From NCBI GenBank assembly GCA_947475095.1, contig CANJLG010000015.1, positions 1-51,585 on the forward strand: a stretch of DNA of 51,585 bases, written 5' to 3'. The position numbers and the translations under genes are program-made. Numbering within the stretch: position 1 is the stretch's first letter; the number at the start of each line of letters is the position of its first letter. The notes beneath the pieces are model-generated. The model made no database searches. It was not told where the DNA came from and saw nothing but the letters and a program-made list of their open reading frames with translations. This stretch comes from Flavobacteriales bacterium (lineage in GTDB: Bacteria > Bacteroidota > Bacteroidia > Flavobacteriales_D > Crocinitomicaceae). This document shows, one piece after another, positions 1 to 51,585 of the stretch.

Positions 1-131
1 ACTCGGCTAGCTTTCTTAGGCTTATCGAGTGCATCTCGACTCCGCTCGATGCCCGTTGAGTGGATCGAGCGGAGTCGAGAGTCACGGTAGAAAGAGAGAC
101 ACGGTAATCGAGAGAAGCACTCGGCTAGCTT
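1..131. repeat. Palindromic intergenic repeat bounded by short direct repeats
   Basis: A perfect 17-bp inverted repeat lies at 34-50 and 64-80 (left arm TCTCGACTCCGCTCGAT) with a 13-nt loop. The block is bounded by an identical 13-bp direct repeat, ACTCGGCTAGCTT, at 1-13 and 119-131. No coding capacity is seen. Hairpins of this TCGACTCCGCTCGA type are dispersed repeats in many Bacteroidota genomes and resemble REP elements mobilised by TnpA_REP (RAYT) enzymes. That assignment is from general knowledge; no such enzyme is in the window. Confidence 0.65.
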
Positions 132-205
132 CCATTATCCCACCCCAATACAACAAAAAAAATAGTAGAGCGTTTGTACAAGGCTAACCCCCTAAATAAT
201 TATTT

Positions 206-805
206 ATGAATGTAAAAAAAATGATTGTCATGATTTGTGCGATTGGTTTCCTTGTTGCTAGTTGCAAAAAAGACCCTGTCAGCACCCAAAAAACACCTTG
301 TAGTACGTCCAACCCCGATTTTTTATCCCTTTATTCTAATACCGCACAACAACAGCAACAACAACTTTTAGACACAAATTTTGTTGATACCGAGGTACAT
401 TCGTATTCCTTTGAAGTCAATGTGCCTAAAACAATTTGTTCAGTTGGCTATCAAAGCTGTTCCGGTTTATCCCAAATACCCTATTTAATTGAAATACGAG
501 ACAGCGCGGCTAACACAGTTTTATATTCTGGAAGTCATCTATTTGATTCCTTAGCCATGTCATACGTCAGTATTCCTCCCTTATCATTGATGCCAAATCA
601 TACATACACAGTCAATAGAATTCAGACTAACTGGCCGATATATATAACACAAACAATTGGGCGGGTACTTTTCCAGCCAGGAAGTTTTACTATTCAATTT
701 CCAATTAATCACGGTGCCTTAAAAATTACGAGTTCACATTTCTACGGAAATGGGGGACCCTCGGTTAATTATGCCCTACCTTGCATAGATCTTGTCTATC
801 AATAA
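206..805 (+). CDS. Putative lipoprotein of unknown function
   Basis: A 199-residue protein with a clear lipoprotein signal: lysines near the N-terminus, a hydrophobic stretch, and a lipobox VASC with the lipidated cysteine at residue 20, followed by KKD. The mature part is polar and probably beta-rich, with two Cys pairs that could form disulfides. A run of six glutamines, encoded by CAA/CAG codons at about 348-366, starts near residue 48. I recognise no domain. The gene stands alone: a repeat block lies upstream and a strong hairpin terminator starts 25 bp after the stop. It is likely an outer-membrane or periplasmic lipoprotein; the function is unknown. Confidence 0.8.
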   Translation: MNVKKMIVMICAIGFLVASCKKDPVSTQKTPCSTSNPDFLSLYSNTAQQQQQQLLDTNFVDTEVHSYSFEVNVPKTICSVGYQSCSGLSQIPYLIEIRDSAANTVLYSGSHLFDSLAMSYVSIPPLSLMPNHTYTVNRIQTNWPIYITQTIGRVLFQPGSFTIQFPINHGALKITSSHFYGNGGPSVNYALPCIDLVYQ

Positions 806-829
806 TCGATGTAATTAATAACAGTAATA

Positions 830-866
830 ATAAGGGTGTAACTAATTTTTACACCCTTATTTTTTT
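830..866 (+). terminator. Rho-independent terminator after the 206-805 lipoprotein gene
   Basis: A perfect 11-bp stem (830-840 with 850-860, arm ATAAGGGTGTA) and a 9-nt loop are followed by a run of seven T (860-866). Confidence 0.85.
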
Positions 867-963
867 GAAGTATCCCTTACTTCGTGGTAAATAGTAAAAA
901 ATCAAACTAAGCAATAGTTTGAGAATTAATTACTACATTTACTTAAACTAAAATCAAAAAACT

Positions 964-1815
964 ATGAAAAAAATTTTACTTTCTTTTGGATTCTTGGGAC
1001 TTATCGCTTCTGCGAGTGCCCAAAATGTTGTGAATGGTAACTTCGAAGCAACAGCAACGGAATTACTTCCTGGTATTGCCACCGATTGCCCTGGATGGGG
1101 TCAAGGTCTTTACACAATGGACATTGCGGCGCCTTTTGCAGGTATGCAATCTGCTAAATTAAGGTCTATAGTTGATGCTATGGTAGCCGGAGTTATTGGA
1201 TCGCTATCAGATAGCATCCCTGGTCTCTTACAACAAGAGATTAATGGCTCCTTTACCAATGCTGGTTCGCAACCGTTAATGTTTACAGAGAAACATGTAG
1301 TAGTAATGGGTGACACGAGTGTAGTATTTGCACAGTTTTCAGATACCATGGGAGCTGGCCCCAATGACGATGTGGTCATGTTTCAGGCCTATGGCTTGTA
1401 CGCTGGAACTTCCAATACATGGACTACAGTTTCTATACCTTTTCAGCAATTTGGAATGGGTACAGCCAATAGACTCACCATTATTGCATGCACCTCTACA
1501 GCTTATTTATTTGGAGGTGGCCCAGCTTTGCCAGGAACTCAACTATGGTTAGACAATGTTTCAATTGGTGCAACAAGCTCAATTACAGAGTTGAGTACGG
1601 AAATCAATGTTTACCCGAATCCAAGTTCAGACATCGTGAATTTTGAAGCGAGTGAAGCCATTAGTTCTGTTGTATTAGTAGGAATGGATGGTAAATTTGC
1701 AGCTTCTACTACTGAGAGTAGCATGAATATCGTTTCTTTACCAAATGGAATCTACTTTTATACACTTACCACTGTTTCAGGACAAAAATTAACTGGAAAG
1801 GTGACGAAGATCTAA
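964..1815 (+). CDS. Secreted protein with T9SS type A sorting domain
   Basis: A 283-residue protein. Residues 1-19 form a Sec signal peptide (MKKILLSFGF, ending ASA before Gln20). The central part, about 21-200, begins NVVNGNFEA and contains a stretch ending LWLDNVSIG. That pattern is common in carbohydrate-binding or PCMD-like beta-sandwich modules of Bacteroidota surface proteins, but I can only suggest it. The C-terminal 75 residues contain NVYPNPSSD and end GQKLTGKVTKI, the usual T9SS type A domain that directs export and surface attachment. The gene is monocistronic between two hairpin terminators. The substrate or ligand is unknown. Confidence 0.88.
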   Translation: MKKILLSFGFLGLIASASAQNVVNGNFEATATELLPGIATDCPGWGQGLYTMDIAAPFAGMQSAKLRSIVDAMVAGVIGSLSDSIPGLLQQEINGSFTNAGSQPLMFTEKHVVVMGDTSVVFAQFSDTMGAGPNDDVVMFQAYGLYAGTSNTWTTVSIPFQQFGMGTANRLTIIACTSTAYLFGGGPALPGTQLWLDNVSIGATSSITELSTEINVYPNPSSDIVNFEASEAISSVVLVGMDGKFAASTTESSMNIVSLPNGIYFYTLTTVSGQKLTGKVTKI

Positions 1816-1833
1816 TTGTTACAAATTTATTGA

Positions 1834-1860
1834 AAGCTCGCTTCGGCGGGCTTTTTTTTT
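1834..1860 (+). terminator. Rho-independent terminator after the 964-1815 gene
   Basis: An 8-bp stem (1834-1841 with 1846-1853, one G-T wobble) closes a stable TTCG tetraloop and runs directly into T-rich sequence up to 1860. It sits just before the stop of the convergent gene at 1865 and may serve mainly the plus strand. Confidence 0.85.
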
Positions 1861-1864
1861 TGGC

Positions 1865-2344
1865 TTATAAATTCTTACCCATGGAGTGAATATCGCCGTG
1901 ATTCTCTTCGATTTGATCTTTAATAAACTGAATGCTTTTAGCCAGCATGAATAAATCGGGAGTAGTAAATTTTTTCAACCATTCCCAACTCTCGGGGTTG
2001 TGATCTACCGCCCTACCGATATGAAACAACAATTCAAATTTATGAGTTGCTAGCCATTCAGAAGCCTCCGTTAAACCTTCAGCAGCATTCACCATCGCCA
2101 TCAATTGACCGTAGCCATTTGCGATTAACCAATCGCGTGATACCTGATTAAGAAAAATAGCCTCAGTAGCATGAAACAACTCAGGGTACCCATTTTCTTT
2201 TAATCCCAATTGAATCACCTTGTCTCCTTCAATCGCTTTAGCCCATGCCAATATAATCTTGGGTTCATATTGAATAGTCTTTAACTCAATCGGTTTACGA
2301 TCGGTTATTTTTTTTTTATTTCGCTTAAAAAAACTAAACATCAA
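1865..2344 (-). CDS. Conserved hypothetical protein, probably cytoplasmic
   Basis: A 159-residue soluble protein with a basic N-terminus (FKRNKKK) and then a mostly alpha-helical body rich in Trp and Leu (AWAKAI, SEWLATHKFELLFHIGRAVDHNPESWEWLKKF). I see no signal peptide and recognise no catalytic motif. It begins 6 bp after the end of the SpmA/SpmB-type gene on the same strand, so the two are probably co-transcribed. Many such small helical proteins in this phylum are unstudied, so no function is offered. Two consecutive ATG codons are possible starts; the first is given. Confidence 0.72.
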   Translation of the reverse strand: MMFSFFKRNKKKITDRKPIELKTIQYEPKIILAWAKAIEGDKVIQLGLKENGYPELFHATEAIFLNQVSRDWLIANGYGQLMAMVNAAEGLTEASEWLATHKFELLFHIGRAVDHNPESWEWLKKFTTPDLFMLAKSIQFIKDQIEENHGDIHSMGKNL

Positions 2345-2350
2345 GTAGAA

Positions 2351-3850
2351 TTAAAAAAACCAGGAGGCAACAAAGATTGCCGTTATAACGCAAACCAGAT
2401 CAACAAGCAACATTGTCCCTAAAGTATACCTTGTATTTTTAACATTAATTGCCCCAAAATACACGGCAATAACATAGAAAGTTGTTTCAGCGCTGCATTG
2501 AAAAATACAACTCAATCGAGCAGTAAAGGAATCAGGACCGAAATTATTCATCGAATCTATCATAAAACCACGTGAACCTCCTGAACTAAAAGGTCTCAAT
2601 AAAGCGACAGGTAAAGAAGATGTTATATCACTCGCTACTCCCATTAATGAAAATAGTGACGTAATACCATTGCTAATAATTTCAAACAAACCACTATTTC
2701 TAAATAAGGAAATTGCCGCCAACATTCCTAAAACGTACGGGAAAATAATAACTCCTGTTTTTAAGCCATTTTGAGCGCCAGAAACAAAAGAATCAAAAAC
2801 AGTGGTATTTTTTAATCTGAATTCCTTTTCCTTAAATAAAGAAAAAATCAAGGTAAGGCCAATAATTCCTAAGAGCATAATGGCAGATAAATTACCAGTA
2901 AAATAATTTTTTGAGATTAAATCTAATGAGTTTATGTAGAACAACAATCCTATAATCCCAGAAATTAAAACCATAAGGCCAGCTACTAAAGCGGCACTTT
3001 TAAAATTTATTCGTTGCCGAATACCTACTATTAAGAATGCCGCAATTGTTCCAATCAAAGAAGTTAAAATACAAGGCAACATCACATCAGCTGGATTAGA
3101 TGCATTTGCTGCAGCACGATATCCAATAATGGAAGTTGGAATTAAAGTTAGTCCTGCAGCATGGAGACACATGAACATGATTTGAGCATCACTCGCACGA
3201 TCCTTTTCGGGATTTAATTCTTGTAAACTCTGCATAGCCTTCAAACCAAAGGGTGTGGCAGCAGAATCCAAACCTAAAAAATTTGCTGCAAAGTTAAGTG
3301 TCATGTAGGAAATTGACTCGTGATTTTTAGGGAGACTTGGAAAGACAATCATAAAGACTGGACTAAGTTTTTTAGCAAGTTTTTCAGAAGCGCCTGAGTC
3401 AATTAGCAATTGCATTATGCCACAAAAAAATGCCAAATAGGCAACTAAGGGAATGATAATATCAATTAAGGTATTCTTGCATGTTGGTAATAAACCATCC
3501 GATTTTTGGACACCCGAATAGACTTGAACGGTTTTATTTTTGAAGCAATAGGTAGTATCAGGGTCTTTTGTATTCCGGTTGACAACCATGGTTTTTTCAG
3601 GCGCTTTTTGAATACTATCCTTAATGAAAACTGGTATTTTGTCCAAGTATACCTCACCAATTAATATAGGATCAGTTTTCTTACCGTTCAATACAAAATC
3701 AATTGAATAATTATTCGAATTAATCATCCCAATCAACACAAAAATAATGGAAGATATAAAAATTCCTAACCAAAACCTGCTCAATACCATACTACGAATT
3801 TCGTTAATTATTTTGTTGAATGGGAGATGAAACAAAAAAACTATTAACAT
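2351..3850 (-). CDS. Nucleoside recognition (Gate) domain membrane protein, SpmA-SpmB type fusion
   Basis: A multi-pass inner-membrane protein of about 499 residues. The first half (NTLIDIIIPLVAYLAFFCGI through FLGLDSAATPFGLKAM) matches the SpmA pattern. The second half (TGVIIFPYVLGMLAAISLFR through LRPFSSGGSRGFMIDSMN and CSAETTFYVIAVYFGA) matches SpmB. A separate polar segment of about 90 residues sits between the first membrane helix and the SpmA part. In sporulating Firmicutes these are two proteins linked to spore-core dehydration; in non-sporulating bacteria fused forms are common and their substrate is unknown. The start is uncertain: an in-frame TTG lies at 3877, ATG at 3850 and ATG at 3790. 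The 3790 start, directly before VLSRFWLGIFISSI, would also leave a good first helix. Confidence 0.82.
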   Translation of the reverse strand: MLIVFLFHLPFNKIINEIRSMVLSRFWLGIFISSIIFVLIGMINSNNYSIDFVLNGKKTDPILIGEVYLDKIPVFIKDSIQKAPEKTMVVNRNTKDPDTTYCFKNKTVQVYSGVQKSDGLLPTCKNTLIDIIIPLVAYLAFFCGIMQLLIDSGASEKLAKKLSPVFMIVFPSLPKNHESISYMTLNFAANFLGLDSAATPFGLKAMQSLQELNPEKDRASDAQIMFMCLHAAGLTLIPTSIIGYRAAANASNPADVMLPCILTSLIGTIAAFLIVGIRQRINFKSAALVAGLMVLISGIIGLLFYINSLDLISKNYFTGNLSAIMLLGIIGLTLIFSLFKEKEFRLKNTTVFDSFVSGAQNGLKTGVIIFPYVLGMLAAISLFRNSGLFEIISNGITSLFSLMGVASDITSSLPVALLRPFSSGGSRGFMIDSMNNFGPDSFTARLSCIFQCSAETTFYVIAVYFGAINVKNTRYTLGTMLLVDLVCVITAIFVASWFF

Positions 3851-3901
3851 TCGGTATTGAATTAAATCGTGCAACAAACTTAGCCGTCAAAACATTCTGC
3901 G

Positions 3902-3909
3902 TAATTTTG
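3902..3909 (+). promoter_or_regulatory. Candidate -7 promoter box for the pirin gene
   Basis: TAATTTTG fits the Bacteroidota TAnnTTTG box and lies 12 bp before the pirin ATG. No -33 TTTG was seen at the usual spacing. Confidence 0.35.
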
Positions 3910-3921
3910 TGTTTTTAAACT

Positions 3922-4635
3922 ATGAAAATCACCTTTCATCCTGAAAATTCAAGAGGTCATGCCGACCATGGTTGGTTACTAGCGAAGCACTCTTTCAGTT
4001 TTGCTTCATGGCAAAATAGAGAAAGAATGAATTTTGGTGCCTTACGAGTATTAAATGATGATTGCGTAGCAGGCGGAGAAGGATTCGGACAACATCCTCA
4101 TGATAACATGGAAATCATAACCATTCCACTCGAAGGCGCCCTAAGGCATGAAGATAGCATGGGACATTCAGAAGTAATTCATGCCGGAGAAGTACAAGTA
4201 ATGAGTGCGGGAAGTGGCGTTTATCATAGTGAATTCAACGCAAGCCCAAACGAAAAAATTACGTTATTTCAATTGTGGATTTTCCCCAATAAGCAGCAGG
4301 TAAAACCACGCTATGATCAAATTAGTTATGATCTTAATGATGCGAAAGATAAATTTCTTCAATTGGTTTCGCCGAATAAAGACGATGCGGGAACATGGAT
4401 TTATCAAAATGCCTGGATTTCCATTGTTGATCTATCGCAAGAACACTCCCTAAATTACTCCCTTCATCTACCAAACAACGGTGTTTATATTATGGCGATA
4501 GAAGGGCAACATCAAATTGGTGAACAAAGCCTTAAAAAAAGAGATGCCATTGGTATTTCAGAATGCGAAACGATACACATTAATAATATACAACCAGGAC
4601 GCCTGCTTTTAGTGGAAGTTCCTATGATTTTTTAG
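3922..4635 (+). CDS. Pirin family protein (YhhW-like cupin)
   Basis: A 237-residue bicupin. The metal-binding set is complete: HPH at 58-60 (His58, His60), His102 and Glu104 (YHSEF). These correspond to the ligands of E. coli YhhW, a pirin with quercetin 2,3-dioxygenase activity. The N-terminal region (SRGHADHGWLLAKHSFSF) and the conserved FGALRVLNDD block are typical, and the length matches the family. It is soluble and cytoplasmic. The nitroreductase gene starts 3 bp after the stop, so the pair probably forms an operon. Its physiological substrate in this organism is unknown; a redox or electrophile-response role alongside the nitroreductase is inference. Confidence 0.93.
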   Translation: MKITFHPENSRGHADHGWLLAKHSFSFASWQNRERMNFGALRVLNDDCVAGGEGFGQHPHDNMEIITIPLEGALRHEDSMGHSEVIHAGEVQVMSAGSGVYHSEFNASPNEKITLFQLWIFPNKQQVKPRYDQISYDLNDAKDKFLQLVSPNKDDAGTWIYQNAWISIVDLSQEHSLNYSLHLPNNGVYIMAIEGQHQIGEQSLKKRDAIGISECETIHINNIQPGRLLLVEVPMIF

Positions 4636-4637
4636 CT

Positions 4638-5276
4638 ATGAATAATGCCATTATTGACGATTTGAATTGGCGCTACGCCACCAAAAAATATGATTCTGAA
4701 AAAAAAATTTCATCAGAAGATTTTGAAACAATTTGCGAATCACTGCGACTTGTCCCGAGTTCGTATGGTCTTCAACCCGTAAAATATATAGTTGTTAATG
4801 ATAAAAGTATGCGAGAGAAACTCCTTCCTCTTGCTTACAACCAACCGCAAATAACAGATGCATCTCACTTAATTGTTATTTGCTCCTATCGTAATATAAG
4901 TCCAAAGATAGTAGCTGAACACCTTACCTTAATGAGTGAGGTTCGAAGTATAGCCTTGGAAGACCTTAGTAAATTTGGTGAAAATATGAACGCTTCCTTC
5001 GCAAAACTCAGTGCGGAAGAGCTATGCGAATGGACTGCAAAACAAGCCTACATTTCTTTAGGTCACATCATGCATACCTGCGCTAACCTACGAATTGATG
5101 CTACACCGATGGAGGGATTTGACAAGGCGGCCTTTGATGAAGCACTTAATTTAACGTCGAATAACTTACAAAGTGTACTTCTTTTGGCGCTTGGATATAG
5201 AAGTCCTGAAGATAAACTATCAAGCCTACCAAAGGTTCGTAAACCCCTAAGTGAAATAATAGAGATCGTAAAGTAA
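4638..5276 (+). CDS. NAD(P)H-dependent nitroreductase family oxidoreductase (NfsB-like)
   Basis: A 212-residue protein of the FMN nitroreductase fold. It shows the N-terminal WRYATKKYD block, SLRLVPSSYGLQPVKYIVV (FMN phosphate and Ser/Gln contacts), a middle AKQAYISLGHIMHTCANLRIDATPMEGF block and the C-terminal LLALGYRSPEDK turn, in the order expected for NfsB/NfnB-type enzymes. It would reduce quinones, nitro-compounds or related electron acceptors with NAD(P)H. It lies 3 bp downstream of the pirin gene. The natural substrate cannot be told from sequence. No membrane or export signal is present. Confidence 0.9.
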   Translation: MNNAIIDDLNWRYATKKYDSEKKISSEDFETICESLRLVPSSYGLQPVKYIVVNDKSMREKLLPLAYNQPQITDASHLIVICSYRNISPKIVAEHLTLMSEVRSIALEDLSKFGENMNASFAKLSAEELCEWTAKQAYISLGHIMHTCANLRIDATPMEGFDKAAFDEALNLTSNNLQSVLLLALGYRSPEDKLSSLPKVRKPLSEIIEIVK

Positions 5277-5356
5277 TCAGGACATTCTAAATATATCATG
5301 TGAATAAGTAAGTGTGAAGAATAGCATATACACTTCGTCAATCAAGAAATAATGCC

Positions 5357-5364
5357 TATTTTTG
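5357..5364 (+). promoter_or_regulatory. Candidate -7 promoter box for the S8 peptidase gene
   Basis: TATTTTTG fits TAnnTTTG and lies 6 bp before the chosen ATG at 5371, so the transcript would have almost no leader. A TTG overlapping this box (5362) is in frame but is rejected as the start. Confidence 0.35.
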
Positions 5365-5370
5365 AAAGTC

Positions 5371-7542
5371 ATGAAACAATGTATCCCATTCCTTATACTT
5401 TTTCTCTCTTTCCACATGCTCTCGTATACGCAGGTGCGTTTGAGCGCTAGTGATCGTGCAGATATATCCTTAATTACTGATAAGTTAGCGATTGATAAGC
5501 AACAAGTTTCCAACCCTATTTTAGGCTATCTTCCTATTAATTATATTGGGAGCGACTATTACCTCTCTTTTGTTGGGAAAATTAATAAAAACTTTGACCG
5601 AAGATTTTTTGAAGAGCGCAGCATTCTTGTAGGAAATCCAATCGCGTCTATTGTAAGTTTAAAAATTAAGGTAAGTGATCTTTCCTCTATTGATGCTATT
5701 CAAGGAATTGATTACCTTAAAATTGCTTCAAGAATCAACCAACAATTGGACAAAGCAATTAAGGACATGCATGTTGATAGTGTTAACTTGGGAATTAATT
5801 TACCTCAAGGATATGCTGGTAAGAATGTTTATATCGGTGTTACTGATTGGGGATTTGACTATACCTCACCGGTATTTTATGACACACTGCTTAACCAAAC
5901 ACGTATAATTGCTGCATGGGATCAATACAAAACTAGTGGCCCTGCCCCACAAGGTTTTTCATATGGAACAGAATACAATACCATTGGATCTTTGTTAGCT
6001 GCTCAAACCGATACTGCAAATATTTATAGTTACAATACACATGGGACTCATGTCGCTGCTATCGCAGGTGGTAGTGGTGCCGGAACGAATTACCGAGGAG
6101 TTGCCTACGAAGCTAATTTTCTTTTTGTAACGTTTCTCGTAGATGAGTCGGCCGTGTTGGATGCTTGGGAGTGGATGTATCAAAAAGCACTTGCTGATGG
6201 AAAAAGATTGGTGATTAATATGAGTTGGGGCCTCTACCATTTCGGAACCCTAGATGGTAATTCGATGCTCAGTCAAGCGATTACTGCTTATACTGATCTT
6301 GGTGTTGTTTTCACCAATTCCGGCGGAAATAATGGGAATGTAAATTTTCACTTGAAGAAAAACTTCAATAACGATCTACTTAAATCAAAAATTGACTTCT
6401 ACTCTTACGGCGCCAATCCCAATATGTGGGGACAAAGTATTCATGCTTGGGGAGAACCAAATAACCATTTCTCTAATGGTATCATTGTAACTAACTCAGC
6501 CAACTCAACCTTGATTGAAAGCCCATTTTATAGCACTTTAACTACGAGTAGCTACATCGATACATTTTTGGTTACAGGAAATGACACCATTTGGTATAAT
6601 ATCTCTGCAGATGCTGCGCACCCATTGAATGGCAAACCACAGATGCGCTTGCGTGTGAAATGTTTGAACACCAGCTTAAAAATCTTACTAAAATCTACTG
6701 CAGATTCAGGTCTTGTGCATTATTGGAATGTTACCGAACTCAGCAATGATGTTGGAAATTGGGGCATGGCCTTTTCATATGCTGGAAGCGGAACCACTAG
6801 TGGTGATACAGACAACGGTATTTCGGAACCATCTTGTGCAGACAATGTCATAAGCGTAGCTGCCTATGCGCCTTCCTATACTACTAGTGGCGGATCAACA
6901 GCCGGCGGAGCCATTGCAGGATTCTCTAGCCGTGGACCTCGATATGATGGCGTGATGAAACCAGATATTGCAGCGCCAGGAGTTGCGATTTGTAGCGCCA
7001 TATCTTCTTTCACCGACGCAGCTTATACCTCTGTTGCCAACGTAACGTTTAATAACAGAACGTATCATTTTGCGAAATTTTCAGGAACATCCATGTCTGC
7101 TCCCATGGTGGCTGGCGTTGTCGCTTTAATGTTAGAAGCAAATCCATATTTATCTGCAACACAAGTGAAAGAAATTATCATGGAAACAGCAAGAACCGAC
7201 AATTTTACTGGAATCATTCCACCCACAAGAAGCCCAATTTGGGGAGCCGGAAAAATAAACGGTTACCAAGCAGTGAAAATGGCACTTTCTGTTGCTGGAA
7301 CAAGCGTAGTTAATAATATACTTTCATGGTCTGTATATCCGAATCCCGTTCAAAAAGAATTGTATTTTACCCTAGTCAATGAATTACCTGCGAGCTGTGA
7401 TATTATATCCGAAAATGGCAGCTTTATTTCAAAACCTATCAGTAACGGAAAAATAAATGTGAGTGACCTCGCACCAGGAAGCTATTGGATAAGAATGTTA
7501 TTTAATGGGAAATTTGAGCAAATTCTATTTATCAAAAACTAA
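5371..7542 (+). CDS. Secreted S8 (subtilisin) family serine peptidase with T9SS sorting domain
   Basis: A 723-residue exported protease. The ATG at 5371 gives a clean signal peptide (MKQCIPFLILFLSFHMLSYTQ); an in-frame TTG at 5362 only adds three residues. The catalytic triad is visible: Asp159 in IGVTDWGFD, His224 in NTHGTHVAAIAGG and Ser574 in FSGTSMSAPMVAG. The oxyanion Asn is in FTNSGGNNGN. A long insert (roughly residues 340-470) separates the Asn and Ser blocks, as in large Bacteroidota subtilases. The last 75 residues (WSVYPNPVQ to FEQILFIKN) form a T9SS type A domain, so the enzyme should end up secreted or on the surface. It may degrade external protein; specificity is not readable. 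Confidence 0.95.
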   Translation: MKQCIPFLILFLSFHMLSYTQVRLSASDRADISLITDKLAIDKQQVSNPILGYLPINYIGSDYYLSFVGKINKNFDRRFFEERSILVGNPIASIVSLKIKVSDLSSIDAIQGIDYLKIASRINQQLDKAIKDMHVDSVNLGINLPQGYAGKNVYIGVTDWGFDYTSPVFYDTLLNQTRIIAAWDQYKTSGPAPQGFSYGTEYNTIGSLLAAQTDTANIYSYNTHGTHVAAIAGGSGAGTNYRGVAYEANFLFVTFLVDESAVLDAWEWMYQKALADGKRLVINMSWGLYHFGTLDGNSMLSQAITAYTDLGVVFTNSGGNNGNVNFHLKKNFNNDLLKSKIDFYSYGANPNMWGQSIHAWGEPNNHFSNGIIVTNSANSTLIESPFYSTLTTSSYIDTFLVTGNDTIWYNISADAAHPLNGKPQMRLRVKCLNTSLKILLKSTADSGLVHYWNVTELSNDVGNWGMAFSYAGSGTTSGDTDNGISEPSCADNVISVAAYAPSYTTSGGSTAGGAIAGFSSRGPRYDGVMKPDIAAPGVAICSAISSFTDAAYTSVANVTFNNRTYHFAKFSGTSMSAPMVAGVVALMLEANPYLSATQVKEIIMETARTDNFTGIIPPTRSPIWGAGKINGYQAVKMALSVAGTSVVNNILSWSVYPNPVQKELYFTLVNELPASCDIISENGSFISKPISNGKINVSDLAPGSYWIRMLFNGKFEQILFIKN

Positions 7543-7548
7543 GCGGTT

Positions 7549-8052
7549 TTGCAAAATAATACGGCACAACTAAAACGATCTGACTTATCACTTGTAAAAG
7601 ATCTAGCTTACCGTATTTGGCCTGTTTCCTATGCAGTAGTTATCACAGAACATCAAATCAACTACATGTTAGACCTCATGTATTCGACCAAAAAACTTGA
7701 AAAAGATTTTGATGAAGGACAACAATTTTATGGATATTTTGAAAATGAAAAATTACTTGGATTTATTACCTTTGAAAATAATCACCCGAGCAACAGGCAA
7801 ATGAAAATTCATAAATTATATGTTGATACTCATTCCACTAAAAAAGGAATTGGCAATACACTCGTTGACTGTGCTAAAGATTACGCAAAAAAAACCAATA
7901 TGAATGAGATCGTTCTGAATGTTAATCGTAAAAATCCGGCAATAATGTTCTATCAAAAAATAGATTTTGTCATCGATAGAGAGGAAATTATTGATATTGG
8001 AGAAGGATTCGTAATGGATGATTACATCATGAAATACATACTTCCATGTTAA
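7549..8052 (+). CDS. GNAT family N-acetyltransferase (TTG start)
   Basis: A 167-residue protein with the GNAT fold. Motif A is seen as KLYVDTHSTKKGIGNTLVDCA, the V-x4-K-x-G-x-G pyrophosphate loop for acetyl-CoA. It is followed by LNVNRKNPAIMFYQKIDFV, the typical N-x-x-A-x-x-x-Y-x-x-x-F strand/helix block. The only start that keeps the conserved N-terminal helix (LKRSDLSLVKDLAYRIWPVSYA) is the TTG at 7549; the next ATG would remove it. The gene lies 6 bp after the peptidase stop and overlaps the ACMSD gene by 7 bp, indicating translational coupling. The acceptor substrate is unknown. Confidence 0.88.
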   Translation: MQNNTAQLKRSDLSLVKDLAYRIWPVSYAVVITEHQINYMLDLMYSTKKLEKDFDEGQQFYGYFENEKLLGFITFENNHPSNRQMKIHKLYVDTHSTKKGIGNTLVDCAKDYAKKTNMNEIVLNVNRKNPAIMFYQKIDFVIDREEIIDIGEGFVMDDYIMKYILPC

Positions 8053-9053
8053 AGATAGATATGCATACCCACATCATTCCGAAACTCATGCCCAATTGGA
8101 CGGAGAAATTTGGCTATGGTAAATTTATTCATTTAGAACATCAAGATAATGGTACCGCTAATATGATGCAGGGTGGTCAATTTTTTCGAAACATTGAAGA
8201 AAATTGTTGGGACGAAAACATAAGAATTTCGGATTACGAAACATTTTCAACCAAGGTCCAAGTGGTTTGTACAATTCCTGTGATGTTTTCCTATTGGGCA
8301 AAGCCAGCAGACTGTGCAGCACTTTCAAGCTTCTTAAATGATCACATTGCTGAATTGGTGCAGCGATATCCAAAAAACTACATTGGATTAGGTACGATAC
8401 CGATGCAAGATACAGAAGAGGCAATCAAAGAATTAGAACGGATAAAATCAATTGGATTAGTCGGAGTTCAAATCGGCTCCAACATCAACGACGAAAACCT
8501 CAGCGAGGAGAAGTTTTTTCCGATTTTCGAAGCGTGTAGCCGACTAGATTTAGCTGTAATGATTCATCCATGGCAAATGATGGGATTTGATGCCATGAAA
8601 AAATATTGGCTCCCTTGGCTCGTTGGAATGCCAGCAGAAACATCTCGAGCTGCCTGTTCGATGATCTTTGGGGGTGTGCTCGAACGGCTGCCAAATTTAC
8701 GGGTGTGCTTTTCACATGCAGGTGGATCCTTTCTTCCTACTATTGGGAGAATAGAACATGGATTTAATTGTCGCCCTGATTTAGTTGCCATTGATAATCC
8801 AATTAATCCAAGAGAATACCTTGGTAAATTTTGGGTAGACTCCATTACCCACGACATAGATGCGCTTAAATACATTCTTAACATGCAAGGGTCAAAACGT
8901 GTTTGCCTCGGTTCAGATTATCCCTTTCCATTAGGCGACCTTGAAATCGGTAAATTCATAGAAGAAAGTGATTTATCTCACCAGGAAATAGAAGATGTTT
9001 TCAGTCATGCAACCCTTGAATGGTTGAAACTCGATAAAAAAGCGTTTTACTAA
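8046..9053 (+). CDS. 2-amino-3-carboxymuconate-6-semialdehyde decarboxylase (ACMSD)
   Basis: A 335-residue amidohydrolase-fold decarboxylase, the same length as animal ACMSD. The zinc and catalytic residues are in place: His7 and His9 (MHTHI), His174 (IHPWQM), His224 (FSHAGG) and Asp291 (LGSDYPFPLG). Blocks such as VPVMFSYWAKP-like (IPVMFSYWAKPAD), KYWLPWLVGMPAET and GRIEHGFNCRPDL are near-signature for this enzyme. It decarboxylates ACMS from 3-hydroxyanthranilate oxidation, drawing kynurenine-pathway carbon away from quinolinate/NAD and toward degradation via 2-aminomuconate semialdehyde. No other kynurenine gene lies nearby; the overlapping upstream partner is a GNAT protein. It is cytoplasmic. 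Confidence 0.93.
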   Translation: MLKIDMHTHIIPKLMPNWTEKFGYGKFIHLEHQDNGTANMMQGGQFFRNIEENCWDENIRISDYETFSTKVQVVCTIPVMFSYWAKPADCAALSSFLNDHIAELVQRYPKNYIGLGTIPMQDTEEAIKELERIKSIGLVGVQIGSNINDENLSEEKFFPIFEACSRLDLAVMIHPWQMMGFDAMKKYWLPWLVGMPAETSRAACSMIFGGVLERLPNLRVCFSHAGGSFLPTIGRIEHGFNCRPDLVAIDNPINPREYLGKFWVDSITHDIDALKYILNMQGSKRVCLGSDYPFPLGDLEIGKFIEESDLSHQEIEDVFSHATLEWLKLDKKAFY

Positions 9054-9060
9054 AATTGGG

Positions 9061-9080
9061 TAAGATCACATGTGATTTTA
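9061..9080. terminator. Hairpin between convergent ACMSD and purK genes
   Basis: The arms TAAGATCA and TGATTTTA (one G-T pair) close a CATG loop; the core ATCACATGTGAT is a perfect palindrome. It could terminate both convergent genes, but the stem is AT-rich and short. Confidence 0.4.
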
Positions 9081-9100
9081 CATGCTTGATTCCGTCAGTA

Positions 9101-10264
9101 TCATTTGCTGATACACCGAAGACCACTTTTTACGAGAGTAGCTTTTGACTTAATCTCCTCCATCGATGTTCCAAGCACGGTTATATGACCCATTTTTCGA
9201 AAGGGTTTGGTAAGTTCTTTTCCGTAGAGATGAACAAATACTCCAGGAATTTGAAGCACTTCTTCTAATCCTTCATAGTGTGCCGTACCGGAATGGCCTT
9301 TTTCACCAAGTAAGTTCAGCATAGCACCAGGTTGTATTAGTGCCGTAGATCCAAGCGATAAATTCAAAACAGCTCGAAGATGCTGAGAAAATTGGGACGT
9401 CTCGCAACACTCAATCGTATGATGACCGCTATTGTGCGTTCGTGGTGCAATTTCATTGACTAATAACTCCCCCTTCTTCGTTAGGAAAAACTCAACGGCT
9501 AATATGCCAACTAATTCCAAAGATTGTATAATCGAAGACGCAATTTCAATCGCTTTTTGCTCAATTTCTAAAGAGATAGCGGCGGGTGAGAATTGAAATT
9601 CAACCAAATTTGCTTCTTGACTAAATTCACATTCAACAGCAGGAAAAACGGCTAATTGACCTGAAACATTTCGTGCGACAATAATGGAGATTTCTTTTTC
9701 AAAATCAATCATTGATTCAATAACACACGGTGCATCAAACGCGAATGCTAATTCTTCTTTATTTCTAATTACCTGAACCCCTTTCCCATCATATCCTCCG
9801 GTTCGTAATTTTTGCACATAAGGAAAATCAAGCTGAGCTGAAAGAAGTTCTGCCTTACTTTCCATTAATTGGTATGTAGCCGTTGGAATAGAATTATCCG
9901 TATAAAATTGCTTTTGGATCCCCTTATCTTTTATAATCCTTAAAGCGGAAGGTTGAGGAAAAACATGGTGCCCTTCTTTCTCCAACTGCTCCAATGCATC
10001 AATGTTTACATTTTCAATTTCAATGGTTAAATAGTGCTTATCTTTTCCAAATTGATAGACATCTTCATAATTATTGAAATCACCGACGGTAAAAGTATCT
10101 GCTAGTTTAGCACATGGCGCAGCTGGATTAGGGTCCAAAACATGAACAATAATGCCTATTTCCTTGGCTGCTTCAATCATCATCATACCCAATTGACCTC
10201 CACCTAAAACACCTATTGATGCATTTTGTGAAATGTCTATATTTTTGTGCTTTTGCTGAGGCAT
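9101..10264 (-). CDS. purK: 5-(carboxyamino)imidazole ribonucleotide synthase
   Basis: A 387-residue ATP-grasp enzyme that converts AIR, bicarbonate and ATP to N5-CAIR in purine synthesis. The N-terminal nucleotide-like fold GVLGGGQLGMMM is followed by DPNPAAPCAKLAD and TIEIENVNIDALEQLE. The ATP-grasp part carries KLRTGGYDGKGVQVI, CVIESMIDFEKEISIIVARN and the metal-binding block LVNEIAPRTHNSGHHTIE. Length and order match the PurK family. It is monocistronic, divergent from hpt with a 90-bp shared promoter region, which keeps purine de novo synthesis next to purine salvage (hpt, adk). Confidence 0.96.
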   Translation of the reverse strand: MPQQKHKNIDISQNASIGVLGGGQLGMMMIEAAKEIGIIVHVLDPNPAAPCAKLADTFTVGDFNNYEDVYQFGKDKHYLTIEIENVNIDALEQLEKEGHHVFPQPSALRIIKDKGIQKQFYTDNSIPTATYQLMESKAELLSAQLDFPYVQKLRTGGYDGKGVQVIRNKEELAFAFDAPCVIESMIDFEKEISIIVARNVSGQLAVFPAVECEFSQEANLVEFQFSPAAISLEIEQKAIEIASSIIQSLELVGILAVEFFLTKKGELLVNEIAPRTHNSGHHTIECCETSQFSQHLRAVLNLSLGSTALIQPGAMLNLLGEKGHSGTAHYEGLEEVLQIPGVFVHLYGKELTKPFRKMGHITVLGTSMEEIKSKATLVKSGLRCISK

Positions 10265-10333
10265 GTTGCAAAGATAAACAACCTAATTCAATTCAAATCT
10301 CAAATCACCTTTTCTTATGTAATCAAAAATGAG

Positions 10334-10341
10334 TACTTTTG
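10334..10341 (+). promoter_or_regulatory. Candidate -7 promoter box for the hpt-adk-obg operon
   Basis: TACTTTTG fits TAnnTTTG, 13 bp before the hpt ATG. No clear -33 partner was found. Confidence 0.35.
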
Positions 10342-10354
10342 ACTTTGCATTTGT

Positions 10355-10897
10355 ATGAACGAGATACAACTTCACGACAAACATTTTGAATTATTTATTT
10401 CTTCCGAAGAAATATTAACCAAAGTAGCTGCCCTAGCCAAAAAGATAGAGGCCGACTATGAGGGAAAAGAAATACTTTTTCTTTCCATTTTAAACGGTTC
10501 CTTTATGTTTACAAGTGATTTATTGAAAAATATTCAAAAACAACTAGAAGTATCCTTCATTAAAGTGAGTTCATATTCAGGCACTAGCACTACAGGGCGA
10601 GTTGATGAATTAATAGGCTTAGCAACATCTATAACGGATAAACACATTATTGTAGTAGAGGACATTGTCGATACAGGAATTACAATCGATAAAGTAATTA
10701 CCTTATTGAACGCTTCAAACCCAGCCTCTATTTCAGTTTGTACATTTTTATACAAACCAAGCGCATTCAAAGGCAATAGTGTACCACAATACGTCGGATT
10801 TGAGATTCCAAACAAATTTGTAGTAGGTTACGGCCTTGATTATAATCAATTAGGCAGAAACTTAGCCGCATTATACCAATTAAAAGAAACTAACTGA
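10355..10897 (+). CDS. hpt: Hypoxanthine phosphoribosyltransferase
   Basis: A 180-residue type I phosphoribosyltransferase that makes IMP/GMP from hypoxanthine or guanine and PRPP. The PRPP-binding loop is seen as IIVVEDIVDTGIT (residues 98-110), the flexible loop as SYSGTSTTGR (73-82), and the N-terminal ILNGSFMFTSDLL block fits HPRT. It is the first gene of a tight run: adk starts 1 bp after its stop and obg 2 bp after adk. This order is frequent in Bacteroidota. It is cytoplasmic. Confidence 0.95.
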   Translation: MNEIQLHDKHFELFISSEEILTKVAALAKKIEADYEGKEILFLSILNGSFMFTSDLLKNIQKQLEVSFIKVSSYSGTSTTGRVDELIGLATSITDKHIIVVEDIVDTGITIDKVITLLNASNPASISVCTFLYKPSAFKGNSVPQYVGFEIPNKFVVGYGLDYNQLGRNLAALYQLKETN

Positions 10898-10898
10898 C

Positions 10899-11477
10899 AT
10901 GTTAAATATCGTATTATTTGGCCCGCCGGGCGCAGGTAAAGGAACTCAATCGGAGCGTTTAACTGAAAAGTTTAAGCTCATTCATCTATCCACAGGAGAT
11001 GTCTTTAGGGCAAATCTTAAAAATGAAACCGCATTAGGCGAACTTGCTAGAACCTATATGGATAAAGGTCAATTGGTACCTGACGAACTTACCATCGAAA
11101 TGTTAAAAGCAGAAGTTCTAAAACATTCCTCTCCGATCGGATTTATTTTTGATGGATTTCCTAGAACTAATGCACAAGCAATAGCGCTAGACGATCTGTT
11201 AGCAAGTTTAAATACTGAAATTTCTATTATGTTGGCCTTAGAAGTGGAAGAAGAAGAACTAAAAAAACGATTATTAGCAAGAGCTGAACAAAGCGGTCGA
11301 GCAGACGATGCCGATGCTGCCATTATTGAAAATAGAATCGCTGTTTACAATAACGAAACCGCTCCAGTAAAAACATATTATCAAGGTCAAAATAAATTCA
11401 CTTCAATTCAAGGAATAGGAAACATCGATGAGATTACTCAACGAATTTTCACCGCTTTGGAAAACATACAAGCCTAA
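10899..11477 (+). CDS. adk: Adenylate kinase
   Basis: A 192-residue kinase that interconverts ATP + AMP and 2 ADP. The P-loop GPPGAGKGT is at residues 8-16, followed by HLSTGDVFR (AMP site) and [13 protein letters not shown]. The lid is short ([11 protein letters not shown]) with no zinc-binding cysteines, as in short-type adenylate kinases. It sits between hpt and obg, almost without spacers, so it is translated from the same message. It is cytoplasmic and expected to be essential. Confidence 0.97.
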
Positions 11478-11479
11478 CA

Positions 11480-12472
11480 ATGGCATCAGACAATTTTGTA
11501 GATTACGTAAAAATTCACTGTACTTCAGGTACCGGTGGTGGAGGTTCAACTCACTTCAGAAGGGAGAAATACATTCCTAAAGGTGGGCCAGATGGTGGAG
11601 ATGGTGGAAGAGGTGGCCACGTAATTGTAAAAGGAAATAAGCAATTATGGACCTTATTGCATCTTAAGTTTAAAAAACACATTAAGGCAAGTCATGGCGG
11701 ACATGGGGCAGGAAACTTGAAAACTGGTTCTCAGGGAGATGATGTATACATCGATGTACCCTTAGGCACGATTGCCAAAGATGCTGAAACAGGGGAAATA
11801 CTATTTGAAGTAAAAGAAGACGGAGAAGAAATGATTATCCAACGAGGCGGAAGAGGTGGATTAGGAAATGATCAATTCAAATCACCTACTAACCAGACTC
11901 CTCGCTATGCTCAACCCGGTGAAGAAGGTATAGAAAGCTGGAAAATACTGGAATTGAAATTATTAGCTGATGTTGGCCTTGTTGGTTTTCCAAATGCTGG
12001 TAAAAGCACTTTATTGTCTGTTATTTCTTCTGCGAAACCAGAAATTGGCGATTACGCATTCACCACTTTAAGACCAAATCTTGGGATGGTTTTCTACCGC
12101 GATTTTAGGTCATTTATCATGGCTGATATTCCAGGAATTATTGAAGGAGCTCACACAGGAAAAGGATTAGGATTGAAATTTTTAAGACACATTGAACGAA
12201 ATTCATTGCTGCTTTTTATGATTCCAGCAGATAGCGAAAATATTAGTCAGGAATTTTCAATTCTAAAGCGTGAGTTGGAAATGTTTAACCCGGATTTACT
12301 TGACAAAAAACGCATATTAGCGATCACGAAATCTGATATGCTCGACAATGAGATGATGGAACAAATGAAAACAGATATTCCTGATATTCCCTACGTATTT
12401 ATTTCATCTGTAGCGCAACATGGCTTAACGGAATTAAAAGATATGATTTGGAAATATCTTGACAATGATTGA
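11480..12472 (+). CDS. obg: GTPase Obg (CgtA), ribosome assembly and stress control
   Basis: A 330-residue Obg GTPase. The glycine-rich N-terminal Obg domain ([26 protein letters not shown] and RGGRGGLGN) spans about 1-158. The G domain follows: G1 GFPNAGKST (169-177), G2 [12 protein letters not shown]3 DIPG (216-219), G4 TKSD and G5 ISSVAQHG. The C-terminal OCT domain of some homologues is absent, as is usual for this length. It acts in 50S subunit maturation and growth control. The last 8 bp overlap the PAP2 gene start. Confidence 0.97.
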
Positions 12473-13058
12473 ATTTCTTGAACATATTGATCGTCAAATT
12501 TTGCTTTTTATCAATGGCTATCACAATCCATTTGCGGATAGTTTGATGTGGTTTTTATCCGGCAAAGTAATCCTGGTTCCAATTATCATAATTACTTATT
12601 TCTTCCTTTGGAAAAAATACAATTGGAAAAGTCTCTTGTTAATTACAATTAGTATTACCTGCACGATAATTCTTACCGATCAACTCTCTGTACATTTATT
12701 CAAAGAGGTATTCCTGCGTTACAGACCTTCCCATAATTTAGAAATTGGACCTTTATTACACTTCTATGAATTCAAACCCGGCGAACTTTATTTAGGAGGA
12801 CAATACGGATTTATTTCTTCACATGCCGCGAATTATTTTGGATTTATTGGACTGGTTGCTCCCTTATTCTACCTTAAAAACAAAGGTTTTTTTACATTTT
12901 TAGTATCCATGGGATTACTAATAGGTGTAAGTAGAATTTATTTAGGCGTGCATTATCCTAGCGATGTTGTTGTAGGTGCTATTTTTGGTTTTGCAATTGG
13001 CATGTTTGTGTACGCTGTGATTAAAAAGAACTTGTTTAAATTTTCGATCCAAACATGA
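12465..13058 (+). CDS. Phosphatase PAP2 family membrane protein
   Basis: A 197-residue integral membrane protein with about six hydrophobic segments. The three PAP2 signature blocks are [12 protein letters not shown] (K-x6-RP), SSHAANYFG (PSGH position, with the first residue changed to Ser) and [14 protein letters not shown] (SR-x5-H-x3-D). Such enzymes dephosphorylate undecaprenyl pyrophosphate or phosphatidate-type lipids at the membrane. The ATG at 12465 overlaps the obg stop by 8 bp; a TTG at 12459 is in frame but less likely. crcB follows with a 4-bp overlap. Confidence 0.9.
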
Positions 13059-13411
13059 CTTGGGTACTGGTATTTATTGGTGGTGGAATAGGTAGCCTTC
13101 TTCGTTTTGGCATTGGAAAATTGTTCTTGTTCAAAGGCTTAGGTTTCCCTTGGGGAACTTTCATCTCAAATAGTTTAGCCTGCTTATTTTTTGCATTCAT
13201 CTACCTTACCTTAATGAAATTGCCTAAAAACGAATGGATACAACCCTTACTTTTAGTTGGCTTTTGCGGTGGATTTAGTACATTCAGCACATTTTCATTT
13301 GAAAATATTCAACTCATTCAGCAAGGAAATTGGAGCATCGCACTACTTAATATATGCTTATCACTGATTATTGGCTTCAGTAGTATCTATTTACTGGTTT
13401 CAAAAATTTAA
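13055..13411 (+). CDS. crcB: Fluoride efflux channel CrcB (Fluc)
   Basis: A 118-residue, four-helix membrane protein. Family marks are GGGIGSLLRFGIG near the N-terminus (Arg17), WGTFISNSLACLFFAF (conserved Thr and Asn lining the pore) and GFCGGFSTFSTFSFE, the Phe-box segment with the central sodium site. It exports fluoride as a dual-topology dimer. The start overlaps the PAP2 stop by 4 bp (ATGA). I see no fluoride riboswitch upstream, as expected for a gene in the middle of an operon. Confidence 0.93.
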   Translation: MTWVLVFIGGGIGSLLRFGIGKLFLFKGLGFPWGTFISNSLACLFFAFIYLTLMKLPKNEWIQPLLLVGFCGGFSTFSTFSFENIQLIQQGNWSIALLNICLSLIIGFSSIYLLVSKI

Positions 13412-13414
13412 CAC

Positions 13415-13582
13415 ATGCTTAGATTATTCATTCCTTTAGCCTTCCTTGTCATATACATGGCTTGGCTATTCTATATCATCTTTATCCAAAAAAGCTTTAA
13501 AAGAAATTTAAACGGCGTTTATTTGGGCCTTTTCTTTTTTTCTATTTGGGCAATTGTCGGTCTATTTATTATGTATTCTTAA
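13415..13582 (+). CDS. Small two-helix membrane protein (55 aa)
   Basis: This short ORF starts 3 bp after the crcB stop and encodes 55 residues: MLRLFIPLAFLVIYMAWLFY at the N-terminus, a polar basic hinge (QKSFKRN), and a second hydrophobic helix ending WAIVGLFIMYS. The tight spacing, ATG start and two well-formed transmembrane helices argue that it is a real last gene of the hpt-crcB operon. I do not recognise a family and offer no function. Confidence 0.6.
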   Translation: MLRLFIPLAFLVIYMAWLFYIIFIQKSFKRNLNGVYLGLFFFSIWAIVGLFIMYS

Positions 13583-13637
13583 GGAACTAAAGAAGCGACA
13601 ATAGCTTCAGTCAAACGTATGATTGAATTATTTAGGC

Positions 13638-16600
13638 TTATTTCCAAAAACGGCTTAATGTCTTAGTATACGGAATCGGAACGGTGTTAAGTTTTTCTTG
13701 CAGTGACATCATTCGATTACTTATTACACCAAGGGAAATGCTTAGGGCATTATATTGCTCTTCCGCTATTGCTTTATTTGCTCGATGTGTATTGGAAACA
13801 CCAGCCGTATTTTCATAAAGTTGATATTCCACCATTCCCATACGATCGTTTATACTTGGTAGCGTTTCAAATTCTCTTGAAGACTTGATCTTATCGCCCC
13901 AAAGAACTAAAGCCGCTTCATCATAAAGCAACTTCAACGCTCGGGTTTCTGAAAGTAACCTCAAATCAGTATTGGGATAATTAATAAGAGTTGACTGCAT
14001 TTCTTTTAACACATCATTTACTTCACCTAACCAATTACTAGCATTATTTATTTTCTGATTTAAAACAGCAACATCGTTTCGAAATAGGACCAACTCAGCA
14101 GGATTCTTAGCGACTAATGTCTGATTATTTAAGCCGATAACCGTAAACGATTGCTTCGTAACTAGCTCTTCAACAAGACCATTTTGAACAAGGGAAATAG
14201 ATACAAAATAGTTCCCTGGAGGAACCAAAAATCCATTTGACTCTGCATTGATAGAATTTGTTGAATTCGAACGAAGATTCCAACTCATTCTCACTATTCC
14301 TTTAGTTGGACTCGAAGTCATTCGTCGAACTTCTTTTCCAGTTTGGTCTGTAATCACCCAAATCAAATTTGCGGCTTCATCTAGCGCCTCCTTTCTAAGC
14401 TCATCGAAAGTTGGATAAAAAACATCCTTTTTTTCTTTCTCTAATGCTTTTTCTTTCTCCTGTCGAATATCTTTCAGCGTTTTGTACTCATCTTTAATGT
14501 ATAATGAGAAAGTAGCACCAAAGGTAGGGTTACTAGCAGCCCACATGTTATGTCCTTGAAAACCTGTACCATCTAAGCCCAATGGATCGGCTGGAACATA
14601 TTGTAAAGCTGGTTTAACAGGAAATAAAAAGGCCTTTTTATCCAAATTTTCCTTCGTCAAACTGCGCAAAGGTGAATAATTATCTAGCACGTAGAATCCT
14701 CTTCCAAAAGTTGCTGCAACAAGATCATTTTCTCTTTTTTGAATATCCAAATCATATACCGCTGTGATTGGCAAACCACTAATTTTTGTCCAAACTTTGC
14801 CATTGTCGTTTGAAAAATAAGCCCCAAACTCAGTCCCAACAAATAATAAATTGGGATCCACATGGTCTTGCTTGATGCAATAAACATTTCCGCGATCCGG
14901 TAAATTAGAAGAAATGGAAGTCCACGTTTTACCTTTATCATTGGAGGTAAACAAATACGGCTTAAAATCACCCTGACGTTGAGAATTAAACGCTACATAA
15001 ACAGTATTTTCGTCGTGTAAGGATGCCGTAAGCATATTAACGCGTGTATTTGCCGGCACTCCTGGAAAGACATTGTATTTTGCCCAAGTACCACCGTCAT
15101 TTTCCGATACTTGAATTAAGCCATCATCAGTACCAACATATAAAAGACCTTTTTTCTTCGGCGATTCATCCAAGGCAATGACGTTTCCATAAATGGTTGT
15201 AGAAGCATTTTTCATTACCGCATCGATGGTCCAAACTTGATCCATTACTTCTAATTTATTACGATCAATTTGCTGACTTAAATCGGGTGAAATAACTTGC
15301 CAGTCATCGCCTTTGTTAGTTGATTTGAATAATTTATTTGCCGCAAAATATAAGGTTGATGCATCATGAGAAGAAACAATAAGCGGCGCATCCCAATTCC
15401 AACGATAGGCAGCTTCCCCTTTTCCTGGCATAGGCTGAATCGGCACCTTTTCACCAGAAGCTTTATCATAACGAACTAACCAACCGTGTTGAGCCTGCGC
15501 GTAAACGATATTATTATTTGACCAATCTGTTGCTGATTCGAATCCATCCCCCCCATTCGTAATGTACCAATCTGAATTAAGAATCCCTGCAGCATTATTT
15601 GTTGCAGATGGCCCACCCATTGAATTATTATCTTGCGTACCGCCAAATATATTGTAAAAAGGAGCCGCATTATCAGTGGTCACCTTATAAAATTGAATGA
15701 TCGGAAGATTAGCGTAATACTTCCATTCTTTAGCATGAGTATAGGTTTCATACATCCCACCATCACAACCTACGAGCCAATGATTCGTGTTTTTTGGATC
15801 TATCCAAATGCAATGGTTATCGACATGCTTATTTTTTTCGCCCGTCGGCTTAAAAGTCTTACCGCCATCTTCACTATGGTGCATATAGGTATCCATTGCA
15901 AAAACTTTGTTTTTGTCGAGTGGATCACAAAAAATTTCTTGGTAATAGTTTCCACTTGTGCTGAAATCAGATTGCTTTGACCAACTTTCGCCTTTATTGA
16001 CAGAACGATAAACACCACCTTTTCCATATCTACCCTCAACGATAGCATATACATAATTAGCGTCACTTGCCGAAACCGCCAAACCTATTCTTCCCATATC
16101 GCCTGAAGGAAGGCCCGATTTCACTTCACGCCAAGTTGCTCCGCCATCGGTAGATTTATATAAAGCTGATTCAGGTCCGCCACCAATGTAGGTCCACTCG
16201 TGTCTTCTTCGCTGATGAGCAGCAGCATACAAAATATCTGGATTCGTTGGATCTATTGCTATTTCAGAAACGCCCGTGTTATCAGAGATGTTTAACGTTC
16301 GCTCCCAAGTTTTCCCACCATCAACAGACTTATAAACACCTCTTTCTCCCCCACTCTTCCACAAAGGACCATAAGCAGCAACCCAAAGAATATTTTCATT
16401 TGTAGGATGGATTATTATATTACCGATGTGCTCAGAATTTTTTAATCCCATGTTAGTAAAAGACTTCCCTCCATCCAAAGACTTGTAAACACCATCGCCA
16501 TAAGCAACGGACCGTTGATTATTATTTTCACCCGTTCCCACCCAAAGTGTATTCGGATTGGACGGTGCTAATTCGACACAAGCAATAGAAAAAGAACCTT

Positions 16601-16874
16601 GACCGTCAAAAATGGGCGAAAAAGTAATTCCATGATTAGTTGTTTGCCAAACCCCTCCGCAAGCAGCGGCAACATACCACACATCATTATTATTTGGATG
16701 AATAGCTAGATCAACCACACGACCAGAAGTTAAGGCTGGTCCAACCAAACGAAAGGACAAAGATGCTACTGAAGATACATCAAATAAAGGTGTTGATGGA
16801 GTGACAATTGGATTCTTCTTTTGAGCAAAGTTTACAGAAGAAAGGAGTAGAAATAGAAAGAGTATTTTTTTCAT
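13638..16874 (-). CDS. Large secreted BNR/VPS10-like beta-propeller protein
   Basis: A 1078-residue exported protein. After a signal peptide (MKKILFLFLLLSSVNFAQ) there are many BNR/Asp-box motifs, for example S-x-D-G-G-K-x-F/W as in YKSLDGGKSF, YKSVDGGKTW, YKSTDGGATW, HHSEDGGKTF and FTSNDKGKTW. These form sortilin/VPS10-like propellers over about residues 40-740. The part after about 760 (LFPVKPALQYVPADPLG onward) has no Asp boxes and ends in a helical tail. Databases often call such proteins glycosyl hydrolases, but no catalytic residues are evident. The C-terminus has no T9SS domain, so it may stay periplasmic or cell-associated. It is monocistronic. Confidence 0.88.
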   Translation of the reverse strand: MKKILFLFLLLSSVNFAQKKNPIVTPSTPLFDVSSVASLSFRLVGPALTSGRVVDLAIHPNNNDVWYVAAACGGVWQTTNHGITFSPIFDGQGSFSIACVELAPSNPNTLWVGTGENNNQRSVAYGDGVYKSLDGGKSFTNMGLKNSEHIGNIIIHPTNENILWVAAYGPLWKSGGERGVYKSVDGGKTWERTLNISDNTGVSEIAIDPTNPDILYAAAHQRRRHEWTYIGGGPESALYKSTDGGATWREVKSGLPSGDMGRIGLAVSASDANYVYAIVEGRYGKGGVYRSVNKGESWSKQSDFSTSGNYYQEIFCDPLDKNKVFAMDTYMHHSEDGGKTFKPTGEKNKHVDNHCIWIDPKNTNHWLVGCDGGMYETYTHAKEWKYYANLPIIQFYKVTTDNAAPFYNIFGGTQDNNSMGGPSATNNAAGILNSDWYITNGGDGFESATDWSNNNIVYAQAQHGWLVRYDKASGEKVPIQPMPGKGEAAYRWNWDAPLIVSSHDASTLYFAANKLFKSTNKGDDWQVISPDLSQQIDRNKLEVMDQVWTIDAVMKNASTTIYGNVIALDESPKKKGLLYVGTDDGLIQVSENDGGTWAKYNVFPGVPANTRVNMLTASLHDENTVYVAFNSQRQGDFKPYLFTSNDKGKTWTSISSNLPDRGNVYCIKQDHVDPNLLFVGTEFGAYFSNDNGKVWTKISGLPITAVYDLDIQKRENDLVAATFGRGFYVLDNYSPLRSLTKENLDKKAFLFPVKPALQYVPADPLGLDGTGFQGHNMWAASNPTFGATFSLYIKDEYKTLKDIRQEKEKALEKEKKDVFYPTFDELRKEALDEAANLIWVITDQTGKEVRRMTSSPTKGIVRMSWNLRSNSTNSINAESNGFLVPPGNYFVSISLVQNGLVEELVTKQSFTVIGLNNQTLVAKNPAELVLFRNDVAVLNQKINNASNWLGEVNDVLKEMQSTLINYPNTDLRLLSETRALKLLYDEAALVLWGDKIKSSREFETLPSINDRMGMVEYQLYENTAGVSNTHRANKAIAEEQYNALSISLGVISNRMMSLQEKLNTVPIPYTKTLSRFWK

Positions 16875-17074
16875 AGTGCGACATTATTTTTAAAGTGCGA
16901 AATTACGACAATCTGATAAAAATTTAAATGAAATTATAGCCTTTTATAAGGATGTAATTAAAGTAATAAACTAAAAGAAAATGATTTGATCAAAGATTAA
17001 GACACTAATAACTCTTCAGCAAAGGGAAGAAATATTTATTTTCAAAAAAAAATACAAACGATAAGAGCAGCAAC

Positions 17075-17620
17075 TTAAACTTTTAAGCCCCTTACCACGC
17101 GTTCTTTGCGCTTGATTTTTTGAAGTTTCTTACGAGCAACCATTAGAATTGCACTACGCGGGTTACCACGAAGCAAATCTATTTTATACATGCTATCACC
17201 GTACTTGATTTTTGGTCCACCCTGCTGCCCCCAGTCAACATCGAAATAATAACGCTTAGAAGCATCTGATTTAGAATAAAATTTAAGCACTTTTCCTTCA
17301 CCAGTTTCAAAACGAACAAACAATTCTCCTTTAGGGCCAAAATGATCAAAAATACAACTTGTACTCGCTGGAATAATAATAGACTCTTTTTGGCTACTTG
17401 AACTAGAAACTAGTGTGCCATTTGATGTCGTTCCTTGATTATCCGCTTTTATTTCTTGATCCAAAATAATCGTTGCAGAAGTAAAAAACTGAACCTTAGC
17501 CATTTTATCCTCAGTATCTAAAGCAAATTCATCGCGAATTGAATTGGTATAAGGTACCTTCATACCGCAAGAGGAAAGTATTAAAAGTATAGTACTTAAA
17601 AAAATTATAGCTGTTTTCAT
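17075..17620 (-). CDS. Putative lipoprotein of unknown function
   Basis: A 181-residue protein with a lipoprotein signal (MKTAIIFLSTILLILSSCGMK; Cys19). The mature part has a serine-rich stretch (SNGTLVSSSSSQKES) and a C-terminal basic tail (VARKKLQKIKRKERVVRGLKV). The middle (GEGKVLKFYSKSDASKRYYFDVDWGQQGGPKIKYGDSMYKID) looks beta-rich. I recognise no family. It is divergent from the lipoprotein gene at 17701 with an 80-bp intergenic region. The basic C-terminus is unusual for an exported lipoprotein and could contact nucleic acid, peptidoglycan or acidic surfaces; this is speculation. Confidence 0.72.
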   Translation of the reverse strand: MKTAIIFLSTILLILSSCGMKVPYTNSIRDEFALDTEDKMAKVQFFTSATIILDQEIKADNQGTTSNGTLVSSSSSQKESIIIPASTSCIFDHFGPKGELFVRFETGEGKVLKFYSKSDASKRYYFDVDWGQQGGPKIKYGDSMYKIDLLRGNPRSAILMVARKKLQKIKRKERVVRGLKV

Positions 17621-17687
17621 GATCTTTTATTTTTTTACAAAAATAATTAAAACAAATTAAGTAAAACATTTTTATCGTAGCAATTAT

Positions 17688-17695
17688 TACTTTTG
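17688..17695 (+). promoter_or_regulatory. Candidate -7 promoter box for the 17701 lipoprotein gene
   Basis: TACTTTTG fits TAnnTTTG and lies only 5 bp before the ATG, which suggests a leaderless or nearly leaderless transcript. Confidence 0.35.
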
Positions 17696-17700
17696 TTGTT

Positions 17701-18321
17701 ATGAAAAGGTTAAAAGCAATTACAATTTTTGTCACCTTATTTTTTCTTATCGCCTGTAAATCTGAAAAAAAGGAGCGAATTGCAAATTTTGACCCTGCCA
17801 AAAAAATTGATCTGGATTCAGTCCCAGAACTTATTCAAAAACCAGATTCACTTTTATTTTGGAAACAGCGCTACCAGAGTGATAGCGTAAAAATCAAGGT
17901 TGATAGCATGCAGCCATCGTTCGCAAAGCATTTTTTAGACCGCTTCAACCCAAAACATATTATTAAAAATAAATTATTTCATGGTGGAGATAGCTTACTT
18001 CATTTTCGCTGGACTTTTAGTGATACAACAGCCACAAATAATGCCTTTTATAATTGGTTAGACTGCTATGGAACCACTTGTCTTTCTCTCAAATTGTATG
18101 AGCCCTTTAAAATTGAAAAGCAAGCAACACTGATTTTTCGGAACCACAATTCTATATCATACATCCGAGGCAAGCAAAACGTATCAAAAGAAGCATGGAT
18201 TAATTTTGAAAAAACATTATTTCCTACTGATTCTTTATCCCTTTTAATTGTCCAACAACCAGGAAAAAATGCTCTTTGGTATCAGTATAAAAACAATAAA
18301 TTTAATGAAATAATAAAATGA
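17701..18321 (+). CDS. Putative lipoprotein of unknown function
   Basis: A 206-residue protein with a lipoprotein signal peptide; lipobox LIAC at about residue 19, followed by KSEKKER. The mature protein has a DSVKIKVDSMQPSFAKHFLDRFNPKH block and a C-terminal DSLSLLIVQQPGKNALWYQYK block. I recognise no domain. The next gene overlaps its stop by 4 bp (ATGA), so the two are translationally coupled. Confidence 0.75.
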   Translation: MKRLKAITIFVTLFFLIACKSEKKERIANFDPAKKIDLDSVPELIQKPDSLLFWKQRYQSDSVKIKVDSMQPSFAKHFLDRFNPKHIIKNKLFHGGDSLLHFRWTFSDTTATNNAFYNWLDCYGTTCLSLKLYEPFKIEKQATLIFRNHNSISYIRGKQNVSKEAWINFEKTLFPTDSLSLLIVQQPGKNALWYQYKNNKFNEIIK

Positions 18322-18647
18322 GAATTGTAAATCGAGGATACCTATCCGTGCTTCCAAGCGGAAAATTTTGGGAGTGGGCAAATGCAAATTGCCAAGAAGA
18401 TAATTTATTGTTTCAAAATGATGAACCTTCTATTTATTTAATAGAGGAGGATTTCTGGGAGGAAGAATCAGTTATTACTGCATATTTTGCGAAAATAGCA
18501 AAGTGTGAATTTGAAACAGTTAATCCAATTAAAGAAATTTGGCCGATTATTTCAAGTATCGAAGAATTCAAAACCTACTTTTCTATTTCATCAGGAAATA
18601 TGGTCTTTGATTTATTGAAGTCGCCAATAAGCAGCGAAAAAAATTAA
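18318..18647 (+). CDS. Hypothetical cytoplasmic protein
   Basis: A 109-residue acidic protein without a signal peptide. The N-terminus RIVNRGYLSVLPSGKFWEWAN and the acidic EDFWEEES block recur in small unannotated Bacteroidota proteins, but I cannot name a family. It overlaps the upstream lipoprotein gene by 4 bp and its 3' end overlaps the convergent CYTH gene by 4 bp. Confidence 0.72.
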   Translation: MRIVNRGYLSVLPSGKFWEWANANCQEDNLLFQNDEPSIYLIEEDFWEEESVITAYFAKIAKCEFETVNPIKEIWPIISSIEEFKTYFSISSGNMVFDLLKSPISSEKN

Positions 18648-19096
18648 GCGCGAAGGATTAAATTTATGTTAAGATAGCTTGGGTCTTCTGTTACCTCCTC
18701 AGCAATCCAATCCGGAAGATCGATCGGTGTGTTGATATCCTTCAATTCAATTTCCGCTATGATTAATCCTTGTAAATTCCCTTCAAAAACATCAATTTCC
18801 CAACATAATTTACCCTGATAAAATAAATAGCGTTTCTTTTTAAGTAATTTAGGACAAAATAATGTCATCATTTCATTCGCTTCAGACAAAGGAATTTCAT
18901 ATTCAAATTCATCTCGTTCAAGGGCACTTTCACCACCCTTAATGGTAAGGAAAGCTATGTTATCAATGATTCTTATACGCGTACTAATCGAAGAACTGCT
19001 ATGAATGTACCCTTGGATAATATTTTTTGGGATTAGCTCTTCAATAAAAGACATTTGTGTGACGTTAACTTTAAATTTTCGCTCTATTTCTTTCAA
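18644..19096 (-). CDS. CYTH domain protein
   Basis: A CYTH (triphosphate tunnel) domain protein of about 150 residues. The start is not marked by ATG. The TTG at 19096 gives MKEIERKFKVN, which places the family's E-x-E-x-K motif at residues 3-7 as expected. Upstream in-frame sequence lacks similarity and overlaps the divergent gene's 5' region. Other tunnel strands are visible in STRIRIIDNIAFLTIKG, ERDEFEYEIPL and LCWEIDVFEGNLQGLIIAEIELKD. The family includes triphosphatases and adenylate cyclases that use divalent metal; the substrate here cannot be told, though single-domain bacterial forms are often inorganic triphosphatases. Confidence 0.82.
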   Translation of the reverse strand: MKEIERKFKVNVTQMSFIEELIPKNIIQGYIHSSSSISTRIRIIDNIAFLTIKGGESALERDEFEYEIPLSEANEMMTLFCPKLLKKKRYLFYQGKLCWEIDVFEGNLQGLIIAEIELKDINTPIDLPDWIAEEVTEDPSYLNINLILRA

Positions 19097-19196
19097 TTCT
19101 TCAATTTTATCAAATTTATTCAATAATTTTATGAAAACAACGCAACAAATTTTTAATTTTATACGTCTTTTAAACCTCAACTTAAATAACCACAGC

Positions 19197-19631
19197 ATGC
19201 GCACCCTTTCGAACCTTTGTTTTTTTATTCTTTTTTCTGGCATGAGTGCCTTTTCGCAAAAAATGATTACCACCGTTATATCCGCTCCAAAAGTAATTTA
19301 TAATGAAGCTGGACTGAAAATTTCCACTAAAGAAGTAAATTGTTTTGATGAAAAAAGAAACGAAAACATGGTCTATCAAATGTTGATTCTTGAAAATCAA
19401 ACCTCCGCAATTATTAATTTAAAAGCGAAGCAAGAATTATATTATGATAATGTTTGCGTTACCTGTCCAAACGACGAGTATGATTTCAAATACGTATTAG
19501 ATCCAAAAGAAATTTTAGAAGGTACCTGCGATGCGGGTAATATTCCATCCCTTCAAATTTGGGATCACCAAACAAACGGTTTTTACAAGGAAGTATTAAC
19601 TGACTTTAAATTACAAGTAGTACGCTTATAA
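19197..19631 (+). CDS. Small secreted protein of unknown function
   Basis: The ATG at 19197 gives a 144-residue protein with a signal peptide (MRTLSNLCFFILFSGMSAFSQ). Longer in-frame extensions exist upstream but overlap the CYTH gene and would bury the signal. The mature part contains four cysteines, including the pair in NVCVTCPNDEYDF, and a later Cys in LEGTCDAGN, suggesting disulfides and an extracytoplasmic fold. No family is recognised. It lies divergent from the CYTH gene. Confidence 0.7.
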   Translation: MRTLSNLCFFILFSGMSAFSQKMITTVISAPKVIYNEAGLKISTKEVNCFDEKRNENMVYQMLILENQTSAIINLKAKQELYYDNVCVTCPNDEYDFKYVLDPKEILEGTCDAGNIPSLQIWDHQTNGFYKEVLTDFKLQVVRL

Positions 19632-19699
19632 TTTTTCATTACACTTTTTTAAATTCCACTTCTTCTTATTTAATTTTCCGCTTTGGTGCCGATAATTTA

Positions 19700-19707
19700 T
19701 ATTTTTG
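19700..19707 (+). promoter_or_regulatory. Candidate -7 promoter box for the WbpM-like gene
   Basis: TATTTTTG fits TAnnTTTG and lies 3 bp before the ATG at 19711. If used, the transcript would start at or inside the first codons; a start further upstream is also possible. Confidence 0.25.
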
Positions 19708-19710
19708 TAA

Positions 19711-21585
19711 ATGATTCAATTTAGGGCACGAACACCAAGATGGATAATTATAGTGATTGACTTGCTCATTGCTGCCTTCGCATTATTGCTTTCTTACCTC
19801 ATTCGTTTTGATCTACACACTGAGTATAGCATCTTTCAAAAAGAATGGGAAGTATTATCGAAATCTATATTTCTTTATTTCAGCATTAAATTTTGTGTCT
19901 TCTATGCGCTTAAAATTCATAGGGGATTAGTGAGATACACCTCAACGCAAGATCTTCGAAGAATTCTAATAGCAAGTGCTATTTCAAGTTTAATTTTCTT
20001 CATACTTAGCGTCATTCGAATGAACTTCATTGATGGTTTTTACCTCTTTCCAATGACGATCCTGATTATGGAATTTATTTTTAGCTTGACATTCATGGCT
20101 GGTAGTCGTTTTGTGATTAAACTGCTCTATTTAGAGTCGATTAAACTTAAACTTGTTAAAGAAAATGTATTGATTTATGGAGCTGGCACCATGGGTCTGA
20201 TTACCAAACGAACAATTGAAGAGGACACTCGAAATAATCAAGTGGCAATTGGATTTATTGATAATAATTATAAATTAGTGGGAAACAGAATTGATGGACT
20301 GCCCATTTATTCCCCTGATAAAATTTTAGAACTCCAAGAACAACTCAACATCACTAAACTTATTATTTCTATTCGCAATCCCGCTGATGATCAGCTCAAT
20401 AAAGTAATTGAAAATTGCTTAGAAGCAGGAATAAGGGTTCAAAAAGTGCCTGACCCCAAGACTTGGGTAAATGGTGAGTTAAGTGCCCTTCAAATTGTAA
20501 AAATACCCATTGAAGATTTATTGGGACGAGCACCAATTGCGCTAAATCAAGAAAAACTGCGAACTAGTCTTTCTAATAGAACTATACTTGTAACTGGAGC
20601 GGCTGGTTCAATTGGAAGTGGATTAGTCCTTGAATTATTAAGCCATCATCCAAAAAAAATAATCTTATTAGATCAGGCAGAATCACCTTTGTATGATTTG
20701 GAAAATCAACTTAGGCAACTTGAAACAGAAACCTTGCTGGAAGTTGTCATTGGTGATGTTAGTTCTCTTAATCGCATGCGTAAAATATTCGATGTATTCC
20801 GTCCGCAAATTATATTTCACGCTGCAGCCTACAAACATGTTCCAATGATGGAAAATAACCCATCTGAAGCCATTCAAACTAATATTCTTGGCACAAAGCA
20901 TTTGGTTGATTTAGCCTGCGAATATCACGCAGAAAAATTCATCTTTATTTCGACAGACAAAGCGGTTAATCCGACAAATGTAATGGGAGCAAGTAAACGA
21001 ATAGCAGAAATGTATGCCCAACAGAAAAACAAAATCGGAAGCACCCAGTTTATCACGACTAGGTTCGGAAATGTACTTGGATCTAATGGGTCAGTAATTC
21101 CACTCTTTCAAAAACAAATTGAAAATGGTGGTCCAGTTACGGTAACAGATGAGCGAATTACGCGCTTTTTTATGACGATTCCTGAAGCCTGTCAATTAGT
21201 TTTAGAAGCTTTTTCTATGGGCGAAGGCGGAGAAATCTTTGTATTTGATATGGGTGAATCAATTAAAATTATTGATTTGGCAAAAAAGATGATACAGCTT
21301 AGCGGACTTGAATTAAACAAAGACATCAGTATAAAAATAACCGGAATGCGCCCGGGTGAAAAACTCTATGAAGAATTACTTGCAGATGAAGAAAATACCT
21401 TAGCTACTCATCACCCTAAAATACTAATTGCTAAGACCCGGGAAAACTCAAGTCAATTAGGCCAAGAAATTGATGCTTTGATTGCATTATTTAATGAGCA
21501 GAATAATCAAGAAATAGTGCTAAAAATGAAAGAAATTGTTCCTGAATTTATTAGTCAGAACTCCACTTTTGAAAAATTAGATTAA
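19711..21585 (+). CDS. Membrane-anchored nucleotide-sugar 4,6-dehydratase (WbpM/FlaA1/CapD family)
   Basis: A 624-residue protein. The N-terminus has four transmembrane helices (about 10-135), then a first Rossmann domain (VLIYGAGTMG, 154-162) and a C-terminal SDR domain with TGAAGSIGS (295-303), AAAYKHVPMMENNP and STDKAVNPTNVMGASKR. The usual SDR tyrosine is methionine (Met425, with Lys429), as in the large membrane-bound WbpM class. These enzymes convert UDP-GlcNAc to the 4-keto-6-deoxy sugar for O-antigen or capsule. The thioesterase gene start overlaps its stop by 1 bp. No other sugar genes are near. Confidence 0.93.
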   Translation: MIQFRARTPRWIIIVIDLLIAAFALLLSYLIRFDLHTEYSIFQKEWEVLSKSIFLYFSIKFCVFYALKIHRGLVRYTSTQDLRRILIASAISSLIFFILSVIRMNFIDGFYLFPMTILIMEFIFSLTFMAGSRFVIKLLYLESIKLKLVKENVLIYGAGTMGLITKRTIEEDTRNNQVAIGFIDNNYKLVGNRIDGLPIYSPDKILELQEQLNITKLIISIRNPADDQLNKVIENCLEAGIRVQKVPDPKTWVNGELSALQIVKIPIEDLLGRAPIALNQEKLRTSLSNRTILVTGAAGSIGSGLVLELLSHHPKKIILLDQAESPLYDLENQLRQLETETLLEVVIGDVSSLNRMRKIFDVFRPQIIFHAAAYKHVPMMENNPSEAIQTNILGTKHLVDLACEYHAEKFIFISTDKAVNPTNVMGASKRIAEMYAQQKNKIGSTQFITTRFGNVLGSNGSVIPLFQKQIENGGPVTVTDERITRFFMTIPEACQLVLEAFSMGEGGEIFVFDMGESIKIIDLAKKMIQLSGLELNKDISIKITGMRPGEKLYEELLADEENTLATHHPKILIAKTRENSSQLGQEIDALIALFNEQNNQEIVLKMKEIVPEFISQNSTFEKLD

Positions 21586-21992
21586 TGTTTATTCCTCCAT
21601 TAAAAATACAAGTACGGTTTTCTGATCTCGATATTCTTGGGCATGTTAACAATACCATATACCTAAGTTATTTCGAAATGGCACGAATCCATTATTTTAC
21701 TGCTTTAGTAGGCCCAAATTGGGACTGGTTGAAAGAAGGGGTGGTTTTGGTTAAAAACGATGTTGAATATCATGTACCTATACTCTTACACGACGAGCCT
21801 ACAATTTTTTTATTTGTCACCGAAATTCGTAACAAAAGTTTTTCTTTAGCTTATAAAATTATGATAAATGAGAAACTACATACTACAGGAGGATCTACCT
21901 TAGTCTGTTTTAATAGTACCATTCAAAAAGCCATAGCCATTCCTCCAATCATGCGGGAAGGACTCTCAAAACTTACACAAAATGAACGTTAA
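21585..21992 (+). CDS. Acyl-CoA thioesterase, 4HBT hotdog family (YbgC-like)
   Basis: A 135-residue single hotdog-fold protein. The catalytic signature is VRFSDLDILGHVNNTIYLSYFEMARIHYF, in which the Asp and the HVNN segment match the 4-hydroxybenzoyl-CoA thioesterase class, and LSYFEMAR supplies the helix. The start shares one base with the stop of the upstream dehydratase gene (TAATG) and its end overlaps the following gene by 11 bp, so the three are translationally coupled. It would hydrolyse short- or medium-chain acyl-CoA; the substrate is unknown. Confidence 0.9.
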   Translation: MFIPPLKIQVRFSDLDILGHVNNTIYLSYFEMARIHYFTALVGPNWDWLKEGVVLVKNDVEYHVPILLHDEPTIFLFVTEIRNKSFSLAYKIMINEKLHTTGGSTLVCFNSTIQKAIAIPPIMREGLSKLTQNER

Positions 21993-23010
21993 ATTAATAC
22001 TTTTTGCAGCGTACCTGCTAGTTATGGGAAGTTTATTTGGACAAAAACAAGGACCTTGCTATGCAAAAAAAAGAATGTGCGACAGAAGATTATACGTCAA
22101 TGCCTACGACAAAGTAGCCTTTGATGAGGAAACACAAACCTATCTTCTAAAATCTGACTACAGAACGCTTTTTAATGGTACATGTGAGACCTGTTATCGA
22201 ACAAATGTCTTACAAGAACGCATCACCATAAAAAATGGGAAAAGAGATGGGTCCGATACTTCCTTCTATTCTTCTGGATGCATACAATCTATTCAAAGTT
22301 ATTCCCTAGGTGTTAAGAATGGAAAATTTCTAATCTACTTCGATAGTACAGGCCGATTGACTAGTGAAGGTAATTATTTAGCGGGTAAGAAAAATGGGGA
22401 ATTTGTCGATTTTGAAGCAAACGGCGATAGTATTACAAGCGAAAATTACATCAATGATTTAAAAAGTGGTGAACAAAAAACATACTATGTAGGAGGTAAA
22501 ATTGGAAAAATTGTACATTATCAAAACGGGTTGCTGAATGGAAGCCACAGAACATATGATTTAAATGGAAAAATTGAAATCGATCTTAACTTCAAAGAAG
22601 GAAAAAACCATGGGGTTTGGAAGTATTATCACCTAAACGGAAAAGAAGCTAAAATTGAAACCTGGAATAATGGATTGAAAGATGGCGTATTTTTATTCAA
22701 TGATGATAAAGGAGCATTAATTAAAAAAGAAAGTTTTAAGAAAAATGTGGCAGATGGTGAATTCATTGAGAATTATCAAAACGGAAAACTAAAGCATTTA
22801 ATCATCTATAAAGCGGGGGAAATTATACGCGAACAAAAGATAGACGATTATGGAAAGACAACATATACCTTCGATAAAGCCTTATCTAAAGCTAAAGAAA
22901 AAGAAGATAAGAAAAAAGCCAAAGATGGAACAGTTGATGACGATATTCAAGATGTAATTGACGAAAAAGAAAAAAAAGGAAAAAAAGGCAAGAAGAAAAA
23001 GAAGGATTAA
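21982..23010 (+). CDS. Exported YwqK-family protein with MORN-like repeats
   Basis: A 342-residue protein with a signal peptide (MNVKLILFAAYLLVMGSLFGQ). From about residue 75 to 280 it is built of roughly nine 23-residue MORN-2 type repeats with the pattern NG-x2-G-x-F/W-x2-Y-x2-G (for example KNGKFLIYFDSTGRL, LLNGSHRTYDLNGK, NHGVWKYYHLNGKE). The last about 40 residues are almost pure Lys/Asp/Glu and end KGKKGKKKKKD, a low-complexity basic tail. Databases label relatives YwqK antitoxins, but an exported copy without a toxin neighbour is unlikely to act so. It overlaps the thioesterase gene by 11 bp. Confidence 0.82.
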   Translation: MNVKLILFAAYLLVMGSLFGQKQGPCYAKKRMCDRRLYVNAYDKVAFDEETQTYLLKSDYRTLFNGTCETCYRTNVLQERITIKNGKRDGSDTSFYSSGCIQSIQSYSLGVKNGKFLIYFDSTGRLTSEGNYLAGKKNGEFVDFEANGDSITSENYINDLKSGEQKTYYVGGKIGKIVHYQNGLLNGSHRTYDLNGKIEIDLNFKEGKNHGVWKYYHLNGKEAKIETWNNGLKDGVFLFNDDKGALIKKESFKKNVADGEFIENYQNGKLKHLIIYKAGEIIREQKIDDYGKTTYTFDKALSKAKEKEDKKKAKDGTVDDDIQDVIDEKEKKGKKGKKKKKD

Positions 23011-23777
23011 ATCAAGCCTGTTAATATACTCGAGCCTAAAATGATAAGGGCGATACAAACAATCTTTTGTATGAACTTCATAGTTGTTTTAGCAAACAAT
23101 ATCTTTCCTAAAACAGAACCAATTATAGCTGCTAAAATCCCTACTAGTAATAAAGTATATGGTATTCCTGATTCTGAAAAATGAACCTTATAAAAAATAA
23201 GACGAGTCAAATCCACTAGTAGAGAAACACAAACACCCGTAGCAATAAAAACCTCTTTTTGTAAGTTGCGATGTGCTAAAAAAGCGCTTCGAAGAGCACC
23301 CTGATGACCAGATAATCCACCAAAGAAACCCGAAATAAAACCACCAATAGTTAATGGGAGAGCAGCAATTTTTATTTTTGGATAAAATTCAATAATGGCA
23401 AAACAAAGCATGAGTATTCCAATTGTAAATTCAATGAAATTTACCTCCCTCGGACTTCCCCAAATCGTAGTTTTGTAAAATAAGCCAAGATCGCTAATTA
23501 AGTTCAATAAGAATGACCCAATGCCAGCGCCAAGCAATGCCCCTACTCCAAAATAACATAAAATAGCAAGGTTAATTCCCCGAAATACCAAGCCCACTTT
23601 TATGACATTATTAGTCAAATGAACAATAGCTGTCATCGCAATTGCCAATTCCAAATTAACAAATAAGGCAAAAGCTGGTAATAATAATGTCCCTAATCCA
23701 AAGCCAGAGAAAAAAGTGAGGGTAGCAGCGCCAAAAGCAACTAGGGAGATTACAAAGAATGGAATTAAATCAGCCAA
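23007..23777 (-). CDS. TSUP family permease (TauE/SafE-like)
   Basis: A 256-residue protein with about eight hydrophobic helices. The two half-repeats of the TSUP family are visible: FGAATLTFFSGFGLGTLLLPAF near the N-terminus and IGGFISGFFGGLSGHQGALRSAF in the second half, each with a G-rich turn. Relatives export or import sulfur-containing anions such as sulfite, sulfoacetate or taurine; the substrate here is unknown. The start is a TTG at 23777 (MADLIPFFVISL), since no ATG lies nearby in frame. It overlaps the 3' end of the YwqK gene by 4 bp (convergent) and is divergent from the threonine aldolase gene. Confidence 0.88.
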   Translation of the reverse strand: MADLIPFFVISLVAFGAATLTFFSGFGLGTLLLPAFALFVNLELAIAMTAIVHLTNNVIKVGLVFRGINLAILCYFGVGALLGAGIGSFLLNLISDLGLFYKTTIWGSPREVNFIEFTIGILMLCFAIIEFYPKIKIAALPLTIGGFISGFFGGLSGHQGALRSAFLAHRNLQKEVFIATGVCVSLLVDLTRLIFYKVHFSESGIPYTLLLVGILAAIIGSVLGKILFAKTTMKFIQKIVCIALIILGSSILTGLI

Positions 23778-23784
23778 TTATTTT

Positions 23785-23792
23785 TAACTTTG
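23785..23792 (+). promoter_or_regulatory. Candidate -7 promoter box for the threonine aldolase gene
   Basis: TAACTTTG fits TAnnTTTG and lies 17 bp before the chosen ATG at 23810. This supports the shorter start over an in-frame ATG at 23759. Confidence 0.4.
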
Positions 23793-23809
23793 AATCAAAT
23801 TTACACATC

Positions 23810-24835
23810 ATGATTGATTTACGCAGCGATACAGTTACAAAACCTTGTCCGGAAATGATTAAAGCAATGGCTGCGGCAGTTGTTGGCGATGATGTTTTTG
23901 GCGAAGATCCAACCGTAAATGAATTAGAAACTTTTGCTGCGAATTACTTCGGAAAAGAAGCAGCCTTATTTTGCTCCTCAGGAACACAAACCAACCAGAT
24001 CGCGATAAATATTCACGTTCAACCTGGAGGAGAGGTGATTTGCCATGAAGAAAGTCACGTTTATAAATACGAAGGTGGCGGAATTGCTCGTAATTCTGGT
24101 GCTTCTGTTCGACTTTTACGTGGAGATCGAGGCAGAATTACAGCTGCTGAAATTGAAAAATACTTGAATCCTGTTCATGATGTTCATTTTCCACTCACTC
24201 AATTAGTATCAATTGAAGATACCGCAAACAGAGGAGGTGGGGCAGTCTATGACTTTAATGAAATACTAAAAATTAAAGCAGTTTGCCTAGCAAATAATCT
24301 CCCTTTGCATTTAGATGGCGCTAGGCTGATGAATGCCTTGGCAGTAAACGGTATTGATACACATACCTATTGCGCGCCCTTTGATTCTATCTCAATTTGC
24401 TTATCCAAAGGACTTGGTGCGCCAGTAGGATCAATATTATTGGGCTCAGCTGAATTTATTTTGAAAGCACGCAGAGTACGAAAAGTTTTTGGCGGTGGCA
24501 TGCGACAAGCAGGATTTATCGCAGCAGGAGGATTATTTGCCTTGAAATATAATGTTGATCGACTCATTCACGACCATAGCCATGCAAAACTTTTGGAAAT
24601 TGGCTTAAAAAAATGTTCCTGGGTGGCGGATATCGTACCCGTTGAAACCAATATTGTCATCATCCAATTAACTGAAATGGAAAAAAGAGATCAACTAATT
24701 TTGGAATTGGCAAAAAATGGAATTAAGGTAATTGCTTTTGGTCCAGGACTAATCAGAATGGTTACCCACCTAGATATTTCAAAAGAAGACATTCACAAGG
24801 TGTGTGAAAAGACAGCTGAAATCGTTACTTTTTAA
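23810..24835 (+). CDS. ltaE: Low-specificity L-threonine aldolase
   Basis: A 341-residue PLP enzyme that cleaves threonine or allo-threonine to glycine and acetaldehyde. The start at 23810 gives the canonical MIDLRSDTVTKP; the longer ATG at 23759 adds 17 unlike residues and precedes a promoter-like box. PLP contacts: SSGTQTNQIA (57-66), the HLDGAR aspartate/arginine (167-172) and Lys200 in SICLSKGLGAPVGS. The length fits the family. It is monocistronic and cytoplasmic. Confidence 0.94.
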   Translation: MIDLRSDTVTKPCPEMIKAMAAAVVGDDVFGEDPTVNELETFAANYFGKEAALFCSSGTQTNQIAINIHVQPGGEVICHEESHVYKYEGGGIARNSGASVRLLRGDRGRITAAEIEKYLNPVHDVHFPLTQLVSIEDTANRGGGAVYDFNEILKIKAVCLANNLPLHLDGARLMNALAVNGIDTHTYCAPFDSISICLSKGLGAPVGSILLGSAEFILKARRVRKVFGGGMRQAGFIAAGGLFALKYNVDRLIHDHSHAKLLEIGLKKCSWVADIVPVETNIVIIQLTEMEKRDQLILELAKNGIKVIAFGPGLIRMVTHLDISKEDIHKVCEKTAEIVTF

Positions 24836-24918
24836 AATAGATGATTTTAATAAAATTACTTTAAAATATAGTGAATACTTAATTTTTAGTGAATATTTTC
24901 TTCCAATTAAAATATTGT

Positions 24919-24926
24919 TAATTTTG
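24919..24926 (+). promoter_or_regulatory. Candidate -7 promoter box for the 24947 TonB receptor gene
   Basis: TAATTTTG fits TAnnTTTG, 20 bp before the ATG. No convincing -33 element is present at the expected spacing. Confidence 0.35.
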
Positions 24927-24946
24927 AACAAATCTATTGGGAATTT

Positions 24947-27724
24947 ATGATGATTTTAAGACTTTGTTTACTCTTCACACTTCTATCAACACTAAATAGT
25001 TCTTACGCTCAAACAAAGCTCAATGGAAAGCTAGTAGATGCCTATTCAGGGGAACCCATAGAAGCAGCTAAAGTTAAAATTAAGGGGCTAAATAAGGGCG
25101 GTATGACCGATAAAGATGGCTTATTCTTCATTGAAATTGAGTTGGTTTTCCCAATAACTTTAGTCAGTTCATACCTTGGATATGAAGATCTAGAAACAAC
25201 CCTATACTTTTATCCGCAAGACAGTATAAATATACGCCTTAAGCCAAGTTCTATTAAAAATTTTGCTACCATTAACATTCGAAGTTTTGCCAGCGAAAAA
25301 GAAAAAGAATCTGCATTATCGGTAGAAACGATGACTTTAAGTGAAATCAAAGCAACGCCTGCATTGGATTTCTACGACGGTTTAAGCCATATGAAAGGAG
25401 TTGATTTAACATCTGCCAGTATTGGTTTTAAAGTTGTAAATACCAGGGGCTTTAATTCTACATCGCCTGTCCGAACCTTACAAATAATTGATGGAGTAGA
25501 CAATGCGTCGCCCGGTTTAAATTTCGCATTGGGTAATTTTTTAGGTGCCTCCGAATTAGATTTATTAATGGTAGATATCGTTTCCGGAGCTAGTTCTGCT
25601 TTTTATGGACCTAACGCTTTTAATGGTGTCATTAGCATGCAAACCAAAAGCCCTTTTAAATTTCAGGGATTCAGCGCTAGCATTAAAGGAGGAGAGCGCA
25701 TGTTGAACGAATACGCTGTGCGTTATGCTAAAGCATTTAAAAACAAAGCTGGTGAGGATAAATTTGCATACAAAATCAACATCTCTTATTTGAATGCGAA
25801 TGATTGGGAGGCGAATAATATGAATTCTGTCGAGGGACTCGATACAGATAGGGGTAACCCAGGCGGATATGATGCAGTTAACCGTTATGGGGATGAAAAT
25901 TTATCTCCAAATATCAATAATGCCCTAGACCCAGCGGCAATATGGCAAACTCCTGGATTGAAAAGATGGCACCGAACGGGCTATTGGGAAAAAGATGTTG
26001 CCGACTACAAAACGGAAAACTTAAAATCGTCTGTCGCTTTGCATTTTATGATTAAACCAAAGCTTGAATTTATTGTTGCCTCCAATTTTGGAACGGGTAC
26101 TACAGTGTATCAAGGTGATAACCGGTTTTGCTTAAAAGATATTTTGTTTTTTCAGAATAGATTGGAGCTCCGTAAGAAAGATGATTTCTTTATTCGCGCG
26201 TATGCAACGAATGAAGACGCAGGAAAATCATACGATGCCGTACTCACCGCGTTTTTATTGCAAGATGCAGCAGCGGATGATTGGGATTGGAATAATCGAT
26301 ACAGACAATATTGGTCGAGTCAAATTACCAATCGAGTCAGGGCATTAGACCCTTCTGTTCAGTGGACGCCAACCGTTGGTGTTCCGCCAGATTATGCTGC
26401 AATAAATGAAGTTATAAATGCGAACCAAGATTCAATGATCGCTTGGCATGCTGAAGCAAGTGATTTTGCTAATGGCGCCTACAGCAATTGGGAAATGGAT
26501 GCTTTTTTTAAACCGGGTACTCAGCGATTTGATTCACTCATGGCCGACATCACTCAAAAAACGTCTTTTCTAGAAGGTGGATCGCGCATTCAAGACAAAT
26601 CAGGTCTTTATCATTTGCATGCAGAGAAAACCTTTCGGACCTCGTTCGCAGATTTTACTTTAGGTGCAAATGGCCGCCTCTATAATCCTAGGTCGCAGGG
26701 CTCTTTGTTTAGTGATACCAACGGTGTTAAAATTTTAAATAAAGAATTTGGAATTTATGCCGGTTTAGAAAAGCACTTGATCGATGACAAGCTAATTTTT
26801 AAAGCATCTCTGCGTGTCGATAAAAATCAAAACTTTGATTTTTTACCTTCGCCTGCCGCTTCTATTATTTGGCAACCTAACAAGCAACACGCTGTAAGAG
26901 GAACTTTCACTTCAGCTATTCGAAACCCAACTTTGTTGAATCAATACATGTATTACAATGTTGGTCGTGCAAAACTTGTTGGGAATATTAGCGGTTATGA
27001 CTCCTTGGTTACCATAGAATCGTTGCGTGATTTCTACTACACTCAAAATTCTGACACCTTGCGTTATTTTAATCTTGACCCGATTGCACCCGAAAAAGTA
27101 AAGTCGTTTGAAATAGGATACAAAGGAACGTTTTTTAGTAAGTTGTTTCTAGATGTCAATTACTATTTCAATTATTACACCCAATTCATTGGCTACGTCA
27201 ATGGAGTAGATATTTTCATAACACCACTCAACACCCCAATTATCAATAATGTTTATCGGATTGCTACGAATTCTAAGGAATCGATCACTACCCAAGGAAT
27301 TTCTCTCGGTTTGAATTATTACTTAGGAGAACATTATGCCTTGAATGGAAATTATTCTTGGAATGCATTAAGGAAAAAATCCGACGACCCAATCATTCCG
27401 GCATATAACACACCAGAACATAAATTCAACGTGGGTTTTCAAGGGCGGAATTTCACAATCAAGAAAGTAAAAGGCTTAGGATTTAATGTCAATTATAAGT
27501 GGATTCAGGGATTTTATTCTGAGGGTTCTCCACAGTTTTCGGGCAGTGTTCCCACCTATGGCTTGGTGGATGCTCAGGTGAATAAATTCATAGAAAAAGC
27601 AAAACTAACCGTCAAACTTGGCGCTTCGAATCTTCTAAATAATAAAGTGCTTCAAGTTTTCGGTGGGCCTTTTGTCGGCAGAATCATTTATCTCTCGTTA
27701 TCTTTTGATGTGAACGACAAATAA
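24947..27724 (+). CDS. TonB-dependent receptor with carboxypeptidase-like N-terminal domain
   Basis: A 925-residue outer-membrane protein. Signal peptide 1-21 (SSYAQ), then a carboxypeptidase-regulatory-like beta domain (TKLNGKLVDAYSGEPIEAAKVKI to about 110). The plug follows (ATPALDFYDGLSHMKGVDL, VNTRGFNSTSPVRTLQIIDGVDN, DIVSGASSAFYGPNAFNGVI), then a 22-strand-type barrel ending in the aromatic strand RIIYLSLSFDVNDK. It imports an unknown ligand using TonB energy. The following gene, a T9SS-exported esterase-like protein 63 bp downstream with its own possible promoter, may work with it. Confidence 0.93.
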   Translation: MMILRLCLLFTLLSTLNSSYAQTKLNGKLVDAYSGEPIEAAKVKIKGLNKGGMTDKDGLFFIEIELVFPITLVSSYLGYEDLETTLYFYPQDSINIRLKPSSIKNFATINIRSFASEKEKESALSVETMTLSEIKATPALDFYDGLSHMKGVDLTSASIGFKVVNTRGFNSTSPVRTLQIIDGVDNASPGLNFALGNFLGASELDLLMVDIVSGASSAFYGPNAFNGVISMQTKSPFKFQGFSASIKGGERMLNEYAVRYAKAFKNKAGEDKFAYKINISYLNANDWEANNMNSVEGLDTDRGNPGGYDAVNRYGDENLSPNINNALDPAAIWQTPGLKRWHRTGYWEKDVADYKTENLKSSVALHFMIKPKLEFIVASNFGTGTTVYQGDNRFCLKDILFFQNRLELRKKDDFFIRAYATNEDAGKSYDAVLTAFLLQDAAADDWDWNNRYRQYWSSQITNRVRALDPSVQWTPTVGVPPDYAAINEVINANQDSMIAWHAEASDFANGAYSNWEMDAFFKPGTQRFDSLMADITQKTSFLEGGSRIQDKSGLYHLHAEKTFRTSFADFTLGANGRLYNPRSQGSLFSDTNGVKILNKEFGIYAGLEKHLIDDKLIFKASLRVDKNQNFDFLPSPAASIIWQPNKQHAVRGTFTSAIRNPTLLNQYMYYNVGRAKLVGNISGYDSLVTIESLRDFYYTQNSDTLRYFNLDPIAPEKVKSFEIGYKGTFFSKLFLDVNYYFNYYTQFIGYVNGVDIFITPLNTPIINNVYRIATNSKESITTQGISLGLNYYLGEHYALNGNYSWNALRKKSDDPIIPAYNTPEHKFNVGFQGRNFTIKKVKGLGFNVNYKWIQGFYSEGSPQFSGSVPTYGLVDAQVNKFIEKAKLTVKLGASNLLNNKVLQVFGGPFVGRIIYLSLSFDVNDK

Positions 27725-27751
27725 TTAGATACATATCCCAATTTTAATATA

Positions 27752-27759
27752 TACCTTTG
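27752..27759 (+). promoter_or_regulatory. Candidate -7 promoter box for the esterase-like gene
   Basis: TACCTTTG fits TAnnTTTG, 28 bp before the ATG. The identical octamer precedes the YceI gene at 29501. Confidence 0.4.
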
Positions 27760-27787
27760 ACTCAAAATTTAACCTAAAAACAATTTT

Positions 27788-29368
27788 ATGAAAAAAATAA
27801 TTTTACCCTTTCTTTTTGCCTTTGCCATTTGCGGGAATTTATTTGCACAACCGCAACGGTTTGTTGACGAAGTGTTTTCAAACTTCACCCAGGAGAATAA
27901 TATTCTTTATTCTCAAAATTATTCTGTAATAGCGGCATCTCAGGGTGTTCCTTATGTACCAACAGGGGCATCAGCTCAGGTTCCAGCATTGGTTTTTGAC
28001 ATGTATGAGCCAGCTGGCGATACCATGGCAGAGCGTCCTTTGATTATCATGCTTCACACAGGTACTTTTTTACCAATCATTTACAACGGAAATGCTACTG
28101 GTATGCGGAATGATGTAGCCACAACTAATATTTGTAAGAGCTATGCCAAAAGAGGATATGTGGTTGCCAATTTAGAATACCGTTTAGGTTGGAATCCAAC
28201 CGCTGCAACACAAGCTGAAAGAGCAGCAAGCTTAATGAAAGCAGTATATCGTGCTATTCAAGATACTAAAAGTGCTGTTCGTTTTGTTCGAAGAGATTAT
28301 TCAATTACAAATCAATGGGGAATTGACACATCGAGAATCATATTGTGTGGTCAAGGTTCCGGAGGTTGGATTGCACTCGGTTATGCAACAGTAGATAAAT
28401 TGGCGGAAGTTCAATTACCTAAATTTTTAGATGCGATGGGTGTTCCGTTAATTGATACTGCAATTATTGGAGATTGGGATGGAATTGGTGGACAATTCAA
28501 TATGGAAACCAACCTTGGTTTCTCTAATGATATTGATATGGTTTGTAGCATGGGTGGTGGACTTGGTGATATCAGCTGGTTAGAAGCTGGTGATGTACCA
28601 ATGTGTGCTGTTCATTGTCCAACAGATCCTGTAGCTGTTTATACAACTGGAGACGTTTCAATCGCTTCTATTGGAATAGTAACTACAGATATCAGCGGAA
28701 GCTATGATGTTATGAAAAAAGCGAATATGCTAGGAAATAATTCAGTTCTAGATCCTGTTAATACAGGGAATGATCCCTACACACTTGCAGCGCAAGCAGC
28801 TTCTGCTTCTGCGGTAGGAATGATGGATTTTGGTGGTACTGCCATCGGTGCGCCAGAAGACAATGTATTCCCATACATCACAGGAAATCCGTTTGAAGCG
28901 GCTCCTTGGGATTTTTGGGATTCAACAACAACGTGTGCCATTGCTGTAGCACTTGGTTTACCGGCTGCGCAAGGTACTGCTGCACACGTTTCAAATATTC
29001 AACAAAACCCTGATATGAGTTATCCTAAGTCAATGGCTTATACGGACTCAACATTGGGTTATTTTTGTAGAAGAATTGTACGTGCAACGAATTTAGATGG
29101 TCAAACAGGTTTAAATGATCTAACGGCTATCGAATCAGGAATTAATCTTTTTCCTAACCCCGCTATGCAAAACTTAACAATTCTTTCGGAAAATGGAATG
29201 ATTAATTCCATTAAGATGTACACGACTGCTGGAAAATTGGTGAAAGAAGAAACTAATCTTTCTTCTAATCAAGTTCAACTTAATGTTCTTAATTTAATCG
29301 AAGGTCTTTACCTATGTGCTATTGAAGTGAATGGTCAAATCGTTACTAAACGATTAATGATTAAATAA
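27788..29368 (+). CDS. Secreted alpha/beta-hydrolase-like protein with T9SS sorting domain
   Basis: A 526-residue protein. Signal peptide MKKIILPFLFAFAICGNLFA. Residues about 65-260 follow the carboxylesterase layout: PLIIMLHTGTF at the oxyanion-hole position, then SYAKRGYVVANLEYRLGW, DTKSAVRFVRRDYSITNQWGID and the nucleophile-elbow region ILCGQGSGGWIALGY. The elbow reads G-Q-G-S-G-G, so the usual G-x-S-x-G serine is glycine and a serine follows one place later. The C-terminus (NLFPNPAMQ to IVTKRLMIK) is a T9SS type A domain. It may be an esterase with a shifted serine or an inactive relative. A terminator follows. Confidence 0.82.
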   Translation: MKKIILPFLFAFAICGNLFAQPQRFVDEVFSNFTQENNILYSQNYSVIAASQGVPYVPTGASAQVPALVFDMYEPAGDTMAERPLIIMLHTGTFLPIIYNGNATGMRNDVATTNICKSYAKRGYVVANLEYRLGWNPTAATQAERAASLMKAVYRAIQDTKSAVRFVRRDYSITNQWGIDTSRIILCGQGSGGWIALGYATVDKLAEVQLPKFLDAMGVPLIDTAIIGDWDGIGGQFNMETNLGFSNDIDMVCSMGGGLGDISWLEAGDVPMCAVHCPTDPVAVYTTGDVSIASIGIVTTDISGSYDVMKKANMLGNNSVLDPVNTGNDPYTLAAQAASASAVGMMDFGGTAIGAPEDNVFPYITGNPFEAAPWDFWDSTTTCAIAVALGLPAAQGTAAHVSNIQQNPDMSYPKSMAYTDSTLGYFCRRIVRATNLDGQTGLNDLTAIESGINLFPNPAMQNLTILSENGMINSIKMYTTAGKLVKEETNLSSNQVQLNVLNLIEGLYLCAIEVNGQIVTKRLMIK

Positions 29369-29387
29369 TACCACATTATAACTAATT

Positions 29388-29416
29388 AAAAGCGCTCTTT
29401 GGAGCGCTTTTTTTTT
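29388..29416 (+). terminator. Rho-independent terminator after the esterase-like gene
   Basis: A 10-bp perfect stem (29388-29397 with 29402-29411; arm AAAAGCGCTC), a TTTG loop and a T-run to 29416. Confidence 0.9.
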
Positions 29417-29500
29417 GCCCAAAAATCATGAAGAAGCGTAATTGAATAATTAAATTTTTATTTCTTAACATATAAAAATAAATAATATGATTTATCATTG

Positions 29501-29508
29501 TACCTTTG
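29501..29508 (+). promoter_or_regulatory. Candidate -7 promoter box for the YceI gene
   Basis: TACCTTTG fits TAnnTTTG. It lies 137 bp before the ATG, implying a long 5' leader (about 29515-29645) in which I see no clear riboswitch or strong hairpin. Confidence 0.35.
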
Positions 29509-29645
29509 CAACGATCAATCAGGAATAGTTATGTCAATCGTGCTTTTAGCAATAAACAATTGGGTTTTGATTGAGAGTCGTGCAGGATATTACCCAATGT
29601 TAAAATAAAATTATTAATATTCATTTAACTTAAAAAAATAACATC

Positions 29646-30173
29646 ATGGAAACAACATGGCAATTAGATCCAACACACAGTGAATTGGGTTTCAAGGTTA
29701 AACACCTTATGATAACAAACATTAAAGGAGAGTTTAGAAATTTTAGTGCGGAAATCGATGGAGAAGATTTTAGCAAAGCTGCTATTTCTGCAACGATTGA
29801 TACTTCTTCTATCTTCACAAACGAAGATAACCGTGACGCACATTTAAAAAATGCTGATTTCTTTGATGTAGATAATCATAAAGAAATGACATTTAAAGGA
29901 AACTCTTATACTAAAATTGATGACGAAAATTATGAGTTGACCGGAATGCTTTCAATTAAAGGCATTAGCAAAGAAATAAAACTTGCTGTGGAATATGGCG
30001 GAACAAGCAAGGATCCATGGGGAAATGAGAAAATGGGTTTTTCAATCAATGGAAAAATTAACCGCAATGATTATGGATTAAATTTCAATGCTGCGCTAGA
30101 AACTGGTGGTTTTCTTTTGGGTGAAGAGGTGAAAATAAATGCCGATTTACAATTTATTAAGAAAACAGCCTAA
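29646..30173 (+). CDS. YceI family protein, cytoplasmic form
   Basis: A 175-residue lipocalin-like beta-barrel protein. The family start TWQLDPTHSELGFKVKHLMITNIKGEF is followed by NADFFDVDNHKEMTFKGNSY, the GMLSIKGISKEIKLAVEY block and GFSINGKINRNDYGLNFN, all typical for YceI. No signal peptide is present, unlike the periplasmic E. coli protein, so it should remain in the cytoplasm. YceI proteins bind long polyprenyl or quinone-like lipids in a central pocket; the ligand here is not known. A 13-bp-stem hairpin lies about 50 bp downstream. Confidence 0.93.
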   Translation: METTWQLDPTHSELGFKVKHLMITNIKGEFRNFSAEIDGEDFSKAAISATIDTSSIFTNEDNRDAHLKNADFFDVDNHKEMTFKGNSYTKIDDENYELTGMLSIKGISKEIKLAVEYGGTSKDPWGNEKMGFSINGKINRNDYGLNFNAALETGGFLLGEEVKINADLQFIKKTA

Positions 30174-30221
30174 AATTTAGGTCCGTGCGAATGTATCATC
30201 ATACAGGAAATCAATTATTAT

Positions 30222-30253
30222 TAAGAAAGCCAGCATTAACGCTGGCTTTCTTA
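30222..30253 (+). terminator. Strong hairpin after the YceI gene
   Basis: A perfect 13-bp stem (30222-30234 with 30241-30253; arm TAAGAAAGCCAGC) and loop ATTAAC. Only a short T-rich 3' arm (CTTTCTTA) follows rather than a long T-run, but the strength and position suit a terminator; the next gene starts 22 bp later. Confidence 0.75.
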
Positions 30254-30274
30254 TGATGAAATACTTAATATAAA

Positions 30275-30553
30275 ATGACAAATACCACAATCGAAGAAGG
30301 TGTCGTTCATCAAGTACCCGATGATTTAAGAGCTGCCTTGACTTCAGATCAAGGAACCATTGAGAAATGGAACAATCTCACAGCACTTGCACGCAATGAA
30401 TGGATCTGTTGGACAACCATTGTCAAAAAGCCAGAAACAAGATTAGAGCATATTAATCGATTGTGTGCTGAAATCTTAGAAGGGAAAAAGAGACCATGTT
30501 GTTGGCCTGGCTGCCCGCACCGAAATCCAAGTGCTCAAAAATGGTTTAAATAA
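30275..30553 (+). CDS. YdeI/OmpD-associated family small protein
   Basis: A 92-residue soluble protein. The sequence VHQVPDDLRAALTSDQGTIEKWNNLTALARNEWICW and the C-terminal EILEGKKRPCCWPGCPHR are hallmark blocks of the short YdeI/OmpD-associated family (also annotated as bacteriocin-protection-like). The two adjacent Cys and CPH segment could bind metal. No signal peptide is seen. The molecular role is not established. Confidence 0.88.
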   Translation: MTNTTIEEGVVHQVPDDLRAALTSDQGTIEKWNNLTALARNEWICWTTIVKKPETRLEHINRLCAEILEGKKRPCCWPGCPHRNPSAQKWFK

Positions 30554-30681
30554 TCACTTAAAATCTTTTTTCTCTACAATATTAAAACAGTAGATACGTT
30601 AAGGGACGTGATTTAAAAATTGCAGACCAAAAAAATCTATTTATAATTCAAATTTATTGTAATTTCATTTAAAATTTAACT

Positions 30682-31554
30682 ATGAAAAATCAACTTCTAT
30701 TTATCACATTTTTAACCTTTAGTAAGCTAAATGCTCAAATAAAAATAACTCAGATCCACCTTAACGCTGGTTCTTTTATGGATATTGATAATTCAAAAAA
30801 TAAGTTGTCTGATTTTACCTTATTGGCCCCAGGATCCAGTATTTTGAGTAAAGACTTTAGTGCCTATCAGCAAAATGGTTATTTCTTTTCTGGCTTTATG
30901 ATGGGTGATAATTTTAATCAATCCAATTCATCTAATTTTCAATCCATTCAATTAGGCTTGAGCTTTGCAAAATGCCCGAAAGGCACTTTACGTATTGGTA
31001 TTTCGAATGTACACAGTGAACTCCTGAACGTTTCTGGTCATTATTATGAAAGTAATGTTGTTGACACCTTATTGTCTTCGCAGACAGGTCAAATGTACTT
31101 TGTAGATTCAACTGTTTCTAGCTATTATAATGGGAATTATAGCAACGACCAATTGAGATTAGATGCCGCTTATATTTTTGAGGCGAATGCAGGTAAAAGA
31201 TGGGCTTTTCATGCTGGACTAGGTCTTTCAATTGGCATGAGTTATCGTTCTACAACAACACTGCGCACAGAAGAATATATTCAACCTTATTCGGGTTATG
31301 AAGGCAGTACTAATTCCCAAAATATAGAATCAGAGACGTACGGCAATTTTATGGTAATGGGTGGAAGTGCCTACATTCCATTGGGAATCAACTTTAAATT
31401 AGGTAACAAAAGAGAATTTTGGAAGCCATTTGTTATTTACAATGAATTCCGCCCAACGCTTCAATTAAATTCTATACCAAATAATACCGTTAAATTTAAT
31501 GTTGGTTTTGGGTCTAGCCTTGGCTTGCGTTATAATTTACCGAGTAATAAATAG
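30682..31554 (+). CDS. Probable outer-membrane beta-barrel protein
   Basis: A 290-residue protein with a signal peptide (MKNQLLFITFLTFSKLNAQ). The mature chain alternates hydrophobic and polar residues in many short strands (FQSIQLGLSFAKCPKGTLRIGISNVHS, RWAFHAGLGLSIGMSYRSTTT, TVKFNVGFGSSLGLRYNL), and its penultimate strand is aromatic, as expected for a small barrel. I recognise no named family. It is monocistronic. Confidence 0.72.
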   Translation: MKNQLLFITFLTFSKLNAQIKITQIHLNAGSFMDIDNSKNKLSDFTLLAPGSSILSKDFSAYQQNGYFFSGFMMGDNFNQSNSSNFQSIQLGLSFAKCPKGTLRIGISNVHSELLNVSGHYYESNVVDTLLSSQTGQMYFVDSTVSSYYNGNYSNDQLRLDAAYIFEANAGKRWAFHAGLGLSIGMSYRSTTTLRTEEYIQPYSGYEGSTNSQNIESETYGNFMVMGGSAYIPLGINFKLGNKREFWKPFVIYNEFRPTLQLNSIPNNTVKFNVGFGSSLGLRYNLPSNK

Positions 31555-31610
31555 ATACTTTCACGATAATTTGGGGAAATTCAATTTAATTCGTCAAATA
31601 AAGCATCCTC

Positions 31611-32930
31611 CTAACGCTTTCTCTTAGGTTTGCCGTACTTTTCTAGCATGGCTTTTTTATGGTTGTAACGCACGTTGACCTTTTTGTTTTTCGCTATTTT
31701 CTCATGAAAAGAATCGCCACTATTTTCTCGTAGAGGTAATTTAAGGGCCTTCCCAGGAATGAGTATTTTTGGTTTTTCAAATTCCAAAAGTTCGTCTGTA
31801 AATACGATATCCTCCGTTACTTTCGTGAATGATAGTTGCTGCTGCATGAGTTCTTCAATGGCCATGAGCGCTACTTCGTCTTTTTCAGACACAAAGGTGA
31901 TCGCGATACCATTTTTATCTGCCCTACCCGTTCGTCCGATGCGGTGGATATAATTTTCAGGACTTTCCGGAATATCAAAATTAATCACATGTGAAACATC
32001 TGTAACATCAATACCACGTGCTATTAAATCGGTCGCAATCAATATACGAATTTCCCCAGCTTGAAAATTTCGTACCGTATCGAAGCGGAAATTCTGTGCT
32101 TTGTTGGAGTGAATAATCCCTAAAGTATCCGTTAAACTCCCCTCCAACGCTTCAAACAATAAATCGGCTAAAGTACGAGAAGAAACAAAGACTATAATTT
32201 TAGAGCTATCATCAGTCTGCTGAATGAGATGACGCAATAAGACAACTTTGGAAAGGAAATTCGGTACGCGGTAACCCGTTTGATCAATTTTTTCTAAGGG
32301 CAAACCAACACGAGCTGCCTCAACGCGAACAGGCGTTATTAAATAGCTATCCAAAAACACCGATACTTCTTCCGATAGTGTCGCTGAAAAAACCATGTGC
32401 TGTCGTTTCGCAGGTAAAAAATCAAATATGTGCAATAGTTGCGGTCTAAATCCTAAGCTAAGGGTTTCATCCACCTCGTCAATCACCACTTTCTTGACAT
32501 GTTTCAATTGCAGAGAACCACTTATTGCTAAATCTAAAATTCGCCCAGGCGTTCCAACCAGGATATCTAATCCTTGCAAGACCATTGCTGCTTGCGTATT
32601 CATATTAGTGCCACCATATACGCCACACACAGCCACGTTCATGTAAGTTGTTAACTTTTCCACTTCACGCACTACCTGTGCGACCAATTCTCGAGTAGGC
32701 ACAATGATCAAAATCTGGGGATGAGGTTCTTTCGAAAATTCCCACATACACAGACACGGTAGCAAATACGCCAATGTCTTACCCGTTCCAGTTTGCGCAA
32801 TTCCAATGGTATCCTTTCCAGACATCATCACCTTGAACCCTGCAGCTTGAATACTGGTTGGAATTTGATACGCTAAATCATCTAAGGCATTCCAAAGAGG
32901 TTTCTTCAAATTTAAATCGCGAAATGTCAT
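31611..32930 (-). CDS. DEAD-box family ATP-dependent RNA helicase (DEVD variant)
   Basis: A 439-residue helicase with all core motifs: Q motif (IPTSIQ), motif I AQTGTGKT (45-52), Ia PTRELVAQ, Ib GTPGR, motif II DEVD (151-154) in place of DEAD, motif III SAT (182-184), motif V DLIARGIDV and motif VI HRIGRTGR. The tail is rich in Lys/Arg and ends KPKRKR, likely an RNA-binding extension. Such proteins help ribosome assembly and mRNA unwinding, especially in the cold. The DEVD form is common in Bacteroidota helicases. Monocistronic. Confidence 0.95.
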   Translation of the reverse strand: MTFRDLNLKKPLWNALDDLAYQIPTSIQAAGFKVMMSGKDTIGIAQTGTGKTLAYLLPCLCMWEFSKEPHPQILIIVPTRELVAQVVREVEKLTTYMNVAVCGVYGGTNMNTQAAMVLQGLDILVGTPGRILDLAISGSLQLKHVKKVVIDEVDETLSLGFRPQLLHIFDFLPAKRQHMVFSATLSEEVSVFLDSYLITPVRVEAARVGLPLEKIDQTGYRVPNFLSKVVLLRHLIQQTDDSSKIIVFVSSRTLADLLFEALEGSLTDTLGIIHSNKAQNFRFDTVRNFQAGEIRILIATDLIARGIDVTDVSHVINFDIPESPENYIHRIGRTGRADKNGIAITFVSEKDEVALMAIEELMQQQLSFTKVTEDIVFTDELLEFEKPKILIPGKALKLPLRENSGDSFHEKIAKNKKVNVRYNHKKAMLEKYGKPKRKR

Positions 32931-33019
32931 AGAAACAATTTACGCAAAGTTAAGAAGATATTGTCTTAATGGCGGAATAAATTATACCCCAACACTTATG
33001 GAGAGGGACGGTGGTATTT

Positions 33020-33464
33020 CTAATTGATAAAGACAGCCGCGTAGGTCTTTTTATCTTCTTTAAAAACAACAACCAAATCTACATCGGTTTGGATGTTTTT
33101 ATTGATTACCAAAGACATCTTGCCAAAATCCTCAGTACTAACATCGAATTTGATGAAATTATTTGTTTCAACTAAGTTCGTGATTTTACTAATAACCTCT
33201 TTACCATCTGCTACCCCACTCTCTAAAGAAATGTAGTTGTGTGTGAAAGTTTTAGCGTTTAAATCAATGGTGTAGTGATTAAATCCATCTGAAAAAAGGC
33301 CATCACCCAAATTTTCACCTTTTAATACGTCCTCGTATTTCATATTTTTACCCGTAAGGTCGTAAGTATTTAAAGCCGAACATACTATAAAAATTGTATT
33401 GTTTTTGAGCGTATAATGAAGACGACAACAAAAAAACAAATGCAGCAAAGATTAAATTTTTCAT
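33020..33464 (-). pseudogene. Small secreted protein gene broken by a single-base frameshift
   Basis: The ATG at 33464 begins a perfect signal peptide (MKNLIFAAFVFLLSSSLYAQ), but this frame stops soon after (near 33356). The rest, about 125 residues ending VVVFKEDKKTYAAVFIN, continues in the next frame. Removing one base from the run of five A (minus strand; plus-strand T5 at 33402-33406) joins the two into one 147-residue ORF reading AQNNTIFIVCSALN after the signal. The cause may be a real mutation, phase variation, or a sequencing error. The mature part is not recognised. It sits 29 bp downstream of another small secreted protein gene. Confidence 0.75.
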
Positions 33465-33493
33465 ATGGTTTATATTTTTTGTTAGGATAGGTG

Positions 33494-33925
33494 TTAATTT
33501 AAAGCCACTACCAAGTAGTATTTTTCTTCCTTTTGAATTACCTCAATCCAGTAAGATTCGCCTTCCATTCTAGAAAAATAATTCTTGTAGATGTCTTGAT
33601 GAATCATTTTATCCAAGCTATTTGTAAGATCCTCAGATTTGTAGGATCCTAATGAATCTGTTAAAGTCCACATCATATGAAAATAAGCATAGTCTTTACC
33701 TTTAGTTAGTTGTTTGCCGCCTACCTCCGCTTCTATAAATTGAAGACAACTTTCTCTAAGAGTAGAGTCTAGTTTTAATTCGTGATCGAAGAATAATGAA
33801 AGTACATTACTGAATTCTTTTATTATTTTAGTAGGTATTGGCTCTTTATTTACTCCCATACTAAAAGAATTAGAAGTGCAAAGAAGAAAAGTTCCTAAAG
33901 CAATTGTTAAAAATAACTTTTTCAT
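33494..33925 (-). CDS. Small secreted protein of unknown function
   Basis: A 143-residue protein with a signal peptide (MKKLFLTIALGTFLLCTSNSFS). The mature chain is helical at first (KIIKEFSNVLSLFFDHELKLDSTLRE) and ends in beta-like KEEKYYLVVALN, echoing the end of the frameshifted neighbour (KEDKKTYAAVFIN). The two may be distant paralogues in one operon; similarity elsewhere is not obvious. No family recognised. Confidence 0.72.
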   Translation of the reverse strand: MKKLFLTIALGTFLLCTSNSFSMGVNKEPIPTKIIKEFSNVLSLFFDHELKLDSTLRESCLQFIEAEVGGKQLTKGKDYAYFHMMWTLTDSLGSYKSEDLTNSLDKMIHQDIYKNYFSRMEGESYWIEVIQKEEKYYLVVALN

Positions 33926-34005
33926 AATTTTTAAATTTCAGGTTATACACCGATTTAAAGTAGATAATTAAAAAATAAAAATCGGTAACAAAAAAAAACT
34001 ATTCT

Positions 34006-34022
34006 AAGGATTTGGAGGGGGT
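34006..34022 (+). repeat. 17-bp direct repeat, left flank of lipid cluster
   Basis: AAGGATTTGGAGGGGGT is identical to 43719-43735. The pair brackets the seven-gene cluster 34140-43592. Could be an insertion scar or copies of a dispersed intergenic motif. Confidence 0.6.
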
Positions 34023-34139
34023 TTTATATTGTAGAAGAACAGATAAAATAAAGCAAGAATCAGACCCGATTTATCGAAGGGTACTACTTCACTCTCACTC
34101 TGCAATAGTAATCTGTTTATTCAAAAGGCACAAAACATT

Positions 34140-35210
34140 TCATTTACCTAACTCTTTAAGCAGACTGTAATGTTTTCTTATGGCAACTAAAAAAGTACTG
34201 TTCGAATGATACGGATAATCGAATTCCCTTGCTGTATTCTGAACGATCTTAGAAAGAGATTGATAATGAACATGGCATACATCAGGGAACAAATGATGTT
34301 CGATCTGAAAGTTCAATCCCCCCAGAAAGAAAGTGAGCACCTTATTATTCATGGCAAAATTTGAAGTAGTTCGCATTTGATGTAAATGCCAGTTGACCTG
34401 TTCATCTCGATCAACATCTGCAAATTCGACATTCGGAACAACATGAGCCAATTGAAAAATGATCGTCATGACAATACCCGAAACAACGACCATTGTGAGG
34501 AACATCAAAAGGATCAGATAATTTGGAAAAGGCAGAACCAACAACGGTATTATGAGAAAAACAGCAAAAAAAACAAGTTTCTTTATCAGGATCTGCAAAG
34601 TGAGGAATGCTGCTTCCCAACCAGTCTTTAAAAATCCGAGGCTATAGAATTTCCTTACTTTATTGAAATCCTTCAATGTTATCCATTCAATGGTCAACAA
34701 GCCATATAAAAACGTCGCATACACATGTTGAAAGCGATGAAACCACCGTATCGGCTGATCTTTTGAAAAACGAAAAAAGAAGCGCGGATTGATATCCTGA
34801 TCGATCCCATTAACATTCGTATAATTATGATGAATGATGTTGTGCTCGATCGACCAGATCTTAGATTCAACACCGATTAAAAGGATCGGAATTTCAAGTA
34901 AAAAAGAAACGAATTTATTGTTTGTATATGCCCCGTGTACTTTATCGTGCATCACGCAAATACCAATAAAGGTATGCCCTAGACCGAGTAAAACCCACAA
35001 AAAGAAATGAACTCCCAGATTTGAAATCGAACCGAAAAGAATCACAACATAAACCAAGGCATAGAAGCAAAAAGCAAAAAAAGTCTTCCAGAACATCGAT
35101 TTATCTGCTTTTCTGACAATTTCGTTCCTCGCGAAATAATCATTCACCCTTTCCTGCAGCTTCCGCTGAAAATCATTGTCAGAAGTCTGTATGAATTTGT
35201 AATCGATCAT
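34140..35210 (-). CDS. Fatty acid desaturase (QIEHH front-end-like type)
   Basis: A 356-residue membrane di-iron desaturase with three His boxes: HDKVH (88-92), HNIIHH (123-128) and QIEHH (302-306). A Gln in place of the first His of box three is typical of front-end (delta-5/6) and related acyl-CoA/acyl-lipid desaturases. It has four or more membrane helices and no fused cytochrome b5. The ATG at 35210 is preferred over an in-frame TTG at 35231. It is divergent from the sulfotransferase gene and the leftmost gene of the cluster. It probably inserts a double bond into the acyl chain of the cluster product, but a separate role in membrane lipids is possible. Confidence 0.9.
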   Translation of the reverse strand: MIDYKFIQTSDNDFQRKLQERVNDYFARNEIVRKADKSMFWKTFFAFCFYALVYVVILFGSISNLGVHFFLWVLLGLGHTFIGICVMHDKVHGAYTNNKFVSFLLEIPILLIGVESKIWSIEHNIIHHNYTNVNGIDQDINPRFFFRFSKDQPIRWFHRFQHVYATFLYGLLTIEWITLKDFNKVRKFYSLGFLKTGWEAAFLTLQILIKKLVFFAVFLIIPLLVLPFPNYLILLMFLTMVVVSGIVMTIIFQLAHVVPNVEFADVDRDEQVNWHLHQMRTTSNFAMNNKVLTFFLGGLNFQIEHHLFPDVCHVHYQSLSKIVQNTAREFDYPYHSNSTFLVAIRKHYSLLKELGK

Positions 35211-35304
35211 TGTATAAATCCTAGCTATCAATTTTCAATAAGCTGTATAAAATTAAGTAAATATCTTGAAAGAATCCCTACTTTTAAATCGAGCTTACAC
35301 GATC

Positions 35305-36447
35305 ATGTGGCAAGAAAAATTTGTTATTTGTTTGAATAAAATGCATTCAAAACTTAGAAAACTTCCCTTTTACCCCTTAGGGAAATTACTATTGATCACT
35401 TTTCAGAACGGTGGTGTAAGCTTTCGGAGAATACCGGTATTTATCCTGTTCTTGCTTCGCTACATTTTATTCGAACCATTTCGTTTAACAGAAATACTGC
35501 TCTTTGAAAGGAAGATCCGAAAACATGAACTACAAGAGGATCCGATTTTTATTCTTGGTCATTGGCGCAGCGGAACAACTCATTTACAGGAGCTTTTAGA
35601 AGCCGATTCAAACCACACAACTATTTCCGTGTATCAATTCTTGTTCATTGATCATTTCATCTTGACTGAACGATGGCTGAAGCCTCCCATGAATGCTTTC
35701 TGCAGGATTTTTAAGATTCCCTATTCCTTTCAACGGGTTACCATGAACCTGAATATGCCCGGAGAGCTAGAATCGGCTATGTGTGCAGGTTTAAGTGATC
35801 ACAGTTATACATGGGGCCACATTTTTCCAAAGCGTTATGAATACTGGTTCGGTCGCATGATTGGGTTAAAACGACCAAAGGATCAGGAAGGCTGGCTGGA
35901 TGACTACGATTTTCTTATCAAGAAAATATCATTTGCTTCAGGTGGTAAAAGGGTGATCGTCAAATCTCCGGGTGATACCGGTCGAGCAAATCACCTTTTG
36001 AAAAGGTACCCTAAGGCTAAGTTTGTTTTCATTGAGCGCGACCCAATTTCTGTGTACCATTCCACGATGTACTTCTGGAGAGTTATTCAGAAAGAGGTAA
36101 GTTTTCAAAAGGTGAACGACGAGCAACTTCAAGGTTATTGCATCAATTCCTATATCAAACTGAAAGAAGCTTATCACTACTTCAGAAAACAAATTCCTTC
36201 GGAACAGCTCTATGAACTTACTTTCAAGGAACTTATAAGCGAACCAATGGAAACTTTAAATCGGTTATATGACGAATTGGAGTTAGGGGTATTACCGATA
36301 AAACAAGTCGAGCAGAAACTAATCTTGAAGCGGGATCATCAGAAGGTTAACTACACAACCTCACCTGAACTTGCCCGTGATATCGAGGAAAAATGGGAAA
36401 GCATCCAACCGGACCCTAATTTCGGATCCGATGAAACTTCATATTGA
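35305..36447 (+). CDS. PAPS-dependent sulfotransferase family protein
   Basis: A protein of about 380 residues. The 5'-phosphosulfate loop is FILGHWRSGTTHLQELL (near residues 82-98), and the 3'-phosphate block is VIVKSPGDTGRANHLLKRYP followed by KFVFIERDPISVYHSTMYFWR, the Arg/Ser pair that holds PAP. This resembles the bacterial Stf3-like sulfotransferase group. It would move sulfate from PAPS to a hydroxyl on a lipid or small molecule. The ATG at 35305 is chosen; a TTG at 35266 would add 13 residues. The 3' end overlaps the convergent P450 gene by 32 bp. A hydrophobic stretch near residues 45-70 (IPVFILFLLRYILF) suggests membrane association. Confidence 0.92.
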   Translation: MWQEKFVICLNKMHSKLRKLPFYPLGKLLLITFQNGGVSFRRIPVFILFLLRYILFEPFRLTEILLFERKIRKHELQEDPIFILGHWRSGTTHLQELLEADSNHTTISVYQFLFIDHFILTERWLKPPMNAFCRIFKIPYSFQRVTMNLNMPGELESAMCAGLSDHSYTWGHIFPKRYEYWFGRMIGLKRPKDQEGWLDDYDFLIKKISFASGGKRVIVKSPGDTGRANHLLKRYPKAKFVFIERDPISVYHSTMYFWRVIQKEVSFQKVNDEQLQGYCINSYIKLKEAYHYFRKQIPSEQLYELTFKELISEPMETLNRLYDELELGVLPIKQVEQKLILKRDHQKVNYTTSPELARDIEEKWESIQPDPNFGSDETSY

Positions 36448-37774
36448 CCGGTCCATCTGGTTTAAGCAACATCATGGCATGTAAGCCAAGTTCCTTTTTA
36501 TCAGTTAGTTCAAAATCGTAAGCTCTGACGATTGCACTCATCACCAACAACACCTGCATTTTGGCCATGTTCTGACCAATACAGACCCTTGGTCCACCTC
36601 CAAAAGGAATATGTGCAAACGGATGGATCTTATCACCACTTTCTCCTAAAAAACGGAAAGGATCGAATTTCTCCGGGTCTTTCCAGTATTCAGCATTGTG
36701 ATGAACCCCATAAATATATGGGATTACTGTTGTCCCTTTTGGAATTTTCATCCCATTAAACTCATCGTCAACCTGCGCTTCACGATCGATCATCCAGAAA
36801 GGAGGATACATGCGCATTGCTTCATCTAGAACCGCAATAGTATATTTTAAACTATGTAATCTGCTGTAGTTGACTTCTTCCTCACCAAAAGTCTCCTCTA
36901 TTTCTTGACGAATCGTCTGTAAACACTCCGGATGTTTTGCAATAATGTAGAAAGTCCAAGTGGCCGCTGTGGTGGATGTTTCATTTCCGGCTACGAGCAA
37001 CTGCAAGATCTCGACCTTTACCTTCTCATCACTCATGAATTCATTTGTTCCCTTGAATGGTGTCGAGAGGATCAATTCAAGAATATCACTGCCTTCTCCC
37101 GGTTTTTTCCTTCGTTCCTCGATGTAATCAATAATAATCTGGTCCCCTTCTTCTCTGACCTTATGGTATTTCTTGTCTTGGCCGGTGAGGTAAAACCAAG
37201 GCATGAGATATGGTTGGACAACTTTTTTTACAATGTATCGCTGGATATCCGCAATGGCCGCTGCAAATTTTTCCAGTTCTTCTTCCTTCATCTGCTTCCC
37301 AAAAAGTGACTTCCCGACCGTAAGAAGTGTGAACTTTACCATTTGCTCATGAATATCAACAATTCCCTTCTCTGTTGCTTGATCAAAGGTTTTCAGGAAA
37401 TCATGAAGCACTTCCAACTGGATAGGTAGGATCTCCGCCAAACGTCCACGCGTAAAGCCCATACTTAGTAATTTTCGCTGACGTAGCCAGTAATCACCAT
37501 GACTGTTTGTCAACCCGACCCCCTGAAATTCAACGAATCGTTCTGTCTGGATATGTGACTTGTGATAATTGTCGTTATTGTCTTTCAGGACATGCTTCAG
37601 TAATTCAGGATCAGCAGTAACGATCGTATCTCTGATTCCGAATCTAAAACGGAAGGTCGGGCCAAGTTTTTTTCTATATTTCTCAAATACTACAACGGGA
37701 CTCTTCAGCATTTCAGGTGTGTCGAGCAGGGTTTCCACGACCGAGATCTTCGGAATGATATTTTTATTTTTCAT
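36416..37774 (-). CDS. Cytochrome P450
   Basis: A 452-residue P450. Heme-binding loop PFGGGPRVCIGQ with the Cys at about 398; I-helix oxygen-binding block AGNETSTT (about 262-269, with Asn-Glu-Thr in place of the common Gly-x-Asp/Glu-Thr spacing); E-x-x-R in DEAMRMYPP (Glu318, Arg321); PERF-like block DPFRFLGE. The overall pattern is closest to CYP102/CYP4-like fatty acid hydroxylases. ATG at 37774 is chosen; a GTG two codons earlier is possible. It overlaps the ligase-reductase gene by 11 bp and is co-transcribed with it. It would oxidise the acyl chain; the position is unknown. No redox partner gene is in the cluster. Confidence 0.94.
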   Translation of the reverse strand: MKNKNIIPKISVVETLLDTPEMLKSPVVVFEKYRKKLGPTFRFRFGIRDTIVTADPELLKHVLKDNNDNYHKSHIQTERFVEFQGVGLTNSHGDYWLRQRKLLSMGFTRGRLAEILPIQLEVLHDFLKTFDQATEKGIVDIHEQMVKFTLLTVGKSLFGKQMKEEELEKFAAAIADIQRYIVKKVVQPYLMPWFYLTGQDKKYHKVREEGDQIIIDYIEERRKKPGEGSDILELILSTPFKGTNEFMSDEKVKVEILQLLVAGNETSTTAATWTFYIIAKHPECLQTIRQEIEETFGEEEVNYSRLHSLKYTIAVLDEAMRMYPPFWMIDREAQVDDEFNGMKIPKGTTVIPYIYGVHHNAEYWKDPEKFDPFRFLGESGDKIHPFAHIPFGGGPRVCIGQNMAKMQVLLVMSAIVRAYDFELTDKKELGLHAMMLLKPDGPVNMKFHRIRN

Positions 37775-40700
37775 TTTCACTTTTTTCTGATTCTATAATA
37801 TGATTATTGGTCATGAACTGATAGATCCCATTCACAACTGCCTCCAGAGTATCATCTTCTTTGCCGAATGGGGAAAGTTTCCTGAATTTCTGGTAATTAC
37901 TGTTGTCATAACGTTTAAACTCCATTGAACTGATATTATCTACCGAACGAACCAGGAAGTTAAGCAAGGGAAACAAGAGATCATCCTTCTTGCAAAGACT
38001 GATAACCTCCGGAACGAACTCCTTCAATGGATAATTCCTGAATTCCCTCTCTGCTAATTGACTAAGTATGGCCGTTACATCCTGCATACTTGAAAATACA
38101 TCTCTAGTCACATGAAATGTATGATTGACGCTTTCAGGGACCAACGAAATAGCAACAATATTGTTCGCTCCAATATCAGCAGGCGTAAAACTTACCTGGT
38201 TCTTTGCAGAGGTTCCGATTCCGTATTTGAGCATAAAGGATAATAATCGAATGGAAATATCAAAGTTGTACCCTTTCCCGTCGATCGAAGGTGAGATCAG
38301 GGCAGGTCTGAAGATTCTTACGGGCAAACCTTTCTTTCGGGCATTTTCAACAAGTCTTTCGGATACCCACTTGCTCTGACTATATCCAAAATCTAGCAAA
38401 GCCATTTCTTCATTGCAGTCCGTCTCATAGAGCACATCCTTGGTTGACCATCCAAAAATAAAAGTGGTCGAAATGTAGTTCAGGACCTTTACTCGTTGAT
38501 TGTTTGCTAGACGTATTACCTCATTAGTACCTTCCACATTACTTCCGCGCATGGCCTCGTAATCCAGTAGGTAATTCACCAATGCTCCGTTGTGGTAGAT
38601 CGCATGAATATTCTTCGACAGAAAATCCCAGTCTTGTTCATTCAAACCCAAATGACGGCGATCCAAACTACCACATACCACAGAGACTCTGGTCATAAAT
38701 TCATTCAACAAAATCTCGCTACACCCGATGGTTAAAAAAGCTTCTTTTAGGCGCTGAAATCCCGCGTGTGAGTCATTCGCACGGACAAGAACCACGATAT
38801 TATCATGCTGCTGTTCGAGCAGACTTTTAATCAAGAAAGGACCGAAAAATCCTGTGCCGCCTGTAAGTAAGATCTTTCCTTCATTAGCTCTACTTAAAAA
38901 GTGTTCAGGTTTATCTGCGATTTGATCCATCAACGAATCCCGAATCATTAATTTCCGTTCGATCTCACCATATTCTGCATTGATCCTTGCCAGTGAACGT
39001 TTGAACCTGAATCGGGCCATGCGACTGGTGATACTGAGATCATAAAGAATATCATACAATTCAGCAACGGCTATTTTTTGAAGGATTCTCAGATCGACTT
39101 CTTCAGCCAGATCTTCAAACCGGAAACGTACAATAAGTTCCTTCAGATCATGTGCAAATTCAGCCAGTTTCAAGGAATCCAATCCTGAATCGCCCAAAGT
39201 GGACGTTTCACTCCCTGTCAAACCATAAAGGGAAAACAAGGTATCTATTTCAGCATTCGAGTTCAGTCTTTGATAAGAATCGTCTTTGGTTTGATGTGTT
39301 GATTTGCATTCGTATAGCACCTCAAATTCACCGGCTTCGAGCATGCGTTTATTTTCCAGTCTTCGGATCTTTCCGGAACTAGTTTTCGCGACATCTCTTG
39401 CCAAGACTGCGATCGCTCGTTCGACCGGAATCCCCAGCAAACTAACAGCTCGGTTATTTATATGCTCAAAATCAGGTAGATTACGCTTATTCTTTATGCC
39501 CATAACAACCGTAAGACCGGTCCCGTCTTTCGATCCAACTGAAAAAGCCGAAACACAGCCTTTACGAACATGTGGATCTTCTTCAAAAAGGGACTCAACA
39601 TCCTGAGGGTAATAATTCTGACCACGAATGATTATCATGTCCTTAATTCTTCCGCAAACGTATAGTTCATCATCTAGAACAAACCCCAGATCACCGGTGC
39701 GTAGCCACTGCCCGTCATCCCCTGCCATTGTTGCGTGAAATATCTCTTTCGTTTTTTCCGGATTGTTCCAATAACCTTTTCCTTTACTGGAACCCTTGAC
39801 CCAAATCTCTCCCACTTTGCCGTTATCCAGCTCATAGGGTTGATTATCTGCATTAACGATCTTTACAACTGTATCTCCAAGCGTCTTTCCACAACTCATT
39901 AAAGCAATTCCTTCTTGAGAGCCGGAAGATCCAATGAGCTTTAATGCATTTCCTTCCTTTAAGGATCCGGGATCAAAATAGTGGATTGCTCTACCATAAT
40001 TGCTTACTGCAAGCGTATTCTCGGCCAAACCATATGCAGTAAATGAAGCTTCAGGATGAAGACCATAGGCCTTGAATTTTTGAATGAATGATAAATAAAC
40101 AGTAGGTTTTACGGGTTCAGCTGCATTCATTACGAAGCGAAGAGAACTAAGATCCAATGTTTCGAGTACCTCATCACTAATTTTTCCCTCCTGAAGGCAG
40201 TAATCAAATGCAAAATTAGGAGCAGATGTAGCTGTTCCTTTATACTTAGTAATGGTTTCTAGCCAAAGAGCAGGTTTCAAAATAAAATCTGTAGGCGAAA
40301 AACCATAAGTGGTTCCCCCTTTTAATGCAAAGAACAAGTAGTAACCGATCAAACCCATGTCATGGTATTGTGGCAACCATGACACGCCGATTGGTGTGTG
40401 ATCAACGACGTTATTGCAATTATCCAGCAGGTTATCGTGTGTAATGATCACACCTTTTGGCTCACTGGTTGATCCAGATGTATATTGTAAAAAAAGTATT
40501 TCCGAAAATGCTTCTTCGAAGGATTGCGGATCCTCATTTCCGATTTCATCCGTTGCAATCCATTTAACCTTATCGAAAAGCCCTATATCACTCTTCCCAT
40601 CTGCTTTGATACGTTCTAGGTTTATCTGTGCCGATAATTGATACGTTCGAGTCGTAAAGATCGCACATGCCCCACAATCATCACCGATCAATTTCATTTT

Positions 40701-41009
40701 TCGGATGGCCGCTTCAAATCCATTCGCTGAAGGCGGATAAACAGGGACCGGAATTAGCCCCAAACGCACACATGCAAAAAATGAACAGATCATTTCCAAT
40801 CCGGGAGGATACACCAGTAAAACTCTGTCACCCTCTTTTAGATCATAGTTATTATAAATATGTGCAGCAATATTTTTTGAACGAAGATCAAACTCACGGT
40901 AGGTATACGATTCTTTTATATCACCTCTGATATCCAGAAACACATACAGGAGTTTATCCGGATGTATTGAGATTTTTTGATCTAATTCAGAGAGGATAGA
41001 TTTCATCAT
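37764..41009 (-). CDS. Fatty-acyl-AMP ligase / acyl carrier / thioester reductase fusion
   Basis: A 1081-residue three-part enzyme. Residues 1-565 form a fatty-acyl-AMP ligase: P-loop YTSGSTSEPKG (176-186), WLPQYHDMGLIG (211-222), YGLAENTLA (326-334), TGDLG (438-442), the FAAL mark IIIRGQNYYPQDVE (459-472) and the Lys547 region. About 585-690 is an acyl carrier domain with GDSGLDSLKL; Ser612 would carry the phosphopantetheine arm. From about 712 there is an SDR-type thioester reductase: TGGTGFFG (716-723), ISTTF, and Tyr876-x3-Lys880 in GYSQSKW. It would activate a fatty acid, load it in cis, and release it reductively as aldehyde or alcohol. It overlaps the phosphopantetheinyl transferase gene by 4 bp. 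Confidence 0.94.
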   Translation of the reverse strand: MMKSILSELDQKISIHPDKLLYVFLDIRGDIKESYTYREFDLRSKNIAAHIYNNYDLKEGDRVLLVYPPGLEMICSFFACVRLGLIPVPVYPPSANGFEAAIRKMKLIGDDCGACAIFTTRTYQLSAQINLERIKADGKSDIGLFDKVKWIATDEIGNEDPQSFEEAFSEILFLQYTSGSTSEPKGVIITHDNLLDNCNNVVDHTPIGVSWLPQYHDMGLIGYYLFFALKGGTTYGFSPTDFILKPALWLETITKYKGTATSAPNFAFDYCLQEGKISDEVLETLDLSSLRFVMNAAEPVKPTVYLSFIQKFKAYGLHPEASFTAYGLAENTLAVSNYGRAIHYFDPGSLKEGNALKLIGSSGSQEGIALMSCGKTLGDTVVKIVNADNQPYELDNGKVGEIWVKGSSKGKGYWNNPEKTKEIFHATMAGDDGQWLRTGDLGFVLDDELYVCGRIKDMIIIRGQNYYPQDVESLFEEDPHVRKGCVSAFSVGSKDGTGLTVVMGIKNKRNLPDFEHINNRAVSLLGIPVERAIAVLARDVAKTSSGKIRRLENKRMLEAGEFEVLYECKSTHQTKDDSYQRLNSNAEIDTLFSLYGLTGSETSTLGDSGLDSLKLAEFAHDLKELIVRFRFEDLAEEVDLRILQKIAVAELYDILYDLSITSRMARFRFKRSLARINAEYGEIERKLMIRDSLMDQIADKPEHFLSRANEGKILLTGGTGFFGPFLIKSLLEQQHDNIVVLVRANDSHAGFQRLKEAFLTIGCSEILLNEFMTRVSVVCGSLDRRHLGLNEQDWDFLSKNIHAIYHNGALVNYLLDYEAMRGSNVEGTNEVIRLANNQRVKVLNYISTTFIFGWSTKDVLYETDCNEEMALLDFGYSQSKWVSERLVENARKKGLPVRIFRPALISPSIDGKGYNFDISIRLLSFMLKYGIGTSAKNQVSFTPADIGANNIVAISLVPESVNHTFHVTRDVFSSMQDVTAILSQLAEREFRNYPLKEFVPEVISLCKKDDLLFPLLNFLVRSVDNISSMEFKRYDNSNYQKFRKLSPFGKEDDTLEAVVNGIYQFMTNNHIIESEKSENEK

Positions 41010-41731
41010 ATCAGTAAGTCAAGTTCAGAAGATATTATTTCAGACAGACATTGTTGATCCAATTCTATGTTAAACGAACGACAATTAATAGCAATTGCTC
41101 CAATTAGATCACTTTTCAGTTCAGGTATTAAAATTTGCCAGTTTTCTAGATCAATTTCACCTGCAAATGTATTCAAAATTGCAGCCACTGAATCATTTTT
41201 AAATTTCACTTCAATATGTTTCAATGGTGATGACAATCCACTTCCAAGTCCTTTAAAAAAGGATTCCTTAACTGTCCATATTTTCAAAAAAAATTCTCTT
41301 CGTTTGTCTTCACGACACTGCGATAAACTAATTTGTTCACTATCAGAAAGAATCAAATTAAAGAGTTTGGAAATTACAACGGGACGATGTAACCATTCGA
41401 TATCAATTCCTATTTCCCCGAGTGTTGTGATCGCTATTACGAAAATATCTTCTGTATGAGAACAGTTGAAATAGAGTTTCTCATTTTCAATGAAGGGTTT
41501 TCCATTAGTTCCGTACCCTATTTTAAGATTGTCGATAGGCAGATCCAGAAATTCTGACGCTAACTTTTTAAGGTAAAAGCGGCAGACAGCAAAAGTATTC
41601 CGGTCATGAACATTATAGAAAGATGACAATCTGTTAAGTTCATGTTCATCAAGTTTAAGGTCCATCCAATTCTTGTATAGAATTTGAACGGAACCTGTAA
41701 AAAGATAAATTTTATTTTGACTTTTATTCAA
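41006..41731 (-). CDS. 4'-phosphopantetheinyl transferase, Sfp type
   Basis: A protein of about 241 residues. Family marks are GTNGKPFIENEKLYFNCSHTED (72-94), GIDIEW (108-113, Mg-binding Asp/Glu) and WTVKESFFKGLGSGL (152-166, catalytic Glu156 and Lys160). It moves the phosphopantetheine arm of CoA to an acyl carrier serine. The only start that keeps the first beta strand (KIYLFTGSVQIL) is a TTG at 41731; the next ATG is 22 codons later. The stop overlaps the start of the ligase-carrier-reductase gene (ATGA), so this enzyme almost certainly activates that protein. Confidence 0.93.
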   Translation of the reverse strand: MNKSQNKIYLFTGSVQILYKNWMDLKLDEHELNRLSSFYNVHDRNTFAVCRFYLKKLASEFLDLPIDNLKIGYGTNGKPFIENEKLYFNCSHTEDIFVIAITTLGEIGIDIEWLHRPVVISKLFNLILSDSEQISLSQCREDKRREFFLKIWTVKESFFKGLGSGLSSPLKHIEVKFKNDSVAAILNTFAGEIDLENWQILIPELKSDLIGAIAINCRSFNIELDQQCLSEIISSELDLLI

Positions 41732-41826
41732 CTGTATTGTGGATTGTACTACTAATTTAAAAATCTATCTGTAATATAGCATTAATTATTACTTTTATTC
41801 CTCTTCGATTTTAACTTTACCTAACT

Positions 41827-42822
41827 ATGAACTCAGAAGAATTCGATAAAGCTATAAAGATCCTTCAACCATACGCAATACGGAATCAATATTACGCCAT
41901 AAGCCAATTGATCTTGACCATTCTTATGTTATATTTTGGAATTTTACTAAGTTATTATTCCATTCTCAATTCAACTTTCTGGATATTAGTTGTTTCAATC
42001 CCAATTACCGTAGCCTTCATGTGCAGAAGCTACGTCATAGAACATGATTGCGGACACCAAAGTTATTTTAGATCGGCTAATTTGAACGATCTTACAGGCA
42101 ACATTATTGGGTTTGGGATAATGATACCTTATTCCATGTGGAAATTTATTCACAATAGCCATCATATGCATGTAGGAAATCTTGACAAACGCAACTTTAA
42201 TCCCGAGGTTTGGACAATGACAATCACTGAATTTCGAAATGCTACCAAGATAAAACGAACTTTGTATAGAATCATGCGATCACGATTTGCAAGATTGATC
42301 ATAGTACCAACGATCAATTACGGCTTGGTATTCCGATTGATCCATCCCAATTTCAATAAAAAAGCCATTTTTTCGGTTTTAATACACAATATTTTATACC
42401 TTTTATTATTCTGGCTCATAATCTCGAAGATTGGCTTTTTATCCGTCTTTATTATTTATTTCCTTCCTTTAATATTGTTCTTTGCGATTGCAGCATTTAC
42501 TTTTTATGGGCAACATCAATTCGAAGATACCTACTGGAGAGCTGACGCCGAATGGAATTGGAAAGAAGCAACAATGTATGGCGCTTCTGATCTTCAATCG
42601 CCTGTTTGGTTCAGGTGGCTAATTGGAAATGTGGTTTGCCACACCGCACATCACATCCATTTCCAAGTCCCTTTTTATCGCCTTCATGAGGCACAAAAAG
42701 CTCTCAATAACGAATTTCATTTTAAAAGAATCTCGATAACTGAAGTTTGGCATTTACTCGGATTAGGCCTCTGGGATGAAGAAAAACAAAAGTTGGTTCC
42801 AATTAAAAATGCTAGCAAATAG
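41827..42822 (+). CDS. Fatty acid desaturase (delta-12-like, three His boxes)
   Basis: A 331-residue membrane di-iron enzyme with HDCGH (73-77), HNSHH (109-113) and HTAHH (272-276), the H-x3-H, H-x2-HH, H-x2-HH pattern of DesA-like acyl-lipid desaturases and of related acetylenases. It differs clearly from the QIEHH enzyme at 34140, so the cluster has two unlike desaturases. It is divergent from the phosphopantetheinyl transferase operon and starts a two-gene run with the membrane protein 11 bp downstream. It would act on an acyl lipid or on the carrier-bound chain; whether it forms double or triple bonds is not readable. Confidence 0.92.
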   Translation: MNSEEFDKAIKILQPYAIRNQYYAISQLILTILMLYFGILLSYYSILNSTFWILVVSIPITVAFMCRSYVIEHDCGHQSYFRSANLNDLTGNIIGFGIMIPYSMWKFIHNSHHMHVGNLDKRNFNPEVWTMTITEFRNATKIKRTLYRIMRSRFARLIIVPTINYGLVFRLIHPNFNKKAIFSVLIHNILYLLLFWLIISKIGFLSVFIIYFLPLILFFAIAAFTFYGQHQFEDTYWRADAEWNWKEATMYGASDLQSPVWFRWLIGNVVCHTAHHIHFQVPFYRLHEAQKALNNEFHFKRISITEVWHLLGLGLWDEEKQKLVPIKNASK

Positions 42823-42833
42823 TTTAAAAAAAT

Positions 42834-43592
42834 ATGTTTTCAGTCAGAAAATCAACCAAATTTCATGGCAATGCCAATTTTAATGTATTAATATACATCC
42901 TGCTGATCACGTCAATTTTGATCACTTTTTACGGAATAAATTACCTTGTCATTTTTCTAAGCAGCAGTTTACTTCATCTTCTTATCGAAACAGGTTTAAC
43001 CATAAGTAATATCCGAAAAGGAAGCACTTATTTGTTTGGCCGTAAACTTTCCAAGCCCGGTGAGATAATCCTTCGCTCTTTTGTTGAAGGCCCGGCTTTC
43101 TGTGTCCCTGCTTTTTTCATTGCTGATCAGTTCATTGCCGGCAATGTGTTACTCGCTTTGATAAGCGCAACATTTATTGTTGGCATTGCTGCATTCTATT
43201 TGGCTTATTCAGATAATTTTCAACTTAGAAAAGTAAAAACGGACGATGATGTAATCATCATTAGAAGAGCCATGACAAAACCCAAGTCTGTCATGTTACT
43301 CGCATTGATCAATACGATCTGTATTTCAATGATGTTCTTAATTCCTATAGATTCCCGTTCTCACGCATTCGCATACCTACTCTCTTATTCACTCTTCGTG
43401 GTTTTATTCTATTTCATCAATTACAATATGAGGGTTCGGTACATAGAACTTTATGATCCGGAGACAATGGAATATAAAAAGCCTGGTGTTTTGATGCAAG
43501 TTGGGGGACTACTATATGACAGTGCTTATGAAATGGCTTTGCTTATTTCTCCGGCTTATTGGATCCCATATTACATGGGGATTTTTTCTTAG
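42834..43592 (+). CDS. Unrecognised multi-pass membrane protein in the lipid cluster
   Basis: A 252-residue protein with about seven hydrophobic helices (NVLIYILLITSILITFYGI, VLLALISATFIVGIAAFYLA, SVMLLALINTICISMMFLI, FAYLLSYSLFVVLFYFI and others). Polar or charged residues inside or between helices include HLLIETGLT, RSFVEGPAF and LYDSAYEMALLISPAYWIPYY. It has no His boxes and I recognise no family. It follows the second desaturase gene by 11 bp and is probably co-expressed with it. It could be a transporter, an acyl-transferring enzyme or a desaturase partner; none of these is supported by a motif. Confidence 0.78.
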   Translation: MFSVRKSTKFHGNANFNVLIYILLITSILITFYGINYLVIFLSSSLLHLLIETGLTISNIRKGSTYLFGRKLSKPGEIILRSFVEGPAFCVPAFFIADQFIAGNVLLALISATFIVGIAAFYLAYSDNFQLRKVKTDDDVIIIRRAMTKPKSVMLLALINTICISMMFLIPIDSRSHAFAYLLSYSLFVVLFYFINYNMRVRYIELYDPETMEYKKPGVLMQVGGLLYDSAYEMALLISPAYWIPYYMGIFS

Positions 43593-43638
43593 AATTAACT
43601 GTTTTTTTTGAATGAAAAAATCGGACTTTCATTTTAAG

Positions 43639-43694
43639 GGATTATGCTGCGCATGATCCGTTGCGTTTTGGGCTTACCCAAGCATAGAACCCCA
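43639..43694 (+). repeat. Palindromic repeat family, copy 1
   Basis: Begins GGATTATGCTGCGCATGATC (hairpin, loop TGC), then the TTGGG-CTTA-CCCAA hairpin and ends near ACCCCA. Shared with copies 2-4 at 45613, 45733 and 45821. Confidence 0.7.
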
Positions 43695-43718
43695 AGGGTC
43701 GAAAAATCTAACTTTTAC

Positions 43719-43735
43719 AAGGATTTGGAGGGGGT
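43719..43735 (+). repeat. 17-bp direct repeat, right flank of lipid cluster
   Basis: AAGGATTTGGAGGGGGT, identical to 34006-34022. The preceding bases also resemble each other (AACTATTCT on the left, AACTTTTAC on the right). Confidence 0.6.
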
Positions 43736-43819
43736 GTTGGAATGGGAAGATACCGTCGAAAATACTGTAAACGGTAAAAAAAGATAAAACTACCTTTTGT
43801 AAGAGTTTGCTTCCTTAGC

Positions 43820-45352
43820 TTAAGAAAATATCGATTTATATTTCTCTTCAATTATACCAATTTCATCCTCAGTCAATTCTTTAAATTCATTGCTTCGTGC
43901 ACGCTTAGAAAGTTGTCCATTTCCTTGTTCCAAAAATCCAACCAAAAGGGAGACCATATTGTCTGGCATTTCATATTTATGATCTAAGTATCTTTTGAAT
44001 TCGTCAAACTTCATTAAATATTCGACTTCTTTAGGGATAACATTAACCAAAGTGTCATTAACACAATAAAAGAGAAATTCAGCCTGTGCTGTTGCATCAA
44101 AATAGCGGTAATAGTCTATGGTATCATTTAAAATTTCGACATTATTATTCTCTGATGGTTTCCAATCAATAAAATTCAAAATTGGATGTGAATAGGATTC
44201 TAATGTTTTTGCATAGTCCTTAATATGTTTTAGGATAGAAGCTGAAACTGGAAAAATGATTCCTTGTTCGGTATAACCTGTTTGCGATAAAATATGGTGA
44301 ATGATATAGCGATGTAAACGTCCGTTTCCATCTACAAAAGGGTGAATAAAAACAAATCCAAATGCAATTTTAGCGGCCACTAATAAGGGGTCCATTCTCG
44401 ATTGCGTGAGCACTTTTTGTGTTTGAATCCATCCTGCCATTAATGTGTCAAGATCTTCAAATTTTGCAGAAATGTGATCTGGAATTGGTTCTTGTGATGC
44501 ACGATCCCTATCACCAATAAATCCTTGCTGCTGCCTTATTCCCATTTTGATAAATCGGTCATTTTCTATTACCAATTGTTGCAAGCGATTCAACTCAGCA
44601 ATTGTCAGTTCATTTTTACCCGCCTGACCAATTGCTTTCCCCCAGCGGGCCGCACGATTATTTCTTGGATTTTCTCCCTCAATTGAAAATGATGCTTTTG
44701 AATCTTTTAAAAGAAGAAATGATGAAGCACGCTGTAGTACATCCTTATGAACTCTATTTAAGTAGTTATTTTTTTCCTGACGGATATTTGATTCAATATA
44801 TTTCTCAAGCTTTTCAGTTTTGCGAATAAGAGGGCAAAAATCTTGATTTCCGGGAAGATTATTAATTACTTTATGTCGAGGTGAACTTACGCCATCAATT
44901 CCATATTGTAATTTTTCATCAACAACAGGGACGAGATTCCCAGTTCTTAGATCTGGCAAGTTCAATTTAGTTTCCATTAACCACTCATACAAGAACCAAA
45001 TTCTGCGACTAAACTGTCCTTGTATTTCCTGTTGAATCATTTCTTCTAGCTCTGTTTTTTTGAGCAACTCAAATAATTTTTTAAATATGAGTAGATCAAC
45101 TCCTTCATACTTTAGAGCGAAAGTGATTTGTTTGTAGAGGTTTTCCTCCGGAAGGTATCTTGAAGGGAATACTTTCCATTCTTTATTCTTAAATTGTCTT
45201 TTCTTTGTGCTTATAAAAGTTAAATTCACAGGTATGGGAACAGCTAATTTATATGCTTCTATAATTGCACCATATCCGACAATAACACCATCTTCTGGAA
45301 CAGTTCTGCCGTGAAAAACACTTAATTGCAAGGAAAAACGCTTAATATTCAT
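43820..45352 (-). CDS. Fic family protein with N-terminal inhibitory helix
   Basis: A 510-residue protein. The Fic core carries the complete active loop HPFVDGNGR (337-345). The inhibitory motif S-x3-E-G is present as SFSIEG (221-226), upstream of the core, which makes it a class II, self-inhibited Fic protein; the Glu would block ATP gamma-phosphate binding. The first about 200 residues are helical and unrecognised; the C-terminal about 120 look like a winged-helix-type segment (LVGFLEQGNGQLSKRARSNEF). Fic enzymes transfer AMP to a target hydroxyl. The upstream region and first codons carry repeated GTGAAA/CACTTAA motifs that may mediate self-regulation. No antitoxin gene is adjacent. Confidence 0.9.
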   Translation of the reverse strand: MNIKRFSLQLSVFHGRTVPEDGVIVGYGAIIEAYKLAVPIPVNLTFISTKKRQFKNKEWKVFPSRYLPEENLYKQITFALKYEGVDLLIFKKLFELLKKTELEEMIQQEIQGQFSRRIWFLYEWLMETKLNLPDLRTGNLVPVVDEKLQYGIDGVSSPRHKVINNLPGNQDFCPLIRKTEKLEKYIESNIRQEKNNYLNRVHKDVLQRASSFLLLKDSKASFSIEGENPRNNRAARWGKAIGQAGKNELTIAELNRLQQLVIENDRFIKMGIRQQQGFIGDRDRASQEPIPDHISAKFEDLDTLMAGWIQTQKVLTQSRMDPLLVAAKIAFGFVFIHPFVDGNGRLHRYIIHHILSQTGYTEQGIIFPVSASILKHIKDYAKTLESYSHPILNFIDWKPSENNNVEILNDTIDYYRYFDATAQAEFLFYCVNDTLVNVIPKEVEYLMKFDEFKRYLDHKYEMPDNMVSLLVGFLEQGNGQLSKRARSNEFKELTEDEIGIIEEKYKSIFS

Positions 45353-45453
45353 ACTAATTGGTGAAATTTAATTAAGTGCAAGATAGGTGAAATTTATGTA
45401 ATCAGGGTGAAATCCACTTAAAATAATATAATTTAAGTGAAAAACACTTAATT
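45311..45453. promoter_or_regulatory. Repeated GTGAAA / TTAAGTG motif cluster at the fic promoter
   Basis: An identical 17-bp sequence, GTGAAAAACACTTAATT, occurs at 45311-45327 (inside the fic 5' coding end) and 45437-45453. Between them GTGAAAT starts at 45361, 45388 and 45408, and TTAAGTG or CACTTA occurs near 45373, 45414 and 45433. TTAAGTG-AAAAA-CACTTAA at about 45433-45451 is an inverted repeat. This density at one promoter looks like an operator array for a DNA-binding protein, possibly the Fic protein's own C-terminal domain. Confidence 0.5.
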
Positions 45454-45558
45454 ACTGCGTTATAGTTCTAACTTTTCATTTTTTCTCTAAACTCAGTAAA
45501 ATAAAGGGGGAACGCCTAAAATTCCTTCATGTTCTCCGCTTGGGGTTCAACCATAAAA

Positions 45559-45589
45559 AAAGTCCCAAACCTATATGGAATGGGACTTT
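45559..45589 (-). terminator. Hairpin terminator on the minus strand beside the tRNA-end duplicate
   Basis: A 9-bp stem (45559-45567 with 45581-45589; arm AAAGTCCCA) is followed on the minus strand by T7. It lies just past the 20-bp tRNA 3'-end copy, as the real tRNA terminator lies past the real 3' end. Confidence 0.7.
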
Positions 45590-45597
45590 AAGATTAC

Positions 45598-45617
45598 TTT
45601 GTGACCTCGTAAGGATT
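45598..45617 (-). repeat. 20-bp duplicate of the tRNA-Arg 3' end (att-like)
   Basis: Identical to 45983-46002: on the minus strand AATCCTTACGAGGTCACAAA, covering the end of the T loop, the 3' T stem and the 3' acceptor strand plus trailer of the tRNA. The rest of the tRNA is not present here; sequence passes directly into palindromic repeat copy 2. Confidence 0.7.
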
Positions 45618-45688
45618 ATTCCATGATCCAAAGCGTTTTGGGCTTACCCAAGCATGGAACCCCAACTGCTTTGCAGTTGTAGGTTTTT
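45613..45688 (+). repeat. Palindromic repeat family, copy 2
   Basis: Begins GGATTATTCCATGATCC, a variant of the family start, then shares GCGTTTTGGGCTTACCCAAG with copy 1 and ends with the hairpin AACTGC-TTT-GCAGTT. Confidence 0.65.
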
Positions 45689-45732
45689 TCATTTTCCATC
45701 GCTTTTCAAAATACATTTTGAAAGGTTTTAAC

Positions 45733-45810
45733 GGATTATGCTGCGCATGATCCGTTTCGTTTTGGGCATTACAAGCATGGCGCCCGTTATTGCTATGCAG
45801 TTAGAGGTTT
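45733..45810 (+). repeat. Palindromic repeat family, copy 3
   Basis: Begins GGATTATGCTGCGCATGATC, then GTTTTGGGCATTACAAGCAT, GGCGCCCGT and an imperfect terminal hairpin. It is 88 bp before copy 4, nearly identical over its first 60 bp. Confidence 0.7.
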
Positions 45811-45820
45811 TTCTTTTAAC

Positions 45821-45893
45821 GGATTATGCTGCGCATGAACCGTTGCGTTTTGGGCATTACAAGCATGGCGCCCGTCAATGCTTCGCATTAACT
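45821..45893 (+). repeat. Palindromic repeat family, copy 4
   Basis: Begins GGATTATGCTGCGCATGAAC; shares the GTTTTGGGCATTACAAGCAT and GGCGCCCGT parts with copy 3; ends with AATGC-TTC-GCATT. Confidence 0.7.
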
Positions 45894-45953
45894 TATCTTT
45901 TTTATTTCTTCTAGCTTTCAGAAATGTATTCTGACGCTATTATAAATAAAAAA

Positions 45954-45978
45954 GCCCGCTTCATTTTATGAAGCGGGC
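45954..45978 (-). terminator. Terminator of the tRNA-Arg gene
   Basis: A perfect 11-bp stem (45954-45964 with 45968-45978; arm GCCCGCTTCAT) with a 3-nt loop, followed on the minus strand by a T-rich tail. It starts 8 bp past the tRNA 3' end. Confidence 0.85.
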
Positions 45979-45986
45979 GCCTTTTG

Positions 45987-46060
45987 TGACCTCGTAAGGA
46001 TTCTAACCTTAAACCTCCACAGCCGTAATGTGGTGCTCTATACAGTTGAGCTACGAAGCC
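45987..46060 (-). tRNA. tRNA-Arg (anticodon ACG)
   Basis: A 74-nt cloverleaf without an encoded CCA. Acceptor GGCTTCG/CGAGGTC (two wobbles), D stem GCTC/GAGC, anticodon stem CCACA/TGTGG with loop TTACGGC (anticodon ACG, read as ICG), T stem TAAGG/CCTTA, discriminator A. The D loop is AACTGTATA and the T loop TTAGAAT, so the normally invariant G19 and C56 are T and A. These could still pair as U19-A56; the Levitt pair is A15-U48. A terminator follows. The last part of the gene is duplicated at 45598. Confidence 0.88.
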
Positions 46061-46147
46061 GATTGTTTGATTATTCAGCCACAAAGATAAAGATAAAAAC
46101 AAATTAGGCAAAGTATAGTTGTAAGATTATTGCTCATAGATTAATAG

Positions 46148-46155
46148 TAAATTTG
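46148..46155 (+). promoter_or_regulatory. Candidate -7 promoter box for the 46169 nitroreductase gene
   Basis: TAAATTTG fits TAnnTTTG and lies 13 bp before the ATG. Confidence 0.35.
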
Positions 46156-46168
46156 TAAAAAACACCGA

Positions 46169-46756
46169 ATGAAATATAATTTATCAGAAATAAATGACCT
46201 AATGCGCATGCGAAGGACGATTTATCCGGAGCAGTTTTCAGCGCGAAAAGTTCATAAAGAACAAATAGAATTATTATTAAATAATGCCCAATGGGCCCCT
46301 ACACATGGTAACACACAACCATGGCGATTTAAGGTGTTTACAGAAGTTGCGCTGGAAAGATTAAGTACTTTCCTAGGTGAAGCATACCTAGCAACTACGC
46401 CCAAAGAGCAGCAAAATGACCTTAAACTTGCCAAATTAATAAAACGCCCACTCAGTTCATCAGTGGTAATCGCCATCTGTATGGAACGTCAAAAGGAAGA
46501 GCGCATCCCAGAGATAGAAGAAATTGAAGCTGTTGCCTGTGCTATTCAAAATCTGCATTTGAGTTGTACCGCCTATGGTTTAGGTGGATTTTGGTCGACA
46601 CCGAAATTAATCTATACGCCTGTTATGAATGAGTTTTTATCAATCGGAGAAAAAGACAAATGCCTAGGTCTATTTTATATTGGATACCCTTCAATTGATT
46701 GGCCTTCTTCCCATAGAAAACCATTGGAATACAATACAGAATGGCTATCTTCGTAA
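46169..46756 (+). CDS. Nitroreductase family protein (YdjA/TM1586-like)
   Basis: A 195-residue FMN-dependent oxidoreductase of the short nitroreductase group. N-terminal MRMRRTIYPEQFSARKV supplies the Arg-rich FMN-phosphate contacts (R-R-T/S), AQWAPTHGNTQPWRFKVF the central FMN block, and YGLGGFWSTPK plus GLFYIGYPSIDWP the C-terminal part. It differs from the NfsB-like enzyme at 4638. Likely uses NAD(P)H; substrate unknown. It is separated from the next gene by 37 bp and may share its transcript. Confidence 0.9.
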   Translation: MKYNLSEINDLMRMRRTIYPEQFSARKVHKEQIELLLNNAQWAPTHGNTQPWRFKVFTEVALERLSTFLGEAYLATTPKEQQNDLKLAKLIKRPLSSSVVIAICMERQKEERIPEIEEIEAVACAIQNLHLSCTAYGLGGFWSTPKLIYTPVMNEFLSIGEKDKCLGLFYIGYPSIDWPSSHRKPLEYNTEWLSS

Positions 46757-46793
46757 ACATATTATTATATGAAATGCCTGTAATTACTGCAAT

Positions 46794-47561
46794 ATGATGC
46801 GCTCGTTTAATCGAATATTTCTTACTTGTCTTTGCTTTTCGATTTCGTTTTACAGCTATTGTCAACTTGGTAATGAAAAGAAATTCCCTTCTTTTTTTGG
46901 AGTACATGCGAAAGTACTGATACCAAATAATGTTACTGGTAATGGTCCTATAACGGTTTCAAAAAATGGATTTACAAGTACATTAACACAAAATTTAGGC
47001 TATTCATTTGGCGGTTCAATTAGAGCTGGTATCACAAAATTAATTGCCTTTGAAACAGGAATAAATTTTACGCAACGTAATTTCTCTATTCAAATGTACC
47101 TTCCAGACTCCGCTATTACCGGAACAAATACCATGGGATTCATTCAGTATGACATTCCATTAAATGCATTAATATATATTCAACTTTCAAAAATTTGGTA
47201 TGCCAACGCGTCTATTGGTATGGCTGTTGGTTTTAAACCCACTAATATCGGTGTTATAAATTATCCTGGAGGATTGCACACCATAACGCATACCGGTTAT
47301 GTGAAATCTAAAATTGGATTAGACATTAATGGAAATTTTGGAGTAGAATATCGTACTAAAAAAAGAGGAATATTTAATTTAGGTGGCTCAGTGCGTATTC
47401 CACTGCAACCTCTATTTCAGTATATTGCTGTTTACACGAATCAAAGTTATCGTACTGGAGCAATTGCAGATGTTAATGGATCGTATTTAAGCCTAGACTT
47501 GAAATACTTTTTACCACTGAAGCGTGGCAATGCTGAAATCAAAAAAGGACCAATTGAATGA
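46794..47561 (+). CDS. Probable outer-membrane beta-barrel protein
   Basis: A 255-residue protein with a signal peptide (MMRSFNRIFLTCLCFSISFYSYCQ). The mature chain shows barrel-like alternating strands: NLGYSFGGSIRAGITKLIAFETGINFTQRNFSI, DIPLNALIYIQLSKIWYANASIGMAVGFKP and KIGLDINGNFGVEYRTKKRGIFNLGGSVRI. It resembles the PorT/OMP_b-brl group in Bacteroidota, but the resemblance is at fold level only. Function unknown. Confidence 0.75.
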   Translation: MMRSFNRIFLTCLCFSISFYSYCQLGNEKKFPSFFGVHAKVLIPNNVTGNGPITVSKNGFTSTLTQNLGYSFGGSIRAGITKLIAFETGINFTQRNFSIQMYLPDSAITGTNTMGFIQYDIPLNALIYIQLSKIWYANASIGMAVGFKPTNIGVINYPGGLHTITHTGYVKSKIGLDINGNFGVEYRTKKRGIFNLGGSVRIPLQPLFQYIAVYTNQSYRTGAIADVNGSYLSLDLKYFLPLKRGNAEIKKGPIE

Positions 47562-47717
47562 CTTATTAGCAAATTATAGTTCCTTTCGAAAACAAAAAAA
47601 TACCCAAGGTTTATAAAACTTAACTCGTTTTTAAATGTTCTTTAATTGGGACAATGTTTTTTTCTATCGATTCTATATTAAATTATTGTTTCAGCTAGAA
47701 TATTAAGCTAGTTAAGC

Positions 47718-47725
47718 TAAATTTG
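47718..47725 (+). promoter_or_regulatory. Candidate -7 promoter box for the TonB receptor/DUF4249 pair
   Basis: TAAATTTG fits TAnnTTTG, 26 bp before the ATG at 47752. Three direct AGCTAG/AGCTAG/AGCTAA units just upstream (47693, 47706, 47715) may be a regulator site. Confidence 0.4.
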
Positions 47726-47751
47726 TACTCTAAATTAAATTTAGGATTTTT

Positions 47752-50154
47752 ATGTTTAAAAAGCTATTATTTTTATTCTTTTTGTTTAGCCTTCAGCCTA
47801 TACTAGCACAAGAAACGAGTGCAACATTAAGCGGTTATTTAACAGACTCTAAGAATGGCGAAGCGCTAATCGGTGCCAAGGTTGTAATTGCTTCTTTAAA
47901 CATAGCAGCAGTCACTAATACATATGGATTTTATTCTTTAACTGTCCCATCAGGAAAATACAAGGTCGAATTCCGTTCGGTAATTTATCCAATTGACACC
48001 AAAGAAATTGATTTAACGAATGATGTCAGGTTTAATTACGAGTTAGGAGTAAATTACCAAGAGATTCAAGAAGTTGTTGTAAACGCTAAAAAAGGCGAAA
48101 ATGTTAACTCAACAAAACTGGGTCAAATTGAGTTGCAAATAGATCAAATAAAAACGCTCCCTGCCTTTATGGGAGAAGTGGATGTTATTAAAGCCATTCA
48201 ATTACTTCCTGGCGTTTCTTCCATTTCGGAAGGTGGACAAGGATTCTATGTTAGAGGTGGTGGACCCGATCAAAATTTGGTGATGCTTGATGAAGGGGTG
48301 GTGTACAATGCTGCGCATTTATTTGGCTTTTTCTCCGTCTTTAATTCAGATGCTGTAAAAAGTGTGAACCTTATTAAAGGTGGAATGCCTGCTAATTATG
48401 GTGGTAGAATGTCTTCGGTATTGGAAGTAAATATGAATGAGGGAAACAACAAAGGATTTCATATTAAAGGTGGAATAGGAGCCATTTCATCGCGCTTTAC
48501 GATTGAAGGTCCGTTAGTGAAAAATAGAGGATCCTTTATGATTTCCGGACGAAGGACGTATATAGATCTTATTATGAAAGCGGCTATTCCAGATACCTCT
48601 CCATTTGCTGGTTCTAGTTATTATTTTTACGATGTGAATGCAAAATTTAATTACAAACTATCCGATAAAGACCGTATTTTTTTAAGCGGATATTACGGCA
48701 AAGATGTTTTTAATTTTACGGATAGAGAGGGTGGATTTGGTGCTGATATGCCTTGGGGAAATGGAATAGCGGCCTTACGATGGAATCATTTATTTACGAA
48801 TAAATTATTCATGAATGTTACGGGTACTTTTTCCGATTACATGTTCAAATTCGGTTCTAAACAGGATCAGTTTCGCTTCGAACTGACTTCTGGTGTGCGA
48901 GATGTAGGAGGAAAAGTCGATTTTTCATATTTCCCAAATGCTAGGCATAGAATCAAATGGGGGGCAGACTACATTTTTCACACCTTTACGCCAACTAGCG
49001 TTTCAGCTGAGGCAGATAGTGTTGTTTTTAATACGGGTGAGGCTCAAAAACTATTTGGCCATGAGTCGGCCTTGTATGTAATGGATGATTTTGATTTGAA
49101 TGATAAAATACGCGTTAATGTTGGCTTGCGTTATAGTATGTATCAGCATGTTGGACCATTTACGCGCTACATTAAAGGGGATATTAGTTCGCCAGATACA
49201 GCGATTGTTTATGGTAAAGGAGATTTACTTAAATTTTACCATGGCCTAGAACCACGGATTTCTTTCCGTTGGTTGCTATCTGATCAAAGTTCTTTTAAAG
49301 CCGGGTATTCTTACAATTATCAATACGTTCACTTAACCTCCTTGAGTGCCGTGTCTCTCCCTACTGATATTTGGTTTCCGACCACAGATAAGGCAAAGCC
49401 TCAAAAAGGATGGCAGGGTTCTGTTGGGTATTTCAGGAATTTTTACAACGACAAATACGAAGCATCGGTGGAAGTTTATTACAAGGGAATGAAGAACTTG
49501 ATAGAATACAAAGAAGGAGCTTTACCAGGCGACAACGTAAATGATAATACAGATAACCTACTTGTTTTTGGAACTGGTAGAGCCTATGGCATCGAGTTCT
49601 TTTTTAAGAAATCAGTCGGGAAATTAACAGGTTGGATTGGGTATACATTAGCCAAAACAGAACGTACATTTCCAGATCTAAACGAAGGAAAGGTTTTTGC
49701 GGCAAAATATGATCGTAGGCATGATTTGAGTATTGTTGGAACCTACAAGTTGAATGAACGTTGGACATTCAGTGCGGCTTTTATTTACGCAACGGGAAAT
49801 ACCCTTACCTTGCCTACTTCTTGGTATATCCAAGAACAAAGTCTTCTTTACAATTATGGCGCTCGAAACTCAACGCGAATGGCTCCTTATCATCGTCTGG
49901 ATATTTCAGCAACCTTGTACTCAAAGGCAACAAAAAAACACACCGATCCCGCTACAAACATAGAGGTTGATGTGAAGAAAAAGTTCCGAAGTAATTGGGC
50001 TTTTTCCATTTACAATGTTTATAATAGAGCGAACCCATTCTTTTTGTATGTAGACAACGACGGAAGCTTTGCTACTGGAGATGTGAAAATTAGCGTAAAA
50101 CAAGTATCCTTATTTCCAATCATACCAAGTGTAACTTGGAATTTTGAATTTTAA
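47752..50154 (+). CDS. TonB-dependent receptor with carboxypeptidase-like N-terminal domain
   Basis: An 800-residue outer-membrane protein. Signal peptide MFKKLLFLFFLFSLQPILAQ; carboxypeptidase-regulatory-like domain (ATLSGYLTDSKNGEALIGAKVVI to about 105); plug (MGEVDVIKAIQLLPGVSSI, GFYVRGGGPDQNLVMLDEGVVYN, SVNLIKGGMPANYGGRMSSVLEV); barrel ending at SVTWNFEF. The DUF4249 lipoprotein gene begins 1 bp after the stop, a recurrent pairing in Bacteroidota, so the two likely form one import complex. The ligand is unknown. Confidence 0.94.
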   Translation: MFKKLLFLFFLFSLQPILAQETSATLSGYLTDSKNGEALIGAKVVIASLNIAAVTNTYGFYSLTVPSGKYKVEFRSVIYPIDTKEIDLTNDVRFNYELGVNYQEIQEVVVNAKKGENVNSTKLGQIELQIDQIKTLPAFMGEVDVIKAIQLLPGVSSISEGGQGFYVRGGGPDQNLVMLDEGVVYNAAHLFGFFSVFNSDAVKSVNLIKGGMPANYGGRMSSVLEVNMNEGNNKGFHIKGGIGAISSRFTIEGPLVKNRGSFMISGRRTYIDLIMKAAIPDTSPFAGSSYYFYDVNAKFNYKLSDKDRIFLSGYYGKDVFNFTDREGGFGADMPWGNGIAALRWNHLFTNKLFMNVTGTFSDYMFKFGSKQDQFRFELTSGVRDVGGKVDFSYFPNARHRIKWGADYIFHTFTPTSVSAEADSVVFNTGEAQKLFGHESALYVMDDFDLNDKIRVNVGLRYSMYQHVGPFTRYIKGDISSPDTAIVYGKGDLLKFYHGLEPRISFRWLLSDQSSFKAGYSYNYQYVHLTSLSAVSLPTDIWFPTTDKAKPQKGWQGSVGYFRNFYNDKYEASVEVYYKGMKNLIEYKEGALPGDNVNDNTDNLLVFGTGRAYGIEFFFKKSVGKLTGWIGYTLAKTERTFPDLNEGKVFAAKYDRRHDLSIVGTYKLNERWTFSAAFIYATGNTLTLPTSWYIQEQSLLYNYGARNSTRMAPYHRLDISATLYSKATKKHTDPATNIEVDVKKKFRSNWAFSIYNVYNRANPFFLYVDNDGSFATGDVKISVKQVSLFPIIPSVTWNFEF

Positions 50155-50155
50155 T

Positions 50156-51073
50156 ATGAAAAAATACATTCTCCCCATACTTTTAGTTAGCGCGATTCTT
50201 TTATCATGCACGAAAGAAGTACAAATTGACATTCCGGGTTATGTGAAAACAATCGTAGTGGACGGAAGTATAAGCACTGGACAGCCACCTATCGTTCTAC
50301 TTTCCTCCTCCCAGGATATATTTTCTCCAACAAATTTACAAGCATACATTGACGGCTTTATTTCCGGAGCAGTTGTTACCGTTTCTAATGGTACAAATAC
50401 AGTAACCTTAACGGAGTTTTGTACCGATAACCTTCCTGCAGGCACGGAGGCTTATGCTTCATCAATTTTTGGTATTCCTGTAGACCAATTGGCTAATTTT
50501 CATTTGTGTGCTTATACATCTTTAGATCCCTCCATTTGGGGCGAAGTGGGAAAAACCTATACATTATCGGTAACGCATGAAGGTAAAACCTACAATTCAG
50601 TAACGACTATCGGTCAACCTACTCCATTAACTTCGCTTGTATGGACTCCAGCGCCTGGTGAAGATTACGCAAAGATGAAAGGGGTACTATCTGATCCTCC
50701 AGGTCAGTACGATGCCTATAAATGGGAGTTAAAATACCTAAAAGATCCTATTTATACCAAAGATTTTAATCCTTTCTTTAATGATCAATTCTTTGATGGA
50801 TTAACCTTTGATTTTGACGTTTCAAATCCAATGGGATATGTTGATTCTACAATATCTAATAATAACAGTTTTCATTTAGGCGATACGGTAGTGATTAAAT
50901 TGTCGAAGTTAGGTAAGAGTGAATATAGTTTCTTTGAGAAGAAATACAATCAAATTTATTCTGGTGGCAATCCATTTGCAACGCCTACCAACATTCCAAG
51001 TAACATTGATGGAGGCGCTTATGGTGTTTGGGTTGGTTATTCTCCTTGGTATGACACCATAATTTGCCAATAG
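50156..51073 (+). CDS. DUF4249 family lipoprotein
   Basis: A 305-residue lipoprotein: signal MKKYILPILLVSAILLSC with lipidated Cys18, then TKEVQIDIPGYVKTIVVDGSISTGQPPIVLLSSSQDIF, the start typical for DUF4249, and ISGAVVTVSNGTNTVTLTEF. The ATG at 50156 is chosen; an upstream TTG at 50144 overlaps the receptor gene and would bury the signal. It is adjacent to the TonB receptor (1-bp gap) and probably sits on the outer membrane as its surface partner. The function of the family is not settled. Confidence 0.9.
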   Translation: MKKYILPILLVSAILLSCTKEVQIDIPGYVKTIVVDGSISTGQPPIVLLSSSQDIFSPTNLQAYIDGFISGAVVTVSNGTNTVTLTEFCTDNLPAGTEAYASSIFGIPVDQLANFHLCAYTSLDPSIWGEVGKTYTLSVTHEGKTYNSVTTIGQPTPLTSLVWTPAPGEDYAKMKGVLSDPPGQYDAYKWELKYLKDPIYTKDFNPFFNDQFFDGLTFDFDVSNPMGYVDSTISNNNSFHLGDTVVIKLSKLGKSEYSFFEKKYNQIYSGGNPFATPTNIPSNIDGGAYGVWVGYSPWYDTIICQ

Positions 51074-51585
51074 GTAATTCAATTGGTTCTTTTTTGATTT
51101 TAGTTGGCTCGATTGGAAAAGAGAGTGAGTCCATCAGTTGACTCATCGAATGACCGTAAAAAAAAATAAAAATAAAACTCGGAAGTGATTTAAAATAACA
51201 TCTTGTTTTTGATATTCAAAATCATTTGTTTAACGCTGAGTTTTAAATAAAATAATAACTGTTCCCGTAGTTTTCATTTGTCGCCTATTATTCTGATAAA
51301 GTGTAGCGATGCGCCTAGGCGCAGAAATAAGGGCACCATGAAGTAGCTCGCAGAGATCGCTGCTTTGGTCTTATTTCAAGAGTGGAGTGAATTAAAGAAT
51401 AATCAGCGACTTGATTTTTTCGTTCTTTTGTATCAAGACAAAAGGACAAAGAAAAGAACGTCCGATTTTTATCGGACAATTGTGAAAAATCCTTGTTTGA
51501 TAATTCAAAATCATTTAGTGCGAGCTTGAGTTTCATTAAGAATGATTAATTTCGTGCAATAGCGTTTTAAAATGAAAATTTCTTA
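51074..51585. other. Noncoding right end with repeats and hairpins
   Basis: No credible gene. It contains an imperfect direct repeat of about 42 bp (near 51203-51244 and 51492-51533) sharing ATTCAAAATCATTT, a perfect 14-bp palindrome TGCGCCTAGGCGCA at 51310-51323, an inverted CTTTTGT/ACAAAAG pair near 51425-51444 and a hairpin GTCCGAT-TTTT-ATCGGAC at 51460-51477. This type of sequence is dispersed in Bacteroidota genomes. A minus-strand ORF here (51315-51536) seems to be repeat-derived. Confidence 0.55.

What the first reader, a model, noticed from the sequence alone, without database searches (positions are those of the whole stretch)
34140..43592. Candidate undescribed lipid biosynthetic cluster: FAAL-carrier-reductase, P450, two desaturases, sulfotransferase, own phosphopantetheinyl transferase
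Seen: seven adjacent genes, three in an overlapping operon (41731 to 36416 on the minus strand) and two divergent pairs around it. Established: FAALs activate fatty acids for carrier proteins; SDR thioester reductases release aldehydes or alcohols; polyyne clusters such as caryoynencin combine a FAAL, a carrier, desaturases and a P450, and JamABC makes terminal alkynes with a FAAL, acetylenase and carrier. Inferred: a fatty acid is loaded in cis, desaturated (perhaps to an alkyne), hydroxylated, released reductively and sulfated, giving a sulfated unsaturated fatty alcohol or aldehyde. I know of no characterised cluster with this exact set, but could not search.
Basis: partly seen in the sequence, partly recalled or inferred. 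Interest (0 to 1): 0.85.

Follow-up and report, generated by a model that had tools for sequence, protein, structure and literature searches.

The report
Mobile seven-gene sulfated-lipid biosynthesis cluster
A freshwater flavobacterium and scattered relatives carry a conserved block of seven genes that probably makes an undescribed sulfated, unsaturated fatty alcohol, and one of the seven is a membrane protein of no known family.

Summary
Seven adjacent genes (34140-43592) encode two unrelated desaturases, a PAPS sulfotransferase, a P450, a FAAL-carrier-thioester reductase, a phosphopantetheinyl transferase and mem7, a membrane protein without a Pfam family. Of 399 genomes of the order, 8 have mem7, all among the 10 with the full-type synthetase and within about 2 kb of it (nine of the ten are the same records as the loci). 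The block lies in a 13-kb stretch between a helicase gene and tRNA-Arg that is 0.4 kb in a relative. The synthetase with a P450 and/or desaturase recurs in several phyla. Best reading: a fatty acid is loaded, desaturated, hydroxylated, released reductively and sulfated. Product, order and mem7's role are unproven. Polyyne membership is not met (two desaturases; no thioesterase or rubredoxin gene), though a published polyyne subclade also replaces those two genes by a P450. New variant of a known kind.

The parts
34140..35231 (-). Desaturase 1 (des1), 363 aa, membrane di-iron type with boxes HDxxH, HxxxHH, QIEHH
   Evidence: PF00487 110.8 bits; His boxes; relatives (down to 29% identity) within 6 kb of the FAAL in 54 of 80 loci. 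The listed start is a TTG; the true start is uncertain.
35266..36447 (+). PAPS sulfotransferase (ST), 393 aa
   Evidence: PF13469 94.7 bits; GHWRSGTTHL and RDPxxxYxS motifs; model pLDDT 90, nearest solved folds Mtb STF1 and M. avium STF9.
36416..37780 (-). Cytochrome P450, 454 aa, the only PF00067 match in the genome assembly
   Evidence: PF00067 323.8 bits; FGGGPRVCIG, AGNET, EAMR motifs; single match in the genome.
37764..41009 (-). FAAL - carrier domain - NAD(P)-dependent thioester reductase, 1081 aa
   Evidence: AMP-binding 206.5 bits, NAD_binding_4 181.9 bits; Thioester-redct over its cut-off; PDB matches include FadD32, FadD23, a fatty acyl-adenylate ligase and the MxaA reductase; carrier Ser612 and reductase Y876/K880 invariant in 20 sequences.
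41006..41731 (-). 4'-phosphopantetheinyl transferase (Sfp/HetI-like), 241 aa, overlapping the synthetase gene by 4 bp
   Evidence: PF01648 61.3 bits; HetI model 86.9 bits, below its cut-off of 370; GIDIE, WTVKES. A second ACPS-family match lies elsewhere in the genome.
41827..42822 (+). Desaturase 2 (des2), 331 aa, boxes HDxxH, HxxHH, HxxHH
   Evidence: PF00487 93.7 bits; NCBIfam DesA delta-5 model 191.1 bits, below its cut-off of 500; no meaningful BLASTP match to des1.
42834..43592 (+). mem7, 252-aa polytopic membrane protein of no described family; 20 invariant residues in a 49-sequence alignment
34006..34022 (+). 17-bp direct repeat, copy 1 (inside a 36-nt repeat at 33990-34025)
   Evidence: two exact copies in the 2.56-Mb assembly, this one and the next.
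43719..43735 (+). 17-bp direct repeat, copy 2 (inside a 36-nt, 81% identical repeat at 43703-43738), just past mem7
45986..46060 (-). tRNA-Arg(acg); its 3' end faces the insertion
   Evidence: also present at the corresponding site in L140, L141 and L142; a 20-bp copy of its 3'-end region lies at 45598-45617.

Best explanation
A dedicated, horizontally spread pathway for a sulfated, unsaturated, oxygenated fatty alcohol (or aldehyde). Steps: the PPTase arms the carrier domain; the FAAL domain adenylates a fatty acid and loads it on the carrier in cis; the two different membrane desaturases add double bonds (on the acyl-carrier or on a membrane lipid); the P450, whose gene overlaps that of the synthetase, hydroxylates the chain; the reductase domain releases aldehyde or, by four-electron reduction, alcohol; the sulfotransferase moves sulfate from PAPS to a hydroxyl, either the one the P450 made or the released alcohol; mem7 acts in the membrane as a late enzyme, docking subunit or exporter. 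Shown: gene identities, catalytic motifs, joint inheritance, insertion. Inferred from the families: each reaction. Unknown: order, chain length, positions, mem7's role.
For: Domains and motifs. All seven genes in the same order in 7 of 80 loci, with truncated or reduced versions besides. Pairwise identities across nine clusters follow those of the FAAL: des2 0.97, ST 0.94, des1 0.91, mem7 0.85, PPTase 0.82, P450 0.62 (pairs are not independent). mem7 in 8 of 399 genomes of the order, all among the 10 with the full-type FAAL and on the same contig. FAAL, mem7 and ST homologue lists share contig lengths of 5 kb or more 12, 10 and 8 times against jitter means of 0.19, 0.31 and 0.12. FAAL with an ST relative also in a Verrucomicrobiota, a Planctomycetota and a Rhodoblastus locus. 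APS kinase in the genome. A P450 followed by a sulfotransferase on a lipid is described for Mtb (PMC6469627, passages), and 3 of the 120 listed ST homologues carry a source's name for that sulfotransferase type.
Against: No product or enzyme assay. P450 identities follow the FAAL least (0.62), so it has a partly separate history. ST lies near the FAAL in only 13 of 80 loci and mem7 in 11 of 80; 13 of 80 have none of the window's neighbours within 6 kb, some because the contig ends. L032-L034 have only FAAL-P450-des1, so sulfation is an add-on to the core. In the tree the complete-set loci are not one clade: at least three gains or losses are needed. No transporter family and no acyl- or headgroup transferase among the seven proteins. 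Sequence does not tell whether the reductase gives aldehyde or alcohol.
Confidence: 0.5

Rival explanations
1. Same enzymes, but the sulfate is a leaving group: hydroxylation (perhaps allylic) and sulfation prime an elimination or rearrangement, as recalled for curacin, olefin synthase and retinol dehydratase, so the product carries extra unsaturation and no sulfate.
For: Foldseek lists the curacin and olefin-synthase sulfotransferase domains and retinol dehydratase among the solved folds similar to the ST model; two desaturases sit beside the P450.
Against: Closest folds are the mycobacterial STF1 and STF9; no thioesterase or ketosynthase domain in the seven proteins, unlike olefin synthases (PMC11837247, passages).
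Confidence: 0.15
2. The product is a structural envelope lipid (modified fatty alcohol for wax, ether lipid or outer-membrane lipid), sulfated or not, rather than a secreted metabolite. This overlaps with the best explanation in chemistry but not in role.
For: A gene clustering with an MMPL protein (one representative scanned) in 33 of the 39 Acidobacteriota loci; cyclopropane-synthase-like and FMO-like genes near the FAAL in some other loci (one representative of each scanned).
Against: No acyl- or headgroup transferase among the seven proteins; patchy, insertion-borne occurrence (10 of 399 genomes of the order) suits an accessory compound better.
Confidence: 0.25
3. An alkyne or polyyne pathway.
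For: FAAL, carrier and desaturase together are what PMC8406139 took as evidence of alkyne biosynthesis potential, and that paper reports 10 actinobacterial polyyne genomes with a P450 in place of thioesterase and rubredoxin (passages).
Against: Two desaturases rather than three; no thioesterase domain; no room for a rubredoxin gene between the seven genes. Similarity to JamA, JamB or JamC was not tested.
Confidence: 0.09
4. Neighbours without a joint function, brought together in an insertion hot spot.
For: Two relatives hold other genes around the same tRNA (L140, L141).
Against: Same set and order in several different chromosomal surroundings, overlapping genes, co-varying divergence.
Confidence: 0.03

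Closest known systems
Polyyne/alkyne clusters (caryoynencin, protegencin, jamABC)
   Same: FAAL, carrier and membrane desaturases; a P450 in some
   Different: Carrier fused between FAAL and a reductase; two desaturases; no thioesterase or rubredoxin gene in the block; sulfotransferase, PPTase and mem7 present
Mtb CYP128A1-Stf3 operon (sulfomenaquinone)
   Same: A P450 hydroxylation followed by a sulfotransferase on a lipid, as hypothesised there (PMC6469627, passages)
   Different: Three-gene operon acting on menaquinone; no FAAL-carrier-reductase or desaturase is mentioned in the passages seen
Carboxylic acid reductases (A-T-R)
   Same: Adenylation-carrier-reductase order in one protein (recalled)
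   Different: NCBIfam CAR model 140.5 bits against a cut-off of 1300, matching the reductase part only; adenylation domain closest to FAAL-type proteins
Acidobacteriota FAAL-reductase loci (P450, desaturase, MMPL)
   Same: Same synthetase architecture, mostly 48-50% identical, with a P450 and a des1 relative adjacent
   Different: P450 about 37-41% identical and on the other side; MMPL and a 266-aa protein of no Pfam family instead of ST, des2 and mem7; no product known to me

Membership tests
Fatty acyl-AMP ligase (FAAL) | Adenylation domain closer to FAALs than to acyl-CoA ligases | tested here: met
   PDB matches named FadD32, FadD23 and fatty acyl-adenylate ligase score 200-242 bits, FadD13 and 4-coumarate CoA ligases under 90; the very top rows are named polyketide synthase, saframycin synthetase and acyl-CoA synthase, which I recall as FAAL structures. 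NCBIfam fatty-acid-AMP ligase models score 214-319 bits, all below their own cut-offs; one model named CoA ligase reaches 263.8, the others listed 134 or less.
Fatty acyl-AMP ligase (FAAL) | FAAL-specific insertion that blocks CoA use | not tested
   Not aligned to a structure residue by residue
Thioester reductase domain | Score over the TIGR01746 cut-off; Tyr/Lys catalytic pair | tested here: met
   228.2 bits against 213.35; Y876 and K880 invariant in 20 sequences
Carboxylic acid reductase | NCBIfam carboxyl_red equivalog score | tested here: not met
   140.5 bits against a cut-off of 1300
Polyyne cluster | FAAL + carrier + desaturase (jamABC set) | tested here: met
   All present as domains, FAAL and carrier fused; similarity to JamA/B/C themselves not tested
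Polyyne cluster | Three desaturases | tested here: not met
   Two in the cluster; two more PF00487 matches elsewhere in the genome
Polyyne cluster | Thioesterase and rubredoxin genes | tested here: not met
   No such Pfam hit in the seven proteins; gaps between genes at most 95 bp. The rest of the genome was not searched for them, and PMC8406139 reports 10 genomes with a P450 in their place.
PAPS-dependent sulfotransferase | Family score, 5'- and 3'-phosphate motifs, fold | tested here: met
   PF13469 94.7 bits against 27; motifs with G98, R101, S102, T104, R258, S266 invariant in 46 sequences; STF1 E 2e-11, TM 0.64 to the query
CYP128-Stf3 sulfomenaquinone pathway | Menaquinone substrate | not testable with these tools
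   Only resemblance of gene pairing and of database names for 3 of 120 listed homologues
Olefin synthase / CurM | Ketosynthase module and separate ST and TE | tested here: not met
   No ketosynthase, acyltransferase or thioesterase Pfam hit in the seven proteins
Any solved fold for mem7 | Significant structural match | tested here: inconclusive

The most novel reading that the evidence does not exclude
A cross-phylum family of FAAL-carrier-reductase lipid pathways has gone undescribed; its flavobacterial branch makes a new class of bacterial alkyl-sulfate lipids (natural surfactants or signals), spreads as a compact insertion unit, and needs a membrane enzyme of a new family and possibly a new fold (mem7).
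Probability: 0.3. Interest if true: 0.78.

Novelty: new variant of a known kind. Interest (0 to 1): 0.58.

Why it matters
If right, it adds a compact, portable pathway for sulfated oxidised fatty alcohols to bacteria, a lipid class for which none of the ten library listings showed a bacterial gene cluster, and it ties an orphan membrane protein family to a pathway in which its function can be tested. The FAAL-carrier-reductase core beside a P450 and/or desaturase in loci of Bacteroidota, Acidobacteriota, Verrucomicrobiota, Planctomycetota, Gemmatimonadota and Pseudomonadota suggests a larger orphan lipid chemistry.
Full report
OBSERVATION. The window is contig C15 of a 2.56-Mb genome assembly of 67 contigs, 98.7% complete. 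Pfam names six: FA_desaturase (des1), Sulfotransfer_3, p450, AMP-binding plus NAD_binding_4, ACPS, and FA_desaturase (des2). The seventh, mem7, has no family. The gaps between neighbours are 34, -32, -17, -4, 95 and 11 bp, so PPTase, synthetase and P450 genes overlap and there is no room for a further gene of usual size.

ENZYMES. The 1081-aa protein is FAAL-like over residues 14-555: its solved relatives include entries named FadD32, FadD23 and fatty acyl-adenylate ligase, well above named CoA ligases, and its reductase matches MxaA. NCBIfam FAAL models score 214-319 bits but stay below their own cut-offs; the thioester reductase model is passed (228.2 against 213.35 bits). In 20 aligned homologues, carrier Ser612 and reductase Tyr876/Lys880 are invariant. 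The P450 has the heme-Cys, I-helix and ExxR motifs and is the only PF00067 match in the genome. Its best solved match is a 'putative cytochrome P450', followed by plant carotenoid and human P450s; the BM3 fatty-acid hydroxylase appears further down, so its substrate cannot be read off. The sulfotransferase has both PAPS motifs, a confident model (pLDDT 90) and nearest folds Mtb STF1 and M. avium STF9. The genome has APS kinase and one other ACPS-family match. The two desaturases show no meaningful similarity by BLASTP and have different third boxes, QIEHH and HTAHH.

CONSERVATION. A scan of named genomes gave 199 confirmed relatives of the synthetase, of which the best 80 were kept. By BLASTP to the window proteins, a P450 lies within 6 kb of the synthetase in 56 of 80, a des1 relative in 54, ST in 13, mem7 in 11, des2 in 10 and the PPTase in 10; 13 of 80 have none of these. 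Many contigs are short: with at least 4 kb on both sides (43 of the 80) the figures are P450 35, des1 36 and ST 8. The complete set stands in the same order in 7 of 80 (L026, L030, L031, L035, L036, L039, L040), which are five distinct lineages since L030/L031 and L039/L040 are near-duplicates. L042 lacks only a recognised PPTase, L027-L029 are on short contigs, L044 has no des1 or des2 relative, and L032-L034 keep only synthetase-P450-des1. Among the complete sets only mem7 changes orientation. L026 is a near-copy (97-100%); in the others identity to the window runs from 23% (PPTase) to 83% (P450), with the synthetase at 52-59%. Pairwise identities across nine clusters follow the synthetase: des2 0.97, ST 0.94, des1 0.91, mem7 0.85, PPTase 0.82, P450 0.62. 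In a quick tree of 75 synthetases the flavobacterial clusters, L028, L029, L044 and L032-L034 form one 15-row group (SH-aLRT 99) inside a 21-row group (100) that also holds Verrucomicrobiota, Planctomycetota, Gemmatimonadota, Acidobacteriota and Calditrichota rows. Within it the complete-set loci are not one clade (at least three changes), so parts were lost or exchanged; several long branches make finer order unsure.

GENOME-LEVEL LINKAGE. In the same sample of 399 genomes of the order, mem7 occurs in 8 and the full-type synthetase (over 1200 bits; the other hits are at most 339) in 10. All 8 lie among the 10, with both genes on one contig within about 2 kb. The two exceptions are a contig-end fragment (G392) and the reduced type (G346). 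Nine of the ten look like the same records as the loci above, so what this adds is that mem7 was found in none of the other 389. In protein lists drawn from about 5.8 billion sequences, contig lengths of 5 kb or more coincide 12 times between FAAL and mem7, 10 between FAAL and ST and 8 between mem7 and ST homologues, against jitter means of 0.19, 0.31 and 0.12. The lists are the best 120 of 7321 (FAAL), all 109 (mem7) and the best 120 of 454 (ST).

INSERTION. In relative G006 (L142) the helicase gene and tRNA-Arg are about 0.4 kb apart; in the window they are 13.06 kb apart, with the cluster, two small ORFs and a Fic gene between them. G111 (L140) has other genes at that place and G301 (L141) has other genes on the far side of the tRNA. 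Elsewhere the unit lies in other surroundings: L147 (as L030), L145 (as L042, six genes), and a set shared by L035, L036, L039 and L040, whose flanks have common families. In each the unit ends in des1 and mem7. A 17-bp repeat brackets the block at 34006-34022 and 43719-43735 and has no other exact copy in the assembly. It was found by looking for repeats, so it is suggestive only; the close relative L143 shows one copy of its core.

MEM7. 109 homologues, none with a functional name; 20 invariant positions in 49 members, among them E52, R61, D127, R144, R145, N160, R202, Q222 and E233; model pLDDT 92; no significant solved fold. Conserved charged residues in a membrane protein tied to one pathway suggest an enzyme or a substrate-binding subunit; this is inference.

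MECHANISM. Loading, desaturation, hydroxylation, reductive release and sulfation follow from the families. The P450-sulfotransferase pairing has a parallel in Mtb, where CYP128A1 was hypothesised to hydroxylate menaquinone for sulfation by Stf3 (PMC6469627, passages); 3 of the 120 listed ST homologues carry a source's name for that sulfotransferase type (P0262, P0299, P0349). No ST relative was found near the synthetase in the 39 Acidobacteriota loci or in L032-L034, so the core probably makes an oxidised fatty alcohol or aldehyde, and sulfation is a branch-specific addition. In 33 of 39 Acidobacteriota loci a gene clustering with an MMPL protein is present (one representative scanned), which suggests export there.

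KNOWN SYSTEMS. Characterised polyyne clusters have seven common genes: FAAL, carrier, three desaturases, thioesterase and rubredoxin (PMC8406139, passages). This block lacks three of them, although that paper also reports 10 actinobacterial genomes with a P450 in place of the last two. In the FAAL review PMC11837247 no word begins with 'reductase', and none of the ten library listings showed this set; the library covers open-licence papers only and several listings were capped. I therefore rate it a new variant of a known kind: FAAL-initiated lipid biosynthesis with new tailoring.

Noticed in passing
window 32931-46168: Variable site around tRNA-Arg beside a DEAD-box helicase gene: about 0.4 kb between helicase and tRNA in L142, other genes there in L140, other genes on the far side of the tRNA in L141.
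   Followed up: partly
window 43632-45887: A family of 44-74-nt direct repeats (four places) between mem7 and tRNA-Arg, also aligning to the relatives' versions of the site; nature unknown.
   Followed up: partly
window 43820-45352: A 510-aa Fic-family gene in the same stretch; no BLASTP relative reported in the 81 loci compared, whose flanks are limited.
   Followed up: no
window 36416-37780; L030, L031: The P450 is 83% identical to that of L030/L031 while the other six genes are 26-59%, hinting at separate exchange of the P450.
   Followed up: no
L066:13912-14709 and relatives: A 266-aa protein without a Pfam hit (one representative scanned), in 30 Acidobacteriota loci with the FAAL-reductase gene and usually the MMPL-type gene.
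   Followed up: no
L068, L101, L094: FMO-like and cyclopropane-synthase-like genes near FAAL-reductases (one representative of each scanned), suggesting further lipid tailoring variants.
   Followed up: no
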